A program made the position numbers and the translations under genes. Shown one piece after another: positions 1 to 64,000 of a stretch of 64,000 nt of DNA. The notes under the pieces are model-generated. The model was not told the origin of the DNA. It ran no database searches and saw nothing but the letters and a program-made list of their open reading frames with translations. Position 1 is the first letter of the stretch. Every line of letters starts with the position of its first letter. The stretch is from Aquabacterium sp. (GTDB lineage Bacteria; Pseudomonadota; Gammaproteobacteria; Burkholderiales; Burkholderiaceae_C): assembly GCF_021768455.1 (NCBI RefSeq), contig NZ_JAIZVX010000003.1, positions 1-64,000 on the forward strand, written 5' to 3'.

Positions 1-214
1 GTCTTTCAGGGATGGCGCCAGTCTCGGGGCGCCGGGCCTGCGCGTGAAGCCGCACACGGCCGCGCCCCTGTTGTGCAACGCCGCCCACCCATCGGGGCAA
101 ACCCGGCCCACCGGCCGGGTTCGGCGGCTGACGGACCGATCCCGGCGCCACGCACCAGGGATGCGGCTTTACCAGGGTGCGCAGCGCCCGTGCGGTGTGG
201 CAAGGTGCCGTACG
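1..214. other. Leader region with no supported gene
   Basis: GC-rich stretch before the AraC-type regulator. The short ORFs that cross it have no recognisable domain and look like out-of-frame shadows. Any promoter of the regulator should lie here, but I see no convincing -35/-10 pair. Confidence 0.4.
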
Positions 215-1156
215 ATGGACAGCCTCAGCCTCATCCTCGACGACATGCACTTCGATGGCGTCGTCTTCGCCGCCACGCACAACACCGCGCCCTGGGCCTG
301 GTCGCTGGCCACCCCGGGCCTGGCCTGCTTCCACATGGTCACGGGCGGCCAGTGCTGGCTGCTGCGCGAGGGCCTGGAACCCACCCTGCTGCAGCACGGC
401 GACCTGGTCGTGCTGGCCGACGGCGGCGCCCACCGCCTGGTCGACAAACCCCAGAGCCTGGCCGTGGCCGAGCCGCTGCGGCCGCGCATGACCCGGTCGC
501 AGATGGCCGCCCACCCTCATGGCGGCGGTGGCACGCCCTGCCAGCTCATCAGCGGCCATGCCCGCTTTGACGTCGACATGGCCGCGCCACTGGTGGCCGC
601 CCTGCCCCCGCTGATGCACGTGCGCGGCCTGGGCGAGGCCCCGCCCCTGTGGCTGGCCATCGGTCTGCAGTTCCTGGCCCAGGAGGTCGCCGCGCCACGC
701 CCGGCCCAACAGGCCATCGTCAACCGCCTGGGCGACATCCTCTTCATGGAGTGCATCCGAGAGCACGTCGAGGCCCTGCCCGAAGGCTCGGGCAACTGGC
801 TGGCTGCGCTGAAGGACCGGGCGCTCTCCACCGCCCTGGCCTGCATGCACCGCGAGCCCCGCCGCGCCTGGACGGTGCCCGAACTGGCGCAGCAGGCCTG
901 CCTGTCGCGCTCGGCCTTTGCAGACCGCTTCACCCAGACCCTGGGTGAGCCCCCGCTGACCTACCTCACCCGCCACCGCATGCGCCTGGCCGCGCGGCAA
1001 CTCAGCCACAGCGCCCTGCCCGTGAACCGCATTGCCGACGAAGTGGGCTATGCCTCCGAGGCCGCCTTCAGCCAGGCGTTCAAGCGCGCCTACGGGGCCT
1101 CGCCCTCGGCCTGGCGGCTGCAGCGCACCGCCTCGCTCGGAACCGGGCAGGCATGA
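215..1156 (+). CDS. AraC family transcriptional regulator (cupin-type sensor domain)
   Basis: A DNA-binding regulator of about 313 residues. The N-terminal half (roughly 1-190) looks like the cupin-type sensing domain of AraC proteins, starting MDSLSLILDD and containing a GDLVVLADGGAHRL stretch. The C-terminal 100 residues hold two helix-turn-helix units: the first around WTVPELAQQACLSRSAFADR, the second around NRIADEVGYASEAAFSQAFKR, followed by the usual GASPSAWR ending. The ORF track starts further upstream at 44, but residues before the ATG at 215 look like non-coding read-through, so I chose 215. It is convergent with rhlE, separated by a terminator hairpin. The ligand and targets cannot be read from sequence; regulators with this cupin often control a neighbouring oxidoreductase, which would lie left of this window. 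Confidence 0.85.
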   Translation: MDSLSLILDDMHFDGVVFAATHNTAPWAWSLATPGLACFHMVTGGQCWLLREGLEPTLLQHGDLVVLADGGAHRLVDKPQSLAVAEPLRPRMTRSQMAAHPHGGGGTPCQLISGHARFDVDMAAPLVAALPPLMHVRGLGEAPPLWLAIGLQFLAQEVAAPRPAQQAIVNRLGDILFMECIREHVEALPEGSGNWLAALKDRALSTALACMHREPRRAWTVPELAQQACLSRSAFADRFTQTLGEPPLTYLTRHRMRLAARQLSHSALPVNRIADEVGYASEAAFSQAFKRAYGASPSAWRLQRTASLGTGQA

Positions 1157-1178
1157 AAAAACCGCCCGGAGGCGGTTT
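1155..1178 (-). terminator. Rho-independent terminator of the helicase gene
   Basis: An 8-bp perfect stem (AAACCGCC/GGCGGTTT) with a CGGA loop. Read on the minus strand it is followed by six T residues, which suits termination of the rhlE transcript. On the plus strand the stem is followed only by TTTCGTGTT, so it may also serve the araC-type gene weakly. Confidence 0.75.
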
Positions 1179-1201
1179 CGTGTTGCGGGCGGTCGGCCTG
1201 C

Positions 1202-2842
1202 TCAGCGGCGGGCCGTGCCCGTGCCGCCCAGCAAGGCGGCCACCTTGCGCTTGGGCTTGATGAAGCGCGAGAGGCCTGCGCCCGGATTGGCCGGGGCGGC
1301 GGCAGCGGCCTTGTCGTCCCACACCGGGGCGGCCGAAGGGTCAGGCTCGTAGGGCTTCTCGAAGAAGGGGTCGACCGGCTGGCGGCGCGGTGCCGGGCGG
1401 GCCGCAGGGCGGCTGTCGCGCGACTCGGCGGCGCGCGGGGCGTAGCCGGGTTCGCCATCGTCGCGGCGGGGTTCGCGGCGGTGGCTGCTGTCGCGGTCGC
1501 GGTCACTGCCACGGTCGCTGAAGCGGCGGGGTGGGTCGACCTCGAAGGACTCCACGTCGATCTTCTTCTTGATCAGCTTCTCGATGTCGGCCATCAGGCG
1601 GGCATCCGAGCCGCTCACCAGCGACACGGCCAGGCCGCTCGCACCTGCACGACCGGTGCGGCCAATGCGGTGCACATAGTCTTCGGCGTTGAAGGGGATG
1701 TCGAAGTTGAACACCGCCGGCAGGGCCGCGATGTCGATGCCGCGGGCGGCCACGTCGGTGGCCACGAGCATGTCCACGTCACCGCGCTTGAAGGCGTCCA
1801 GGGCCTTGATGCGCTCGTCCTGCGATTTGTCGCCGTGCAGGGCCGAGGTGCGCAGGCCGTCGCGTTCAAAGGAACGGGCCAGGCGGGCGCAACCCAGCTT
1901 GGAGTTCACGAAGACGATGGACTGCTTGATCTCGCGCTCGCGCAGGATCTTGACGATGGCGGCGCGCTTGCTGTCATCGTCGACGCGGTAGAAGCGCTGC
2001 TCGACGTTGGTCGCCGTCTGGTTCGGGCGGGCCACTTCGACCAGCACCGGGTCCTGCAGGTAGCTCTGCGCCAGCTTCTTGATCTCGGGCGAGAAGGTGG
2101 CCGAGAACAGCAGGGTCTGGCGGGTCTTGGGCAGGTAGCTCAGGATGCGCTGCAGGTCCGGCAGGAAGCCGATGTCCAGCATGCGGTCGGCCTCGTCGAG
2201 CACCACGTACTCAACCTGCGAGAGGTTGCAGTTCTTGGCCTCGATGTGGTCGATCAGGCGGCCCGGGGTGGCGATCAGCACCTCGACGCCGGCCTTGAGC
2301 TCGACCGTCTGCTCCTTCATGTTCATGCCGCCAAAGACCACGGCCGAGCGCAGGTTGCACTTGCTGGCGTAGGTCTTGACGTTGTCGGCCACCTGGATGG
2401 CCAGCTCGCGCGTGGGCGCCAGCACGATGGCGCGCACCGGGTGGCGGGCGGGCGACATGCTGGCGTTCTCGTGCTTCATCATCTTCTGAAGCAGGGGGAT
2501 CGAGAAGGCGGCGGTCTTGCCGGTGCCGGTTTGCGCGGCGCCCATCACGTCACGACCAGCCAGCACCAAGGGGATGGCCTTGGCCTGGATGGGCGTCATC
2601 GTGGGATACGTGATGGCGCGCAGGATCTTGGGGTCGAGCGGCAGGGTGTCGAAGCGGGCGGGGGCTTCGGGCGCGGCCTCTGGCGCCGCATCTTGGGTTG
2701 CGGGCACCAGGGAAGCGTCGGACAGAGGTGCCGCGGGGGTGACAGGCGCAGCGTCAGGCTGTGCCGCGACCAGGTCGGCAGGGGTGGTCGCTTGGGGCAG
2801 ATTTGAATTCATCGGTTGCGCATTATCCGCCTCTTGCTGCAT
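1202..2842 (-). CDS. rhlE: DEAD-box ATP-dependent RNA helicase, RhlE type
   Basis: Unwinds RNA duplexes using ATP; family members act in ribosome maturation and RNA decay in the cytoplasm. Visible motifs in order are AQTGTGKT (Walker A), PTRELA, TPGR, DEAD, SAT, and the C-terminal helicase motif HRIGRTGRAG. After the two RecA-like domains comes a basic, low-complexity tail with Arg/Asp repeats (DRGSDRDRDSSHRREP), typical of RhlE-like enzymes. The N-terminal 70 residues are Ala/Pro-rich and probably disordered. The start is uncertain: ATG at 2842, or ATG at 2812 (MNSNLPQ), neither with a clear ribosome binding site. The gene is single, about 50 bases downstream of the amgK-like gene on the same strand. 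Confidence 0.9.
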   Translation of the reverse strand: MQQEADNAQPMNSNLPQATTPADLVAAQPDAAPVTPAAPLSDASLVPATQDAAPEAAPEAPARFDTLPLDPKILRAITYPTMTPIQAKAIPLVLAGRDVMGAAQTGTGKTAAFSIPLLQKMMKHENASMSPARHPVRAIVLAPTRELAIQVADNVKTYASKCNLRSAVVFGGMNMKEQTVELKAGVEVLIATPGRLIDHIEAKNCNLSQVEYVVLDEADRMLDIGFLPDLQRILSYLPKTRQTLLFSATFSPEIKKLAQSYLQDPVLVEVARPNQTATNVEQRFYRVDDDSKRAAIVKILREREIKQSIVFVNSKLGCARLARSFERDGLRTSALHGDKSQDERIKALDAFKRGDVDMLVATDVAARGIDIAALPAVFNFDIPFNAEDYVHRIGRTGRAGASGLAVSLVSGSDARLMADIEKLIKKKIDVESFEVDPPRRFSDRGSDRDRDSSHRREPRRDDGEPGYAPRAAESRDSRPAARPAPRRQPVDPFFEKPYEPDPSAAPVWDDKAAAAAPANPGAGLSRFIKPKRKVAALLGGTGTARR

Positions 2843-2894
2843 TTTTGCGCAGTTTTATTGGGCGAAAGGGCCGGCCAGTTCGGCAGACGGGGGC

Positions 2895-3989
2895 TCAGAA
2901 GGTGAAACCGACCTGGGTCTGGGTGCCCCCATGGGCGGCTTCGGCGCGCTCCAGCAGGTGGGCCAGCGGGCCCAGGCCCTGGTAGCGTGAGGCCACACGG
3001 TGGGCAAAGGTCCAGACGCGGGGGATGTCGTCCAGGTACTGGCGCTTGCCGTCGCGGATGCCCAGGCGGGCGAAGATGCCCAGCACCTTGAGGTGGCGCT
3101 GCAGGCCCATCCACTCGAACTGGCGCCAGAAATCGGCGAAGTCGGCGGTCACGGGCAGGCCGGCCTTTTTGGCGCGCTCCCAGTAGCGCACGGCGTAGTC
3201 CAGCTGGATGTCTTCGTCCCAGATCACGTAGGCGTCGCGCAGCAGCGAGACCAGGTCGTAGGTCAGGGGGCCACGCACGGCATCCTGGAAGTCGATCACG
3301 CCGGGGCGGGCCGCCGGGTTGGCCGGGTCGACCATGAGGTTGCGGCTGTGGAAGTCCCGGTGCACGAAGGCCACGGGCTGCGCCAGGCACTCGGCCTTGA
3401 TCAGGGCGAAGGCCTTGTCGAACACGGTGCGGTCGGCATCCGAGATGGTTTGGCCGCGCAGCTGGGTGAAGTACCAGTCGGGCATCAGGTCGAGCTCGCG
3501 CTGCAGCAGGGCGTCGTCATAGGGCGGCAGGCTGTCGGCAGGCACGGCCTGCAGGCGCAGCAGCTCGTCGATGGCGGCCATGTAGCGCAAGCGGTTGGGC
3601 TGACCGGGGTGGTGGTCCAGCTCACCCATGTCCAGGGTCGACAGGAAGGTGTGGGCCCCCAGGTCGCTCAGCAGCATGAAGCCCTGGACCTCGTCCCATG
3701 CATGGATCACGGGGACGTTCACGCCCCCGGCGGCCAGCAGGCGGTCGATGGCCACAAAGGGACGGCAATCTTCCTTGGCGGGCGGGGCGTCCATCACGAT
3801 CAGGCTGGCGCCGGCGGCCGTGTCGACCCGGAAATAGCGTCGGAAGCTGGCATCGGCGCTGGCCGAGCGCACGCTGGCGGGCTGCAGGCCATGGGCCGGC
3901 GCCACACCGGCCAGCCAGGCCTCAAAGGCCGCCTGGCGGGCAGGATCGGACCAGGAGATCGGGGAGGTCTGGGCGGGGGATGCGGTCAT
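2895..3989 (-). CDS. amgK: AmgK-like N-acetylmuramate/N-acetylglucosamine kinase (aminoglycoside phosphotransferase fold)
   Basis: Probably phosphorylates the anomeric carbon of MurNAc/GlcNAc in the cell-wall recycling route that bypasses de novo UDP-MurNAc synthesis. It is a 364-residue protein with the kinase fold of aminoglycoside phosphotransferases. It has a catalytic loop HRDFHSRNLMV (about residue 200) and the metal-binding DFQDAVRGPLTYDLVSLLRD segment. This pair of motifs and the position divergent from lptD match AmgK of pseudomonads and betaproteobacteria. AmgK is usually followed by the uridylyltransferase MurU, but here the next gene on the strand is a helicase, so MurU is missing from the locus. 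A generic phosphotransferase is the alternative. The divergent promoters share the 156-bp gap to lptD. Confidence 0.72.
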   Translation of the reverse strand: MTASPAQTSPISWSDPARQAAFEAWLAGVAPAHGLQPASVRSASADASFRRYFRVDTAAGASLIVMDAPPAKEDCRPFVAIDRLLAAGGVNVPVIHAWDEVQGFMLLSDLGAHTFLSTLDMGELDHHPGQPNRLRYMAAIDELLRLQAVPADSLPPYDDALLQRELDLMPDWYFTQLRGQTISDADRTVFDKAFALIKAECLAQPVAFVHRDFHSRNLMVDPANPAARPGVIDFQDAVRGPLTYDLVSLLRDAYVIWDEDIQLDYAVRYWERAKKAGLPVTADFADFWRQFEWMGLQRHLKVLGIFARLGIRDGKRQYLDDIPRVWTFAHRVASRYQGLGPLAHLLERAEAAHGGTQTQVGFTF

Positions 3990-4145
3990 GGCAGGGCGAC
4001 TCGGGTGAAGACTCAGGGAAGGCGGGCGGCATGAAATAATGCGGCGATTCTAGGCAAGGCCGGATCGCAACGCGGACGCCCACGCCGCAGCCTCTCTGCG
4101 ACAGCCACTCCCTGGCCGCCCGCCACAGCCCTTTCTGACCGCCTT

Positions 4146-6902
4146 GTGAACCGCCTTCACCGCCTCCCTGCCCTGCCCCGCTGCACCCCGATGGCCCTGG
4201 CCGCGGCCCTGTGCGCGGCCTCCTTCGCCTGCCTGCCCACCGCCTGGTCGGCCGAGCCGACCGAGCCCCTCGCCGGCAACACGCCCGAGCGCTCCACCGT
4301 GGCCGCGCGGGCTCGGGCCCTGAGCGCGGTGGCCGCTGCCCAGGCGGCATCCGCCGCATCTGCCGCGGCCGCTGCATCCGCCTCGGCCACCAGCAAAGCC
4401 ATCAAGGCCACCAAGGCCGACACCACGGTCAAGCCCACCCAGGCACCGGCCACGACGGCTTCACCTGCCCCGGCCACCAAGGCCGCCGCCCAGGTGTCCG
4501 CCCCGGCAGGCGACGCCCCCCTGACCCGGGACAGCGACCGCGGCACCGGCGCCTCGCGCCTGAGCTTCTCCCTGCCCAGCACGCCGAGTGCCCCCCACGA
4601 CGGCAAGCAGCCGCTTTTCTTCGAGGCCGACCACCTCGAGGGCGAAAGCGGCAGCCGCACCCGTGCCACCGGTGCCGTGCGCCTGCGCCAGGGCGAGCTG
4701 ACCGTGCGTGCCGACGAGATGACCCACACCCAAGCCGACAACGCCGCCAGCGCCATGGGCCATGTGGTCATCACACGCAACGGCAATGTGTTTTCCGGCC
4801 CCGAGCTCAACCTGAAGCTCGACACCCTGACCGGCGAGTTCATCCGCCCGCAGTACTGGTTCGCCCGCACCCAGGCCGGCGGTCAGGCCGAGCTGATCGA
4901 GTTCCTCGGCGAGAACCGCCTGCGCGCCTTCCGCACCAGCTACAGCAGCTGCACCCCGGAGAACACCGCCGATGGCAGCCCCGGCGAGCCCGACTGGTCC
5001 CTCAAGACCAGCCGCGTCGACATGGACTTCGACGCCAACGAGGGCCGCGCCGAAAACGCCGTCATCTGGTTCCAGGGCGTGCCCATCCTGGCCGCGCCGG
5101 TGCTGACCTTCCCGCTCAACGACCAGCGCAAGTCCGGCTGGTTGCCGCCCAGCATCGACTACGACAACAAGAGCGGCCTCGAATTCGGCGTCCCCTACTA
5201 CTGGAACATCGCGCCCCAGCGCGACCTCACCCTCACGCCCACGGTGTCCACCCGCCGCGGCCCGGGTCTGGGCGCCGAGTTCCGCTACATGGGGGCTCAC
5301 GACCTGGGCTCGCTGGAGGTCTACGGCATCCCCGATGACAGCGTGGCCGGCAAGTCCCGCGGCCTGGTCGACTTCAAGCACCTTGGCAGCCTGGAGAGCA
5401 GCGACAGCTTCGCCCTGACCAGCTACGACATCCGCTGGCGCCGCGTCTCGGACGACGACTACTGGCGCGACTTCCCGCGCAACCTGCCCTCGATCACACC
5501 GCGCCTGTACGACAGCCACGCCAACGTCGAACGCCAGCTCAATGCGCAGAACTGGGGCCTGGGCAACACCCAGACCACGCTGTATGGCGGCGTGCAGACC
5601 TGGCAGGTCCTGCGCGACCTCGACACCACGGCCGACGCCACCAGCAGCGCCATCGAAGCCCCCTACCGCCGCAGCCAGCTCGGCTTGCGCAGCCGCAGCG
5701 ACGTCGACAGCGCCCTGAGCTGGACCACCCAGGCCCAGATCGACCGCTTCACCCACCAGGACGCCAGCAAGATCACCGGCAACCGCGTGAACCTGACCGG
5801 CCAGGTGGAGCGCGCCATCGACCTGGGTGGCGTCACGCTCACCCCGCGCCTGGCCCTCAACAGCACCCAGTACGACCTGGACCAGGCGCTGGCCAACGGC
5901 AGCCGCACCGCCTCACGCACCCTGCCCACCTTCAGCCTGAACGCCGGCATGACGCTGGAGCGCCCGGCCACCCTGTTCGGCCGAGACCTCACCCAGACCC
6001 TGGAGCCGCGCATCCAGTACGTGCGCACGCCCTACAGCGACCAGAGCCTGCTGCCCCTGTTCGACAGCGCCCCGCGCGACTTCAACCAGTACGCCATCTA
6101 CAGCGAAAACGCCTACACCGGCGTGGACCGCGTGTCCGACGCCAACCAGATCACCATGGGCGTGAGCTCGCGCCTGCTCGACAACAAGACCGGCGCCGAA
6201 GCCATGCGCTTTGGCGTGGTGCAAAAGCTGCTGCTGTCCGACCAGCGCATCAACCCCTCGGGCACCGGGCCGATCACGCAGCGCCTGTCCGACCTGCTGC
6301 TGCTGGGCTCCACCTCGGTGATCCCGTCCTGGAACCTCGACAGCGTGGTGCAACTCAATGGCCAGACCCACGAGGCCGAACGCGCCACCATGGGCGTGCG
6401 CTACTCGCCCGGGCCCTTCCGCACGGTCAGCACCACCTACCGCTACACCCGTGGCGCCACCAACCAGATCGACTTGGGCTGGCAATGGCCCCTGTTCGGC
6501 CGCAAGACCACGGTCAGCCAGCTCAAGGCCCAGGCCTCTTCGCCCGATCAGATCGCGCTCAACCAGCAAGGCGCGACATCAGGCCAGCAATGCGGCGGCA
6601 CCTGGTATGGCGTGGGACGCCTGAACTACAGCCTGCGGGACGGCCGCATGGCCAACACCCTGCTGGGCGTCGAATACGACGCCGGCTGCTGGATCGCCCG
6701 CGTCGTCGGCGAACGGGTCACCACCGGCAGCACCCAGGCCAGCACCCGCATCATGTTCCAGCTGGAACTGGTGGGCCTGTCGCGCATCGGCTCGAACCCG
6801 CTGAGCACATTGAAGGACAATATCCCTGGCTACAGCCTGCTGCGCGAACAAAGCAGCGTGCTGTCTGCGCCCGGCGCCACGCGAACCACCACCGATGACT
6901 GA
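4146..6902 (+). CDS. lptD: LPS-assembly outer membrane protein LptD
   Basis: Final step of LPS export: with LptE it inserts LPS into the outer leaflet. The 918-residue precursor has a signal peptide (MALAAALCAASFACLPTAWSA, cleavage after AWSA) and then an unusually Ala-rich segment to about residue 120. An OstA-like N-terminal domain (around LFFEADHLEGE to VVITRNGN) and the large beta-barrel follow, with the family signature VPILAAPVLTFPLNDQRKSG. The called start is a GTG at 4146; an ATG 45 bases downstream (MALAAALC) would give a shorter signal peptide. The mature protein has only three cysteines (one in SYSSCTPEN, two near the C-terminus), against four in E. coli. The stop overlaps the surA start by 8 bases. 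Confidence 0.95.
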   Translation: MNRLHRLPALPRCTPMALAAALCAASFACLPTAWSAEPTEPLAGNTPERSTVAARARALSAVAAAQAASAASAAAAASASATSKAIKATKADTTVKPTQAPATTASPAPATKAAAQVSAPAGDAPLTRDSDRGTGASRLSFSLPSTPSAPHDGKQPLFFEADHLEGESGSRTRATGAVRLRQGELTVRADEMTHTQADNAASAMGHVVITRNGNVFSGPELNLKLDTLTGEFIRPQYWFARTQAGGQAELIEFLGENRLRAFRTSYSSCTPENTADGSPGEPDWSLKTSRVDMDFDANEGRAENAVIWFQGVPILAAPVLTFPLNDQRKSGWLPPSIDYDNKSGLEFGVPYYWNIAPQRDLTLTPTVSTRRGPGLGAEFRYMGAHDLGSLEVYGIPDDSVAGKSRGLVDFKHLGSLESSDSFALTSYDIRWRRVSDDDYWRDFPRNLPSITPRLYDSHANVERQLNAQNWGLGNTQTTLYGGVQTWQVLRDLDTTADATSSAIEAPYRRSQLGLRSRSDVDSALSWTTQAQIDRFTHQDASKITGNRVNLTGQVERAIDLGGVTLTPRLALNSTQYDLDQALANGSRTASRTLPTFSLNAGMTLERPATLFGRDLTQTLEPRIQYVRTPYSDQSLLPLFDSAPRDFNQYAIYSENAYTGVDRVSDANQITMGVSSRLLDNKTGAEAMRFGVVQKLLLSDQRINPSGTGPITQRLSDLLLLGSTSVIPSWNLDSVVQLNGQTHEAERATMGVRYSPGPFRTVSTTYRYTRGATNQIDLGWQWPLFGRKTTVSQLKAQASSPDQIALNQQGATSGQQCGGTWYGVGRLNYSLRDGRMANTLLGVEYDAGCWIARVVGERVTTGSTQASTRIMFQLELVGLSRIGSNPLSTLKDNIPGYSLLREQSSVLSAPGATRTTTDD

Positions 6903-8355
6903 CCACCTGCCCTCCTCACGCTCGACCCGCCCCGCCCGCCACCCTGCGTCTGCCGCGGGGCTGAGCGCCCAGCCCGCCTGGCGCCCGCGCGTGATCGCCA
7001 GCTGCGTGGCCCTGAGCCTGCTCGCCGGTGGCATGCCCCCCGCCCTGGCCCAGCTGCAGCGCAAGGACGCCCCCGCGACCTCGCCACGCATCCCCGGCAA
7101 CCGCAGCATGAGCACCGAGCTCAACCTGGCCGGCCAACAAACCACCGCCGACTACATCGTCGCCGTGGTCAACAGCGAGCTCATCACCCACACCGATGTC
7201 GACAAACGCGTCAGCCGCATCCTCGACACCGCCCAGCGCAACACGCAACTGCCACCCGCCGATGAGCTGCGCAGCCAGGTGCTCGACGCCCTGATCGACG
7301 AGAAGGTCCAGATTTCCTTCGCCAAGAACAACGGCATCGACGTCGGTGAGTCCGAGATCGACGGCACCATCGAGAGCATCGCCTCGCAGAACCAGCTCAG
7401 CCTGGCCGAGCTGCGCCAGCGCATGGAAAGCGATGGCCTGGATTTCCAGCGCTACCGCGCGAGCCTGAAGGAGCAGATCCTGCTGCAGCGAGTGCGCGAG
7501 CGCGAGGTCATCCCCCGCATCAAGATCAGCGACGAAGAGCTCGACGCCTTCATCGCCTCCGATCCGGCCGCGCAGGCCGAGGTCAACCTGAATGTCGCCC
7601 ACATCCTGATCGCCGTGCCCGAAGGTGCCACGGCCGCCCAGGTGCAGGCCTTGCAGGCCAAGGCCCAGGCGCTGCAGGAGAGCGCATCCCGCGGCGCCAA
7701 CTTCGGCCAGCTCGCCAAGGACAACTCCGCCGACAAGGCCACCCGCGACCAGGGCGGCGGCTTCGGCATGCGCCCGGCCAGCAAGCTGCCCGACATCTTC
7801 GTCAACGTCACCAAGGACCTCAAGGTCGGCCAGGTGGCTCCGCTGGTGCGCTCCAACGCGGGCTTCCACATCGTCAAGCTGATCGAGCGCGAAAACTCGG
7901 CCCAGGCCAGCTACACCGAGCAGCGTGCCCGCCACATCCTGCTGCGCACCACACCGCAGCAGCCTCCGGCCGAGCAGATCAAGCGCCTGAGCGAGATCCG
8001 CAAACAGATCATTGGCGGCCAAGGCAGCTTCGCGCAGATGGCGCGCCAGTACTCCGAAGACGGCAGCGCCGCCAAAGGCGGCGACCTGGGCTGGGCCGCG
8101 CCCGGCCAGTTCGTGCCCGAGTTCGAGAAGGCCATGGTGGCCCTGCAGCCCGGCCAGATCTCCGAGCCCATCGTCAGCCGCTTTGGCGTGCACCTGATCC
8201 AGCTGATCGAGCGCCGCGAGGTCAAGCTGACCGATGCCCAGCAGCGCGAAGCCGCCCGTGCGGTGCTGCGCGAACGCAAGTTCGAGCCCACCTATGAAGA
8301 ATGGGCACGCGAACTCCGCGCCGCCGCCTACGTGGAAATGCGCGATGCGCCCTGA
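6895..8355 (+). CDS. surA: Periplasmic chaperone / peptidyl-prolyl isomerase SurA
   Basis: Escorts unfolded outer-membrane proteins, LptD among them, through the periplasm. The 486-residue precursor has a long N-terminus with a hydrophobic stretch ([20 protein letters not shown]). The SurA N-terminal domain follows ([20 protein letters not shown]), then two parvulin domains: the first around [12 protein letters not shown] to [11 protein letters not shown], the second around [12 protein letters not shown] to [12 protein letters not shown]. Start ATG at 6895 lies inside the end of lptD, implying translational coupling. E. coli has pdxA between surA and rsmA; here surA runs directly into rsmA with an 11-base overlap. 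Confidence 0.95.
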
Positions 8356-9181
8356 CCGCCCCGGCAGCCGGCCCGGCCACGACACCCGCCCCCAAGGCCC
8401 CAAGCGCGCCGTCGCCGGCGGTGGCGGACACATCGCCCGCAAGCGTTTTGGCCAGCACTTCCTGAGCGACCTCGGCGTCATCGACGAGATCGTGCGCGCC
8501 ATCGCGCCCAAGCCAGGCCAGTCCCTGGTCGAAATCGGCCCTGGCCTCGCCGCCCTGACCAACCCGGTGGTCGAGCGCAGCGAACGGCTCACCGTCATCG
8601 AACTGGACCGCGACCTCGCCGCCCGCCTGCGCAAGCGCAGCGAGCTGCAGGTGATCGAGTCCGACGTGCTGAAGGTGGACTTCGGCGCGATCGCCCGCGA
8701 TGCCGGCCAGAAACTGCGGGTGATCGGCAACCTGCCCTACAACATCTCCAGCCCCATCCTCTTCCACCTGCTGCCCTGGGCCGACCACGTTGTCGACCAG
8801 CACTTCATGCTGCAGAAGGAGGTGGTGGACCGCATGGTGGCCAGCCCGGGCAACAAGGACTACGGCCGACTGAGCGTGATGCTGCAGTGGCGCTACGCCA
8901 TGGAAAACGTGGTTCACGTGCCCCCGGAGGCCTTTGACCCGCCGCCGAAGGTGGACTCGGCCGTGGTGCGCATGACGCCGCTGGCCGAGGTGCCTGCGGT
9001 CGATCCGCAGGTGCTGGAAAAGATGGTGGCGGTCGCCTTCTCGCAGCGCCGCAAACTGCTGCGCCATACCCTGGGCCACTGGATCGAAGAGCACGGCATC
9101 GACACCGACTTCGACCTGCAACGCCGTGCCGAAGAGGTGCCGGTGAGCGATTACCTGGCGCTGGCGGCCCTCAAGCGCTGA
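8345..9181 (+). CDS. rsmA: 16S rRNA dimethyladenosine transferase RsmA (KsgA)
   Basis: Dimethylates the two adjacent adenosines near the 3' end of 16S rRNA (A1518/A1519 in E. coli) during 30S maturation. The 278-residue protein begins [11 protein letters not shown] with a basic extension and then the family start [10 protein letters not shown]. Motifs are [10 protein letters not shown] (SAM binding), the [12 protein letters not shown] catalytic motif, and [13 protein letters not shown]. The C-terminal domain contains [14 protein letters not shown] start it at ATG 8345, which overlaps the end of surA by 11 bases; the longer ORF-track start at 8234 lies in surA and is not plausible. Last gene of the lptD operon. 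Confidence 0.95.
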
Positions 9182-9191
9182 CCATGCCCAT

Positions 9192-9207
9192 GCCGGGCAA
9201 GCCCGGC
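9192..9207. terminator. Possible hairpin between rsmA and the small exported protein gene
   Basis: GCCGGGC-AA-GCCCGGC lies just after the rsmA stop. The following sequence (CTTCGCCTCACTTTT) is only mildly T-rich, so this is a weak terminator candidate that could serve rsmA. Confidence 0.3.
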
Positions 9208-9214
9208 CTTCGCC

Positions 9215-9439
9215 TCACTTTTGAAGGCGGCGGCGCGCCAGACCGACCACCAGGCCTGCCCCGGCCAGCATGGAGGCCAGCAAAGGCGACGAGGACAGGG
9301 AAGGTGCCGTCCACTGCGCCAGCACCTCGGGCATGCCGCGCATGCCGGTGGGGACGGCCTCCGTCACCTCAGGGGTCGCGGCCTGGGCCAGGTTGGCGGC
9401 GCAGCTCAGCACGAGGAGGGCAAGGATCCTGGACTTCAT
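9215..9439 (-). CDS. Small exported protein with C-terminal membrane anchor
   Basis: I do not recognise a named family. The 74-residue product starting at ATG 9439 has a clean signal peptide (MKSRILALLVLSCAANLAQA, cleavage before ATPEV). A short mature part of about 30 residues follows, then a hydrophobic C-terminal helix (LLASMLAGAGLVVGLA) ending in RRRLQK. This layout resembles the sorting tail of PEP-CTERM-type proteins, but the Pro-Glu-Pro motif is absent. The ORF-track start at 9580 would put the signal peptide internal, so I prefer 9439. It is convergent with rsmA and divergent from cca. Confidence 0.55.
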   Translation of the reverse strand: MKSRILALLVLSCAANLAQAATPEVTEAVPTGMRGMPEVLAQWTAPSLSSSPLLASMLAGAGLVVGLARRRLQK

Positions 9440-9659
9440 GGCAAACATCCTGGTTGATGCGGATGTGTGAAGCAATGCACACGCCGTGCCAGACACCACG
9501 CCATGCCCCAGGCCCATCGGGCGCCCGATGCCGTGGCAAAACAGAGCCAGCCTGACCGCCCATTCCAGGGTTTGCCCCATCGTGGTTCACCCTCATCCCC
9601 CAACGCCCCAAGGCGGCCCACCGGGCCGCACGGCCAGGCGCCTTCACTACACTGCAAGC

Positions 9660-10889
9660 ATGAAAACCTACCTCGTTGGCGGCGCCGTGCGCGACCGCCT
9701 GCTCGGCCGGCCCGTGGGCGACCGCGACTGGGTGGTCGTGGGCGGCACCCCGCAGGCCATGGTCGACCTGGGCTTTCGCCCCGTGGGCAAGGACTTCCCC
9801 GTCTTCCTCCACCCCGAGACGGGCGAGGAACACGCACTGGCCCGCACCGAACGCAAACAGGGCCACGGCTACCATGGCTTCGTGGTCCACGCGGCCCCGG
9901 ACGTCACCCTGGAAGACGACCTGGTCCGCCGTGACCTCACCGTCAACGCCATCGCCCAGGATGCCGATGGACGCCTGATCGACCCGCACGGCGGCCAGCG
10001 AGACCTGGCCGACCGGGTGCTGCGCCACGTCTCGCCTGCCTTCTCTGAAGACCCGGTGCGCATCCTGCGACTGGCCCGCTTTGCCGCCCGCTTCCACGAC
10101 TTCACCGTCGCGCCCGAGACCCAGGCCCTGATGCGGGACATGGTCGCCGCAGGCGAGGTCGACCACCTCGTGGCCGAGCGCGTCTGGCAGGAACTCGCCC
10201 GCGGGCTGATGGAGGCCCGCCCCTCGCGCATGTTCACCGTGCTGCGCGATTGCGGGGCCCTGGCCCGGCTGCTGCCCGAGGTCGACCGGCTCTGGGGCGT
10301 GCCCCAGCGCGCCGACCACCACCCGGAAATCGACACCGGGGTCCACCTGATGATGGTGCTGGACATGGCCGCCCAGCTGAGCACCAGCCTGCCGGTGCGC
10401 TACGCCTGCCTGGGCCACGACCTGGGCAAAGGCACGACCCCGCCCGATGTGCTGCCTCGCCACCTGGGTCACGAAGGCCGCAGCGCGCGCCTCCTCAAAG
10501 AAGTGAGCACTCGCTTACGAGCCCCCAATGACTGCCGTGAACTGGCCGACGTGGTGGCCCGAGAACACGGCAACGTGCACCGCAGCGGCGACCTGGGGCC
10601 GGAGGCCACCCTGCGCCTGCTCGAGCGTTGCGACGCCCTGCGCAAGCCCGCGCGCTTTGCCGAACTGCTGCTGGCCTGCGAGTGCGACGCCCGGGGCCGC
10701 CTGGGCCTGAGCGAGCAGCCCTACCCCCAGGCCACCCGCCTGACCGCCGCCCTGGCCACGGTGCTGGCCGTCGACACCGCGGCGGTGTCGGCGCAGGCAC
10801 TGGCAAAAGGCCTGAAGGGGCCAGCGGTCGGCGCGGCCATCACCGCTGCGCGGCTCGCGGCCCTGCAGGGCGCACGCGCGCTTTCGTGA
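9660..10889 (+). CDS. cca: Multifunctional CCA tRNA nucleotidyltransferase
   Basis: Adds or repairs the 3' CCA of tRNAs. The 409-residue protein begins [16 protein letters not shown], the usual start of class II CCA enzymes. It then shows the DRDWVVVGG catalytic aspartates, [10 protein letters not shown] and the [16 protein letters not shown] template region. A C-terminal HD domain is present ([27 protein letters not shown]), as in the E. coli-type enzyme with phosphatase/phosphodiesterase activity. The ORF-track start at 9486 is upstream of this conserved beginning and is rejected. Divergent from the small exported protein gene. Confidence 0.95.
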
Positions 10890-11008
10890 CGGAACGCACG
10901 CACGCATCGGCTTCAGATCTATCAAAGGTTTCATTTCATCAAGTCCGGCGCCGGCCGTCCGACAAGCACCGTGTGGTCAGCAGACCAGCAGTACACGAGG
11001 AGCGAGAC

Positions 11009-12565
11009 ATGGCGTGGTTGATGAAGCTGAGATTGGGCGCCCGACTGGGCCTGGCGTTTGGCATCACCGGACTGCTGGTGGTGTGCACAGGCGTGTTCGG
11101 GCTCACGCAAATGGCCAAGGTCAACGACCGCACCGAAGAGTTGGCCACCAACTGGCTGCCCAGCGTGCAGGCCCTGGGTGACATCCGCTCCGAACTGAAC
11201 AACATGCGCCGCGCGGCCTTGCGCCACACCCTGGAGCCCGATGCCGGCGGCAAGCGCCAGCAGCTGGAAGCCGTCACCGCATCCAGCAAGGACAAGCTGC
11301 CCAAGCTGCTGGCCCACTACGAAAAGCTGATCTCGTCGCCCGAAGAGGCCGCCCTCTTCAAGGAGATCCAGGACGCCATGGGCTCAGCGGACACCAGCAT
11401 GACCAATCTGCTGGCCATGTCGGACGACGGTCCCGCCCGGTTCGAGGAAGCGCGCGCTTACGCCGTCGGCGACTCGGCACGGGACTTCAACGAAGTCATG
11501 GCCCTGGTGCAAAAGGCCGTCGACCTCAACGCCAAGGGCTCGGTCGACTCCTGGAACGACTCCCAGCAGGTCTACCAGAGGGCCGTCACCGTGCTGGTGA
11601 TCGCCGTGGGTCTGCTGATGGCCACCTGCGGCGTGCTGGCCTACACCATCACCCGCTCCATCACCAGGCCCCTGGCCGAGGCCGTGCAGCTCAGCCAGGC
11701 CGTGGCCGAAGGCGACCTGAGCCGCGAGGTCCACACCACCGCCGGCGACGAGGTGGGCGACCTGGTTCGCGGCATGAACCAGATGAGCCGCAACCTGTCA
11801 GAGCTGGTGCACGGCGTGCGCCAGGGCACCGACGCCATCGCCACCGCGTCTGCCCAGATCGCCCAGGGCAATGCCGACCTGTCGTCGCGCACCGAACAGC
11901 AGGCCGCAAGCCTGCAGGAAACGGCCGCCTCGATGCACCAGATGAACGACACGGTGCGCGCCACCTCGGACAACGCCCGCCAGGCCAACCAGCTGGTGGC
12001 CCAGGCCACGATGGTGGCCGCTCAAGGGGGGGAAGACGTGAACCAGGTCGTGGCCACCATGTCGGCCATCCAGGAATCCAGCCGCCGCATCTCCGACATC
12101 ATCTCGGTCATCGACGGCATCGCCTTCCAGACCAACATCCTGGCGCTGAACGCCGCGGTCGAAGCCGCCCGCGCTGGCGAGCAAGGTCGTGGTTTTGCGG
12201 TCGTGGCATCGGAAGTGCGCTCACTGGCGCAACGCTCGGCCAATGCGGCCAAGGAAATCAAGAGCCTGATCACCGACAGCGTCGAGAAGGTCGAGATCGG
12301 CAGCACCCAGGTCAACAACGCCGGGCGCACGATTGCCGACGTGGTGATGCAGGTGCGCAAGGTCAATGACCTGATCGGCGAGATCACCTCGTCGAGCACG
12401 GAACAAAGCACCGGCGTCGGCCAGATCAACCAGGCCGTCAACCAGCTGGACCAGGCCACGCAGCAGAATGCGGCGCTGGTCGAAGAAACGTCTGCGGCAG
12501 CCGAGAGCCTGCGACACCAGGCCAATGGGCTGATGGAGGCGGTGTCGGTGTTCCGCACACGCTGA
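11009..12565 (+). CDS. Methyl-accepting chemotaxis protein
   Basis: Membrane chemoreceptor that signals through CheA/CheW. In the 518 residues from ATG 11009, the first transmembrane helix is around [21 protein letters not shown] periplasmic four-helix-bundle-type sensor spans about 35-185, and a second helix follows ([20 protein letters not shown]). Then come a HAMP domain ([21 protein letters not shown]) and the cytoplasmic signalling hairpin with the invariant [21 protein letters not shown]. No C-terminal NWETF-like pentapeptide is present, so adaptation enzymes would have to bind elsewhere. An AGGAG-like ribosome binding site (ACGAGGAGCGAGAC) precedes the start. The ORF-track start at 10628 lies within cca and is spurious. 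The ligand is unknown. Confidence 0.93.
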
Positions 12566-12604
12566 GCGCCATGCAGGGCGCGATGCCAACAAGGATGCCA
12601 AAAA

Positions 12605-12638
12605 CCCCCTGTGCCACGCATGGGCACAGGGGGAAAAG
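12605..12638 (-). terminator. Strong terminator at the end of the dcw cluster (after ftsZ)
   Basis: CCCCCTGTGCC and GGCACAGGGGG form an 11-bp perfect stem around a short loop. On the minus strand the stem is followed by TTTTTGG, so it terminates the ftsZ transcript. On the plus strand the stem is followed by AAAAG, so termination of the chemoreceptor gene here would be weak. Confidence 0.85.
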
Positions 12639-12698
12639 AGGCTTCACTGACAAAAGAACAAGATGGGCTCGCCCCTGAGGACGCTGCCCAGAGGCCGA

Positions 12699-13931
12699 TC
12701 AGTCAGCCTGCTTGCGCAGGAAGGCCGGGATTTCGATCTCGTCCATGCCATTGCTGGCCAGGGCGTCGACCTTGGCGGCCGCCTGGGTGCGACCCGAGCG
12801 CCACACGCTGGGCGTGTTCATGCCGCTGAAGTCGTGGCTGCTGCCATGGGCCACGCTGTGGGCCTGGGCGTGACCCACCGGCTGGGTCAGCACGGGGATG
12901 TTGTCGGTACCGGTGCGGGCGAAAGCCTGGGTGGTCGCGGCGCTGTGCACCACGGTCATCGGCGCCTGGGCGCGACGGGCCGAGCTCAGACCGGTGGCGA
13001 TCACGGTGACGCGCAGCTCGTTGCCCAGCGACTCGTCATAGGCGGTGCCGTAGATCACGTGCGCGTCTTCGGCCGCGTAACGGCGGATGGTGTTCATCGC
13101 GTTGCGCGACTCGCTCAGCTTGAAGCTGGACTTGCCGGCGGCAATCAGCACCAGCACGCCACGGGCGCCAGAGAGGTCGATGCCTTCGAGCAGCGGGCAG
13201 GCGACAGCGGCTTCGGCGGCCTTGGTGGCGCGGTCCGGGCCACCTGCGGTGGCGGTGCCCATCATGGCCTTGCCCGGCTCGCTCATCACGGTCTTGACGT
13301 CTTCGAAGTCGACGTTCACCAGACCCGGGATGTGGATGATGTCGGAGATGCCGCCCACGGCGTTCTTCAGCACGTCGTTGGCCTTGCAGAAGGCTTCTTC
13401 CTGGGTGATGTCGTCACCCAGCACTTCCAGCAGCTTCTCGTTGAGCACAACGATCAGCGAATCGACGTTGGCTTCGAGTTCGGCCAGGCCCTGATCGGCC
13501 TGCTTCATGCGGCGGTTGCCTTCGAATTCGAAGGGCTTGGTCACCACACCGACGGTGAGGATGCCCATTTCCTTGGCCACGCGGGCGATCACCGGCGCAG
13601 CGCCCGTGCCTGTGCCACCGCCCATGCCGGCGGTGATGAAGACCATGTGCGCGCCGTCCAGCGCGGCACGGATCTGGTCGACGGCCTCTTCGGCTGCGGC
13701 CTTGCCCGCCTCGGGCTTGGCGCCGGCGCCCAGGCCCGTGCCACCGAGTTGCAGCTGCATCTCGGCCGACGAGCGGTTCAGCGCCTGCGAGTCGGTGTTG
13801 GCGCAGATGAACTGCACGCCCTGAACGCCTTCCGCGATCATGTGGTCCACGGCGTTGCCGCCGCCGCCACCCACACCGATCACCTTGATCTGCGTGCCGG
13901 TGTCGAAGTTTTCGATCATTTCGATTGCCAT
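12699..13931 (-). CDS. ftsZ: Cell division GTPase FtsZ
   Basis: Tubulin homologue that forms the Z-ring at midcell. The 410-residue protein shows KVIGVGGGGGNAVDHM near the N-terminus, the GTP-binding signature GGGTGTGAAPV, and NVDFEDVKTVM in the T7 loop region. A variable linker leads to the conserved C-terminal tail DEIEIPAFLRKQAD, which binds FtsA/ZipA. Last gene of the dcw cluster, 54 bases after ftsA. lpxC, which follows ftsZ in many proteobacteria, is not present; the next gene is a convergent chemoreceptor. Confidence 0.98.
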   Translation of the reverse strand: MAIEMIENFDTGTQIKVIGVGGGGGNAVDHMIAEGVQGVQFICANTDSQALNRSSAEMQLQLGGTGLGAGAKPEAGKAAAEEAVDQIRAALDGAHMVFITAGMGGGTGTGAAPVIARVAKEMGILTVGVVTKPFEFEGNRRMKQADQGLAELEANVDSLIVVLNEKLLEVLGDDITQEEAFCKANDVLKNAVGGISDIIHIPGLVNVDFEDVKTVMSEPGKAMMGTATAGGPDRATKAAEAAVACPLLEGIDLSGARGVLVLIAAGKSSFKLSESRNAMNTIRRYAAEDAHVIYGTAYDESLGNELRVTVIATGLSSARRAQAPMTVVHSAATTQAFARTGTDNIPVLTQPVGHAQAHSVAHGSSHDFSGMNTPSVWRSGRTQAAAKVDALASNGMDEIEIPAFLRKQAD

Positions 13932-13985
13932 GTCATGCCTCTCTTTTGTTCAAGCAGTTGCCAGTGAAAACGTACCAATGAGGTT

Positions 13986-15215
13986 TCAGAAATTGCCTAC
14001 AAACCAATCGCGTACGCGTCCAAACAGGGTCTGAACCGACCCGGCCTGTTGCGCCGCCTTCATCCCGCGCGAACGCGCGAGTCTCGCTTCTTCGAGCAAG
14101 CCCATGACGGTGGCCGAGCGGGGGCTCGCCACCATGTCGTGCAGTGCGCCGGAGTACAAGGGCGTGCCCTTGCGCACCGGCTTGAGGAAGATGTCTTCGG
14201 CCAGTTCGACCATGCCCGGCATCACCGCCGAGCCACCGGTCAGCACGATGCCGGACGACAGCAGTTCCTCGTATCCAGACTCGCGGATCACCTGGTGAAC
14301 CAGCGAGAAAATCTCTTCGACGCGCGGCTCGATCACGCCGGCCAAAGCCTGACGCGAGAGCATGCGCGGGGCGCGATCGCCCAGGCCGGGCACCTCGACC
14401 TGGTCGTTCGGATCGGCCAGCAGCTGCTTGGCCACACCGTGTTCGACCTTGATGTCCTCGGCGTCCTTCGTGGGGGTGCGCAGGGCCATGGCGATGTCGC
14501 TGGTGATCAGGTCACCGGCAATGGGGATCACGGCCGTGTGGCGCACCGAGCCATCGGTGAAGATGGACACATCGGTCGTGCCCGCCCCGATGTCGACCAG
14601 GGCCACGCCCAGGGCCTTTTCGTCGTCGGTCAGCACGGCGGCACTCGACGCGCTGGGGTTGAGCACCAGCTGCTCGGCCTCCAGGCCACAGCGGCGCACG
14701 CACTTGACGATGTTCTCGGCCGCGCTCTGCGCACCGGTCACGATGTGCACCTTCACCTCGAGGCGGCCACCGCTCATGCCGATGGGCTCCTTCACCTCGT
14801 GGCCATCGATGATGAACTCTTGCGGCTCGACCAGCAGCAGGCGCTGGTCGTTGGGAATGTTGATGGCCTTGGCGGTCTCGACCACACGTTGCACGTCGAT
14901 CGGGGCGACTTCCTTGTCGCGCACGATGACCATGCCGGTGCTGTTCTGGCCGCGGATGTGGCTGCCGGTGATGCCGGTCCAGACGCGGCTGATCTTGCAG
15001 TCGGCCATCAACTCGGCCTCTTTCAGGGCCTGCTGGATGGACTGCACCGTGGCGTCGATGTTGACGACCACGCCGCGCTTGAGGCCGTGGCTCGGGGCCA
15101 CGCCCAGCCCGGCGATGCGCAGCTCGCCACCGGGCAGGACTTCGGCCACGACCGCCATCACTTTGGCGGTGCCGATGTCGAGTCCGACAACCAGATCCTT
15201 GTATTCCTTGGGCAT
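13986..15215 (-). CDS. ftsA: Cell division protein FtsA
   Basis: Actin-like ATPase that tethers FtsZ to the membrane and recruits later divisome proteins. The 409-residue protein has the family start (LVVGLDIGTAKVMAVVAEV) and the SHIRGQNSTGMV segment of subdomain 1C. The DIGAGTTDVSIF phosphate loop and VLTGGSAVMPGM are also present. The C-terminal end TLFGRVRDWFVGNF is the amphipathic membrane-targeting helix. It lies 25 bases after ftsQ and 54 before ftsZ, as in the standard ftsQAZ block. Confidence 0.97.
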   Translation of the reverse strand: MPKEYKDLVVGLDIGTAKVMAVVAEVLPGGELRIAGLGVAPSHGLKRGVVVNIDATVQSIQQALKEAELMADCKISRVWTGITGSHIRGQNSTGMVIVRDKEVAPIDVQRVVETAKAINIPNDQRLLLVEPQEFIIDGHEVKEPIGMSGGRLEVKVHIVTGAQSAAENIVKCVRRCGLEAEQLVLNPSASSAAVLTDDEKALGVALVDIGAGTTDVSIFTDGSVRHTAVIPIAGDLITSDIAMALRTPTKDAEDIKVEHGVAKQLLADPNDQVEVPGLGDRAPRMLSRQALAGVIEPRVEEIFSLVHQVIRESGYEELLSSGIVLTGGSAVMPGMVELAEDIFLKPVRKGTPLYSGALHDMVASPRSATVMGLLEEARLARSRGMKAAQQAGSVQTLFGRVRDWFVGNF

Positions 15216-15240
15216 GGTGGGTGCTGGGTTTCCGTGTAGG

Positions 15241-16107
15241 TCAATGGGTGGCAGCCGGCGCGGCCTTGTGGGCTGCGGGCTTGCGCGGAATCAGGGGTTT
15301 GGCCGTGCCGTCCTGCCAGGTGCTCAAGCCACGCAGCTTGACGGCGTAGGCCTCGGGGTAACGCAGGTCGGCGTAGGCCAGAGGGGCGGGGTATTTGCGC
15401 TGCACATCGGGCAGGGTGCGCACGAAACGGTCGGCTCGCGCCACCAGCTCATCGGGTGAGCCTCGGCCGATCACCACGCTGGCATCGTTGTCCAGCTCCA
15501 CGCTCCAGGAGCCGCGCTCCGTCAGGCGCAGGGTGGCGATCTCGCCCAGGGGCTTGAACACGGGCTGCAGGCGGTGGAGCATGTCGAGCATGGCGCGGGC
15601 CTCGTCGGCCGTCGGGTTGGCGGGGGCCTCCAGCGTGGGCAGGTGCTCGTCTTCGACGTCACCGAGGTTGGCATCGAAGACTTCGCCAAAGGTGTTGACC
15701 AGCTGGTCGTCACGGTCCTCGTGGGCCCAGTAGGCGGCGGGCTTGTGCTCTTCCAGCACCACACGCAGCTCGTTGGGGAAGACGCGGCGCACCACGGCCT
15801 TGCGCACCCAGGGCACGGCCTCAAAGGCCTCTCGACTCTTCGCCAGGTCGACGCTGAAAAAACCGCCCGAGAGGCGCTGCGCCACGTTGGCACGCACGGT
15901 GGCCAGGTTGTTGCGATCCAGGTCGCCTTCGACCTCGATGCGCTCCAGCGCGAAATAAGGCAGGCGCGACAGCCGCACCAGGCCCGACGCCAGCAACAGG
16001 CCCAGCAGCCCCAGCGCCAGCGCGATGGTGGCCACGTTCATCCAGCGGACGTCGGTCGGCGTCTCGCTGGAAGCGGGGCTGGGGTGGAGGGCGGCAGCGG
16101 CAAGCAT
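15241..16107 (-). CDS. ftsQ: Cell division protein FtsQ
   Basis: Bitopic inner-membrane protein of the FtsQLB subcomplex that activates septal peptidoglycan synthesis. Of 288 residues, a short cytoplasmic N-terminus precedes one transmembrane helix (VATIALALGLLGLLLASGLV). A POTRA domain follows (FALERIEVEGDLDRNNLATVRANV), then the periplasmic beta domain (VVIGRGSPDELVARADRFV). The C-terminus has a basic, Ala-rich tail (PLIPRKPAAHKAAPAATH). It lies 27 bases after ddl. Confidence 0.93.
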   Translation of the reverse strand: MLAAAALHPSPASSETPTDVRWMNVATIALALGLLGLLLASGLVRLSRLPYFALERIEVEGDLDRNNLATVRANVAQRLSGGFFSVDLAKSREAFEAVPWVRKAVVRRVFPNELRVVLEEHKPAAYWAHEDRDDQLVNTFGEVFDANLGDVEDEHLPTLEAPANPTADEARAMLDMLHRLQPVFKPLGEIATLRLTERGSWSVELDNDASVVIGRGSPDELVARADRFVRTLPDVQRKYPAPLAYADLRYPEAYAVKLRGLSTWQDGTAKPLIPRKPAAHKAAPAATH

Positions 16108-16134
16108 GGTGGGCTGGGTGAGCGTCGGTGGGCT

Positions 16135-17109
16135 TCAGCGGATGGCCGCGTCCAGGCTGGCCGAGGCCAGCAGGTGCACGCAGAGCTGGCCATAGGCCAG
16201 GCCGGCCACCTTGGCCGACATCGGCACCAGGGAGTGGCTGGTCATGCCGGGCGAGGTGTTGATCTCCAGCAGGAAGGGCTGACGGTCGGTGGCGCGGATC
16301 ATCACGTCGGCGCGGGCCCAGCCCCGGCAACCCAGGGTCTTGAAGGCGCGCAGCACCAGGCGCTGGATCTCGGCCTCTTCGTCCGCATCGAGCAGGCTGG
16401 GGCAGAGGTACTTCACGTCGTCACTGAAGTACTTGTTCTGGTAGTCGTAGTTGCCCCCCGGGGCCTTGATGCGGATGACGGGCAGGGACTGGGCCTCGCC
16501 CTCGACGGTCAGCACCGGGCAGGTGGTTTCTTCGCCATCGATGAACTGCTCGCACAGCACCTCGGGGTCGTGCTGGGCCGCGGCCGCATAGGCGGCAGCG
16601 CACTGCGACGGGTCGGTCACCTTGGTCAGGCCGATGGACGAGCCTTCGCGAGCGGGCTTGACGATCATCGGCGCGCCCAGGGCCGTGAGCGCGTGCTCGC
16701 AGTCTTCGGCGCTGGCGACCAGGCGCCAATCGGGGGTCGGCAGGCCTTCGAAGCGCCAGATGCGCTTGGTCATGATCTTGTCCATGGCGATGGACGAAGC
16801 CATCACGCCCGAACCCGTGTAGGGGATCTTGAGCAGTTCGAGCGCGCCTTGCAGCGAGCCGTCTTCGCCGCCCCGGCCATGCAGGGCGATGAAACAGCGG
16901 TCGACGCCTTCCTTGATCAGGTCTTCGAGCGGGCGCTCGGCCGGGTCGAAGGCGATGGCGTTGACGCCTTCGGCCTGCAGCGCGGCCAGCACGCCGCTGC
17001 CCGACATCAGGGAGACGTCGCGCTCGGCCGAGGTGCCACCAAACAGCACGGCCACCTTGCCGAGTTCGGCCGGGTTCACGCGGGGGGCTTGCAGGGGGGT
17101 GAAGCTCAT
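16135..17109 (-). CDS. ddl: D-alanine--D-alanine ligase
   Basis: ATP-grasp enzyme that makes the D-Ala-D-Ala dipeptide for the peptidoglycan stem. The 324-residue product from ATG 17109 contains [20 protein letters not shown], then [17 protein letters not shown], the ATP-binding [15 protein letters not shown], and [20 protein letters not shown] at the Mg site. The first codon overlaps the murC stop by 4 bases (ATGA), so the longer ORF-track start at 17553 is rejected. Confidence 0.96.
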
Positions 17110-18521
17110 GCGGCAGCTCCCGAGTTCAGCAGGTCCACGACCTTGGCAGGCACGCCACCGATGGTGCCGGCGCCCATGCAGATCACGATGTCGCCATCGC
17201 GGGTCGATTCGGCAATGACCTGCGGCAGGCCTGCGACCTCGTCCACAAAGATCGGCTCGACCTTGCCGGCCACGCGCACCGCGCGGGTCAGGGCGCGCCC
17301 ATCGGCGGCCACGATGGGCGATTCCCCGGCGCTGTAGACCTCGGTCAGCAGGACGGCATCCGCCGTGCCCAGCACCTTGACGAAGTCTTCGAAACAGTCG
17401 CGTGTGCGGGTGTAGCGGTGGGGCTGGAAGGCCAGCACCAGGCGCTGACCGGGGAAGGCCCCGCGGGCGGCAGCGATCACCGCGGCCATTTCGACCGGGT
17501 GGTGACCGTAGTCGTCGATCAGGGTGAAACGACCACCGTCGGCAGCCGGGCACTCGCCATAGCGCTGGAAGCGGCGCCCCACGCCCGAGAACGCGGCCAG
17601 GGCCTGGACGATGGGCTCGTCGGGCAGCTCGATCTCGGTGGCCACGGCAATGGCGGCCAGTGCGTTGAGCACGTTGTGCTCGCCCGGCAGGTTGAGCGTG
17701 ACCGTGAGGTCGGGCATGACGGTTCCGTTGCGGCGCTGCACGGTGAAGCGCATCTGACCACCGGCCAGGGCCTCGACGTTGACGGCGCGCACCTGGGCGT
17801 CCTCACCGAAACCGTAGGTGATGACCGGGCGCGAGATCAGCGGGATGATGCTGCGCACGCCAGGGTCGTCCGCACACAGGATGGCCGAGCCGTAAAACGG
17901 CATGCGGTGCAGGAACTCGACGAAGGCCTGCTTCAGGCGTGCGAAATCGTGCCCATAGGTGTCCATGTGATCGGCGTCGATGTTGGTGACGACCGAGAGC
18001 ACGGGCAACAGGTTGAGGAAGGAGGCGTCGGACTCGTCGGCCTCGACCACGATGTACTCGCCCTTGCCCAGCGCCGAGTTGGCGCCAGCACTGTTGAGCT
18101 TGCCGCCGATGACGAAGGTGGGGTCCACACCGGCTTCGGCCAGGATGGCCGTGACCAGGGAGGTGGTGGTGGTCTTGCCATGCGTGCCGGCGATGGCGAT
18201 GCCTTTGCGCAGGCGCATCAACTCGGCCAGCATCACGGCGCGGGGCACCACGGGAATGCGTTTGGCGCGGGCGGCGATGACCTCGGGGTTGTCGCCCTTC
18301 ACGGCGGTGGAGGTGACAACCGCTTCGGCGCCCGCGATGTGGGCGGCGTCGTGGCCTTCGTGCACGGTGATGCCGAGGCTGGCCAGGCGGCGCGAGGTGG
18401 CGCTGCTCGACTGGTCGGAGCCCGAGACCACATAGCCCAGGTTGTGGAGGATCTCGGCGATGCCGCTCATGCCGGCACCACCGATGCCGACGAAGTGGAT
18501 GTGTTTGACGGCGTGCTTCAT
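17106..18521 (-). CDS. murC: UDP-N-acetylmuramate--L-alanine ligase MurC
   Basis: Adds the first residue, L-Ala, to UDP-MurNAc. The 471-residue cytoplasmic ligase starts [25 protein letters not shown]. Its P-loop is [13 protein letters not shown], with [10 protein letters not shown] and the central [13 protein letters not shown]. The C-terminal domain includes [12 protein letters not shown] and [13 protein letters not shown], diagnostic of MurC among the Mur ligases. Overlaps murG upstream and ddl downstream by 4 bases each. Confidence 0.97.
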
Positions 18522-19624
18522 GACGCTGCCTTTGCTGTTGTGGGTTTCACGTGTTCTTCGATGGCATCGGCCACCGCGGCGGCCGAACGGGGACGGGCCA
18601 GGGCGCGGGCCGACTGGGCCATGGTGAGCAGATCGGCCCGGTTGAGGGCTTGCAAGCGCTGCGCCAGCGACGCAGGCGAGAGCTCGGTCTGGGGCAGGTG
18701 CACGGCGGCGCCATGGGCGGCCATGTAGGCGGCGTTGTCACGCTGGTGCGACGTGGTCGACACGATGAGCGGGATCAGCACGCTGGGCACGCCCGCTGCA
18801 CACAGTTCGCTCACGGTGATGGCACCGGCTCGGCAGACGATGACGTCGCACTCGGCCAGGCGCTGCGCCATGTTGTTGATGAAGGGGAGGACCTCGGCGT
18901 CGCGGGAGGCGTCCAGCCCGGCGGCCTGGTAGGCGGCCTTGACGTCGTCGAGGTTGGCCATGCCGGTCTGGTGCGTGATCAGCGGACGCTGGTCGGCCGG
19001 GATCAGGGCCAGGGCCTGCGGCACGGTCTGGTTCAGCACGCGGGCACCCAGGCTGCCTCCGACCACCAGCACGCGCAGGGGGCCGGTCCGGGCGGCAAAG
19101 CGCTCGGCGGGCGGCGCGATGGCCTCGATCTCGGCGCGCACGGGGTTGCCGGTCACGCGGGCGACCTTGTGCTTCGAGGCGTCGCCATCGAAGCCGCAGG
19201 CCAGCACGTCGGTGATGGGCAGCAGGGCGCGGTTGCTCAACAGGATGGCCGCATCCGCATTCACCATGACCAGGGGCAGGCCTCGGGCCACGCCCATCAG
19301 GCCGCCAGGGAAGCAGACGTAGCCCCCCATGCCCAGCACGGCGTCGGCACGGCGCGCCTTGAGCACCTTGAAGCAATCGAGGAAAGCCTTGAGCAGGCGC
19401 ACGCCGCCAAAGACGGTGTCCTTCAGGCTCTTGCCGCGCAGGCCATTGAAAGCGATGGTGTCCAGCGGGATGCCGGTGGGCGGCACCAGGCGGTTTTCCA
19501 TGCCACCGGCCGTGCCCAGCCAGGACACAGTCCAGCCGCGGGCCTTCATTTCATCGGCCACGGCCAGGCCGGGCATGATGTGCCCCCCGGTGCCGGCGGC
19601 CATGATGACGAGGTGCCTGCTCAT
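18518..19624 (-). CDS. murG: Undecaprenyl-PP-MurNAc-pentapeptide GlcNAc transferase MurG
   Basis: Converts lipid I to lipid II on the inner face of the membrane. The 368-residue GT28 glycosyltransferase starts [20 protein letters not shown], the glycine-rich first loop of MurG. A second glycine-rich loop ([16 protein letters not shown]) follows. The acceptor/donor-site segment is [23 protein letters not shown]. Start ATG 19624 overlaps the ftsW stop by 4 bases; the ORF-track start at 19804 is inside ftsW. Confidence 0.96.
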
Positions 19625-20898
19625 GCGCGGCCTCCCCTCATCAACTGCCTGTTCTCCATGTCGACACGGAGACAGATGGCGAGGGCAATGCAGTTGAGCA
19701 TCACGCCCGAACCACCAAAGCTCATCAGCGGCAGGGTCAGGCCCTTGGTGGGCAGCACGCCCAGGTTCACACCCATGTTGATGAAGCCCTGGCCGCCCAT
19801 CCACACCGCCACGCCCTGGGCCACGAGGCCGGAGAAGACGCGGTCGAGCGCAATGGCCTGCCGGCCGATGTTGAAGAGGCGCACCACCAGCCAGAAGAAG
19901 GCGATGATGACCACGGCCACGCCGATGAAGCCCAGCTCTTCACCGATCACGGCCAGCAGGAAGTCGGTGTGGGCCTCGGGCAGGTAATGCAGCTTCTCCA
20001 GGCTGGAGCCCAGCCCTTCGCCAAAGATTTCGCCACGGCCAAAGGCGATGAGCGAGTGGGTCAGCTGGTAGGCCTTGCCCAGGGCGTTCTTTTCGCTCCA
20101 GGGGTCGAGGTAGGCGAAGATGCGCTCGCGCCGCCAGGGGCTCAGCGAGATCATCAGCATGAAGGCCCCCAGCAGCACGCCGGTGATCAGCGTGAACATC
20201 TTGCCGTTCACACCGCCGAGGAAGAGGATGGCCATGGCGATGGTGGCGATCACCATGAAGGCGCCCATGTCGGGCTCGGCCAGCAGCAGCAGGCCCACGA
20301 CGCCCACGGCCACGGCCATGGGCGTGACAGCGCGGAAGAAGTGTTCCTTCACGTCCATCTTGCGCACCATGTAGTCGGAGGCGTAGAGCACGATGGCCAG
20401 CTTGGCCAGCTCGGACGGCTGGAAGTTCATGAAGCCCAGGGGCAACCAGCGCCGCGCGCCATAGACCACCTTGCCGACGTGCGGGATCAGCACCAGGATG
20501 AGCAGCACCAGCGAGGCCACGAACAGCCAGGGAGCCCAGCGCTCCCAGGTCGACATCGGGATCTGCGTGACCACGGCCCCGACGGCCACCGCCATCACCA
20601 GCGACATCAGGTGTCGGGTGAAGAAGTGCATGGGCGCGTAGTTGGCAAAGCGCGGACTGTCGGGCAGGGCGATGGTGGCCGAATAGACCATGATCAGCCC
20701 CATGACCAGCAGCGAGATGGTCAGCCACACCAGCGGCTGGTCGAAGCCCATCACGCGGGACGGGTGCGACGCGTTGACGTTGACGAAATCGCGCACCGGC
20801 AGGCTGCCGCTGTCGGCCGAGCCCTCGCGGCCCAGGCGGGCGCGCAGGCTGCCGATCAGGCCCGAGACGAAGGGGCGGCGTGCGGTCTGGCCACTCAT
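19621..20898 (-). CDS. ftsW: SEDS peptidoglycan glycosyltransferase FtsW
   Basis: Polymerises lipid II at the septum with FtsI. The 425-residue protein has an N-terminal cytoplasmic extension of about 50 residues and then around ten transmembrane segments, beginning [24 protein letters not shown] signatures include [21 protein letters not shown] and the periplasmic [18 protein letters not shown]. The last helix is near [16 protein letters not shown]. Overlaps murD and murG by 4 bases each. Confidence 0.96.
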
Positions 20899-22655
20899 GC
20901 GATGTCTCCCCGGTCGGCCGCGACCTCGTGCACCGCGGCGATGAAGACCTCGGCCCGATGGGCATAGTTGCGGAACATGTCCAGGCTGGCGCAGGCCGGG
21001 CTGAGCAGCACGGCGTCACCGGGCACGGCCTGCTCGAAGGCCCAGCGCGTGGCGGCCTCCAGCGAGGCATGGGCGGCGATGTGGAGGGCCTGCCCGTTCG
21101 GGCTTTCTGCGCCCTGCAGCACGGCACCGATGGCGTCGGCATCGCGGCCGATCAGGGCCACGGCGCGGGCATGGCGGCACACCGGGTCGCGCAGCGGGCC
21201 GAAGTCCTGCCCCTTGCCATCGCCACCCAGGATGACGATGAGCTTGCCTGGCGCCAGGTCGGCGCCCAGGCCCTGCAGGGCGGCCACGGTGGCCCCCACA
21301 TTGGTGCCCTTGCTGTCGTCGATGGCGTCCACGCCGCCCACGGTGGTGACGTGCTCGACCCGGTGCGGCTCACCACGGTACTCACGCAGGCCATGCAGCA
21401 TGGGCGCCATGGGCACACCGATGGCGGTGGCCAGGGCCAGGGCCGCCAGTGCGTTGGAGGCGTTGTGGCGACCGCGGATGCGCAGGGCATCGGCCGGCAT
21501 CAGGCGCTGCAGGGTGATCTCTTCTTCCGGGTCGCCCTTCTTGCGCTTGATCGTGGGGTCGGACTCGTGGGCACGGACCAGCCAGGCCATGCCGGCTTCG
21601 GTGACCAGACCGAAATCACCTGGGCGCTTGGGCGCATCCAGACCGAAACGCACCACCTGGCGCTCGACCATGCGCGCCGGACGGCCTCGCACGCCTGACT
21701 TGATCACCTCGGGCGGGGGCACCATGGCGGCGACCACATCGTCATCGCGGTTGATGACCATGATGCCGGTCTTGCCGTGGATGCGGGCCTTGGCCTCGGC
21801 ATAAGCGGCCATGGAGCCATGCCAGTCGAGGTGATCCTGCGTGACGTTGAGCACCGCCGCCGCGCTGGGCTCGAAGTTGCTCACACCATCCAGCTGGAAG
21901 CTGGAGAGTTCCAGCACCCAGACCTCGGGCAGCACCTCAAAAGTGGGCGCAGCGGGAGGGGGCGGGGCCAGGGTGATCAGCGGGGCGTCGGCATCGTCGA
22001 CGTCGCTCGACAGGGCCGCCTCCGGCTCGCCTGCGGCCACATCGGCATCGGCCTCCACCACGGGCGGGGCGTCCTCGACGGCGTCCACCGGCGCAGCGGC
22101 CTCGGCCTCTGCCTCGGCCTCTTCGGCGGCGACCGCGCGCGCGGGTTCGGCGTCCAGGGCCTGGCTCAGGGTGTCAAGCAGGGTCGGGCCGATGTTGCCC
22201 GCCATGCCCACACGCAGACCGGCACGCTCGATCAGCTGGGCGGTGAGCGAGGTGGTCGTCGTCTTGCCGTTGGTGCCGGTGATGGCCAACACCTTGGGCA
22301 CATAGCCCAGATCGGTCTTCAGGTCGGCCAGGGCCGAGGCGAACAGCGAGAGCTCGCCACGCACCGGGATGCCCAGCACGTCGGCGCGACCACACAGCGC
22401 GGCCACGTCGGGCGCGTTCGGGGCCAGGCCCGGGCTCTTGAGCACGAGGTCCACGCCATCCAGCAAGGCCGGATCCAGGCCCTGGTGCAAGGTGGCCGCG
22501 GGCACGGCGGCGGCCAGCGCGGCGGCTTGCGGCGGGGCCTGGCGCGTGTCGGCCACGCGCACGTTCGCGCCACACCGGGCGCACCAGCGCGCCATGGCCA
22601 GGCCCGAGTCGCCCAGACCCAGGATCAGCACGGTGAGGTGGTGAAGGTGGTGCAT
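20895..22655 (-). CDS. murD: UDP-N-acetylmuramoyl-L-alanine--D-glutamate ligase MurD, with long insert
   Basis: Adds D-Glu to UDP-MurNAc-L-Ala. Core motifs are [13 protein letters not shown] (N-terminal Rossmann domain), [13 protein letters not shown] (P-loop), [31 protein letters not shown] and [11 protein letters not shown]. At 586 residues it is well above the usual 440-500. About 70 extra residues (roughly 170-240) of Ala/Glu/Asp-rich sequence separate GNIGPTLLD from [12 protein letters not shown] second smaller addition lies around residues 345-390 ([18 protein letters not shown]). All catalytic motifs are intact, so the enzyme should be active. It begins 10 bases after mraY and overlaps ftsW by 4. 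Confidence 0.95.
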
Positions 22656-22665
22656 CGTGAACGGC

Positions 22666-23844
22666 TCAGCGCAGCTTGAGGGAAGACAGGCCCACCAGGC
22701 ACAGCAGCATGGTGATGATCCAGAAGCGCACCACGACCTGCGTCTCCTTCCAGCCCGATTTCTCGAAGTGGTGGTGCAGCGGTGCCATCAACAGAATTCG
22801 ACGGCCTTCGCCGTACTTCTTCTTCGTGTACTTGAAGTAGCTCACCTGCATCATCACGGACAAGGCTTCGAGCACGAACACCCCCCCCATGAAGGCCAGC
22901 ACGATCTCCTGCCGCACGATGACCGCGATGGTGCCCAGCGCGCCACCCAGGGCCAGTGCCCCCACGTCACCCATGAAGACCTGGGCGGGGTAGGCGTTGA
23001 ACCAGAGGAAGGCCAGGCCCGCGCCCGACAGTGCCGCGCAGAACACGAGCAACTCGCCCGCCCCGGGGATGTGGGGCAGCAACAGGTACTTGGCAAACAC
23101 CGCGTTGCCGGTCACGTAGGCAAAGATGCCCAGGGCCGCCGACACCATCACCACCGGCATGATGGCCAGGCCGTCGAGGCCATCGGTCAGGTTCACCGCG
23201 TTGCTGGTGCCCACGATCACCACGTAGGTGAGCGCGATGAAGCCCCAGACGCCCAGCGGGTAGCTGACGGTCTTGAAGAAGGGCACGATCAGGTCGGCCT
23301 TCGGCGGGAGGTCGTTGGAGAAGCCCGAGGCCACCCAGCGGAAGAACAGTTCGACCACGCGCAACGCGTTCACTTCGGACACGTTGAAGGCCAGATAGAG
23401 CGCGGCGATCAGGCCGATGAGCGATTGCCAGAAGTACTTCTCGCGCGAGGGCATGCCCTCCGGGTCTTTCAGGACGACCTTTCGCCAGTCGTCGACCCAG
23501 CCGATGGCACCAAAGCCCATGGTCACGATCATCACGATCCAGACGAAGCGGTTGGCCCAGTCGAACCACAGCATCGTCGACAGGCCGATGGACAGCAGGA
23601 TCAGCGCACCGCCCATCGTGGGCGTACCCCGCTTGGCCAGGTGGGTCTGCATGCCGTACTCACGGATGGGCTGGCCGATCTTGAGTTCGGTCAGCTTGCG
23701 GATCACCAGCGGCCCCAGGCCCAGGCCGATGAGCAGGGCCGTGACGGCCGCCATCACCGAGCGGAAGGTCAGGTACTGGAAGACACGCAGGAAGCCCCAT
23801 TCGGGGTGCAGGCCCTGCAGCCAGAGCGCCAGACTAAGCAGCAT
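22666..23844 (-). CDS. mraY: Phospho-N-acetylmuramoyl-pentapeptide transferase MraY
   Basis: Transfers phospho-MurNAc-pentapeptide to undecaprenyl phosphate, making lipid I. The 392-residue polytopic protein starts [22 protein letters not shown]. Motifs include [13 protein letters not shown], the Asp-rich [22 protein letters not shown] and [16 protein letters not shown]. It ends LKLR. Start ATG 23844 overlaps the end of murF by 11 bases; the ORF-track start at 23871 adds nine residues that are not part of the family. Confidence 0.96.
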
Positions 23845-25252
23845 GCGCACCTCCACACAGCAGGTGGGCAACTTGTTCCATCTTCATGAAGCGAGAACCT
23901 TTGACGAGCACCGAGGCCACCACAGGGACCTGGCTCGGGGATTGGAGGGTGGCCACGATGTCGGCCGCGCTGGCGAAATGCCGGGCGCCGCCATCGAAGG
24001 CCTTGGCCGCGTCGGCGCACAGGCTGCCGGCGGTCCAGAAATGCGCGATGCCGCGCTCGCGGGCGTAGGCGCCGACTTCGGCATGGAAGGCCGGGCCTTG
24101 TGAGCCCACTTCGCCCATGTCGCCCAGCACCAGCCAGTGCGGGCCCGGGAGGCCGGCCAGCATGTCGATGGCCGCGCGCACGGAGTCAGGGTTGGCGTTG
24201 TAGCTGTCGTCGACCAGGGTGACGGCCCGGCCGTCGAGTGTGATGCGGTGCAGCTGCGAACGGCCCTTGACCGGCTCGAAGGCAACCAGCCCGCTGACCA
24301 CGGCGCTCAGCGGCACGCCGGCCCCCAGGGCGGCTGCGGTGGCCGCCAGGGCGTTGCGCACATTGTGCTCACCAGCCATGTGCAGGGCCACATCGGCCTC
24401 ACCTTCCGGCGTGCCGAGCTTGATCAGCCAGTGCGGCGCCGGGTCGGCCACCCAGGCGGCCGTGCCGGTCACGCGGGCCTTGCCGCGGGTGGCAAAGTCG
24501 ACCTTGGGGTAGCCATTGGCCTGCTCGCGCCAGATGGCGGTGTAGGCATCGTCGGCCGGGAACACGGCCACGCCGGTGCGCGTGAGGGCGTGCAGCACGG
24601 CACCGTTCTCGCGGGCCACGGCCTCGACGGTGTGCATGAACTCCTGGTGCTCGCGCTGGGCGTTGTTGACCAGGCCCACGGTGGGCGCGGCGATGGCGGC
24701 CAGCTCGGCGATCTCGCCCGGGTGGTTCATGCCCAGCTCGACCACGGCGCAGCGGTGCACACCTTCGCGCAAGCGCAGCAGCGTGAGCGGCACGCCGATG
24801 TCGTTGTTGAAGTTGCCCTGCGTGGCCAGCGAAGCCTCGGGCGCACCCTGCTCGCTCACCCAGGCGCGCAGGATGGACGCGATCATCTGCGTGACCGTGG
24901 TCTTGCCATTGCTGCCGGTCACGCCGATCAGGGGGATGTCGAAACGCGCACGCCAGCCGGCCGCGAGCCAGCCCAGGGCGGCGCGGGTGTCGGGCACGGT
25001 GAGGCTGGGCAGGCCGCTGGTGTCGGCGCCCTGCTGCACCAGCACGGCCACGGCGCCGGCCTGTGCCGCCTGCGGCAGGAAGTCGTGCGCATCGAAGCGC
25101 TCACCGCGCAAGGCCACGAAGAGGTCGCCAGGCTGCAGGGTGCGCGTGTCGGTGTGCACGCGGGCGATCGGGGTCGCCGGGTCGCCGTGCAGCACCGAGC
25201 CGGGCAGGAGGGAATGGGCCAGGCCCAGGGTCATCATCATGGGGGCGCTCAT
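23834..25252 (-). CDS. murF: UDP-MurNAc-tripeptide--D-alanyl-D-alanine ligase MurF
   Basis: Adds the D-Ala-D-Ala dipeptide that completes the UDP-MurNAc-pentapeptide. The 472-residue ligase shows [27 protein letters not shown] at the N-terminus, the P-loop [28 protein letters not shown], and [19 protein letters not shown] in the C-terminal domain. Start ATG 25252 overlaps the murE stop by 4 bases; the ORF-track start at 25810 is a read-through shadow of murE. Confidence 0.96.
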
Positions 25253-26832
25253 GCGGCATCTCCCTTCTGCGCGGCGGCGGGGATGCGGGAATCGGGTTCG
25301 GTGGCGGCAAGGCGCTGGCGCAGCGCGCGGGCAGCCTCTTCCACGTCGGAGAAGTGGCTGCGCTGGCCCGCCACTTCCTGGTAGGTTTCGTGGCCCTTGC
25401 CGGCGATCAGGACCACATCCTTCGGCTCGGCGGCCACCAGGGCATGGTCGATGGCGGCGCGGCGGTCTTCGATCACGTCGACGCCATCGCGGCCGGGCAC
25501 GCCAGCCATGATCTGAGAGAGGATGAAGGCCGGGGCTTCGCCGCGCGGGTTGTCGCTGGTCAGGACGACCTGGTCGGCCTGCTGGTCGGCGATGGCGCCC
25601 ATCAGCGGGCGCTTGAGCGGGTCGCGGTTGCCTCCGCAACCGAACACGCACCACAACCGCCCCCCGCGGGCCTGGGCCACAGGGTGCAGGGCCTCGAGGG
25701 CCTTCTGCAGGGCGTCGGGGGTGTGGGCGTAGTCGACCACGGCCAGGGGCGCGTCGACCGGCGCCGGCACGATCTCCATGCGGCCGGGCACACCGCGCAG
25801 GCCGCTGCACGCTTCGGCCGCCTGAGCCAGGGGCACGCCCAGCGCGCGCAAGGCCCCGATCACGGCCAGCAGGTTGGACACATTGAAGGCGCCGATCACC
25901 GGGGCCTGCACCAACGCTTCGTCCTGCTTCCCTTGCAGGGACTCGTCACGCTCGGTCACGGCGAACGCCAGGCCACCGGACTGGTGGCTCACACGGTGAG
26001 CGAGCAGGCGGGCGCCCTTGTTCAAGCCGCCCTCGATGCCATACGACCAGCAGGCCAGCCCCCGCGCACGGGCGTGGGCCAGCAGCGGCGAGCCCATCTC
26101 GTCATCGAGGTTGATCACCGCAGCCGGCAGGCCGGGCCAGTCGAACAGGGCGCGCTTGGCCTGCCAGTAGGCGGCCATGCTGCCGTGGTAATCCAGGTGG
26201 TCCTGCGTGAAGTTGGTGAACTGGGCCACGGCGATGTGCGTGGCGTGCAGGCGCAGTTCTTCGATGCCGATGGACGATGCCTCGATGGCCGCGGCCTTCA
26301 GTCCCTGGTCCACAAAATGCCGGAAGGTGGCGTGCAGGGTGAGCGGATCGGGCGTGGTCAGGCCGGTGGACACCACCTCGCCCACGCGGCCGACGCCCAG
26401 GGTGCCCACCACGCCGCAGCCCTGCCCCAGGGCATTGAGGGCCTGCGCCGTCCACCAGGAGGTGGAAGTCTTGCCATTGGTGCCGGTCACGGCCACGACC
26501 TTCAACTGGGCGCTGGGTTCGCCGTAGAAACCATGGGCGATCTCGGCGCTCAGGGCCTTGAGGCCCTTGACCGCGGCCACACGGGCATCGGCAAAACCAA
26601 AGGCCTCGGCGCCCTCGGCCTCGACCAGGCAGGCGCGGGCGCCATCCTTCAGGGCCTGGGCCACGAAGGCACGGCCATCGCGGGCGGCACCGGGCCAGGC
26701 CACGAAGCCGGCGCCCTGCGCGGCCAGGCCGGGCACCTGGCGGCTGTCGACCGTGATGGCGGCCACACCCTGCTGGCGCAGCCAGGCCAGGGCTTCGGCG
26801 GTGTTGTGCAGGTGAAGCAGGTGGGCGCTCAT
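25249..26832 (-). CDS. murE: UDP-MurNAc-L-Ala-D-Glu--meso-diaminopimelate ligase MurE
   Basis: Adds the third stem residue. The 527-residue ligase contains ITVDSRQVPGL, the P-loop VTGTNGKTSTSWWTAQAL, EASSIGIEELRL and FTQDHLDYHGSMAAY. The C-terminal SDNPRGEAP segment is the DNPR-type motif that marks meso-diaminopimelate-specific MurE. The start shares one base with the ftsI stop (TGATG), and the stop overlaps the murF start by 4 bases. Confidence 0.96.
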   Translation of the reverse strand: MSAHLLHLHNTAEALAWLRQQGVAAITVDSRQVPGLAAQGAGFVAWPGAARDGRAFVAQALKDGARACLVEAEGAEAFGFADARVAAVKGLKALSAEIAHGFYGEPSAQLKVVAVTGTNGKTSTSWWTAQALNALGQGCGVVGTLGVGRVGEVVSTGLTTPDPLTLHATFRHFVDQGLKAAAIEASSIGIEELRLHATHIAVAQFTNFTQDHLDYHGSMAAYWQAKRALFDWPGLPAAVINLDDEMGSPLLAHARARGLACWSYGIEGGLNKGARLLAHRVSHQSGGLAFAVTERDESLQGKQDEALVQAPVIGAFNVSNLLAVIGALRALGVPLAQAAEACSGLRGVPGRMEIVPAPVDAPLAVVDYAHTPDALQKALEALHPVAQARGGRLWCVFGCGGNRDPLKRPLMGAIADQQADQVVLTSDNPRGEAPAFILSQIMAGVPGRDGVDVIEDRRAAIDHALVAAEPKDVVLIAGKGHETYQEVAGQRSHFSDVEEAARALRQRLAATEPDSRIPAAAQKGDAA

Positions 26833-28775
26833 CAGAAGCTCTCCTGCTCGGCGGGCTGGGTCGAGATGATCTTGGGCTCGATCTGCTGATCGGGCATCAC
26901 TCCCAGGCGGGTCAGCGTCTGCTGCACCACCTGGCTGAAGACCGGCGCTGCCACATCGCCACCGAAGTAGACGCCGTTGCCGGGCTCGTCCACCATCACG
27001 GCGACCACGATGCGCGGCTTGCTGATGGGCGCGATGCCCACAAACCAGGCACGGTACTTGTTGCCCGCGTAGCCCTTGCCCTCTTGCTTGTGCGCCGTGC
27101 CGGTCTTGCCGCCGACGCTGTAGCCCTGGGTCTGGGCCTTGGGCGCGGTGCCCCCGGGGCCCGTCACCAACTGCAGCATCTTGCGCACGGTGCGGGCGGT
27201 TTCGGGGGAAATCACACGGGTGCCGCGAAGCTGTTCGGGCTCGTGGCCCGCCACCTGCGCGGGGCCATCGGTCGCCGCGTCCTGGCCCGGACGGAAAGCG
27301 GTCTTGAACGCCAGCGTCGGACGTGCATCGCCGGCCATCGTCGAGCGGCGGGCCGCACCGTCATCAGGCTGCGCCTCGGTCTCGCGCTTCAGCAGGCTGA
27401 TGGGAATGAGCTCGCCATCGCTGGCGAAGATCGTGTAGGCATGGGCCAGCTGGAACAGGCTGGCAGACAGGCCATAGCCGTAGCTCATGGTGACCTGCTC
27501 GATGCGGCGCCAGCTCTTGTAGGGGCGCAAGCGCCCCGTGACCACGCCGGGAAATCCGATCTGCGGCTTCTGCCCCAGGCCCACGGCCGTGAACATGTTC
27601 CACATTTCCTGCGGCTGCATCATCAGCGCCATGCGGGCCGTGCCCACGTTGCTGGACTTCTGGATGACCTCGGACACCGTCAGGTCGCCGTGGGCGTGGG
27701 AGTCGGTGATGGTCGAGCCATCGATGGTCAGGCGCCCGCCGGTGGTCGGGATCATCGTGTTCGGCGTGACGCGCTTGGTCTCGAGCGCGATCGACACGAT
27801 CAGCGGCTTCATGGTGGAGCCAGGCTCGAAGGTGTCGGTCAGGGCGCGGTTGCGCAACTGCGCACCGGTGAGGTTGCGGCGGTCGTCGGGCGTGTAGCTG
27901 GGCACGTTGGCCAGCGCCAGCACCTCGCCGGTCACCGCGTCGAGCACCACCACGCTGCCGGCCTTGGCCTTGTGCTGCAGCACGGCGTCGCGGATGCGCT
28001 GGTAGGCGTAGAACTGGATCTTGGCGTCGATGGAGAGGCGCACGGGCTGGCCGTCTTCGGCCGGCACCAGGTCGCCCACGGCTTCGACCACGCGGCCCAG
28101 GCGATCCTTGATCACATGGCGTGCGCCGTCGCGACCCGCCAGCTGCTTCTGATAGGCCAGCTCGATGCCTTCCTGCCCCTGGTCTTCGATGTTGGTGAAG
28201 CCAACGATGTGGGCCGTGGCCTCGCCTTCAGGGTACTGGCGCTTGGACTCGTGCAGTTCGTAGACGCCCTTGACCTTGAGCTCGGCCACCTGCCTGGCGA
28301 CGTCGTCAGGCACCTGGCGGCGCAGCCACACGAAGTTGGGGTTGGAGGCCAGGCGCTTCTTGAGTTCCTGCGGCTTCATGTCCAGCAGCTTGCCAAGGGC
28401 GAGCAACTCGGCGGGCGAGGCGACCATGTCCTTGGGGATGGCCCACAGGGAAGGCGACGGCACGCTCGACGCCAGCAGCTCGCCGTGGCGGTCGGTGATG
28501 CGGCCACGGTTGGCCGGCAGCTCGACGCGGCGCTCATAGCGGTTGGCACCCTGCTGCAGGTAGAAATCGTTGTGGATGATCTGGATCCACGCGGCACGGC
28601 CGATCAGCACGGCGAAGCCCAGGCCGATGGCCCCGATCAGGAACTTGACACGCCAGGGGGGCGTGCGCGAGGCCAGCAGCGGGCTGGTGGCATAGCGCAC
28701 CGTGGGCATGCCCGTGCCACCCTGGCGGCGCGGCTGGCCCCGCAGGCGGCGAAAGAACTCGCTGACGCGGCTCAT
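26832..28775 (-). CDS. ftsI: Septal peptidoglycan transpeptidase FtsI (PBP3), with extended loop
   Basis: Cross-links septal peptidoglycan together with FtsW. The 647-residue protein has a basic cytoplasmic N-terminus, one transmembrane helix (FLIGAIGLGFAVLIGRAAWI), a pedestal domain (PANRGRITDRHGELLA) and the transpeptidase domain. That domain carries the catalytic STMK (Ser320), SSN (about 374-376) and KTGT (about 557-560). Between the LIPISLLKRE segment and VISPETARTV lies a low-complexity stretch of about 50 residues (465-518), where E. coli has around ten; it accounts for much of the extra length. The start overlaps the ftsL stop by 4 bases. Confidence 0.95.
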   Translation of the reverse strand: MSRVSEFFRRLRGQPRRQGGTGMPTVRYATSPLLASRTPPWRVKFLIGAIGLGFAVLIGRAAWIQIIHNDFYLQQGANRYERRVELPANRGRITDRHGELLASSVPSPSLWAIPKDMVASPAELLALGKLLDMKPQELKKRLASNPNFVWLRRQVPDDVARQVAELKVKGVYELHESKRQYPEGEATAHIVGFTNIEDQGQEGIELAYQKQLAGRDGARHVIKDRLGRVVEAVGDLVPAEDGQPVRLSIDAKIQFYAYQRIRDAVLQHKAKAGSVVVLDAVTGEVLALANVPSYTPDDRRNLTGAQLRNRALTDTFEPGSTMKPLIVSIALETKRVTPNTMIPTTGGRLTIDGSTITDSHAHGDLTVSEVIQKSSNVGTARMALMMQPQEMWNMFTAVGLGQKPQIGFPGVVTGRLRPYKSWRRIEQVTMSYGYGLSASLFQLAHAYTIFASDGELIPISLLKRETEAQPDDGAARRSTMAGDARPTLAFKTAFRPGQDAATDGPAQVAGHEPEQLRGTRVISPETARTVRKMLQLVTGPGGTAPKAQTQGYSVGGKTGTAHKQEGKGYAGNKYRAWFVGIAPISKPRIVVAVMVDEPGNGVYFGGDVAAPVFSQVVQQTLTRLGVMPDQQIEPKIISTQPAEQESF

Positions 28776-29092
28776 GGGGACACCCCCGAGGCCGCAGCCG
28801 GGGCCACGCCGGAGGCGGACACCGACGCCGAAGTCGACACGTAGTGCGTCAGCGTCGGGCTGTTGTTGAACATGTGCAGCTTTTCGCGCGCAAGCTTTTC
28901 GACGCGCAAGGGCGTGGCCTGGGCGCGCTTGTCGAGCTGCAGGCGCTCGTAGTCGATCTGCAATTCGTGCGAGCGGGCCTGTGCCTTCTCCAGGTCAGAG
29001 AAGAGGCGGCGCGAGTCGTTGCTGGAGCGGATCAGCCAGACGCAGCTGAAGACCAGCACCAGGGCGAGCACGATGTTGAGGCGCAGCGTCAC
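28772..29092 (-). CDS. ftsL: Cell division protein FtsL
   Basis: Small bitopic divisome protein that pairs with FtsB and FtsQ. The 106-residue product has a transmembrane helix at the very N-terminus ([21 protein letters not shown]). A heptad-rich periplasmic coiled coil follows ([30 protein letters not shown]), then the conserved [11 protein letters not shown]. The last 25 residues are a Ser/Ala-rich tail ([21 protein letters not shown]) that is unlikely to be structured. It overlaps rsmH and ftsI by 4 bases each, consistent with its usual dcw position. Confidence 0.92.
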
Positions 29093-30240
29093 CGGCGACC
29101 TCCCCGTGCCGGCGGCTTGCCTCCAGCCTTGCCCGCCGCCTTGTGAGCGGACTTGGACGCAGGCTTGCCGCTGCGCCCCGACTTGGCAGGCGACGCCTCG
29201 ACCGACTGGACCGCCCCCGGCCCACCGGCGGCGCGCACGGCCTCGGGCGACCAGGGCACCGCGGTGCGACGGGCCACACGCAGCACGGCCGAACGCGAAC
29301 GGGGGTTGGCCGCGACCTCTTCGGCGCTGGGCTTGATGCGCGCGAGGGCCTCCAGCAGCAGCGGGCGCTCCTGGGCGAAGGGCACCCGGCGATCGACCTC
29401 TTCGCGGCTGTGGCGCGCGATGAAGGTCTTGACGATGCGGTCTTCCAGCGAATGGAAGCTGATGACGGCCAGGTGGCCACCCGGCGCCAGCATCTTCAGG
29501 GCGGCGTCGAGCGCGTCCTCCAGCTCGCCGAGCTCGCGGTTGACGTGGATGCGCAGGGCCTGGAAGGTGCGGGTGGCAGGATCCTGGCCGGGCTCGCGGG
29601 TCTTGACGGTGCGGGCGACGATGGCCTGCAGTTCGGCCGTGGTCTGCGGCGAGCGGCCGGCATCGCGCTCGGCCACGATGGCGTTGGCGATGCCCCAGGC
29701 GAAACGCTCTTCGCCGTAGTTGCGGATCACGTCGGCGATGGTCTGCACGTCGGCGCGGGCCAGGAAGTCGGCGGCACTCTCACCCTGGGTGGTGTCCATG
29801 CGCATGTCCAGCGGCGCATCGAAGCGGAAGCTGAAGCCGCGCGCCGGGTTGTCGATCTGCGGCGAGGACACGCCGATGTCCATCAGCAACCCCTGCACCG
29901 GCCCCCAGCCCAGCTGCTCGACCACATCGCCCCAGGACGAGAAGGCCGCATGCTCGATGCGGAAGCGCGGGTCGGCGATGGCCCCCTCGCCTTGCGTTGC
30001 GTGGGCGATGGCGTCGGGGTCGCGGTCGAGCGCGAGCAGGCGGGCCTGTGGCCCCAGCAAGGACAGGATCAGGCGCGAGTGCCCGCCACGGCCAAAGGTG
30101 GCGTCGACATAGGTGCCCTCCGGCACGGGACCAGCCTCGCCCCACAGGGCCTGGACGGCCTCGTTCAACAGCACGGTGCGGTGCGGCATGGCCGCGCCGG
30201 CCGGGGCGCTGTGGGGGGTGTCGGGCGTGGGCAGGGGCAT
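29089..30240 (-). CDS. rsmH: 16S rRNA (cytosine-1402-N4)-methyltransferase RsmH (MraW)
   Basis: Methylates N4 of C1402 in the 30S decoding centre. The 383-residue protein contains [14 protein letters not shown], the SAM site [49 protein letters not shown], and [18 protein letters not shown]. The C-terminus is basic ([22 protein letters not shown]). I start at ATG 30240, 5 bases after the mraZ stop; ATG 30189 (MPHRTVLL) is the alternative and gives a more typical length. Confidence 0.94.
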
Positions 30241-30245
30241 CGGGC

Positions 30246-30683
30246 TCAGAAGGTGAAATCCTGCAGGGCCGCAGGCATGGGCTGGGCCATGACCTCGGCC
30301 TCGTGCGCGGCGTGGCGCTCGGCGTCCCACAGCTCAAAATGGCTGCCCATGCCCAGCAACATCACGTCTTTGGTGATGCCGGCAGCGGCGCGCAGCTCGG
30401 GCGAGACCAGCACGCGGGCGGCGCTGTCGACCTCGACGTCCATCGCGTTGCCCAGGAAGACGCGCTTCCAGCCGGAGGCCGACATGGGCAGGGAGGCCAC
30501 CTTGTCGCGGAAGGTCTCCCAGGCGGGGCGCGGGAAGACCATCAGGCAGCCGTCGGGGTGCTTGGTGATGGTCAATTGGCCGCTGCAAAGGGCCTGCAGG
30601 GCGTCGCGATGGCGCGCAGGGACGGCCATCCGCCCCTTCGCGTCCAGCGACAACGCCGATGCCCCTTGAAAGACCAAGCTCAC
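30246..30683 (-). CDS. mraZ: Transcriptional repressor MraZ
   Basis: First gene of the dcw cluster. MraZ is an AbrB-fold protein that in E. coli binds TGGGN repeats in front of its own operon and represses it. Two SpoVT/AbrB-like repeats are visible: [23 protein letters not shown] and the second around [24 protein letters not shown], followed by [12 protein letters not shown]. The start codon is not an ATG. I prefer GTG 30683, preceded by GGGGA at good spacing, giving 145 residues. GTG 30686 or TTG 30677 are possible, and the ORF-track TTG at 30698 is less likely. The operator overlaps the start. Confidence 0.92.
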
Positions 30684-30715
30684 CACAAATCCCCACAAAA
30701 ATGCACTTCATCCCA
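30681..30715 (-). promoter_or_regulatory. MraZ operator: 10-bp-spaced TGGGN repeats
   Basis: On the minus strand the sequence reads TGGGA-tgaag-TGCAT-ttttg-TGGGG-atttg-TGGTG, four 5-base units each separated by 5 bases. Two units match TGGGN exactly and two are degenerate. This 10-bp periodicity is the known recognition pattern of MraZ. The last unit overlaps the proposed mraZ start codon, so bound MraZ would block both transcription and access to the start. Confidence 0.75.
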
Positions 30716-31045
30716 CTTTAACCGATGAACACCCCCTTAAACAAGGGTGATTTCAAAAAAATGCCCAATGAAATCAAAGACTTAGAAAAGATTTCGCCGC
30801 AAAGTGCCAGAAAAAAAGTCTTTACAAATCAAGGACCTGCGAATGGGTCTGGAAGTGAATGCTGAGAAATACCCCCCATTGGAGCCGGGACATCCCCCCG
30901 CAAGCGGCGGGCACCCCCTGGCCATGCAGCCGATGGGGCGCGAAGGCCCTCCATCGGGGGGAAAAGCGTGGATTCCTGGGCACATTCGCTCGCCTGCCAC
31001 CCAGCCCCGCCCGCTAAGCTGGGGCGTTACCGTGGAGCCCACCCC
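30716..31045. other. AT-rich intergenic region carrying the dcw promoter
   Basis: This gap between mraZ (minus) and the CheX-like gene (plus) starts with about 150 bases that are much more A/T-rich than the rest of the window. A weak sigma70-like pair on the minus strand, TTGTTT (30739-30744) and TTAAAG (30716-30721) with a 17-base spacer, sits directly upstream of the MraZ repeats and is a candidate for the dcw promoter. The right half is GC-rich and should hold the promoter of the CheX-like gene, but nothing there is clear. The 81-residue ORF at 30804 has no coding character. Confidence 0.5.
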
Positions 31046-32014
31046 ATGACCGAAGCCGCCCGACTGATCAGCAAGGTGCTGGTGCTGGAAAGCCAGTCCG
31101 ATAGCGCCGCCCACATCAAGGCGTTCTGCGAGGACAACCAGCTGGTGGGCCTCACCGCCCGGCCCGACGACGTCATGGCCGTGCTGCGCTCCAACGTCGA
31201 CCTGGGTGCCGTCTTCATCGCCGAGCACCACGGCGAGCACACCCAGGGCGGCGTCCTGCTGGCCCGGCTGATCCACGGCATACGCCCCGAGCTGCCCATC
31301 TTCCTGCGGCGCGAACACGGCAGCCAGCTGAGCGACCTGAGCGACAGCGACCAGGCCATCTTCCGCGGCGCCTTCACGCTCAAGGACATGGGCCGGTTGC
31401 GCAAGCTGATCAATGCCTCGCTGTTCAGCCTGGTCTACCCGGTGGCCCTGGTGCGCGGCGTGGCCGAATTCACCCGCCACTCGCTGGAGAGCCAGTTCAA
31501 GGGCGTGGAGATCACGGCCGATGCGCCCTACATCGTGCGCGACCGGCTGATCTACGGCGAGCTGCTCAGCCTGATCCCCCTTGAAAGCGACTGGTGCCGC
31601 GGCTACATGATGCTGCAGACGGCCGAGCAGCCCCTGGTCGACTTCGTTCGCCAGGACAAGACGCACATCGACAGTGGCGCCACCAATTTCCGCGACATCA
31701 ACAACGTGCTGGGCGAGCTGACCAACCTGATCTGGGGCGCCTTCAAGAACCGCTACACCTCGCAAGAGGCCTTCACGGGCCACCTCACCCAGGTGCCCAT
31801 CATCGTGAACCACGCCCACCGCTACATCTCCTTCGGCTCGGACGACCCGCAGCTGTGCTTCAAGTACACCCTGCACGACGCCGAAGGCGACAGCCCACCG
31901 CTGTCGATCTACCAGCGCTTCGTGTTCAACCTGAACTGGTCGCCCGAACGCTTCAAGGAGAACGAGGCCCTGGTGAACAACCTGCTGGGCTCAGGGGCAC
32001 TGGAGCTGTTCTGA
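31046..32014 (+). CDS. Receiver-like/CheX-like chemotaxis phosphatase domain protein
   Basis: A 322-residue protein of two parts. Residues 1-125 look like a receiver domain (KVLVLESQSDSAAHIKAFC, an Asp-poor beta3 end AVFIAEHHGEHT, FTLKDMGRLRKLINASL). The phospho-acceptor Asp and the usual acidic pair appear to be missing, so it is probably a pseudo-receiver. Residues 140-322 resemble the CheX/CheC family, with the typical helix NNVLGELTNLIWGAFKNRY. Family members dephosphorylate CheY-P using an E..N pair, and both residues (GELTN) are present here. No che gene is adjacent. The start ATG 31046 was chosen because upstream residues are GC-shadow sequence. Confidence 0.7.
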   Translation: MTEAARLISKVLVLESQSDSAAHIKAFCEDNQLVGLTARPDDVMAVLRSNVDLGAVFIAEHHGEHTQGGVLLARLIHGIRPELPIFLRREHGSQLSDLSDSDQAIFRGAFTLKDMGRLRKLINASLFSLVYPVALVRGVAEFTRHSLESQFKGVEITADAPYIVRDRLIYGELLSLIPLESDWCRGYMMLQTAEQPLVDFVRQDKTHIDSGATNFRDINNVLGELTNLIWGAFKNRYTSQEAFTGHLTQVPIIVNHAHRYISFGSDDPQLCFKYTLHDAEGDSPPLSIYQRFVFNLNWSPERFKENEALVNNLLGSGALELF

Positions 32015-32108
32015 GGCGATCGCCCCGCAGAGGTGGCGACGAGGTGGCGCAGGGGAAGACCCTGTGACGGATGCCCGACAGGCGTGATCTGGATCAAAAA
32101 CCACGTGT

Positions 32109-32123
32109 TGCGAATAGTTCGCA
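32109..32123 (+). promoter_or_regulatory. Probable Fur box upstream of feoA
   Basis: TGCGAAT-A-GTTCGCA is a near-perfect 7-1-7 inverted repeat 20 bases before the feoA start. The 7-1-7 geometry is that of Fur operators, and iron transporters of the Feo type are standard Fur targets. The arms differ from the enterobacterial consensus but resemble betaproteobacterial Fur sites. Confidence 0.6.
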
Positions 32124-32143
32124 TTCGAACCTAGAATGGGTTC

Positions 32144-32434
32144 ATGCCACACACCCGCCGCCATCCCGCTGCCCACCCGGACAAGCCCGCCATCACCCTG
32201 GACAAGCTGCCCGTGCACACGGTGGCGACGATCCAGGAAGTGCAGACCGGCCACCACCACGACGGCGGCGCCCTCAAGCGCCGACTGATGGAGCTGGGCT
32301 TTGTGCCGGGCGAACGGGTGCAGGTGCTGCGCCGGGTCTTTGCCGGCCGCGGCCCGCTCGCGGTGCGGGTGGGCACCAGCACATTTGCCATGCGCAAGCT
32401 CGAGTCCTCGCTGATCGAGGTCGTGCCCGCCTGA
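32144..32434 (+). CDS. feoA: Ferrous iron transport protein FeoA
   Basis: Small SH3-like cytoplasmic protein needed for FeoB activity. The 96-residue product has an N-terminal extension of about 20 residues and then the FeoA core: ITLDKLPVHTVATIQEV, RRLMELGFVPGERVQVLRR, GPLAVRVGTSTFAMRKLE. It lies 48 bases upstream of feoB, downstream of the probable Fur box, so it should be induced when iron is low. Confidence 0.92.
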   Translation: MPHTRRHPAAHPDKPAITLDKLPVHTVATIQEVQTGHHHDGGALKRRLMELGFVPGERVQVLRRVFAGRGPLAVRVGTSTFAMRKLESSLIEVVPA

Positions 32435-32482
32435 GTCAGGCCCTCGCCCTCCCCTCCTCTGCTGCACAAGAATCGAGTCCCC

Positions 32483-34372
32483 ATGGCGGCCGCGACGCCC
32501 ACCGTGTCATCCCCTCCCCTGATCGCCCTGGTGGGCAACCCCAACTGCGGCAAGACCGCGCTGTTCAACCGCCTCACCGGTGCACGCCAGAAGGTGGGCA
32601 ACTACGCGGGCGTGACGGTGGAGCGCAAGGAAGGGCAATTCGTCTCGCCCGCCGGCCAAGGCTGGCGTGTGCTCGATCTGCCTGGCGCCTACAGCCTGCT
32701 GGCCGCCACCCCCGATGAAGCCATCACGCGCGACGTGATCGCCGGCGCCCGACCGGGCGAAGCGGCCCCCGTGGGCCTGGTCTGCGTGGTCGATGCCACC
32801 AACCTGCGCCTGAACCTGCGCATGGTGCTGGAGTTGCAGACCTTGGGCGTGCCAATGGTCCTGGCCGTCAACATGATGGACCAGGCCACGCGCCGCGGCA
32901 TCCACATCGACACGGCACGCCTGCAACAGGAACTCGGTATTCCCGTGGTGGAGACCGTGGCCGTGCGCGCGGGCGGCGAGCAGGCCCTGCTGGCCCAGCT
33001 GGACGCCCTGGACTGGGCCCGCCTGCCCGCGCCCACCAAGCTGCGGCCCATGGAGCGCATTGCAGCCTCGCCCGTGGAGGCCACCCACCAGCGCGTGGGC
33101 CGCCTGCTGGCCGATTGCGTGCACACACCCGAACACGTCTCGCACTTCACCAGCACGCTCGACCGTTACGTGCTGCACCCCGTCATGGGGCCGATGATCC
33201 TGGCGGCGCTGATGTTCCTGGTCTTCCAGGCCGTGTTCAGCTGGGCCGCCGCCCCCATGGACTGGATCGACGCCGGCATGGGTCACCTGGGCGACCTGCT
33301 CAAGGACCACATGGCCGACGGCATGCTGCGCAGCCTGCTTGTCGATGGCGTGATCGGCGGGGCGGGCAGCGTGCTGGTCTTCCTGCCGCAGATCGTGATC
33401 CTGTTCGGCTTCATCCTGGCACTGGAAGACTCCGGCTACCTGCCGCGAGCCGCCTTCCTGCTCGATCGCATCATGGGCAGCGTGGGCCTGTCGGGCCGCG
33501 CCTTCATCCCGCTGCTCTCCAGCTTCGCCTGCGCCATCCCCGGCATCATGGCCACGCGCACGATTGCCGAACCGCGGGACCGCCTCGTCACCATCCTCAT
33601 TGCGCCGCTGATGACGTGCTCGGCCCGCCTGCCGGTGTACGCGCTGCTGATCGCCGCCTTCATCCCCGACCGCACCGTGGGCGGCATCTTCAACCTGCAG
33701 GGCCTGGTGCTGTTTGCGCTTTACATGGCGGGCATCGTCTCGGCCATGGTCGTGGCCCTGGTGCTCAAGCGCCTCATGAAACAGGGCGTGGCCCAGCCCC
33801 TGCTGATGGAGCTGCCCGACTACCACTGGCCTCACCTGCGCAACCTGGCCATCGGCCTGTGGGAGCGCGCCAGCATCTTCGTGGCACGCGTGGGCACCAT
33901 CATCCTGTCGCTGATGGTGGTGCTGTGGTTCCTGTCGAACTTCCCGGCGCCCCCGGAAGGCGCCACGGGCCCGGCCATCGAGTACAGCCTGGCCGGCATG
34001 GCCGGCCGCGCGCTGGAGGTGATCTTTGCCCCGATCGGCTTCACCTGGCAGATCTGCATCGCGCTGGTGCCCGGCCTGGCGGCCCGCGAGGTGGCGGTGG
34101 CGGCCCTAGGCACGGTCTACGCCATGTCGCAGACGGGGGACGAGCTGAGTTCGGCCCTGACGCAGCTGGTGCAACACGCCTGGACCCTGCCCACGGCCCT
34201 GTCGCTGATGACCTGGTATGTGTTCGCACCGCAGTGCCTGTCGACCCTGATCGTGGTCAAGCGTGAAACCAACGGCTGGCGCACCCCGCTGATCATGCTG
34301 GGCTACCTGTTTGGCCTGGCCTACCTGGCCAGCTTCATCGTCTACCACCTGGCCCGGGCCTGGCTGGGCTGA
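32483..34372 (+). CDS. feoB: Ferrous iron permease FeoB
   Basis: GTP-gated inner-membrane Fe(II) transporter. The 629-residue protein has an N-terminal G domain with GNPNCGKT (G1), VTVERKEG (switch I), DLPGAYSL (G3) and NMMD (G4). The membrane part contains the two Gate motifs: GSVLVFLPQIVILFGFILALEDSGYLPRAAFLLD, and a second repeat around GFTWQICIALVPGLAAREVAVAALG. The SCAIPGI motif with conserved Cys (SFACAIPGIMATRT) is present. It is shorter than the 773-residue E. coli protein. FeoC is not recognisable downstream. Confidence 0.96.
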   Translation: MAAATPTVSSPPLIALVGNPNCGKTALFNRLTGARQKVGNYAGVTVERKEGQFVSPAGQGWRVLDLPGAYSLLAATPDEAITRDVIAGARPGEAAPVGLVCVVDATNLRLNLRMVLELQTLGVPMVLAVNMMDQATRRGIHIDTARLQQELGIPVVETVAVRAGGEQALLAQLDALDWARLPAPTKLRPMERIAASPVEATHQRVGRLLADCVHTPEHVSHFTSTLDRYVLHPVMGPMILAALMFLVFQAVFSWAAAPMDWIDAGMGHLGDLLKDHMADGMLRSLLVDGVIGGAGSVLVFLPQIVILFGFILALEDSGYLPRAAFLLDRIMGSVGLSGRAFIPLLSSFACAIPGIMATRTIAEPRDRLVTILIAPLMTCSARLPVYALLIAAFIPDRTVGGIFNLQGLVLFALYMAGIVSAMVVALVLKRLMKQGVAQPLLMELPDYHWPHLRNLAIGLWERASIFVARVGTIILSLMVVLWFLSNFPAPPEGATGPAIEYSLAGMAGRALEVIFAPIGFTWQICIALVPGLAAREVAVAALGTVYAMSQTGDELSSALTQLVQHAWTLPTALSLMTWYVFAPQCLSTLIVVKRETNGWRTPLIMLGYLFGLAYLASFIVYHLARAWLG

Positions 34373-34401
34373 GCCCCCAGCGCCACGGTCAGGCCCTCCA
34401 C

Positions 34402-34668
34402 ATGCTGCAAACCACGATCACCCTCCTGATCGGCCTGCTGGCCAGCGCCTACCTGCTGCGCCGCTGGTGGCCCACCTGGCGACAGCTGTGGCGCCCTGCG
34501 GCCGCGTCGGCCATATCGGCCCGAGAGGCTTGCCACACGGACCAGGGCGTGAGCGCCCCGCCCGCGTCGGCCTGCGGGCAGGGTTGCGGCCAGTGTGCCG
34601 GTGGCGGGGCCACGCCCACCCGGGACCACCGCGTCCACATCGTGCGACCGCACACCGACCCGGCCTGA
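34402..34668 (+). CDS. Small FeoB-associated Cys-rich membrane protein
   Basis: An 88-residue protein starting 29 bases after feoB. One N-terminal transmembrane helix (MLQTTITLLIGLLASAYLL) is followed by a Trp/Arg-rich juxtamembrane segment and a Cys-Gly cluster (ACGQGCGQCAGG). This layout is that of the small Cys-rich membrane proteins found after feoB in many bacteria, often in place of FeoC. The cysteines could bind iron or an iron-sulfur cluster, but that is inference. No ribosome binding site is obvious, and translation may be coupled to feoB. Confidence 0.65.
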   Translation: MLQTTITLLIGLLASAYLLRRWWPTWRQLWRPAAASAISAREACHTDQGVSAPPASACGQGCGQCAGGGATPTRDHRVHIVRPHTDPA

Positions 34669-34811
34669 ACACCGGCCTCGCGCAGCCCAGCGCCACCGCC
34701 ACGCCCCCCGTGGACAAGGGGCCCTGGCCCCGTGTGCCGGGGGTGGGCAAGGCTGGTGGGTCTGCCTAGACTGCGCGCATTGATGTTCCGCGCCACCCTG
34801 TTGCCTCCCCC

Positions 34812-35000
34812 ATGAAACCTCTGTACGCGATCGCACCCCTGGCGCTGGTGCTGGCCCTCATCGGCCCCGCCCGCACGGAAGCCGACCAGGCCATCTCCCG
34901 CCTGAAGGAACGCCTGCTCGACTGGGCACCGGCCCTGCTCGAAGGCAATGCCTCGGCCAACCGCGTGCGCCCCCTGATCGAAGCGGCCACCCAGCGCTGA
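34812..35000 (+). CDS. Small exported hypothetical protein
   Basis: I do not recognise this 62-residue product. It begins with a plausible signal peptide (MKPLYAIAPLALVLALIGPARTEA), then about 38 residues predicted to be mostly helical (DQAISRLKERLLDWAPALL). Codon use is like the neighbouring genes, which supports it, but there is no Shine-Dalgarno motif before the ATG. It lies alone between the feo genes and the TPP riboswitch. Confidence 0.4.
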   Translation: MKPLYAIAPLALVLALIGPARTEADQAISRLKERLLDWAPALLEGNASANRVRPLIEAATQR

Positions 35001-35081
35001 CCCCGCACTGACCCGGCCCGGGATGGGCCGCGGCGTGGCCCCCCCCACAGACCTGCCGGACTTGGCGCTACACTTCGCCTT

Positions 35082-35178
35082 GCTCCGGGGTGTGCCTCAC
35101 GCGATGCGTGCAGGCACTGAGATGGATCCGATCCAAACCCGCTGAACTTGATCCGGCTGATACCGGCGAAAGAAGAGC
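35082..35178 (+). ncRNA. TPP (thiamine pyrophosphate) riboswitch
   Basis: The leader of thiC contains the conserved THI-box parts in order: CCGGGGTG, then CTGAGATGGATC, ACCCGCTGAACTTGATCC and GGCTGATACCGGCGAA. The closing stem pairs GCTC at the 5' end with GAGC at the 3' end. Bound TPP represses the thi operon. About 155 bases separate the aptamer from the thiC start. They contain a strong hairpin (CCTGGG...CCCAGG at 35221-35251, with an inner GCTG/CAGC stem) that may be part of the expression platform. No T-run follows it. Confidence 0.92.
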
Positions 35179-35311
35179 TGTCCTGAACGACGCCCTGGTT
35201 GGGCCGAAGGCAGGTGCGGCCCTGGGAAGTGCTGTGCCCGCAGCGCCCAGGCGCCTCCACCCACCCTCATTCCGCCAGCGCCCGGCCCAGGGCCCTCGGA
35301 GCACGTGTTGA

Positions 35312-37261
<1,950 letters not shown>

Positions 37262-37275
37262 GCGCGGAGCCGCCC

Positions 37276-38436
37276 ATGACGCCCTCATCCACCAGCGCCT
37301 GCGCCCGCATCGGCATCGCGGGCGCAGGCCTGCTCGGCCGCCTGCTGGCCTGGCAGCTCGGGAGGCTGGGCCACCAGGTGACCGTGGTCGACCCGGCGCC
37401 CGGCCCCGCCCCCCTGTTCGACGGCCAGGGCGCGGCCGGCTTCACCGCGGCCGGCATGCTCAGCCCCCTGGCCGAGCTGGACGCCGCCGAACCCGATGTG
37501 GCCGGCCGCGGCTGGCACAGCATCGCGCGCTGGTCGGCCATCAGCGCCTTGCTGGCCGACGGTGCCACCGCCACCGGTCAGGATGAGGCGCCCGCCTTCA
37601 CCCAGCGTGGCAGCCTGATGGTGGCCCATGGCAGCGACCTGGGGGCCGCCCGACGTGTGCTGGCCCGCGTGGCCCAGCCCATGCCGGGGCAACCGGCGGG
37701 CTGCTCGCCGCAGGCCCTCGATCGGCCGGCCTTGAACGCCCTGGAACCCAGCCTGCACGGCAGCGCTGGCGCCCTGCACGCCTGGCTGCTGCCAGGCGAG
37801 GCCCAGATCGACACGGTGCGCACCCTGGCACGCCTGCAGGCTCAGGCCCCGGGCGTGCAATGGCGCTGGGGCGAAACGGTGGAGGACCTGTCGCCTGGCC
37901 GCTGGCAGACGCGGGGGGCCGAAGCCTTCGACCTGGTGATCGACGCCCGTGGCGTGGGCGCGCGCCCCACCTGGCCGGTGCGCGGCGTGCGTGGCGAGGT
38001 GATCTGGCTGCACGCGCCCGGCCTGGGTCTGCAGCGCCCGCTGCGCCTGCTGCACCCGCGTCACCGCGTCTACATCGTGCCCCGCGCCGACGACACCGTG
38101 CTCATCGGCGCCAGCGAGATCGAAAGCGAAGACCGCTCCCCGGTGTCGCTGCGCTCGGCGGTCGAACTGATGGCCGCGGCCCACAGCGTGCTGCCGGCCC
38201 TGGCCGAAGCCCGCATCCTGCGCATGGACCGCAACCTGCGCCCTGCCCTGCCCGACCACCGCCCCCGGGTCCACCACGAACCGGGCCTGCTGCGCCTCAA
38301 TGGCCTGTACCGCCATGGCTGGCTGCTGGCGCCCTCGGTGGTGGACGAGGCCCTGGCCCTGATGGGCTGGCCGCCCCTGCCCTGCGCGGCCACCATGCCC
38401 ACCTCCACACCCGCCTCCTCACCTGCATCCGCATGA
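37276..38436 (+). CDS. thiO: Glycine oxidase-like FAD enzyme ThiO
   Basis: Flavoenzyme expected to oxidise glycine to the imine used in thiazole formation. The 386-residue protein has the dinucleotide-binding IGIAGAGLLGRLLAWQLGRLGHQVTVVD near the N-terminus. The DAO-family core follows (GFTAAGMLSPLAELDAA, VRGVRGEVIWLHAP, YIVPRADDTVLIGAS). The C-terminal RPALPDHRPRVHHEPGLLRLNGLYRHGWLLAP is typical of ThiO. It starts 14 bases after thiC and its stop overlaps thiS by 4 bases. Confidence 0.9.
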   Translation: MTPSSTSACARIGIAGAGLLGRLLAWQLGRLGHQVTVVDPAPGPAPLFDGQGAAGFTAAGMLSPLAELDAAEPDVAGRGWHSIARWSAISALLADGATATGQDEAPAFTQRGSLMVAHGSDLGAARRVLARVAQPMPGQPAGCSPQALDRPALNALEPSLHGSAGALHAWLLPGEAQIDTVRTLARLQAQAPGVQWRWGETVEDLSPGRWQTRGAEAFDLVIDARGVGARPTWPVRGVRGEVIWLHAPGLGLQRPLRLLHPRHRVYIVPRADDTVLIGASEIESEDRSPVSLRSAVELMAAAHSVLPALAEARILRMDRNLRPALPDHRPRVHHEPGLLRLNGLYRHGWLLAPSVVDEALALMGWPPLPCAATMPTSTPASSPASA

Positions 38437-38657
38437 GCAACGACCTCACCATCCAGACCGACCGGGGGCCGCTGAGCCTGCCGCCTGGCAGCACCCTGGC
38501 CGACGCCGTGGCCGCCTTGCTGGCCCAGAGCGGCCAGGACCCGGCCGGCGTGGCCACCGCCGTCAACGGCCTCTTCGTGGCACGCCATGCCCGAGAGGCT
38601 CACCACCTGAGCCAGGGCGACACCGTGCTGTGCTTTGCGCCCATCACCGGCGGCTGA
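38433..38657 (+). CDS. thiS: Sulfur carrier protein ThiS
   Basis: Ubiquitin-like sulfur carrier; its C-terminal thiocarboxylate donates sulfur to ThiG. The 74-residue product starts MSNDLTIQTDRGPLSLPPGSTLADAV. It contains the AVNGLFVARHAREAHHLSQGDTVLCF core and ends in the diagnostic GlyGly (APITGG). It is too short for its own line in the ORF track, where it is the end of a longer shadow ORF. It overlaps thiO by 4 bases (ATGA) and lies 31 bases before thiG. Confidence 0.93.
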   Translation: MSNDLTIQTDRGPLSLPPGSTLADAVAALLAQSGQDPAGVATAVNGLFVARHAREAHHLSQGDTVLCFAPITGG

Positions 38658-38688
38658 CAGCGCCAGCCGCCCCACAGGAGTTCCCACC

Positions 38689-39510
38689 ATGACCTCAGCC
38701 TCCGCCACGCCCTCGCCAGACACCTGGCAGATCGGGGACACCCGCCTGCAAAGCCGCTTCCTGCTGGGCACCGCCGGCTACCCTTCACCGCAGACCCTGC
38801 ACGATGCCATCGTGGCCTCGGGCAGCCAGGTGCTCACGCTCGGGCTCAAGCGCACCCTGGCCGTGACCGGAGGCGACAACGGCTTTGTGCAGACCATCCG
38901 CGACGCGGCAGCGGCACAAGGTGCCCACCTGCTGCCCAACACCGCCGGCTGCCGCAGCGCCAAAGAGGCCATCACCCTGGCCCACATGGCCCGCGAACTG
39001 CTCGGCACGGCCTGGATCAAGCTGGAGGTGGTCGGCGACGAGCAGACGCTTCAGCCCGACCCCTTCGAGCTGGTCGACGCCGCACGCCAGCTGGTCCAGG
39101 ATGGCTTCAACGTGCTGCCCTACTGCACCGATGACCTGGTCAGCGCCCAACGCCTGGTCGATGCAGGCTGCCGCATCCTCATGCCCTGGGCCGCCCCCAT
39201 CGGCTCGGGTCTGGGCCTGCTCAACCCCTGGGCGCTGCGCACCCTGCGCGCCCGCCTGCCGGGCATCACCCTCATCGTCGACGCGGGCCTGGGCGCACCC
39301 TCGCACGCCACCGCCGCCATGGAGTTGGGCATGGACGCCGTGCTGCTGAACTCGGCCGTGTCGCAATCGCTCGATCCGGTGCGCATGGCCCACGCCTTCA
39401 GGCGGGCGGTGGACGCCGGCCGCAGCGGCTTCCTGGCCGGCCTCATGCCCACCAGCGACGTCGCCATCGCCACCACGCCCGTGGGCGGCCAACCTTTCGT
39501 GCTGCTGTGA
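38689..39510 (+). CDS. thiG: Thiazole synthase ThiG
   Basis: Builds the thiazole phosphate ring from DXP, ThiS-thiocarboxylate and the glycine imine. The 273-residue TIM-barrel protein shows SRFLLGTAGYPSPQTL, LPNTAGCRSAKEAI, IKLEVVGDEQTLQPDPFELV, LMPWAAPIGSGLGL and DAGLGAPSHATAAMELGMDAVLLNSAV. An AGGAG ribosome binding site lies before ATG 38689. Its stop overlaps the GTG start of thiDE. Confidence 0.97.
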   Translation: MTSASATPSPDTWQIGDTRLQSRFLLGTAGYPSPQTLHDAIVASGSQVLTLGLKRTLAVTGGDNGFVQTIRDAAAAQGAHLLPNTAGCRSAKEAITLAHMARELLGTAWIKLEVVGDEQTLQPDPFELVDAARQLVQDGFNVLPYCTDDLVSAQRLVDAGCRILMPWAAPIGSGLGLLNPWALRTLRARLPGITLIVDAGLGAPSHATAAMELGMDAVLLNSAVSQSLDPVRMAHAFRRAVDAGRSGFLAGLMPTSDVAIATTPVGGQPFVLL

Positions 39511-41177
39511 GCCCCCGCCCCATCATCTGGTCCATCGCGGGCCTGGACACCGCGGGCGGCGCCGGCCTGAGCGCCGACCAGCGCGCCGCAGACGCCCTGG
39601 GCGTGCACCTCTGCCCCGTGGCCGCTGCGCTCACCGCCCAGCATTCGCAAGGCGTGGAAGCGGTCTTTCCGGTGCCCGAGGCGCAGCTGGAAGCCCAGCT
39701 GCAGGCGCTGGCCGAAGACCTGCCCCCGGAGGCCATCAAGACGGGCTTGCTGGGCAGCGTGGCAGCGGTCCAGGCGGTCGCCCGGTGGGTCGACCACTTC
39801 CGCGCCCGCACACCCGCAGGCCAGGACCCGCACCGCCAACTCGCCCTCATCGTGGACCCGGTGCTCGGCGCCTCGGCCGGCGGCTCGGCCTTTGCCAGCG
39901 CGTCCGTGCTGCAGGCCTGCCGCGAATGGCTGCTGCCCCGCGCCACTGTGCTCACGCCCAACCGCGCCGAAGCCCAGCGCCTGCTGGGCCTGCCGGCCGA
40001 TGGCCCTCACCCGCATGGCAAGGAGGCCGTCGACACGGACCTGCCCGCCCTGGCGCGGCGGCTGCAGGCCCTGGGCGCTCGCAGCGTGGTCATCACCGGT
40101 GGCGATGCGCCATCGGCCCCCGGCGCCGACGGTCGCCGCCCGCACTGCCTGGACTGGCTGCAGACCCCGCATGCACAGGGCTGGCTCACGGCACCGCGGG
40201 TCGACACCCCGCACCACCATGGCACCGGCTGCACCTTCGCCACCGGCGTGGCCGCAGCCTGGGCCCTGGGCCATGTCGAGGCCGATGCCATCGTGCTGGC
40301 CAACCTGCTCACCCGCCATGCGCTGATGCAGGCGCATGGTGCAGGCAGGGGCCCGGGCCCCGTGAAAGCCCGACCCGGCTTCGATGCCGGCCCGCAAGCG
40401 GGAGGCGCACCCATGCCCTGGCTGGGGCTGGGCGAAGCCCTGCCCTGGGCGCTGGAACCCCGCTTCACCGCCTTCGCCCCCTTTGCACCACCTGCCGACC
40501 GCCTCTACGGCATCCTGCCGGATGCGCCGCAGCTGCGCGGCGCGCTCGGTGCCGGCCTGCGCTGCGTGCAGCTGCGCCACAAGGCATGCGAGGGCCTCAT
40601 GCCCCATCTGCTGGGCAGCATCGACGCCGCGGCACAGGCCGGGGCGCAGCTCTTCGTGAACGACCACTGGCGTGAAGCCCTGGCGCTGCCGCCCAAGGTG
40701 GATGCGGCCCCCACCTACCGCCTGGGATTGCACCTGGGCCAGGAAGACCTGCTGGCCCTCGGCCCGGCCGACCAGGCCCTGCTGCAAGCCGAGGCCGGTC
40801 GACTGATCCTGGGCCTGAGTTCACACAGCCTGTGGGAACTGGCCCGGGCCCTGGGTTGCGGCGCGAGCTACGTGGCCTGCGGGCCGGTGCTGGCCACCAC
40901 CACCAAGGACATGCCCTGGCGCCCGCAAGGCGAGCGCAACCTGCGCTGGTGGGTGGCGCAGAGCCCGGTGCCCGTGGTCGCCATCGGCGGCCTCCTGACA
41001 CCCGAAGACCTGGCCCGCTTCAGCGCCTGCGGCCCCGCGGCCTTGTGCGTGGTCCGTGGGCTGGGCTCGAACCCGGCCGACATGCCCGAGCGGGTCGCGG
41101 CGATGAGGGCCGCGCTGACACCACCGGCCGAGCGCATCGCGATCGCCACAGGGCCCCAGCCCGTGCTCCCGCTCTGA
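39507..41177 (+). CDS. thiDE: Bifunctional HMP(-P) kinase / thiamine phosphate synthase (ThiD-ThiE fusion)
   Basis: One 556-residue polypeptide carries two steps of the pathway. Residues 1-285 are ThiD-like: IAGLDTAGGAGLSADQRAADALG near the N-terminus, AIKTGLLGSV, LTPNRAEAQRLLGLP and the GTGCTFATGVAAAWALG anion hole. Residues 330-556 are ThiE-like: LYGILPD, RCVQLRHKACEG, GAQLFVNDHWREAL, GLHLGQEDL, LGLSSHSLWELA, YVACGPVLATTTKD and VVAIGGLLTPEDLA. The GTG start overlaps the thiG stop (GTGA), implying coupled translation. Last gene of the thi operon. Confidence 0.93.
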   Translation: MSPRPIIWSIAGLDTAGGAGLSADQRAADALGVHLCPVAAALTAQHSQGVEAVFPVPEAQLEAQLQALAEDLPPEAIKTGLLGSVAAVQAVARWVDHFRARTPAGQDPHRQLALIVDPVLGASAGGSAFASASVLQACREWLLPRATVLTPNRAEAQRLLGLPADGPHPHGKEAVDTDLPALARRLQALGARSVVITGGDAPSAPGADGRRPHCLDWLQTPHAQGWLTAPRVDTPHHHGTGCTFATGVAAAWALGHVEADAIVLANLLTRHALMQAHGAGRGPGPVKARPGFDAGPQAGGAPMPWLGLGEALPWALEPRFTAFAPFAPPADRLYGILPDAPQLRGALGAGLRCVQLRHKACEGLMPHLLGSIDAAAQAGAQLFVNDHWREALALPPKVDAAPTYRLGLHLGQEDLLALGPADQALLQAEAGRLILGLSSHSLWELARALGCGASYVACGPVLATTTKDMPWRPQGERNLRWWVAQSPVPVVAIGGLLTPEDLARFSACGPAALCVVRGLGSNPADMPERVAAMRAALTPPAERIAIATGPQPVLPL

Positions 41178-41252
41178 GGCAGACCCATGCGCTCTGGCAG
41201 AATCGGCCGCCTCCGCCGCACCGCGGCACCCACCGCAATTGGAGCCCCTTCG

Positions 41253-41828
41253 ATGTCTGGCCACGGTTTTCACGTTCACGGCCCCCATGACCACGAGCTG
41301 GAGCACGCCACCCAGCACGGCGGCGATGGTTTCACCTCGCGCGTGGCGGTGCTCACGGCGGTCTTGTCCACCGTGGGCGCCATCTTCGGCTTCCTGGGGG
41401 GCCACGCCCAGAACGCCGCGCTGATGTACAAGAACGAGGCGGCCATCCAGAAGACCTCCGCCTCCAACAGCTGGAACTACTACCAGGGCAAGAGCAACAA
41501 GCAGAACCTGGCCGAGCTGGCCGTGACCCTGACCAGCGGCGCCGACAAAGAGGCCTACAAGCAGGCCGTCGAGCGCTACAAGCAGGAAAAAGAGGCCATC
41601 AAGAAAGAAGCCGAAGCCCTGGAAGAAAAGGCCCGCGAGGCCGACCACCTCAGCGAACACGAGATGCACCTGCACGAGCGCTGGGCCATGGCGACCACCT
41701 TGCTGCAGATTGCCATCGGCCTGTCGGCCATCACCCTGCTCTCGCGCAAGAAGTGGATGCTGTGGAGCGTCTATGTGGCCAGCGGCCTGGGCCTGATCGC
41801 CGGCGCCGTGGGCGCACTGGGCGCCTGA
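41253..41828 (+). CDS. DUF4337-like membrane protein
   Basis: A 191-residue protein of unknown function. A His-rich N-terminus (MSGHGFHVHGPHDHELEHATQHGGD) precedes a transmembrane helix (VAVLTAVLSTVGAIFGFLGG). A soluble segment follows (KNEAAIQKTSASNSWNYYQGKSNKQNLAEL) with a long charged coiled coil (EKEAIKKEAEALEEKAREADH). Two more helices close the protein (TTLLQIAIGLSAITLL, WSVYVASGLGLIAGAVGAL). The SNSWNYYQGKSNKQ motif and topology match DUF4337 proteins. A GGAG motif lies before ATG 41253. Its stop shares a base with the start of the exported Ppx/GppA-like gene (TGATG), so the two may act together. Confidence 0.78.
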   Translation: MSGHGFHVHGPHDHELEHATQHGGDGFTSRVAVLTAVLSTVGAIFGFLGGHAQNAALMYKNEAAIQKTSASNSWNYYQGKSNKQNLAELAVTLTSGADKEAYKQAVERYKQEKEAIKKEAEALEEKAREADHLSEHEMHLHERWAMATTLLQIAIGLSAITLLSRKKWMLWSVYVASGLGLIAGAVGALGA

Positions 41829-43057
41829 TGAGCGAAGAACGGCAGGCTCGCATGGCCAGGCCTGCCGCCAGGAAGCGGTCTGCGGCGTGGGCCTTGGCCA
41901 CCCTGACCTGTCTGGCCGCATGTGGCGCCAGCCAGGCGGCCGAACCACCCCAGCGGCCCGCAGCACACGACGCTGATTGCCGCCTGGCCATCGACCTCGG
42001 CTCTTCAGGCCTGCGGGCAGGCCAAGGCCGCATCGACGCCACCCAGCCCCCCATCCTGCATCGCGTCGACCTCGATGCCCTCGCCCTGGTGAATGGCCCC
42101 GATGGCGTGCGTGGCCTGGGGCAAAAGGTGGGAAATCTGCTGAAAGACCTGCTGGGGGATCAACGGGGAGATCAGGTCCTGGCTGATGCCCACAAGCCCT
42201 GCCGCGAACGCGTGGCGGTGGGCTTTTCCGCCTGGCGACTGGCCCAGCAGAAGGACCCCATCGGCCTGCGCGACGCGCTGAAGGCCCTGCACGAGCGCAC
42301 CGGCCTGACGGTGCTCATCGTGCCCGCAGAGCAGGAAGGGCGCTACGGCCACACCGCCGCGGCTGCGACCCTGGGCGCCCGGCTGCGCACGCCCTATGTG
42401 CTGGACGTGGGCGGAGGCAGCCTGCAGGTCAATGGCGCGGCGGGCAGCTTTGGTGTGCCGCTGGGACAGAAGGCCTGGCAACAGCTCGCCTGCGCGGCCC
42501 TGGGGCGCCCTCACCCCGTGCCCACCACGCCCACCACAGCCTCCCCCACAGGCTGCGCACTGCAGCCCCTCACGCCCACCGAGCGGGAGCGGCTGCGCGC
42601 CTTGGCCGCATCCCGCCTGCAGGGCCTGAGCGACCAATTGCCCCCGCCGCGGGCCATGACCGCCTTCACCCGCCCGGTGACGCTGGGCGTGGCACCGGCG
42701 GTGCAAAGGCTGCTGGGGCTGCCGGACGCGGGCGTGCTGAGCCTGGCAGACCTGGCCCGCGTGATCGACACCTGGTCGGGCCAGGACAGCGCGCACCTGG
42801 CCGATGCCGCCGGGCTGCCACCGGCCCATGCGGCCTACCTGCTCAGCGACATGCTGCTGCTCGAAGCCGTGACCCGGGCCGCCGGCCTGGCACAGATCGA
42901 CGTGGCCGCGGCGGATGTGAGCAACGTGCCCGCCATCCTGCAGGACGACCGGGCTTACGCCTGGGCGCGTCACCCCATCTGCTACCTGCGGCGCCTGCCC
43001 ACGCAGGGCGAGGCCGCCTACCTTGGCGACCCGGCCAGCTGCCCGCCTGAGCGCTGA
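41828..43057 (+). CDS. Exported Ppx/GppA-like phosphatase domain protein (possible lipoprotein)
   Basis: A 409-residue protein with the actin-like fold of exopolyphosphatase/pppGpp phosphatase proteins. Visible are a first phosphate loop (AIDLGSSGLRAGQG), the catalytic-Glu region (VPAEQEGRYGHTAA) and a second phosphate loop (VLDVGGGSLQVNG). Unlike cytosolic Ppx/GppA, it has an N-terminal export signal (RKRSAAWALATLTCLAACGASQA). LAAC would make it a lipoprotein, or it could be cleaved after SQA. It lacks the C-terminal HD-like domain of full Ppx. It overlaps the DUF4337-like gene by one base. The substrate is unknown; the periplasmic location argues against a simple ppGpp role. Confidence 0.65.
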   Translation: MSEERQARMARPAARKRSAAWALATLTCLAACGASQAAEPPQRPAAHDADCRLAIDLGSSGLRAGQGRIDATQPPILHRVDLDALALVNGPDGVRGLGQKVGNLLKDLLGDQRGDQVLADAHKPCRERVAVGFSAWRLAQQKDPIGLRDALKALHERTGLTVLIVPAEQEGRYGHTAAAATLGARLRTPYVLDVGGGSLQVNGAAGSFGVPLGQKAWQQLACAALGRPHPVPTTPTTASPTGCALQPLTPTERERLRALAASRLQGLSDQLPPPRAMTAFTRPVTLGVAPAVQRLLGLPDAGVLSLADLARVIDTWSGQDSAHLADAAGLPPAHAAYLLSDMLLLEAVTRAAGLAQIDVAAADVSNVPAILQDDRAYAWARHPICYLRRLPTQGEAAYLGDPASCPPER

Positions 43058-43085
43058 AGCGCGATCGCTCCCAAGCCAGCTCGGC

Positions 43086-43556
43086 TCACAGGCCTTCGTC
43101 GGTCAGCCACTCGCGCAGGGTGCGGACCATGTCGCGGTCGTTGTGCAGCCAGGCGTTGTGGCGGTAGTCGTTGTAATAGGCCTCTTCGGCCGTCTGCTCG
43201 CCCAGGGCCTCGTAAACGAAGCGCAGCACCATCAGCGCCGGGGCCGGCTCTTCGATGGTCAGGGTCAGGCGAATGGGCGCCGTCTCGCCGTGGGCCTGGG
43301 GCGTGAACACCAGGCGGGACTCGGGCGTGCAGCGCACCTCGTCCTGCATCACATGCTGGCCGAAACGCAGGGTGCGGGCGAAGAGGCCGGGCTCGGTCTC
43401 CTGCCAGTCGCAGGACTCGGGCCCCATGGGGAAACGCTGGGGCGTCTGCACGCGCACCATCAGGCCACGCCAGAGCTGGGCCCGGGTGATCGGCGGCACC
43501 GCCATCTGCACGCTGGTGGCCGGGGAGTTGATCTCGATGAGGTGTTCAAAACGCAT
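43086..43556 (-). CDS. SRPBCC-fold protein (DUF1857-like)
   Basis: A 156-residue protein that looks like a START/SRPBCC ligand-binding fold: MRFEHLIEINSPATSVQMAVPPITRAQLWRGLM at the N-terminus, repeated beta strands through RTLRFGQHVMQDEVRC, and a C-terminal helix. The AQLWRGLMVRVQTPQRF segment resembles the AtaL-like/DUF1857 branch, often annotated as acetylaranotin-biosynthesis AtaL-like. The actual ligand is unknown. Single gene, convergent with the Ppx-like gene and divergent from bioB. Confidence 0.72.
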   Translation of the reverse strand: MRFEHLIEINSPATSVQMAVPPITRAQLWRGLMVRVQTPQRFPMGPESCDWQETEPGLFARTLRFGQHVMQDEVRCTPESRLVFTPQAHGETAPIRLTLTIEEPAPALMVLRFVYEALGEQTAEEAYYNDYRHNAWLHNDRDMVRTLREWLTDEGL

Positions 43557-43718
43557 GCCGCAAGCTTAACGCGCCACCCCCACACCCGGTGCGGTCGAAT
43601 TTCAAAAGGCGGGATGCGGGCGCCTCAGGGGCACTAAACTCCGGGCTGGCCTCACGAGGGCCGACACGCCTGATCCTCTCCCCACGCTGCGCCTGCGCGC
43701 AGCCAGCCCGAACGCCCC

Positions 43719-44813
43719 ATGTCCCAGTGCAGCACCTCCCCCGACGCCACCCAGCCTGAAGCGGCCGCCAAGCCCATCCAGATCGTGCCCCGGAAGGCCG
43801 TGCTCAACGCCCACGGCTGCGGCGGAGACTGCACCGACCCGAACTTCGACAACGGCCGCTGGCCGCGCACCAAGGTGCTCGAACTCTTCAACCTGCCGTT
43901 CAACGACCTGCTCTGGCAGGCCCAGCAGGTGCACCGCCAGCACTGGGACGCCAACGAGATCGAACACGCCACGCTGCTGTCGGTCAAGACCGGTGGCTGC
44001 CCGGAAGATTGCGGCTACTGCCCGCAGTCGGCCAGCCATGACACCGGCGTCGAGGCCAGCAAGCTGATGAGCCCCGAGGAAGTGCGCGAGGCCGTCGTTG
44101 CCGCCAAGGAAGCCGGCGCCAGCCGCTTCTGCATGGGCGCCGCCTGGCGCGCCCCGAAGGACCGCGACATCGAGAAGGTGGCCGAACTCATCGGCGTGAT
44201 CAAGGAAGAAGGCCTTGAGGCCTGCTGCACCCTGGGCATGCTGACCGACACCCAGGCCCGCTCCCTGAAGGACGCGGGCCTCGACTACTACAACCACAAC
44301 CTCGACACCGCGCCCGAGCTGTACGGCGACATCATCACCACCCGCGACATGCAGGACCGCCTGGACACCCTCGCCCACGTGCGCGAAGCCAGCATCAAGG
44401 TCTGCAGCGGCGGCATCGTGGGCATGGGCGAAACCCGCGAAGGCCGCGCCGGCCTGATCGCCCAACTGGCCAACCTGCCCACCTACCCCGAGTCGGTGCC
44501 CATCAACGACCTGGTCCGCGTGCCCGGCACCCCCCTGGCCGACACCCCCCAGCTCGACCCACTCGAATTCGTGCGCACCATCGCCGTGGCCCGCATCACC
44601 ATGCCCACGGCGCGCGTGCGCCTGTCGGCCGGTCGTCAGGCCATGAGCGAGGCCGTGCAGGCCCTGTGCTTCCTGGCTGGCGCCAACTCCATCTTCTACG
44701 GCGACAAGCTGCTGACCACCGGCAACCCGGCCTTCGACAACGACCAGGCCCTGATGAAGAAGCTCGGCCTGAAGAGCGGCAAGGCCGTGACCGCGCGCGT
44801 TCAAGCCGACTGA
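43719..44813 (+). CDS. bioB: Biotin synthase BioB
   Basis: Radical SAM enzyme that inserts sulfur into dethiobiotin. The 364-residue protein has the SAM-cluster motif [11 protein letters not shown], then [11 protein letters not shown], the [14 protein letters not shown] core and [27 protein letters not shown] supplies the Arg ligand of the second [2Fe-2S] cluster. The N-terminal 45 residues ([22 protein letters not shown]) are an unusual extension. The other bio genes are not in the window. Confidence 0.96.
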
Positions 44814-44888
44814 GACCGCCCCTGGCCAGGGAGCGCAGGGCCGACAGAGCCCTGAAGGCCAGGAGCCCCATGCAAGGCAGTTTCACCC

Positions 44889-46706
44889 ATGGTGTCTCAG
44901 GCTCCCGCCGACATGAGCTCGGCACGCACCTACCGCGTGCTGTGGCCCATGTTGCTGACCCTCGTCGTGCTGACGGGGTCCTGCCTCGTCCTGCTCTATG
45001 TGCAGCACGCCGGACGGGCCATCACGGGCATGCAGGCGCGCTGGTCCATGACCCGCAATGCCACCAGCATGGCCTTCCTGCGCCACGCGGCCCTGCCCTC
45101 AGCCGAGGCACACGACCAGGCGCAGGCCCGCGCGGCACAGTTGCAGGGCTTCAGCCTGGCCCTGCGCGAACTCAACCGGCCTGATGGCAACCTGGAACAG
45201 GCCCGCGCCGGCCTGGTGCGCAGCGGCGCCCTGCCCGATGACGCCGACCAGCTGGTGCGCGTCTATGGCTGGATCCTGAGGATGGCGAGCTTCCAGCCCA
45301 TCCGCGACCGCTGGCAGCAGACCGAGGCCTGTGCCCAGGCCATGCTGGCCGTGGGGGCCGAGATCGACGCCGCCATGCTCCAGGGGATCACGCCATCGGC
45401 CGAACAGACGCGCCGCTGGCTGACCCGCATCGACGCGCTCAGCCAGCACATGGACCGCAACGAACACCAGACCCAGGTGGACCTCGCACACTCCGGCCGC
45501 CTCACCTACCGGCTCATCACCGGCACGCAGCTGACGCTGGGCCTGCTGCTGGGTGGGCTGTGCATCTGGACGACACGGCGCGCCGTGCGCCACATCGAGG
45601 CCCGCCAGCGCGCCCTGCAGCGCGCCAACGAACGCACGGCGCTGGCCCTGCAGTGCGCCGGCATGGGCCTGTTCGAACTCAACCCGGCCAGTGGCCATTA
45701 CTGGATGGACGCCCACGTGGCGGGCCTGCACGGCCTGGCCGGGCCCGTCTCCATCCACCGCGAGGACATCCGCGAGCGCCTGCACCCCGAGGACATGGAC
45801 GCCACCCGCGAGGGCGTGGACACCATCGTCCGCCAAGGTCGGATCGGCCGGCTGGACTACCGCGCCGTGTGGCCCGACGGCCAGGTGCGCCACATCGAAA
45901 GCCACGGCCAGCTCATCGCCGAAACCGGCCAGGTGCTGGGGGTCTCGCGCGACGTGACGACCGAGCGCCTCCGCACCCAGGCCCTGGCCGACGGCGAAAC
46001 CGCCCGGCGCGTGGCCCTGGCCCAGCGCAGCTTCCTCTCGCGCCTGAGCCACGAATTGCGCACCCCGCTCAACGCCATCCTGGGCTTTGCGCAGTTGCTC
46101 GCACGCGAAGAAAACCGCCACCACACCGAGCGCGACCGCCAGCAGATCGGGCTGATCCGGGACGCGGGCCAGCAGCTGCTGCGGCTGGTGGAAGACGTGC
46201 TCGACCTGAGCAAGGTGGAGGCGGGCGAGATCGGCATGACCCTGCAGCCGACCGATGTGCGCGCCCTGCTGGACAGCTGCCTGCCCATCGTGGCCAACGT
46301 GGCCGAACGCCACCGCGTTGCGCTGCGCCCCCCCGCGCCGGGCGAGCCCCTGCTGGCCCTGGTCGATGGCCGACGTCTTCAACAGGTCTTCCTCAACCTG
46401 ATGAGCAATGGCTGCAAGTACAACCGCCCGGGCGGCACGCTGACCCTCACCCTCTGCGCCACGGACACCCAGGTCTCCGTGGGCTTTGCCGACACCGGTG
46501 AAGGCCTGAGCGAAGCCGAGGTCGCGAGCCTGTTCAAGCCCTTCCAGCGCATCGAGCGCCATGCCCGCCACGTGGAAGGCAGCGGCCTGGGCCTGTGCAT
46601 CGTCAAGCAGATGGTCGAGGGCATGGGCGGGCAGGTGCAGGTGTGGAGCACACCAGGCCAGGGCTCCTGCTTCACCGTGACCCTGCCCCGCAGCCTGCCG
46701 GCCTGA
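44889..46706 (+). CDS. Orphan PAS-containing sensor histidine kinase
   Basis: A 605-residue membrane kinase. The first helix is around LWPMLLTLVVLTGSCLVLLYV, followed by a periplasmic helical domain of about 165 residues. The second helix is LTLGLLLGGLCIWT. A PAS domain spans roughly 245-365 (LALQCAGMGLFELNPASG, LDYRAVWPDGQVRHIESHG, VLGVSRDVT). The dimerisation domain has the phospho-accepting His388 (LSHELRTPLNAILGFAQLL). The ATPase domain has NLMSNGCKYNRPGG (N box), FADTGEG and GSGLGLCIVKQM. There is no adjacent response regulator. The start could also be ATG 44913. Confidence 0.88.
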   Translation: MVSQAPADMSSARTYRVLWPMLLTLVVLTGSCLVLLYVQHAGRAITGMQARWSMTRNATSMAFLRHAALPSAEAHDQAQARAAQLQGFSLALRELNRPDGNLEQARAGLVRSGALPDDADQLVRVYGWILRMASFQPIRDRWQQTEACAQAMLAVGAEIDAAMLQGITPSAEQTRRWLTRIDALSQHMDRNEHQTQVDLAHSGRLTYRLITGTQLTLGLLLGGLCIWTTRRAVRHIEARQRALQRANERTALALQCAGMGLFELNPASGHYWMDAHVAGLHGLAGPVSIHREDIRERLHPEDMDATREGVDTIVRQGRIGRLDYRAVWPDGQVRHIESHGQLIAETGQVLGVSRDVTTERLRTQALADGETARRVALAQRSFLSRLSHELRTPLNAILGFAQLLAREENRHHTERDRQQIGLIRDAGQQLLRLVEDVLDLSKVEAGEIGMTLQPTDVRALLDSCLPIVANVAERHRVALRPPAPGEPLLALVDGRRLQQVFLNLMSNGCKYNRPGGTLTLTLCATDTQVSVGFADTGEGLSEAEVASLFKPFQRIERHARHVEGSGLGLCIVKQMVEGMGGQVQVWSTPGQGSCFTVTLPRSLPA

Positions 46707-46745
46707 GCGGATGGCGCCGGCGCCCCATCGCCAGACCACACCCAC

Positions 46746-49025
46746 TCAGGCCGCGAGCTTTTCCCGCCAGGCCTGGGCCGCCTGCACCATGTGGGCCAGG
46801 GCTGCCTCGGTTTCCGGCCAGTGCCGGGTCTTGAGCCCGCAATCGGGGTTGACCCAGAGCCGCTCCGCCGGGATCACCGACAGCGCCCGCCCCAGCAGCG
46901 CGCTCATGGCGGCCACGCTGGGCACGCGGGGCGAGTGGATGTCGTAGACACCCGGGCCGATCTGGTTGGGGTAGGCGAAGTCGCCAAAGCCATCCAGCAA
47001 GGCCATGGCCGAGCGCGAGGTCTCGATGGTGATCACGTCCGCATCCATGGCCGCGATCGAGGGCAGGATGTCGTTGAACTCGGCATAGCACATGTGGGTG
47101 TGGACCTGGGTGCTGTCCTGCACACAGGCCGCGCTGAGCTGGAAGGCCCGCACGGCCCAGCCGAGGTAGACGGGCCAGTCGGACTGGCGCAGCGGCAGGC
47201 CTTCGCGGAACGCAGGCTCGTCGATCTGGATCAGGCGGATGCCGGCCTTTTCCAGGTCGGCCACCTCGTCGCGGATGGCCAGGGCCAGCTGGAAGGCCGT
47301 GGTCTCACGCGGCTGGTCGTCACGCACGAAAGACCACTGCAGCATGGTGACCGGGCCGGTGAGCATGCCCTTCATGGGCCGGACGGTGAGCGACTGCGCA
47401 TACCGCGTGGTCTCGACGGTGATGGGCTCGGGACGCACCACATCGCCATAGAGCACCGGCGGTTTGACACAGCGCGAACCGTAGCTCTGCACCCAGCCGT
47501 GTTCGGTGAAGGCATAGCCCCAGAGCTGCTCGGCAAAGTACTCGACCATGTCGTTGCGCTCGGCCTCGCCGTGCACCAGCACGTCCAGGCCCAGGGCTTC
47601 CTGCTTGCGCACCACCAGTTCGATCTCTTCGCGGATGCGTTCAAGGTAGGCCTGGGCGCTGAGCTCGCCGCGCTTGTGGGCGGCGCGCGTCTGGCGGATG
47701 GCCGCGGTCTGCGGGAAGGAACCGATGGTGGTGGTCGGCAGCAAAGGCAGGCCCAGCGTTTCGCGCTGCACCGCCTGGCGCTGCACAAAGGGGCTGTGGC
47801 GTTGCGCCATCTCGGGCGTGAGGCGGTCCAGGCGCTTTTGCACGATGGCATGGCGCACCCGCGGCGAGGTCTGGCGCGAGCGCACGGCGGCATCGGCCGC
47901 GTCCAGCTCGGCCACCACGGCGTCTTCGCCCTCATTCAAGGCGCGGGCCAGGGTCTGCAACTCGCCCAGTTTTTCGGTGGCAAAGGCCAGCCAGGCGCGC
48001 ACGTCCGTGTCCAGCTTGCGCTCCTGCGCCAGGCTGAAGGGCACGTGCAGCAGCGAGCACGAAGGCGCCACCCAGAGGCGGTCTTGCAGCTCGGCATGCA
48101 GGGCCTGCAGCACGGGCAGCTGCTTGCGCAGGTCGGTGCGCCAGATGTTGCGACCATCGACCACACCGACCGAGAGCACCGCGTCGGCAGGCAGTGCGGT
48201 GCGCCAGGCCGGCAGCTGTTGCGGGGCCCGCACCAGGTCGATGTGGAAGCCCTGCACGGGCAGCTGGCAGGCCAGCACGGCGTGGTCGGCCGCGGTGTCG
48301 AAGTAGGTGGCCAGCAGCAGCTTCACGCCGGTGCCGGTGAGGTCCTGGTAGGCCGGGGCATAGGCGGCCAGCCAGTTGGCGGGCAGGTCCAGGCACAGGG
48401 CCGGCTCGTCGATCTGCACCCATTCAACGCCGCGCTGGGCGAAGCCACGCAGGATGCGGCGGTAGGCCTGCACCAGGCGGGGCAGCAGGCTCAGGCGGTC
48501 GAAGTCGGCCGAGGCGCCATGGCACTTGGCCAGCCACAGGAAGGTCAGGGGTCCCAGGATCACGGGCTTGGCCTCGAAGCCCTGGTCCAGCGCCTCGTCG
48601 AGCTCGTCGAACAGCCAGTCCACACCGCCCTCGAAGCGGCTCTCGGGCGAGAGCTCGGGCACCAGGTAGTGGTAGTTGGTGTCGAACCACTTGGTCATCT
48701 CCATGGCCGGCTGGGCGGCATTGCCACGGGCGAGTTCAAAGTACTGGCTCAAGGTGAGCGTGCGGGCGTCGAAGCCGAAGCGGCTGGGCAAGGCGCCCAG
48801 GGTGGCGCAAAGTGTGAGCGTCTGGTCATACCAGGCGAAGTCACCGGTGCTGACCCGGGAAACGCCTGCGTCGCGCTGCAGCCGCCAGTGGCGGCTGCGC
48901 AGCGTGGCGCCCAGTTCGCGCAGCTGGGGCTCGGCCAGGTCGCCGCGCCAGAAGGCCTCCTGGGCGAACTTCAGTTCGCGTTGGGCGCCGATGCGCGGGA
49001 AGCCGAGAAGGTGGGTGTGTGCCAT
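46746..49025 (-). CDS. metE: Cobalamin-independent methionine synthase MetE
   Basis: Transfers a methyl group from methyltetrahydropteroyl-triglutamate to homocysteine. The 759-residue double-barrel protein starts [21 protein letters not shown]. The C-terminal half holds [19 protein letters not shown] and the zinc ligands in HTHMCYAEF and in [10 protein letters not shown] perfect MetR-type palindrome lies about 85 bases upstream and metR is 6.5 kb away. Transcribed in the same direction as the ABC exporter upstream, but with its own promoter region of about 100 bases. Confidence 0.97.
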
Positions 49026-49107
49026 GGGGAAAAGGTCCGAATCGATGCGATGGCACGCAGTCTCGCGATTCGGCTGGCTTGCATCAAGCGAGATGTTTTC
49101 ACACTCA

Positions 49108-49124
49108 CATGAATGCCATTCATG
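49108..49124 (-). promoter_or_regulatory. MetR binding site upstream of metE
   Basis: CATGAATGCCATTCATG is a perfect palindrome containing the MetR consensus TGAA-N5-TTCA. It lies about 85 bases before the metE start in the gap between the exporter ATPase gene and metE. A degenerate second half-site (TGAAAACATCTC on the minus strand) follows toward metE, as in the tandem arrangement known at enterobacterial metE. Confidence 0.8.
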
Positions 49125-49127
49125 TCC

Positions 49128-49838
<711 letters not shown>

Positions 49839-49856
49839 GGCAAGTTCAGGGCGTGT

Positions 49857-51107
49857 TCAGGAGCGGATGGCCTGCGCCGGGTCCATGCGGGCCGCACGGC
49901 GGGCGGGTGCGGCCGCGGCCAGCACCCCGGCCAGCCAGGCGATGCCCACGATCTGCAGGGCCATGCGGGGCGGCAGGGTGATGGCGAACAGGGGCTTGCC
50001 ATCGGCGCCCAGCACGGCGTGGGTGAAAACCCAGATCATGCCCGCGGCCATCGCCACACCCAGCACCGAGCCGATGGCGCCCACCAGCCCGCCCTGGATC
50101 AGGAAGATGCGCATGACCTGGTCGCGCGTGGCGCCCATGGCCCGCAGGATGCCGATCTCGCGCTGCTTCTGCACGACCGAGACCACCAGCACGCTGGCAA
50201 TGCCCAGGATGACCACGATCATCACCACCACGCGGATCAGCAGGGTGCTGATGCCCTGGGCATTGAGCGCGGTCACCAGCTGGGCATTGGTCTCCTGCCA
50301 GCTCTCGACCTTGTAGGGCAGCTCCCGGCTCAGTGACTGAGCCAGTGCCTTGGCCGCCCAGACGTCGTCCAGCGTGAGGTCGATCTGCGTGGCACCGCCG
50401 GCCAGGTCGAGCATGCTCTGGGCCGAGCGCAGCGGCACGATGAGCACGCGGCGGTTCAGGTCCTTGATGCCCAGGTCGACCAGGCCGGTGAGCCGCAGCG
50501 TTTCGCTGCGGGCGGTGGCGCCCGTGCCCACGGTGACGGTGAGGCGGTCGCCCACGCGCACGCCCAGGTCGGCGGCCAGGGTCTGGCCCACGATGGTCTC
50601 GCCCGGGCCCAGGCGCAGGCTGCCGGCCACGAGCTTCTGCCCCAGACCCACGATGCGGTCGTAGCGGGCAATGTCGACCCCCGTGATGGCCACGGCACGG
50701 GTGGCCTCGCCGCGCTGCGCCAGGGCCGCACCGCCCACCATGGGCGACACCGCCGCCACGCCTTCGCGCCGGTCGAGCGCGGCCACCACGGCCGGCCAGT
50801 TGACCACGGTGCGCAGGCGCTGGGCGCGGGTCTGGATGTCGGCGATCACGGCCTGGTCGGGCGCACGCGGCAGCACCGGCGCGACCTTGTCGTCCAGCGG
50901 GGACACGACCACATGGGCCTGGGCGCCCAGCGTTTTTTCCAGCGTGTTGCGCTGCAGGCCCACCACCAGGGCCGAGATGTAGGCCACCACGGCCACACCG
51001 GCGGCCACGCCCACGATGATCAACAGGCTCTGAAAGCGACCCTCGCGCAGGAAGCGCACGGCCACGTTCAGTTCGAAGCCCACGCCCAGGACGCCGTGTT
51101 CTCTCAT
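49857..51107 (-). CDS. ABC transporter permease, FtsX/MacB-like
   Basis: A 416-residue permease with four transmembrane helices. The first is near the N-terminus (LLIIVGVAAGVAVVAYISALVVGL), and three lie at the C-terminus (VVVMIVVILGIASVLVVS, LVGAIGSVLGVAMAAGMIWVF, IVGIAWLAGVLAAAAPARR). Between them is a large MacB-like periplasmic domain. The cytoplasmic EIGILRAMGATRDQVMRIFL loop is typical of FtsX-family permeases. I start at ATG 51107 (MREHGVLGVGF), 16 bases after the adaptor stop; the longer ORF-track start falls in the adaptor gene. Confidence 0.9.
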   Translation of the reverse strand: MREHGVLGVGFELNVAVRFLREGRFQSLLIIVGVAAGVAVVAYISALVVGLQRNTLEKTLGAQAHVVVSPLDDKVAPVLPRAPDQAVIADIQTRAQRLRTVVNWPAVVAALDRREGVAAVSPMVGGAALAQRGEATRAVAITGVDIARYDRIVGLGQKLVAGSLRLGPGETIVGQTLAADLGVRVGDRLTVTVGTGATARSETLRLTGLVDLGIKDLNRRVLIVPLRSAQSMLDLAGGATQIDLTLDDVWAAKALAQSLSRELPYKVESWQETNAQLVTALNAQGISTLLIRVVVMIVVILGIASVLVVSVVQKQREIGILRAMGATRDQVMRIFLIQGGLVGAIGSVLGVAMAAGMIWVFTHAVLGADGKPLFAITLPPRMALQIVGIAWLAGVLAAAAPARRAARMDPAQAIRS

Positions 51108-51123
51108 GGCTTGTGCCCGCGGC

Positions 51124-52416
51124 TCACGGCGCAGTGGCGTTTGGAGTGGCGGGCGATGCCAGCACCGCGCGCACGCGCTGGCCGGGCTGGACGGTGGCGT
51201 CGAGCAAGACGGCTTCGCCATCCTTCAGGCCTGCGAGCACCTCGGCCTGGTCGAGGGTGCGCAGGCCCAGGGTGAGTTCGCGCAGCACGGCACGCCCCCC
51301 TTCGGCCACCAGCACGCTGCCGCGCGCCGGCTGGGTGGCATCGGCCGCCCCCCGCAGGGCCCGCAGGGGCAGCACCCTGGCCTGGGCGCGCTGGCCCGTG
51401 ACCACCTCGATGGACAGGGTCATGTCTTCGCGCAGGAAGGCCGGTGGCGCGGCATCGAGCACAAAGGTCACCTCGACCGAACCGGCCTGGGCGTCGACCG
51501 CCGCGCCCAGTCGGTCCACATGGGCGCTGAAGGGCTGGGTGGGGTAGGCATCGGCCAGCACGCGGGCGGTCTGGCCCACCTGCAGCTGCGCCAGGAAGCG
51601 CTCGTCCACATCGGCCAGCAACTCGGTGCGCCCCTGCACGGCCAGGGTCAGCAAGGCCTTGCCAGCCTGCACGATCTGGCCGGGCTCGACGGTGCGCAGC
51701 AGCACGCGGCCGGCTGCGGGCGCACGCAGGGTGGTCTGGTCCAGGCGGGCCTGGGCCACCTCGACCGCCGCCCGGGCCGACGCCACCTGGGCCTCGGCCG
51801 CGCCGCGCTCGCCGCCGCGCTGGTTGGCCTGCACCTGCGCGCGGGCGGCGTCGCGCTGGGCGCGGGCCACGTCGACCGCACGCTGGCTGTCGTCCAGCTT
51901 CTGCGTGCTGTAGAAACGCTGGGCCACGAGTTCCTGGGTGCGGACCAGGTCGCGCTGGGCCGCCAGCAGATTGGCATCGGCCTGGGCCAGTGCCGACTGG
52001 GCGCTGGGCAGGGACAAGGCCTGCTGGCTGGCCAGCTTCGCCTCGGCCTGCACCAGGGCCGCACGGGCTTGCTGGAGGTTGGCGCGGGCTTCGTCGGCCT
52101 CCAGCATCACGAGGATGGCACCGGCCTGCACCCTGTCGCCCTCGTTCACCGCCACCTTCCACACGCGGCCCGTGACCGTGCTGCCCAGCTCGACGCGGGC
52201 CGGCGTCTTGACGCGGGCGGTGAACTGCAGGGTGCGGGTCAGGGGCTGGCTGCGCAGCACCACGGCACTCACCTCGGCCGGGCGCCAGCGCAACCAGGCG
52301 CCACCGGCCAGGGCCACGGCCAGCAGCAGCCACCACAGGGTGCGGCGTTGGCGCCACCAGGGCGACGAAGCAGGCCCCGTGGGGCCCATGGGGCTCGGAA
52401 CAGAAGGCATGGACAT
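51124..52416 (-). CDS. Periplasmic adaptor (membrane fusion protein) of the ABC exporter
   Basis: A 430-residue HlyD/MacA-type adaptor. An N-terminal membrane anchor (LWWLLLAVALAGGAWLRW) precedes a lipoyl half (ARVELGSTVTGRVWKVAVNEGDRV). A long helical hairpin follows (LQQARAALVQAEAKL to VEVAQARLDQTTL), then the second lipoyl half (RAPAAGRVLLRTVEPGQIV) and beta-barrel domains. With the downstream permease and ATPase it forms a MacAB/DevBCA-like tripartite exporter. No outer-membrane channel gene is linked, so a TolC-type protein must come from elsewhere. The start is uncertain (52416 or 52410). Confidence 0.88.
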   Translation of the reverse strand: MSMPSVPSPMGPTGPASSPWWRQRRTLWWLLLAVALAGGAWLRWRPAEVSAVVLRSQPLTRTLQFTARVKTPARVELGSTVTGRVWKVAVNEGDRVQAGAILVMLEADEARANLQQARAALVQAEAKLASQQALSLPSAQSALAQADANLLAAQRDLVRTQELVAQRFYSTQKLDDSQRAVDVARAQRDAARAQVQANQRGGERGAAEAQVASARAAVEVAQARLDQTTLRAPAAGRVLLRTVEPGQIVQAGKALLTLAVQGRTELLADVDERFLAQLQVGQTARVLADAYPTQPFSAHVDRLGAAVDAQAGSVEVTFVLDAAPPAFLREDMTLSIEVVTGQRAQARVLPLRALRGAADATQPARGSVLVAEGGRAVLRELTLGLRTLDQAEVLAGLKDGEAVLLDATVQPGQRVRAVLASPATPNATAP

Positions 52417-52586
52417 GGAGAGATCATGGCACGCGGCGGGCACCCCGGCACGATGCCCCAGCCAGGGGTTGGGGCGCGCCGCCAAAGTGTCGCGCCCGCA
52501 CCCCACGCGGCGCCCGGGCAGCCCGCACAATCGCCGTCTTTGATCGCGGTCATGGCGCGCGGTCGCAGGACATGAGGAGTGAAAAG

Positions 52587-54083
52587 ATGGGCATCGAGCA
52601 GTTGGACGTGCTGATCGTGGGGGGTGGCCTCTCGGGCATTGGCGCGGGCGTGCACCTGAAGCAGCATTGCCCCGGGCACAGCTTTGCCATCCTGGAGGGC
52701 CGCGCGGCCATCGGGGGCACCTGGGACCTGTTCCGCTACCCCGGCATCCGCTCCGACTCCGACATGTACACCCTCGGCTACGCCTTCAAGCCCTGGACCC
52801 GGGCCAAGGCGATCGCCGACGGCCCCGCCATCCTGTCCTACATCGAAGAGACGGCCCGCGAGCACGACCTCGAACGCCATGTGCGCCTGCAGCACCGCGT
52901 GGTGCGCAGCAGCTGGTCGGGTGCCAACGCGCGCTGGCTGGTCGACGTGGAGGTGGGCCCGGAGCGCACGCTGCGCCAGATCAGCGCCCGCTTCCTCTAC
53001 CTCTGCACCGGCTACTACCGCTACGAACAGGGCCACGCGCCCGCGTTCCCCGGCGCGGCCGACTTCCAGGGCCGCATCGTGCACCCGCAGCACTGGCCGC
53101 AGGACCTCGACCACCGGGGCCAGCGCATGGTGGTGATCGGCAGTGGCGCCACGGCCGTGACCCTGGTGCCATCTCTGGCCGAACAGGCTGCGCAGGTCAC
53201 CATGCTGCAGCGCTCCCCCACCTATGTGCTGGCGCGCCCGGGCAGCGACAGGCTGGCCAACTGGATGAACGAGACCCTGCCGCTGAAGCTGGCCTACGGC
53301 ATCACGCGCTGGAAGAACGTCCTCATGCAGATGCTGTTCTACAAGCTCTCGCGCCAGCGCCCCGAGATGATGAAGCGCTACATCCTGAAGGGCGTGGCCC
53401 GGGCCCTGGGCCCGCGCAAGGACCTGCTCCGGCACTTCGAGCCCAGCTACAAGCCCTGGGACCAGCGTGTCTGCCTGGTGCCCGATGCCGACCTGTTCAA
53501 GGCCCTGCGCAGCGGCAAGGCCGAGGTCGTGACCGACCACATCGAGCGCTTCACGGCCACGGGCATCCAGCTGAAATCGGGCGCCCACCTCGAGGCCGAC
53601 GTGATCGTGACCGCCACGGGCCTGGACCTGCTGGCCTTTGGCGGCATGGACATCGTGGTCGATGGCAAGGTGGTCAAGCCCCGCCGCACCTTCAGCTACA
53701 AGGGCATGATGCTCTCGGGCGTGCCCAACCTGGCCTATGCCTTCGGCTACACGAATGCCTCGTGGACGCTGAAGGCCGACCTCACCAGCGAACTGGTCTG
53801 CAAGGTGCTGAACCACATGCAGAAGACCGGGCAGCCCGTGGCCACGCCGGTCGCCCCTGCCGACCTCAAGCCCGAAGCCCTGCTGGACTTCACCTCGGGC
53901 TACGTGCTGCGCAGCCTGAACCGCTTCCCCAACCAGGGCAACCGACTGCCCTGGAAGATGCACCAGAACTACCTGCTCGACGTGCTGGCCTTCAAGGGCC
54001 ACAACGTGGACGACGGCACCCTGGTTTTCAGCCAGCCAGTGGCCGCAGGCACGGACCAGGCCGGGCTGAAGCGGGCGGCCTGA
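52587..54083 (+). CDS. Flavin-containing monooxygenase (Baeyer-Villiger type)
   Basis: FAD- and NADPH-dependent monooxygenase of 498 residues. The FAD Rossmann motif is VLIVGGGLSGIGAGVHL, followed by GGTWDLFRYPGIRSDSDMYTLGY. The family fingerprint FxGxxxHxxxWP reads FQGRIVHPQHWP, and the NADPH Rossmann motif is VVIGSGATAVTLVPSL. An AGGAG motif seven bases before ATG 52587 decides the start over ATG 52572. Divergent from the exporter operon across a 170-base gap. The substrate, a ketone or a heteroatom compound, cannot be told. Confidence 0.9.
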   Translation: MGIEQLDVLIVGGGLSGIGAGVHLKQHCPGHSFAILEGRAAIGGTWDLFRYPGIRSDSDMYTLGYAFKPWTRAKAIADGPAILSYIEETAREHDLERHVRLQHRVVRSSWSGANARWLVDVEVGPERTLRQISARFLYLCTGYYRYEQGHAPAFPGAADFQGRIVHPQHWPQDLDHRGQRMVVIGSGATAVTLVPSLAEQAAQVTMLQRSPTYVLARPGSDRLANWMNETLPLKLAYGITRWKNVLMQMLFYKLSRQRPEMMKRYILKGVARALGPRKDLLRHFEPSYKPWDQRVCLVPDADLFKALRSGKAEVVTDHIERFTATGIQLKSGAHLEADVIVTATGLDLLAFGGMDIVVDGKVVKPRRTFSYKGMMLSGVPNLAYAFGYTNASWTLKADLTSELVCKVLNHMQKTGQPVATPVAPADLKPEALLDFTSGYVLRSLNRFPNQGNRLPWKMHQNYLLDVLAFKGHNVDDGTLVFSQPVAAGTDQAGLKRAA

Positions 54084-54095
54084 CTCCGGCCCGCA

Positions 54096-55004
54096 TCAGG
54101 CTTGCAGGGCCGCCAGCTGCGCCTGCAGGGCGGCACGCTCCTGGCGCAGACCGGCCACGGTGGCCAGCAGGCGGGTGATGGTGTCTTCGGGGGATTCGCC
54201 TTCGCGCGGGCCGTCCTGTGCGCCCTCGGCGTCCCAGGGGGCGGCGCCTTCGGACAGCATCTCCACCACCTCGGCGCTGCGGGCCTCGCGCTCCTTCTTG
54301 CGCGAATCCCGCACCTGGCGAGCGGCCTGCTGCAGGCCCTTCTTGCCTTCGCCCACGGCGGCCACCTGCTCTGCCACCGGCAAGGTGGCCACGGTGGCGG
54401 CGGTGTTGATGGACACGGCACCTTGCTTGACGGCCTCCACCAGCTCGGGCGCGGCCAGCTTCTGGATCTTCTCGATCTGGGCCACGGTGGCCGGGCTGAT
54501 GCGCGCGGCGCGGGCCAGGGCCTCGCGGCTGGCCAGGGCCGCGACCTCGGCCCGCTCTTCGGGCGTGAGGGGCGCGGGCGCAGGCTCGGCTTCGGCGGGT
54601 GGTGTCACCGGGGTCGCCGCCTCGGCAGCCGCCTTGGCCGCGGCGGCGGCATCGGCCTTGGCCTTCACCTCGGCTTCGGCGCGCGTGGTCAGGATCTCCT
54701 TCTTGCGCAAGGCGAGCACGCCACGCTGGAAGTCCGAGACGCTGCGGCGGCCCAGGTGCTGGTCGATCATCCACAGGTGCACGTCTTCCATGGACTTGAA
54801 GCGCGTGTTCTGCACGGTCTGGAAAGGCAGGCCGTGCTTGGTGCAGATGCCATAACGGTTGTGGCCGTCGACCAGCACATCGCCCCACAGCACCAGGGCA
54901 TCGCGGCAGCCTTCGGCCAGGATGCTGCGCTCCAGCGCGTCGTGTTCTTCGGGGGTGAGCGGGTCGATGTAGGCGCGCAGGTCTTCGTTGACCGTGATGT
55001 TCAT
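54096..55004 (-). CDS. ParB-N-like, coiled-coil protein (plasmid replication/partition related)
   Basis: A 302-residue protein. Its N-terminus (LTPEEHDALERSILAEGC, VLWGDVLVDGHNRYGIC) resembles the ParB/Srx nuclease-like domain. An Ala/Pro-rich linker follows (AKADAAAAAKAAAEAATPVTPPAEAEPAP). Then comes a helix-turn-helix-like KorB/ParB segment (SREALARAARISPATVAQIEKIQKL, AVSINTAATVATLPVAEQVAAVG) and a C-terminal coiled coil (RLLATVAGLRQERAALQAQLAAL). No ParA partner or parS-like repeat is adjacent, so a chromosomal partition role is unlikely. I start at ATG 55004 (MNITVNEDL). Confidence 0.7.
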   Translation of the reverse strand: MNITVNEDLRAYIDPLTPEEHDALERSILAEGCRDALVLWGDVLVDGHNRYGICTKHGLPFQTVQNTRFKSMEDVHLWMIDQHLGRRSVSDFQRGVLALRKKEILTTRAEAEVKAKADAAAAAKAAAEAATPVTPPAEAEPAPAPLTPEERAEVAALASREALARAARISPATVAQIEKIQKLAAPELVEAVKQGAVSINTAATVATLPVAEQVAAVGEGKKGLQQAARQVRDSRKKEREARSAEVVEMLSEGAAPWDAEGAQDGPREGESPEDTITRLLATVAGLRQERAALQAQLAALQA

Positions 55005-55117
55005 GGCAGGCAGCAGGGCAAAGGGAAAGGGCCTGGCGGCCACAGGGCCCCAGGCGGAAAGGGGCGCCATTGTAAGGACGCCGGCCCGCGCCCTGGGCGC
55101 CAGGCGATCGGGGCGAC

Positions 55118-55486
55118 TCAGTCGAGTGCGAAGTGGCTGCGCAGCGCCTCGCAGAAGGCCTCGTCACCGGTGAGCGTGAGCGTCAGGGTGTGGCGCGGTG
55201 TGCCGGGCGGCATCAGGCGGGCGCTCAGCCGGCCCGTGGCCACGTCGAAGTGCAGGTCTTCGCGGGCACTGAACTCCTGCTGGCCCTGCAGCTCGGCGTC
55301 CCAGGTGAAGCCTTCGCCCACCGGGCCGCAATCGGAGCCGAAGCGGGCATGGCACCAGGCCAGCACGGCCGCCACCTCGGCGTGCACGGCCGGCACGTGC
55401 TGCGGGCCCACCGAGACCATGGCCTCGAAGGTGCCCGTGCCATCGGTGCTGTCGCTGTAATCGAAGATCAGGTAGTCCAGGCTCAT
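55118..55486 (-). CDS. Conserved hypothetical protein
   Basis: A 122-residue acidic cytosolic protein starting MSLDYLIFDYSDSTDGTGTFEAMVSV, with alternating beta-type segments and a C-terminal LTLTGDEAFCEALRSHF. I do not recognise a family. The ORF-track start at 55873 is antisense to metR and spurious. It may be co-transcribed with the ParB-like gene, 113 bases downstream. Confidence 0.6.
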   Translation of the reverse strand: MSLDYLIFDYSDSTDGTGTFEAMVSVGPQHVPAVHAEVAAVLAWCHARFGSDCGPVGEGFTWDAELQGQQEFSAREDLHFDVATGRLSARLMPPGTPRHTLTLTLTGDEAFCEALRSHFALD

Positions 55487-55568
55487 GGCCGCACTGTAAG
55501 CCAAGCGCGGCCCGGCAGCGCGACATGAATGCAGCGCATGCACAGCCGGATCAGGCATCATCTCGCTC

Positions 55569-56480
55569 ATGCTCGAAATCCGCCACCTGCGCTCGCTCAT
55601 TGCCATTGCCGACAGCGGCAAGCTCGCCACCGCCGCCGACCGGGTGCACCTGAGCCAGTCGGCGCTGTCGCACCAGATCCGCGCCCTGGAAGACCACCAC
55701 GGCCTGCCCCTGTTCGAGCGCACCCGCCAGGGCCTGCGCTTCACGCCCGCGGGCGAACGGCTGCTGACCCTCGCCCGCAGCGTGATGGCCGAGGTGGGCG
55801 CGGCCGAGCGCGATCTCGCCCGCATGAAGGGCGAAACCACCGGCGAGCTGCGCATCGCGCTGGAGTGCCACACCTGCTTCGACTGGCTGATGCCGGTGAT
55901 GCACGCCTTCCGTCAGCGCTGGCCCGAGGTCGAGGTCGACCTGGTGGCCGGCTTCCACGCCGACCCGCTCACCCTGCTCAAGGAGGGCAAGGCCGACCTG
56001 GTGATCGGCTCGCGCCCCAAGGCGCTGCGGGCCTGGTCGGTCACGCCGCTGTTTCGCTTCGAGATCCTGGCCGTGCTGGCCAACGAACACCCGCTGCGCC
56101 ACAAGCGCTTCCTCGCCGCCAAAGACCTGGCCGACCAGACCCTGATCACCTACCCCGTGCCCGAGGAGCGCATCGACCTGATCCGCGAGGTGCTCAGGCC
56201 CGCCGGGCTGAGCCTGCCGCGTCGCACCGCCGAGCTGACGGTGGCCATCGTGCAGCTGGTGGCCAGTCGCCGCGGCATCGCCGCCCTGCCGAACTGGGGC
56301 CTGCAGAGCTACTTGCAGCACGATTACGTCAAGGCCCTGCCCATCGGCCCCAAAGGCCTGTGGAGCGAGCTGCACGCCATCTGCCCCAAGGCGCAGGCCA
56401 CCCGCCCCTACATGCAGGACATGGCCCAGATCATCCGCAGCGAGTGCGCCAAATTGCCGGGCATCGAGTGGCTGGCCTGA
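55569..56480 (+). CDS. metR: LysR-type regulator MetR
   Basis: Activator of methionine genes that responds to homocysteine. The 303-residue LysR protein has the N-terminal winged helix (ATAADRVHLSQSALSHQIRALE) and an effector domain beginning LRIALECHTCFDWLMPVM, the distinctive MetR segment. TLITYPVPEERIDLIREVL and GIAALPNWGLQSYL follow, all close to E. coli MetR. The usual genetic arrangement has metR next to metE; here six other genes lie between them. A divergent small gene shares its promoter region. Confidence 0.88.
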   Translation: MLEIRHLRSLIAIADSGKLATAADRVHLSQSALSHQIRALEDHHGLPLFERTRQGLRFTPAGERLLTLARSVMAEVGAAERDLARMKGETTGELRIALECHTCFDWLMPVMHAFRQRWPEVEVDLVAGFHADPLTLLKEGKADLVIGSRPKALRAWSVTPLFRFEILAVLANEHPLRHKRFLAAKDLADQTLITYPVPEERIDLIREVLRPAGLSLPRRTAELTVAIVQLVASRRGIAALPNWGLQSYLQHDYVKALPIGPKGLWSELHAICPKAQATRPYMQDMAQIIRSECAKLPGIEWLA

Positions 56481-56633
56481 TCGGCGCACCGTGAACGCGA
56501 AATAGCGCACGGACTGGGGTGTTTCACGGGGACCAGAGCGCGCCGCCCCGGCCCACAATGTCCGAATAGGGGAAACCCGCGGGCAGCGTCCACCTGGCGC
56601 CACGGCCCGAACCATGCCACGAGCAACAGGGCC

Positions 56634-59600
56634 ATGACACGCGTGTTCGATCACCTCAGGCAGACCCTCGGCACCCTGCTGGGCCGAGGCCACCCACGCC
56701 CCGCCATGCGTGGCGCCCAGACCGATCCGGCCCTGCGCACCCACCTGGCCCTGCTGACCACCCTCAACCAGTACGCCATCGTCTCGGCCACCGACCGCCA
56801 CGGCCTCATCACCGAGGCCAACGACGCCTTCTGCGCGCTCAGCCGTTACCCGCGCGAGGCGCTGATCGGTCAGGATCACCGCATCCTCAATTCAGGCCAT
56901 CACCCCCCTGGCTTCTGGGCCGAGATGTGGGCCACGGTGCAGTCCGGGCAGTCCTGGCACGGCGAGGTCTGCAACCGCGCCAGCGATGGCCGGCTCTACT
57001 GGGTCAACAGCGTGGTCATCCCTGTGATGGACGACCACGGGCAGATCGACAAGCTCATCTCGGTGCGCACCGACATCACGCGGCTCAAGACCTCCGAGCA
57101 GCAGCTGCGCGCCGACGAGGCCCTGCTCGATCGCGTCGGGCGCCTCGCCCGCGTGGGAGGCTGGCAGTTCGAACTGGGCATCGACCGGCTCACCGTCACG
57201 GGCCAGCTCAGCCGCCTCCTCGACCGCCCCCATGCCCCACGCCACCACCTGGACGACGTGATGATGCACCTGGGGCAGCGCGCTCGCCTGCGGCTGCAGC
57301 GTGCCGCCGTGCGGGCCATCGAGCACGGTCAGACCTGGGACATGGAGCTGCCCGCCGTCACCAGCGAGGGGCGGCAGATTCGCCTGCGTTCGGTGGGCGA
57401 AGCCGAGCGAGAGGGTGACCGCGTGGTCCGCCTGGTGGGCACCTTCCAGGACATCACCGAGCTGCACGAATCGCGCGAGCGCCTGAGCCACACCCGCTCG
57501 CTGCTGAGCAGCGTGCTGGACGCCACCACCGCCTTCTCGGTGATCGCCACCGACCTGGACCTGCGCGTCACGCTGTTCAACACGGGCGCCGAGCGCATGC
57601 TGCAGTACCGGGCCGCCGACGTCACCGGCCGCCAGACCCCCTTGTTCCTGCACGACGCGACAGAGGTGGCGCAACGCTGCGCCGAGCTGAGCGCACAGCA
57701 CGGGCGCCCCTTCACCGCCGCCAACGTCTTCACCGATCCGGTGGTGCGAGGCCAGCCGCACGAATGGACCTACCTGCGCCGCGATGGCAGCCGCCTGCGC
57801 GTCTCGCTGGTGGTCACGGCCATGCGCTCGCTGTCGGGCGAGGTGATCGGCTACCTGGGCGCGGCCCACGACGTGACCGAGCGCTTGGCCCACGAAGCCA
57901 CCCTGCGCCTGGCCACCGAGCGGGCCGAAAAGGCCAGCCAGGCCAAGGGCCAGTTCCTGGCCAACATGAGCCACGAAATCCGCACGCCCATGAACGCCGT
58001 GCTGGGCATGCTCAAGCTGCTGCGCCGCACCCCGCTGGCCCGCCGGCAACAGGACTACACCGGCAAGGCCGAACGGGCCGCGCGCTCCCTGCTCGCCCTG
58101 CTCAACGACATCCTCGACTTCTCCAAGGTCGAGGCCGGCAAGATGACGCTGGACCCCCGTCCCTTCCAGCTGGAACAGCTGCTGCGCGACCTTTCCGTCA
58201 TCCTCTCGGCCAACCTGGCCGACAAGCCGGTGGAACTGGCCTACGACATCGACCCGCGCCTGCCCGACACCCTGGTCGGCGACGACCTGCGCCTGCAGCA
58301 GATCCTCATCAACCTGGGCGGCAACGCCATCAAGTTCACACGCCAGGGCGAGATCGTGCTGGGCATGCGCCTGGTTCGCCAAAGCGACAAGGACGTGACC
58401 GTGCGCGTCTCCGTGCGCGACACCGGCATCGGCATCGCCGAAGAGGCCCTGCAGCGCATCTTCGACGGCTTCGCCCAGGCAGAAGGGCACACCTCGCGCG
58501 AGTTCGGTGGCACCGGCCTGGGCCTGAGCATCAGCCAGCGCCTGGTGCGGCTCATGGGCGGCACCCTCTTGGTCGAAAGCGTGCCGGGCAAGGGCAGCAC
58601 CTTCTATTTCGACATCCCCTTGAGCCGGGTGCCCGAGCATCCGGCCACGCTGGTCCAGCCCGACGGCGAGGGCAAACGGGTGCTGCTGGTCGACGACAAC
58701 GACGTGACCCGCATGCTGCTGATGGCCCAGGCCGAAGCCCTGGGCTGGCAGGCCGATGGCGCCGAAAGCGGACCGGCTGCGCTGAAAATGGTGGACGAGG
58801 CCGTGCAAGCGGGCGTGCCCTATGACGCCGTCTTCGTCGACTGGCAGATGCCCGGCATGGATGGCTGGGAGACCAGCCGCCACATCCGCGACAGCACCCC
58901 GGCGCCGGTCACCCCCCTGATCGTGATGGTGACCGCCCACGACCGCGAGGCCCTGGCCGAACGCAGCGAGGCCGATCCCAGCCTGCTCGATGCCTACCTG
59001 ATCAAGCCCGTGACGGCCATGCTGCTGCAACGCGCCCTGAGCGAACACAGCCCCCACCGCCTCACCGAAGAGCGCATGCCCCCACCGCCCCCCGGCGACC
59101 AGCGCCTGCCAGGCCTGCGCGTGCTGCTGGTGGAGGACAACCCCAACAACCAGCAGGTGGCCCAGGAGCTGCTGCAGGACGAAGGTGCCGAGGTGCAACT
59201 GGCCTGCAACGGCCAGGAAGGGGTGGGCGCGGTGCTGCAGGCCAGCGAGCCCTTCGACATCGTGCTCATGGACATCCAGATGCCCGTGATGGACGGCCTC
59301 ACCGCCGCCCGCCTCATCCAGGAGGCACTGGGCGACCTGGCCCCGCCCATCGTCGCCATGACCGCCAACGTGGCCGCCAGCGACCGCGACACCAGCCTGG
59401 CCGCCGGCATGGTCGACCACATCGGCAAGCCGTTCGACCTCGACGAACTGGTGCACGTGCTTTGCACCCACACCGACCGCACGCCCCAGGTCGTGCCGCC
59501 CCGCGAGGCCACGCCCCCCTCGGCCACCCTGCTGGCCCTGGCGGGCACCCAGGGCCTGGAACTGGAACGGGCCCTGCACCGGCTGGGCGGCCGGCTCGAC

Positions 59601-60182
59601 GTCTACCTGCGCCTGCTGGACAACTTCAGCCGCGACCTGCAGGCCGCCCCAGGTCAGATCCAGGCCTGGTTCGCCGAGGGCGACGTGGTCGCGTTGCAGC
59701 AGTGGAGCCACACGGTCAAGGGCCTCGCCGGCACGCTGGGCGACCCACGGCTGGCCGCGGCCATCGGCCAGGCCCACGCAGAAGCCCTCCGCCTGGGCGA
59801 CCGCCTGCTGCAGCCTGAGGCCGCCTCGGCCTGGGCTCTCGCCGTCAACGAAGCCCTGACGACTGCAGGCCAGCGCCTGCGCCCCCTGCAGGCCCAGTTG
59901 GCAGCAGACCTGCAGCGCAGCCCACAGGCCTCGCCCCCCCCACCCGCCGACACGCTCACCCTGCTGCGCACGGCCACCCGGCTGCTGCACCTGCTGGACC
60001 AGAGCGACATGGCGGCCACCGAAGTGCACAAGACGCTGCAGGCCACCCTGGGGCCCGAGCACCGGGCCGTCCAGACCGCGCTCCAGACCGCGATGGACGC
60101 GCTGGACTTCGGCGCCGCCACCCTCCACACTCGGGCCCTGATGGCCCAACTCCAGGCAGAGACCGACCATGTGCCCTGCTGA
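56634..60182 (+). CDS. Hybrid sensor histidine kinase (PAS3-HisKA-HATPase-REC-REC-HPt)
   Basis: An 1182-residue soluble multi-domain kinase without transmembrane helices. In order: three PAS-like domains (about 45-155, 165-275, 285-420; e.g. [20 protein letters not shown]) and a dimerisation domain with His446 ([18 protein letters not shown]). Then come the ATPase domain ([33 protein letters not shown]), receiver 1 ([12 protein letters not shown], Asp in [12 protein letters not shown]), receiver 2 ([25 protein letters not shown]) and a C-terminal HPt domain with [13 protein letters not shown] (His about 1026). All phosphorelay residues are present. The stop overlaps the next gene by 14 bases, so the diguanylate cyclase is the likely target. 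Confidence 0.93.
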
Positions 60183-61134
60183 AGAACGCATGCATGCCGT
60201 CCTCCTGGACGCCCCCACCCGCCCCCGGCTGCTCGTGGTCGACGACCAGGCCGCCAACATCCAGGTGCTCTACCGCGTCTTCGAGGCCGACCACCAGGTC
60301 CTGATGGCCACCGATGGCGAGCAGGCCCTGGCCGCGGCCCTGCGCCACCAGCCCGACCTCATCCTGCTCGACGTCGTCATGCCCGGCATGGACGGCCACA
60401 CCGTCTGCGCCCGCCTCAAGGCCTCGCCCGACACCCGCGACATCCCCGTGCTCTTCATCACCGCCCACAGTGACCCGGAGCAGGAAACCAAGGCCCTGGC
60501 CATGGGCGCCGTCGACTTCATTCCCAAGCCCATCAACCCCGATGTGGTGCGGGCCCGCGTCAAGACCCACCTCACCCTCAAGCGCCAGGCCGATCAGCTG
60601 CGCCACATGGCCTTCATGGACGGGCTGACCGGCACCTTCAACCGCCGGCTGTTCGACGACCGCCTGGCCATGGAGTGGTCGCGCGCGGTGCGCGAGCAGC
60701 GCAGCCTGGGCCTGGCCCTGATCGACGTCGACTTCTTCAAGGCCTACAACGACCACTACGGCCACCAGGCCGGTGACGACGCCCTCGTGGCCGTGGCCGG
60801 GGCGCTCAAGGGTGCGGGCCGCCGCCCGGCAGACGTGATCGCCCGCTACGGGGGCGAAGAGTTCGCATGCCTGCTGCCTGACACCGACGTCGCTGGCGCC
60901 CTGCTCGTGGCCAACCGCATGCGCGAGGCCGTGTTCAAGCTGGGCCTGCACCACGCCGGCTCCAGCGTGGCCGAGGTGGTCACCTTCAGCGCCGGGGTGG
61001 CGGTGGTCCAACCGGATGGCAACCAGGCCCCCGCGACGCTGCTGAAGCTGGCCGACGAGCAGCTCTACCGGGCCAAGGCCCTGGGGCGCAACCAGGTTTG
61101 CGCACCGCCCGGCCCGGCCTCCGGCACACCCTGA
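60169..61134 (+). CDS. Response regulator with GGDEF domain (diguanylate cyclase)
   Basis: Makes cyclic-di-GMP when its receiver is phosphorylated. Of 321 residues, the receiver is at about 18-135 (LLVVDDQAANIQVLY, phospho-Asp in LILLDVVMPGMDG, Lys in FIPKPINPD). The GGDEF domain has DGLTGTFNRRLFDDRL, IDVDFFKAYNDHYGHQAGDDAL and the catalytic GGEEF. An inhibitory I-site RxxD (RPAD) lies five residues before GGEEF, so product feedback is expected. The start overlaps the hybrid-kinase stop by 14 bases; ATG 60190 is the alternative. PleD/WspR-like. Confidence 0.92.
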   Translation: MCPAEERMHAVLLDAPTRPRLLVVDDQAANIQVLYRVFEADHQVLMATDGEQALAAALRHQPDLILLDVVMPGMDGHTVCARLKASPDTRDIPVLFITAHSDPEQETKALAMGAVDFIPKPINPDVVRARVKTHLTLKRQADQLRHMAFMDGLTGTFNRRLFDDRLAMEWSRAVREQRSLGLALIDVDFFKAYNDHYGHQAGDDALVAVAGALKGAGRRPADVIARYGGEEFACLLPDTDVAGALLVANRMREAVFKLGLHHAGSSVAEVVTFSAGVAVVQPDGNQAPATLLKLADEQLYRAKALGRNQVCAPPGPASGTP

Positions 61135-61219
61135 GCCCCGCCGCTCGCCCACTGCGCCCCAGGCTGTGTCAGGATGGGCATCAGTGGGCGCCTCGGTGGT
61201 CGCCCCGTCCGGAGCCCCC

Positions 61220-61906
61220 ATGTCGCTTGAGACCCTCGAGATCGAATCCGCCCCCTCGCCCACGGCCAGCCTGATCATCCTGCATGGCCTGGGCGCCGAT
61301 GGCGAAGACTTCGTGCCCTTCTGCCACGAGCTCGACCTTGATGGCATCGGCCCCATGCGTTTCGTCATGCCCAGCGCGCCGGTGATCCCGGTGAGCCTCA
61401 ACGGCGGCTACCCCATGCGCGCCTGGTACGACATCCTGCCCCGCAACGACGCCAAGCGCGAAGACGAGGCCAGCCTGCGCGCCACCCTGCCCCTGGTCGA
61501 TGCCCTGATCGAGCGCGAAATCGGCCGCGGCATCCCCTCCGAGCGCATCGTGCTCATGGGCTTTTCGCAAGGCTGTGCCATGACGCTGATGTGCGGCCTG
61601 CGCCAGCCCCACCGACTGGCCGGCCTGATCGCCCTCTCGGGCTACCTGCCCCTGCCGGACACCACCTCTGCCGAGGCCCACCGCGCCAACCGCCGCACGC
61701 CCATCTTCATGGCCCACGGCACCCATGACGACGTCGTCCTGCCGGAACGCGGCCAGCGCTCTCTGGCTCACCTTCTGAGCCTGGACTACCCCGTGCGCTG
61801 GCACGACTACCCCATGGGCCACAGCCTCTGCCTCGACGAGGTCAACGACATCAACGCCTGGCTGAAGCGGGTGCTATCCCCCACAGAGGACCAAGGCAAG
61901 CCCTGA
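61220..61906 (+). CDS. Carboxylesterase (phospholipase/carboxylesterase family)
   Basis: An alpha/beta hydrolase of 228 residues. It shows SLIILHGLGADGEDF near the oxyanion loop, the nucleophile elbow GFSQG, and HGTHDDVV carrying the catalytic Asp. The catalytic His is in YPMGHSLCLDE. The sequence resembles bacterial EstB-type short-chain carboxylesterases and the acyl-protein thioesterase family. A GGAG motif precedes ATG 61220, and the upstream residues of the longer ORF have no family match. It could hydrolyse small esters or acyl-proteins. Confidence 0.9.
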   Translation: MSLETLEIESAPSPTASLIILHGLGADGEDFVPFCHELDLDGIGPMRFVMPSAPVIPVSLNGGYPMRAWYDILPRNDAKREDEASLRATLPLVDALIEREIGRGIPSERIVLMGFSQGCAMTLMCGLRQPHRLAGLIALSGYLPLPDTTSAEAHRANRRTPIFMAHGTHDDVVLPERGQRSLAHLLSLDYPVRWHDYPMGHSLCLDEVNDINAWLKRVLSPTEDQGKP

Positions 61907-61962
61907 TTGCCAAATGTGCACGGCCCCTCCAAGAATGGCTTTCAGCCCCGGAGGAGCCCGAC

Positions 61963-63159
61963 ATGGACCTGCACTTCACCCCCGACGAACTCGCCTTCCG
62001 CGAGACCGTGCGGGCTTTCCTCACCCAGGCCGTCCCCACCGAGCTGACCGACAAGGTGAAGCACGGGCTCGCCCTGAGCAAGGCCGACCACGAACGGTGG
62101 CACGCGCTGCTGCAAAGCCGGGGCTGGCTGGCCAGCCACTGGCCCATGGCCCATGGTGGACCGGGCTGGAGCCCCATCCAGCGCTTCCTCTTCGAGCACG
62201 ACTGCGCCCTCGCCCACTGCCCTCGCACCGTGCCCTTTGGCGTCAACATGCTGGGGCCGGTGCTGATCCACCACGGCACACCCGACCAGCAGGCGCACTG
62301 GCTGCCCCGCATCCTGCGGGGCGACGACTGGTGGTGCCAGGGTTACTCCGAACCCGGCGCCGGTTCTGACCTGGCCGGGCTGCAGACCTCGGCCGTGCGC
62401 CAGGGCGAGCACTACGTGGTCAACGGACAGAAAACCTGGACCACCCTGGGCCACCACGCCAACATGATCTTCTGCCTCGTGCGCACCGACCGCGAGGCCA
62501 AAAAACAGGCCGGGATCAGCTTCCTGCTGATCGACATGGCGTCACCCGGCGTCGACGTGCGCCCCATCGTCACGCTGGATGGCACGCACGAGGTCAACGA
62601 GGTCTTTTTCACCAACGTGAGGGTGCCCGTGGCCAACCTCGTGGGCACCGAGCACCAGGGCTGGACGGTGGCCAAGTTCCTGCTCACCTACGAGCGCACC
62701 AACATCGCGGGCGTGGGCTTTTCGGTGGCCGCCCTCGAACGCGTCAAGGCCGTGGCAGGCCGCGTCATGAAGGGTGGGCGGCCCCTGCTGCACGACCCGC
62801 TCTTTGCCGCCCGACTGGCCCGCGTCGAGATCGAACTCGAGAACATGAAAACCACCAACCTGCGCGTGATCGCGGCCGTGACCGATGGCGGGGCACCCGG
62901 GGCCGAGAGCTCCATGCTCAAGGTCAAGGGCACCGAGATCCGCCAGGAGCTCACCTCGCTGCTGCGCCGGGCCATGGGCCCGCATGCCCTGCCCTTTGTG
63001 CCCGAAACCGCGGAAGCCAGCGGCCATCCCGACGGACTGGGGCAACCCGAAGCCCGCTTCGCCGCCGCCAGCTACTTCAACCACCGCAAGCTGTCGATCT
63101 TTGGCGGCAGCAACGAAATCCAGAAGAACATCATCGCCAAAACGATGCTGGGCCTGTGA
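61963..63159 (+). CDS. Acyl-CoA dehydrogenase
   Basis: FAD enzyme of fatty-acid or related acyl-CoA oxidation. The 398-residue protein begins MDLHFTPDELAFRETVRAFL. The mid-domain has CQGYSEPGAGSDLAGLQT and VVNGQKTWTT. The C-terminal helical domain ends with the SIFGGSNEIQKNIIAKTMLGL signature. It is the first of two consecutive acyl-CoA dehydrogenase genes separated by 18 bases. The pair may form a heteromeric enzyme, as seen for steroid and cholate side-chain degradation, but substrate range cannot be told. Confidence 0.93.
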   Translation: MDLHFTPDELAFRETVRAFLTQAVPTELTDKVKHGLALSKADHERWHALLQSRGWLASHWPMAHGGPGWSPIQRFLFEHDCALAHCPRTVPFGVNMLGPVLIHHGTPDQQAHWLPRILRGDDWWCQGYSEPGAGSDLAGLQTSAVRQGEHYVVNGQKTWTTLGHHANMIFCLVRTDREAKKQAGISFLLIDMASPGVDVRPIVTLDGTHEVNEVFFTNVRVPVANLVGTEHQGWTVAKFLLTYERTNIAGVGFSVAALERVKAVAGRVMKGGRPLLHDPLFAARLARVEIELENMKTTNLRVIAAVTDGGAPGAESSMLKVKGTEIRQELTSLLRRAMGPHALPFVPETAEASGHPDGLGQPEARFAAASYFNHRKLSIFGGSNEIQKNIIAKTMLGL

Positions 63160-63177
63160 GCCAGCGAGGGCCCCACC

Positions 63178-64000
63178 ATGCACTTCACCCACACCGACGA
63201 ACGCCGCATGCTGGCCGACACGCTGCAGCGCTACGTGAGCACGCAATGCCCCTTTGCCATGCGCCAGCGCCTCGCCGCGTCAGCCGAGGGCCACAGCCCG
63301 ACGCACTGGCGCGCCTTGGCCGAACTGGGCGCCCTGGGCGCGCTGTTCGACGAGGCCCACGGTGGCCTGGGTGGCCATGGCTTCGACATCGCCGTGGTCT
63401 TCGAGGTTCTGGGCCAGGGCCTCGTGGTCGAGCCCTTCCTGCCCAACCTGCTGGCCGGCAGCGTGCTGGCCCAGAGCGCACACCCCGCGCACGCCGCCTT
63501 GCTGTCCAGCCTGATGCAAGGCGAGGTGCTCGCCACCCTGGCCCACGAAGAAGCCGACTCCCACTACGACCCGGCCCACGTGGCCACCCGCGCCACCCGC
63601 GAGGCCGAGGGCTGGTGCCTGCAGGGCGCCAAGGCCGCCGTGCCTTTTGGGGCACAGGCTCAGTGGCTGATCCTCAGCGCACGCACGCAGGGCGAGGTGG
63701 CCGACACCGATGGCATCGGCTTGTTCGCCCTGCCCGCCGACACCCCCGGCCTGCGCCGCACAGGCTCGCCCACGCTGGATGGCAGCCAGACCGCCACCGT
63801 GCACCTCGACCAGGTGCGCCTGCCCGCCTCGGCCCTGATCGGCCCCGAAGGCCGGGGCCACGCCCTGCTGGAGCAGGCCATCGGGCGCGGCATCCTGGCC
63901 CTGTGCGCCGAGGCCCTGGGCCTGATGGAGGCGGCCAAGGCGGCCACCATCACCCACCTGCAGACCCGCATGCAGTTTGGCCAGCCCCTGGCCCGTTTCC
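63178..64000 (+). CDS. Acyl-CoA dehydrogenase, second subunit-like (truncated by window end)
   Basis: ATG 63178 opens a frame that runs past the window end and so is missing from the ORF track. The visible 274 residues begin MHFTHTDERRMLADTLQRYV, contain GALGALFDEAHGGLGGHGFDIAVVFE and GQGLVVEPFLPNLL, and later DGSQTATVHLDQVRLPASALIGPEG. This is the N-terminal and middle part of an acyl-CoA dehydrogenase. It is less conserved at the FAD loop than its neighbour, as expected of the partner chain of an unusual heteromeric pair. Likely co-transcribed with the preceding gene. Confidence 0.88.
   Translation, partial: MHFTHTDERRMLADTLQRYVSTQCPFAMRQRLAASAEGHSPTHWRALAELGALGALFDEAHGGLGGHGFDIAVVFEVLGQGLVVEPFLPNLLAGSVLAQSAHPAHAALLSSLMQGEVLATLAHEEADSHYDPAHVATRATREAEGWCLQGAKAAVPFGAQAQWLILSARTQGEVADTDGIGLFALPADTPGLRRTGSPTLDGSQTATVHLDQVRLPASALIGPEGRGHALLEQAIGRGILALCAEALGLMEAAKAATITHLQTRMQFGQPLARF

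Follow-up and report, generated by a model that had tools for sequence, protein, structure and literature searches.

An exported type of Ppx/GppA-superfamily protein linked to a specific clade of DUF4337 membrane proteins

Locus organization

Two genes lie end to end on one strand of the window (the whole stretch of DNA that was analysed, 64,000 nucleotides). The upstream gene encodes a DUF4337 membrane protein and the downstream gene an exported protein of Ppx/GppA fold, called the Ppx-like protein below (Table 1). The ATG of the Ppx-like gene begins on the last base of the DUF4337 TGA, so the stop/start overlap noted in the original prediction is present in the sequence, and this TGATG overlap suggests that translation of the two genes is coupled.

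Table 1. Features of the DUF4337/Ppx-like gene pair in the window
Feature	Position	Strand	Details
DUF4337 membrane protein	41253..41828	+	191 aa; PF14235, hydropathy, AF2, partner clade
Two long antiparallel helices (residues 26-164), presumed periplasmic stalk, TM1 and TM2 at base	41328..41744	+	AF2; positive-inside rule
TGATG overlap of DUF4337 stop and Ppx-like start, one shared base	41826..41830	+	Sequence
Exported Ppx/GppA-fold protein	41828..43057	+	409 aa
Export signal	41828..41938	+	Basic n-region, hydrophobic 18-32, LAAC 29-32, SQA/A SPase-I site after 37
First phosphate loop D56-L-G-S-S-G61	41993..42010	+	D56, S59, S60, G61 invariant in 29
Catalytic Glu170-Gly171, EGxYg motif	42335..42340	+	Invariant in 29; aligned to EGRY of the Aquifex enzyme
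Second phosphate loop D193-V-G-G-G-S198-L-Q200	42404..42427	+	Q200 replaces canonical Glu

Directly upstream of the pair was a thiamine biosynthesis cluster (35336-41177) with thiC, thiO-, thiS- and thiG-like frames, named by eye from the sequence without a profile; it ended in an apparent ThiD-ThiE fusion of 556 aa (39507-41177). Past the pair, the minus strand encoded an AtaL/SRPBCC-like protein (PF08982, E 3.5e-22) at 43086-43556, and next came a bioB-like gene at 43719-44813.

The DUF4337 membrane protein

The 191-aa protein matched PF14235 with an E value of 6.9e-37 (127.5 bits, cut-off 27). Hydropathy placed hydrophobic segments at about residues 26-50, 144-164 and 168-190, and the AF2 model (pLDDT 85.7) had helices at 26-93, 97-164 and 169-189. 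The order along the chain was a His-rich N-terminus, TM1, a long coiled-coil hairpin, TM2, an RKK turn and TM3; the hairpin ran continuous with TM1 and TM2, to which TM3 was added. The earlier description of a His-rich, coiled-coil membrane protein with three helices was thus borne out. With R30 and the RKK before TM3 taken as cytoplasmic under the positive-inside rule, the hairpin is predicted to face the periplasm, on the same side as the Ppx-like protein.

A fold search with the DUF4337 model gave no significant match to solved structures, and in the literature searched two papers named DUF4337, once each, neither of them concerned with its function to judge by title and abstract. The N-terminus MSGxGFHVHGPHDHExEH was nearly invariant in the alignment of partnered and solo DUF4337 proteins alike, so it is a trait of the DUF4337 family that is unrelated to the Ppx partner. 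The His-rich segment may perhaps bind metal.

Relatives and distribution

Used as the sole query against the genome contigs of named records, the window Ppx-like protein gave no match. An order-level search gave two relatives, and a three-row alignment as query then gave 27 loci in named records. Together with L066, an independent locus from a Rhodocyclales-like family, 28 further loci of the exported Ppx-like protein were found. Among named carriers all were betaproteobacterial; carriers included Dechloromonas, Azonexus, Rhodocyclus, Oryzomicrobium, Accumulibacter, Noviherbaspirillum, Polaromonas, Giesbergeria and further proteobacteria.

The gene was rare. In the window's own family, DUF4337 occurred in 88 of 201 genomes, and a convincing Ppx-like copy was found in the window's genome only. 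Neither gene was present in two sampled genus mates of the window strain. A search of 369 genomes of the class matched only the window and L111, the latter weakly and as a different protein. In the Rhodocyclales-like family, 9 of 121 genomes had a Ppx-like match, full-length in 8. The plasmid and phage collections had no match at E 1e-3 (one weak partial plasmid match had an E value of 0.5), and a mobile plasmid or phage gene was rejected on this ground. A link to defence systems was also rejected, with no PADLOC match and no useful PHROG match.

In one genome (G568), two copies of a 38-residue C-terminal Ppx-like piece in a 68-aa frame (L067 and L068) sat near both ends of the one-contig assembly; they are either a remnant or a stretch duplicated at assembly ends.

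Family identity and fold

The window protein alone scored 25.4 bits against PF02541 (residues 131-201; Pfam cut-off 27), and a Ppx/GppA call from this sub-threshold match is weak. Across the window protein and its relatives, PF02541 was matched by 29 of 29 members (E<1), with a best E value of 7.7e-16. The AF2 model of the window protein (pLDDT 86.2, pTM 0.81) placed Ppx/GppA structures first in Foldseek (1t6d, E 3.7e-14) and NTPDases next (E about 1e-9). Profile comparison by hhalign gave a probability of 97.6 with Ppx/GppA over 275 columns in both domains, and of 91.8 with GDA1/CD39 over 149 columns in the first half only. The protein therefore has the two-domain ASKHA fold of Ppx/GppA type, and the actin-like fold foreseen for it held.

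No member matched PF01150 (GDA1/CD39) significantly; weak matches occurred in 9 of 29, the best at E 0.055. Membership of GDA1/CD39 was rejected on profile score, although the motifs are similar.

Export, cysteines and lipobox

To our knowledge, the Ppx/GppA enzymes studied so far are cytosolic. The sequences of the 29 proteins did not fit that expectation. In each, one or more signal-peptidase-I-like sites came after a hydrophobic stretch near the N-terminus, and basic residues preceded this stretch in most, as called by rule from sequence and hydropathy. The mature part of every one of the 29 had six Cys, no more and no fewer, at shared alignment columns; among 27 canonical Ppx/GppA proteins, by contrast, a given Cys column was common to at most 8. 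Export, as claimed originally, is well supported by these features, and six invariant Cys in an exported protein probably form three disulfides.

The lipobox-like LAAC seen at the outset is present in the window protein, but its Cys32 occurred at that column in 1 of 29 sequences and is no family trait. Other consensus lipoboxes were found only in L033, L034, L036 and L058. Lipoprotein export was rejected for the family as a whole: without a conserved lipobox Cys, a periplasmic protein processed by signal peptidase I is the likelier form. The window protein itself might be a lipoprotein; its relatives elsewhere most likely are not.

These data bear on the reading that the gene encodes a standard Ppx/GppA of the cytosol, whose N-terminus was misread and which sits beside DUF4337 by chance. 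The sub-threshold match of the window protein alone would suit it, but the signal-like N-termini and the six invariant Cys in all 29 sequences do not; the window's genome already has a separate canonical Ppx (L069), and the DUF4337 adjacency was kept while neighbourhoods shifted. This reading was refuted by the comparative data and is extremely improbable.

Pairing with DUF4337

DUF4337 lay directly upstream on the same strand at 23 of the 28 relatives' loci and in the window (24 of 29), and the coupling is thus conserved in relatives. The spacing was -4 to about +15 bp, counted to the most plausible start codon. DUF4337 was the sole widely recurring neighbour; the next commonest family was present at 6 loci, and the rest varied. 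Of the five loci that lacked an adjacent DUF4337, two (L051 and L066) had a partner-clade copy elsewhere in the genome. The other three (L032, L039 and L041) came from metagenome bins, possibly incomplete, with no DUF4337 in the genome. DUF4337 is therefore not strictly needed.

The DUF4337 tree placed all partnered copies and three solo copies in one clade (support 100/100); two of these three solo copies came from genomes with a Ppx-like gene elsewhere. The remaining solo copies fell outside it; most of them came from genomes of the window's family. In the 121 Rhodocyclales-like genomes, 7 had both genes, 1 the Ppx-like gene only, 3 partner-type DUF4337 only (defined by 83% or more identity with the L005 copy) and 110 neither, for a Fisher p of 1.5e-8 that ignores kinship. 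The pairing of the Ppx-like protein with this specific DUF4337 clade is well supported, and on the pairing, clade and co-occurrence data the pair is a unit, though either gene can occur alone.

Partner-type DUF4337 with no Ppx-like gene found and no remnant alongside was observed at L013 (G052), L114 (G443), L119 (G510) and L121 (G590). Downstream of solo DUF4337 genes no common partner was seen; the genes varied, and an exonuclease-III-like frame recurred in a few.

Active site

Residue conservation was scored on the alignment of 29 sequences (window and 28 relatives). D56, S59, S60, G61, R137, E170, D193, S198, Q200 and R282 were invariant in all 29. The metal Asp (D56), the helix-1 Arg (R137) and the catalytic Glu (E170) were thus kept, and the catalytic Glu of the original prediction was confirmed.

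Three positions departed from canonical Ppx. Loop 1 was GSSG instead of GSNS. The last position of the second loop was Gln in 29 of 29, against Glu in all canonical Ppx/GppA rows in which the loop was found. The REG motif at the start of the linker helix, which is conserved in PPX (PMC11234463), was absent, with an (L/V/I)PGLL-type sequence in its place. Roles have been assigned in DrPPX to D7, R86, E114, D136, S141 and E143, and the mutants D7A, E114A, D136A and E143A showed which catalytic residues are needed; for the Ala mutant at E143 of D. radiodurans PPX, kcat/Km fell from 2.28 to 0.04 (PMC11234463). The Ppx-like proteins keep all of these residues except E143, which corresponds to Gln200.

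The claim that both Ppx phosphate loops and the Ppx/GppA catalytic residues are retained was therefore right in part: the loop Asp and Ser are invariant and D56, R137, E170, D193 and S198 are kept, but GSSG stands for GSNS, the second Glu is Gln and REG is missing. With such loops and no REG, 'polyphosphatase' is not a safe functional call.

GSSG in loop 1 together with Gln in the second loop is the arrangement of GDA1/CD39 proteins. The apyrase-type residues (a GSSG/GSTG loop, EGxY with the catalytic Glu, and D-x-G-G-[AG]-S-x-Q) were all present in the Ppx-like proteins. NTPDases operate with Gln at the second-loop position equivalent to Q200.

One 311-aa Ppx-like protein, L002 (G051), combined GTNS in loop 1 with a Gln following GGGS, and a signal segment was not evident; it represents a further divergent type of Ppx/GppA in which this Glu is replaced by Gln. 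Gln after GGGS in this cytosolic-looking protein means that the residue is not proof of nucleotidase activity.

Proposed function

The protein represents a new, exported type within the Ppx/GppA superfamily and is associated with one particular DUF4337 clade. It is fairly likely to be a disulfide-stabilised periplasmic phosphoanhydride hydrolase, acting on nucleotides or polyphosphate and coupled to a membrane-anchored helical-hairpin stalk. Being exported, it probably acts on phosphates outside the cytoplasm, and hydrolysis of a phosphoanhydride is likely. Points against this reading are the Gln in place of the second Glu, the loss of REG and of the loop-1 N-S, the five loci that lack an adjacent DUF4337, and the frequent presence of DUF4337 in genomes that have no Ppx-like gene.

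A narrower form of this reading is a periplasmic apyrase-like nucleotidase for NTP/NDP, with CD39-like residues arisen from a Ppx/GppA background. The motifs suit it: loop 1 reads GSSG, the catalytic Glu sits within EGxYgY..A..LLG, and GGGSLQ places Gln at +7. So do the weak GDA1_CD39 matches. The bacterial GDA1/CD39 protein L073 has a Cys at the C51 equivalent and one near the C125 equivalent, and NTPDases are exported and disulfide-containing, as the Ppx-like protein appears to be. The full-length profile and fold comparisons, however, were nearer Ppx/GppA, and the Gln at +7 is not diagnostic given L002. A nucleotidase of this kind is a tentative possibility.

The other narrower form, an exopolyphosphatase in the periplasm that would trim or use extracytoplasmic polyP, agrees with the finding that exopolyphosphatase Ppx/GppA is the nearest family both in sequence and in fold. 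Among the carriers are several from genera that accumulate polyP or are related to such genera (Accumulibacter, Azonexus/Dechloromonas), with PAO status according to PMC12455942. Against this, the second Glu, the loop-1 N-S and REG are lost, each of which the PPX enzymes studied conserve or depend on (PMC11234463); many carriers are not known as polyP accumulators, and the gene is rare even in the Rhodocyclales-like family. An exopolyphosphatase is rather doubtful, and from the active-site residues an apyrase-like nucleotidase appears at least as likely as a polyphosphatase.

Alternatively, the exported Ppx fold could be a sensor with little or no catalytic activity, binding a phosphate-rich ligand and passing the signal on through DUF4337. 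That reading would account for Gln in place of Glu in all members, for the loss of REG and for the linkage to a membrane hairpin protein. The catalytic Glu, the metal Asp and the loop Asp and Ser are invariant across very divergent sequences, however, and the window copy, although fast-evolving (terminal branch 2.2), keeps the catalytic residues. Gln at this place is also functional in NTPDases, and the Pfam-profile scan of the window proteins found no recognised signalling domain in DUF4337. A sensor is unlikely.

For the phosphoanhydride hydrolase, the following mechanism is proposed. The Ppx-like protein would be exported by a Sec-type signal and fold in the periplasm, where it would form three disulfides; it would be a lipoprotein in the window strain or else soluble, the form that would be commoner in relatives. 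Its substrates would be nucleotides or polyphosphate, whose terminal phosphoanhydride bonds it would cleave by a mechanism of the Ppx/NTPDase type. Asp56 would carry Mg2+, Glu170, Asp193 and Gln200 would hold the catalytic water, the loop Ser59 and Ser198 would bind phosphate, and Arg137 would pair with Glu170. DUF4337, an inner-membrane protein with its helical hairpin extending into the periplasm, would position or partner the enzyme, and the two proteins may be in physical contact. The stop/start overlap would keep their synthesis linked. In its boldest form, the protein could be the counterpart of CD39 in bacteria, arisen in the Ppx/GppA lineage, braced by disulfides and set on a DUF4337 stalk, in a two-gene module that moves between betaproteobacteria; this is held only tentatively.

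Microbial access to polyphosphate outside the cell has been described as unknown (PMC13318637), and the literature searched contained no relevant paper on an exopolyphosphatase that is exported, secreted or periplasmic. With its regular partner, the conserved and exported Ppx-fold protein makes a specific candidate for the turnover of polyP or nucleotides outside the cytoplasm. The module occurs in genera tied to biological phosphorus removal, and it gives DUF4337 a testable partner.

Comparison with known systems

The DUF4337 protein of the window matches the DUF4337 family (PF14235) over its full length, with the same His-rich N-terminus and three hydrophobic segments, whereas partner copies form their own clade and have GGHSQNAAL... 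instead of GGATQANAG....

With Ppx/GppA (PF02541; Aquifex aeolicus 1t6c/1t6d and D. radiodurans PPX), the Ppx-like protein shares the two-domain actin-like fold over nearly its whole length, as well as the Mg Asp, the helix-1 Arg, the catalytic Glu and the second-loop Asp and Ser. It differs in being exported and DUF4337-coupled, in its six invariant Cys, in having GSSG instead of GSNS/T and Gln instead of Glu after GGGS, and in lacking REG; the window protein itself is under the Pfam cut-off.

With GDA1/CD39 (PF01150; Trifolium apyrase 5u7p and bacterial NTPDase 3aap), it shares a predicted extracytoplasmic location, richness in cysteine, the GSSG loop, EGxY at the catalytic Glu and Gln after the second glycine loop, but Ppx/GppA is the better fit for its second half and for the profile as a whole.
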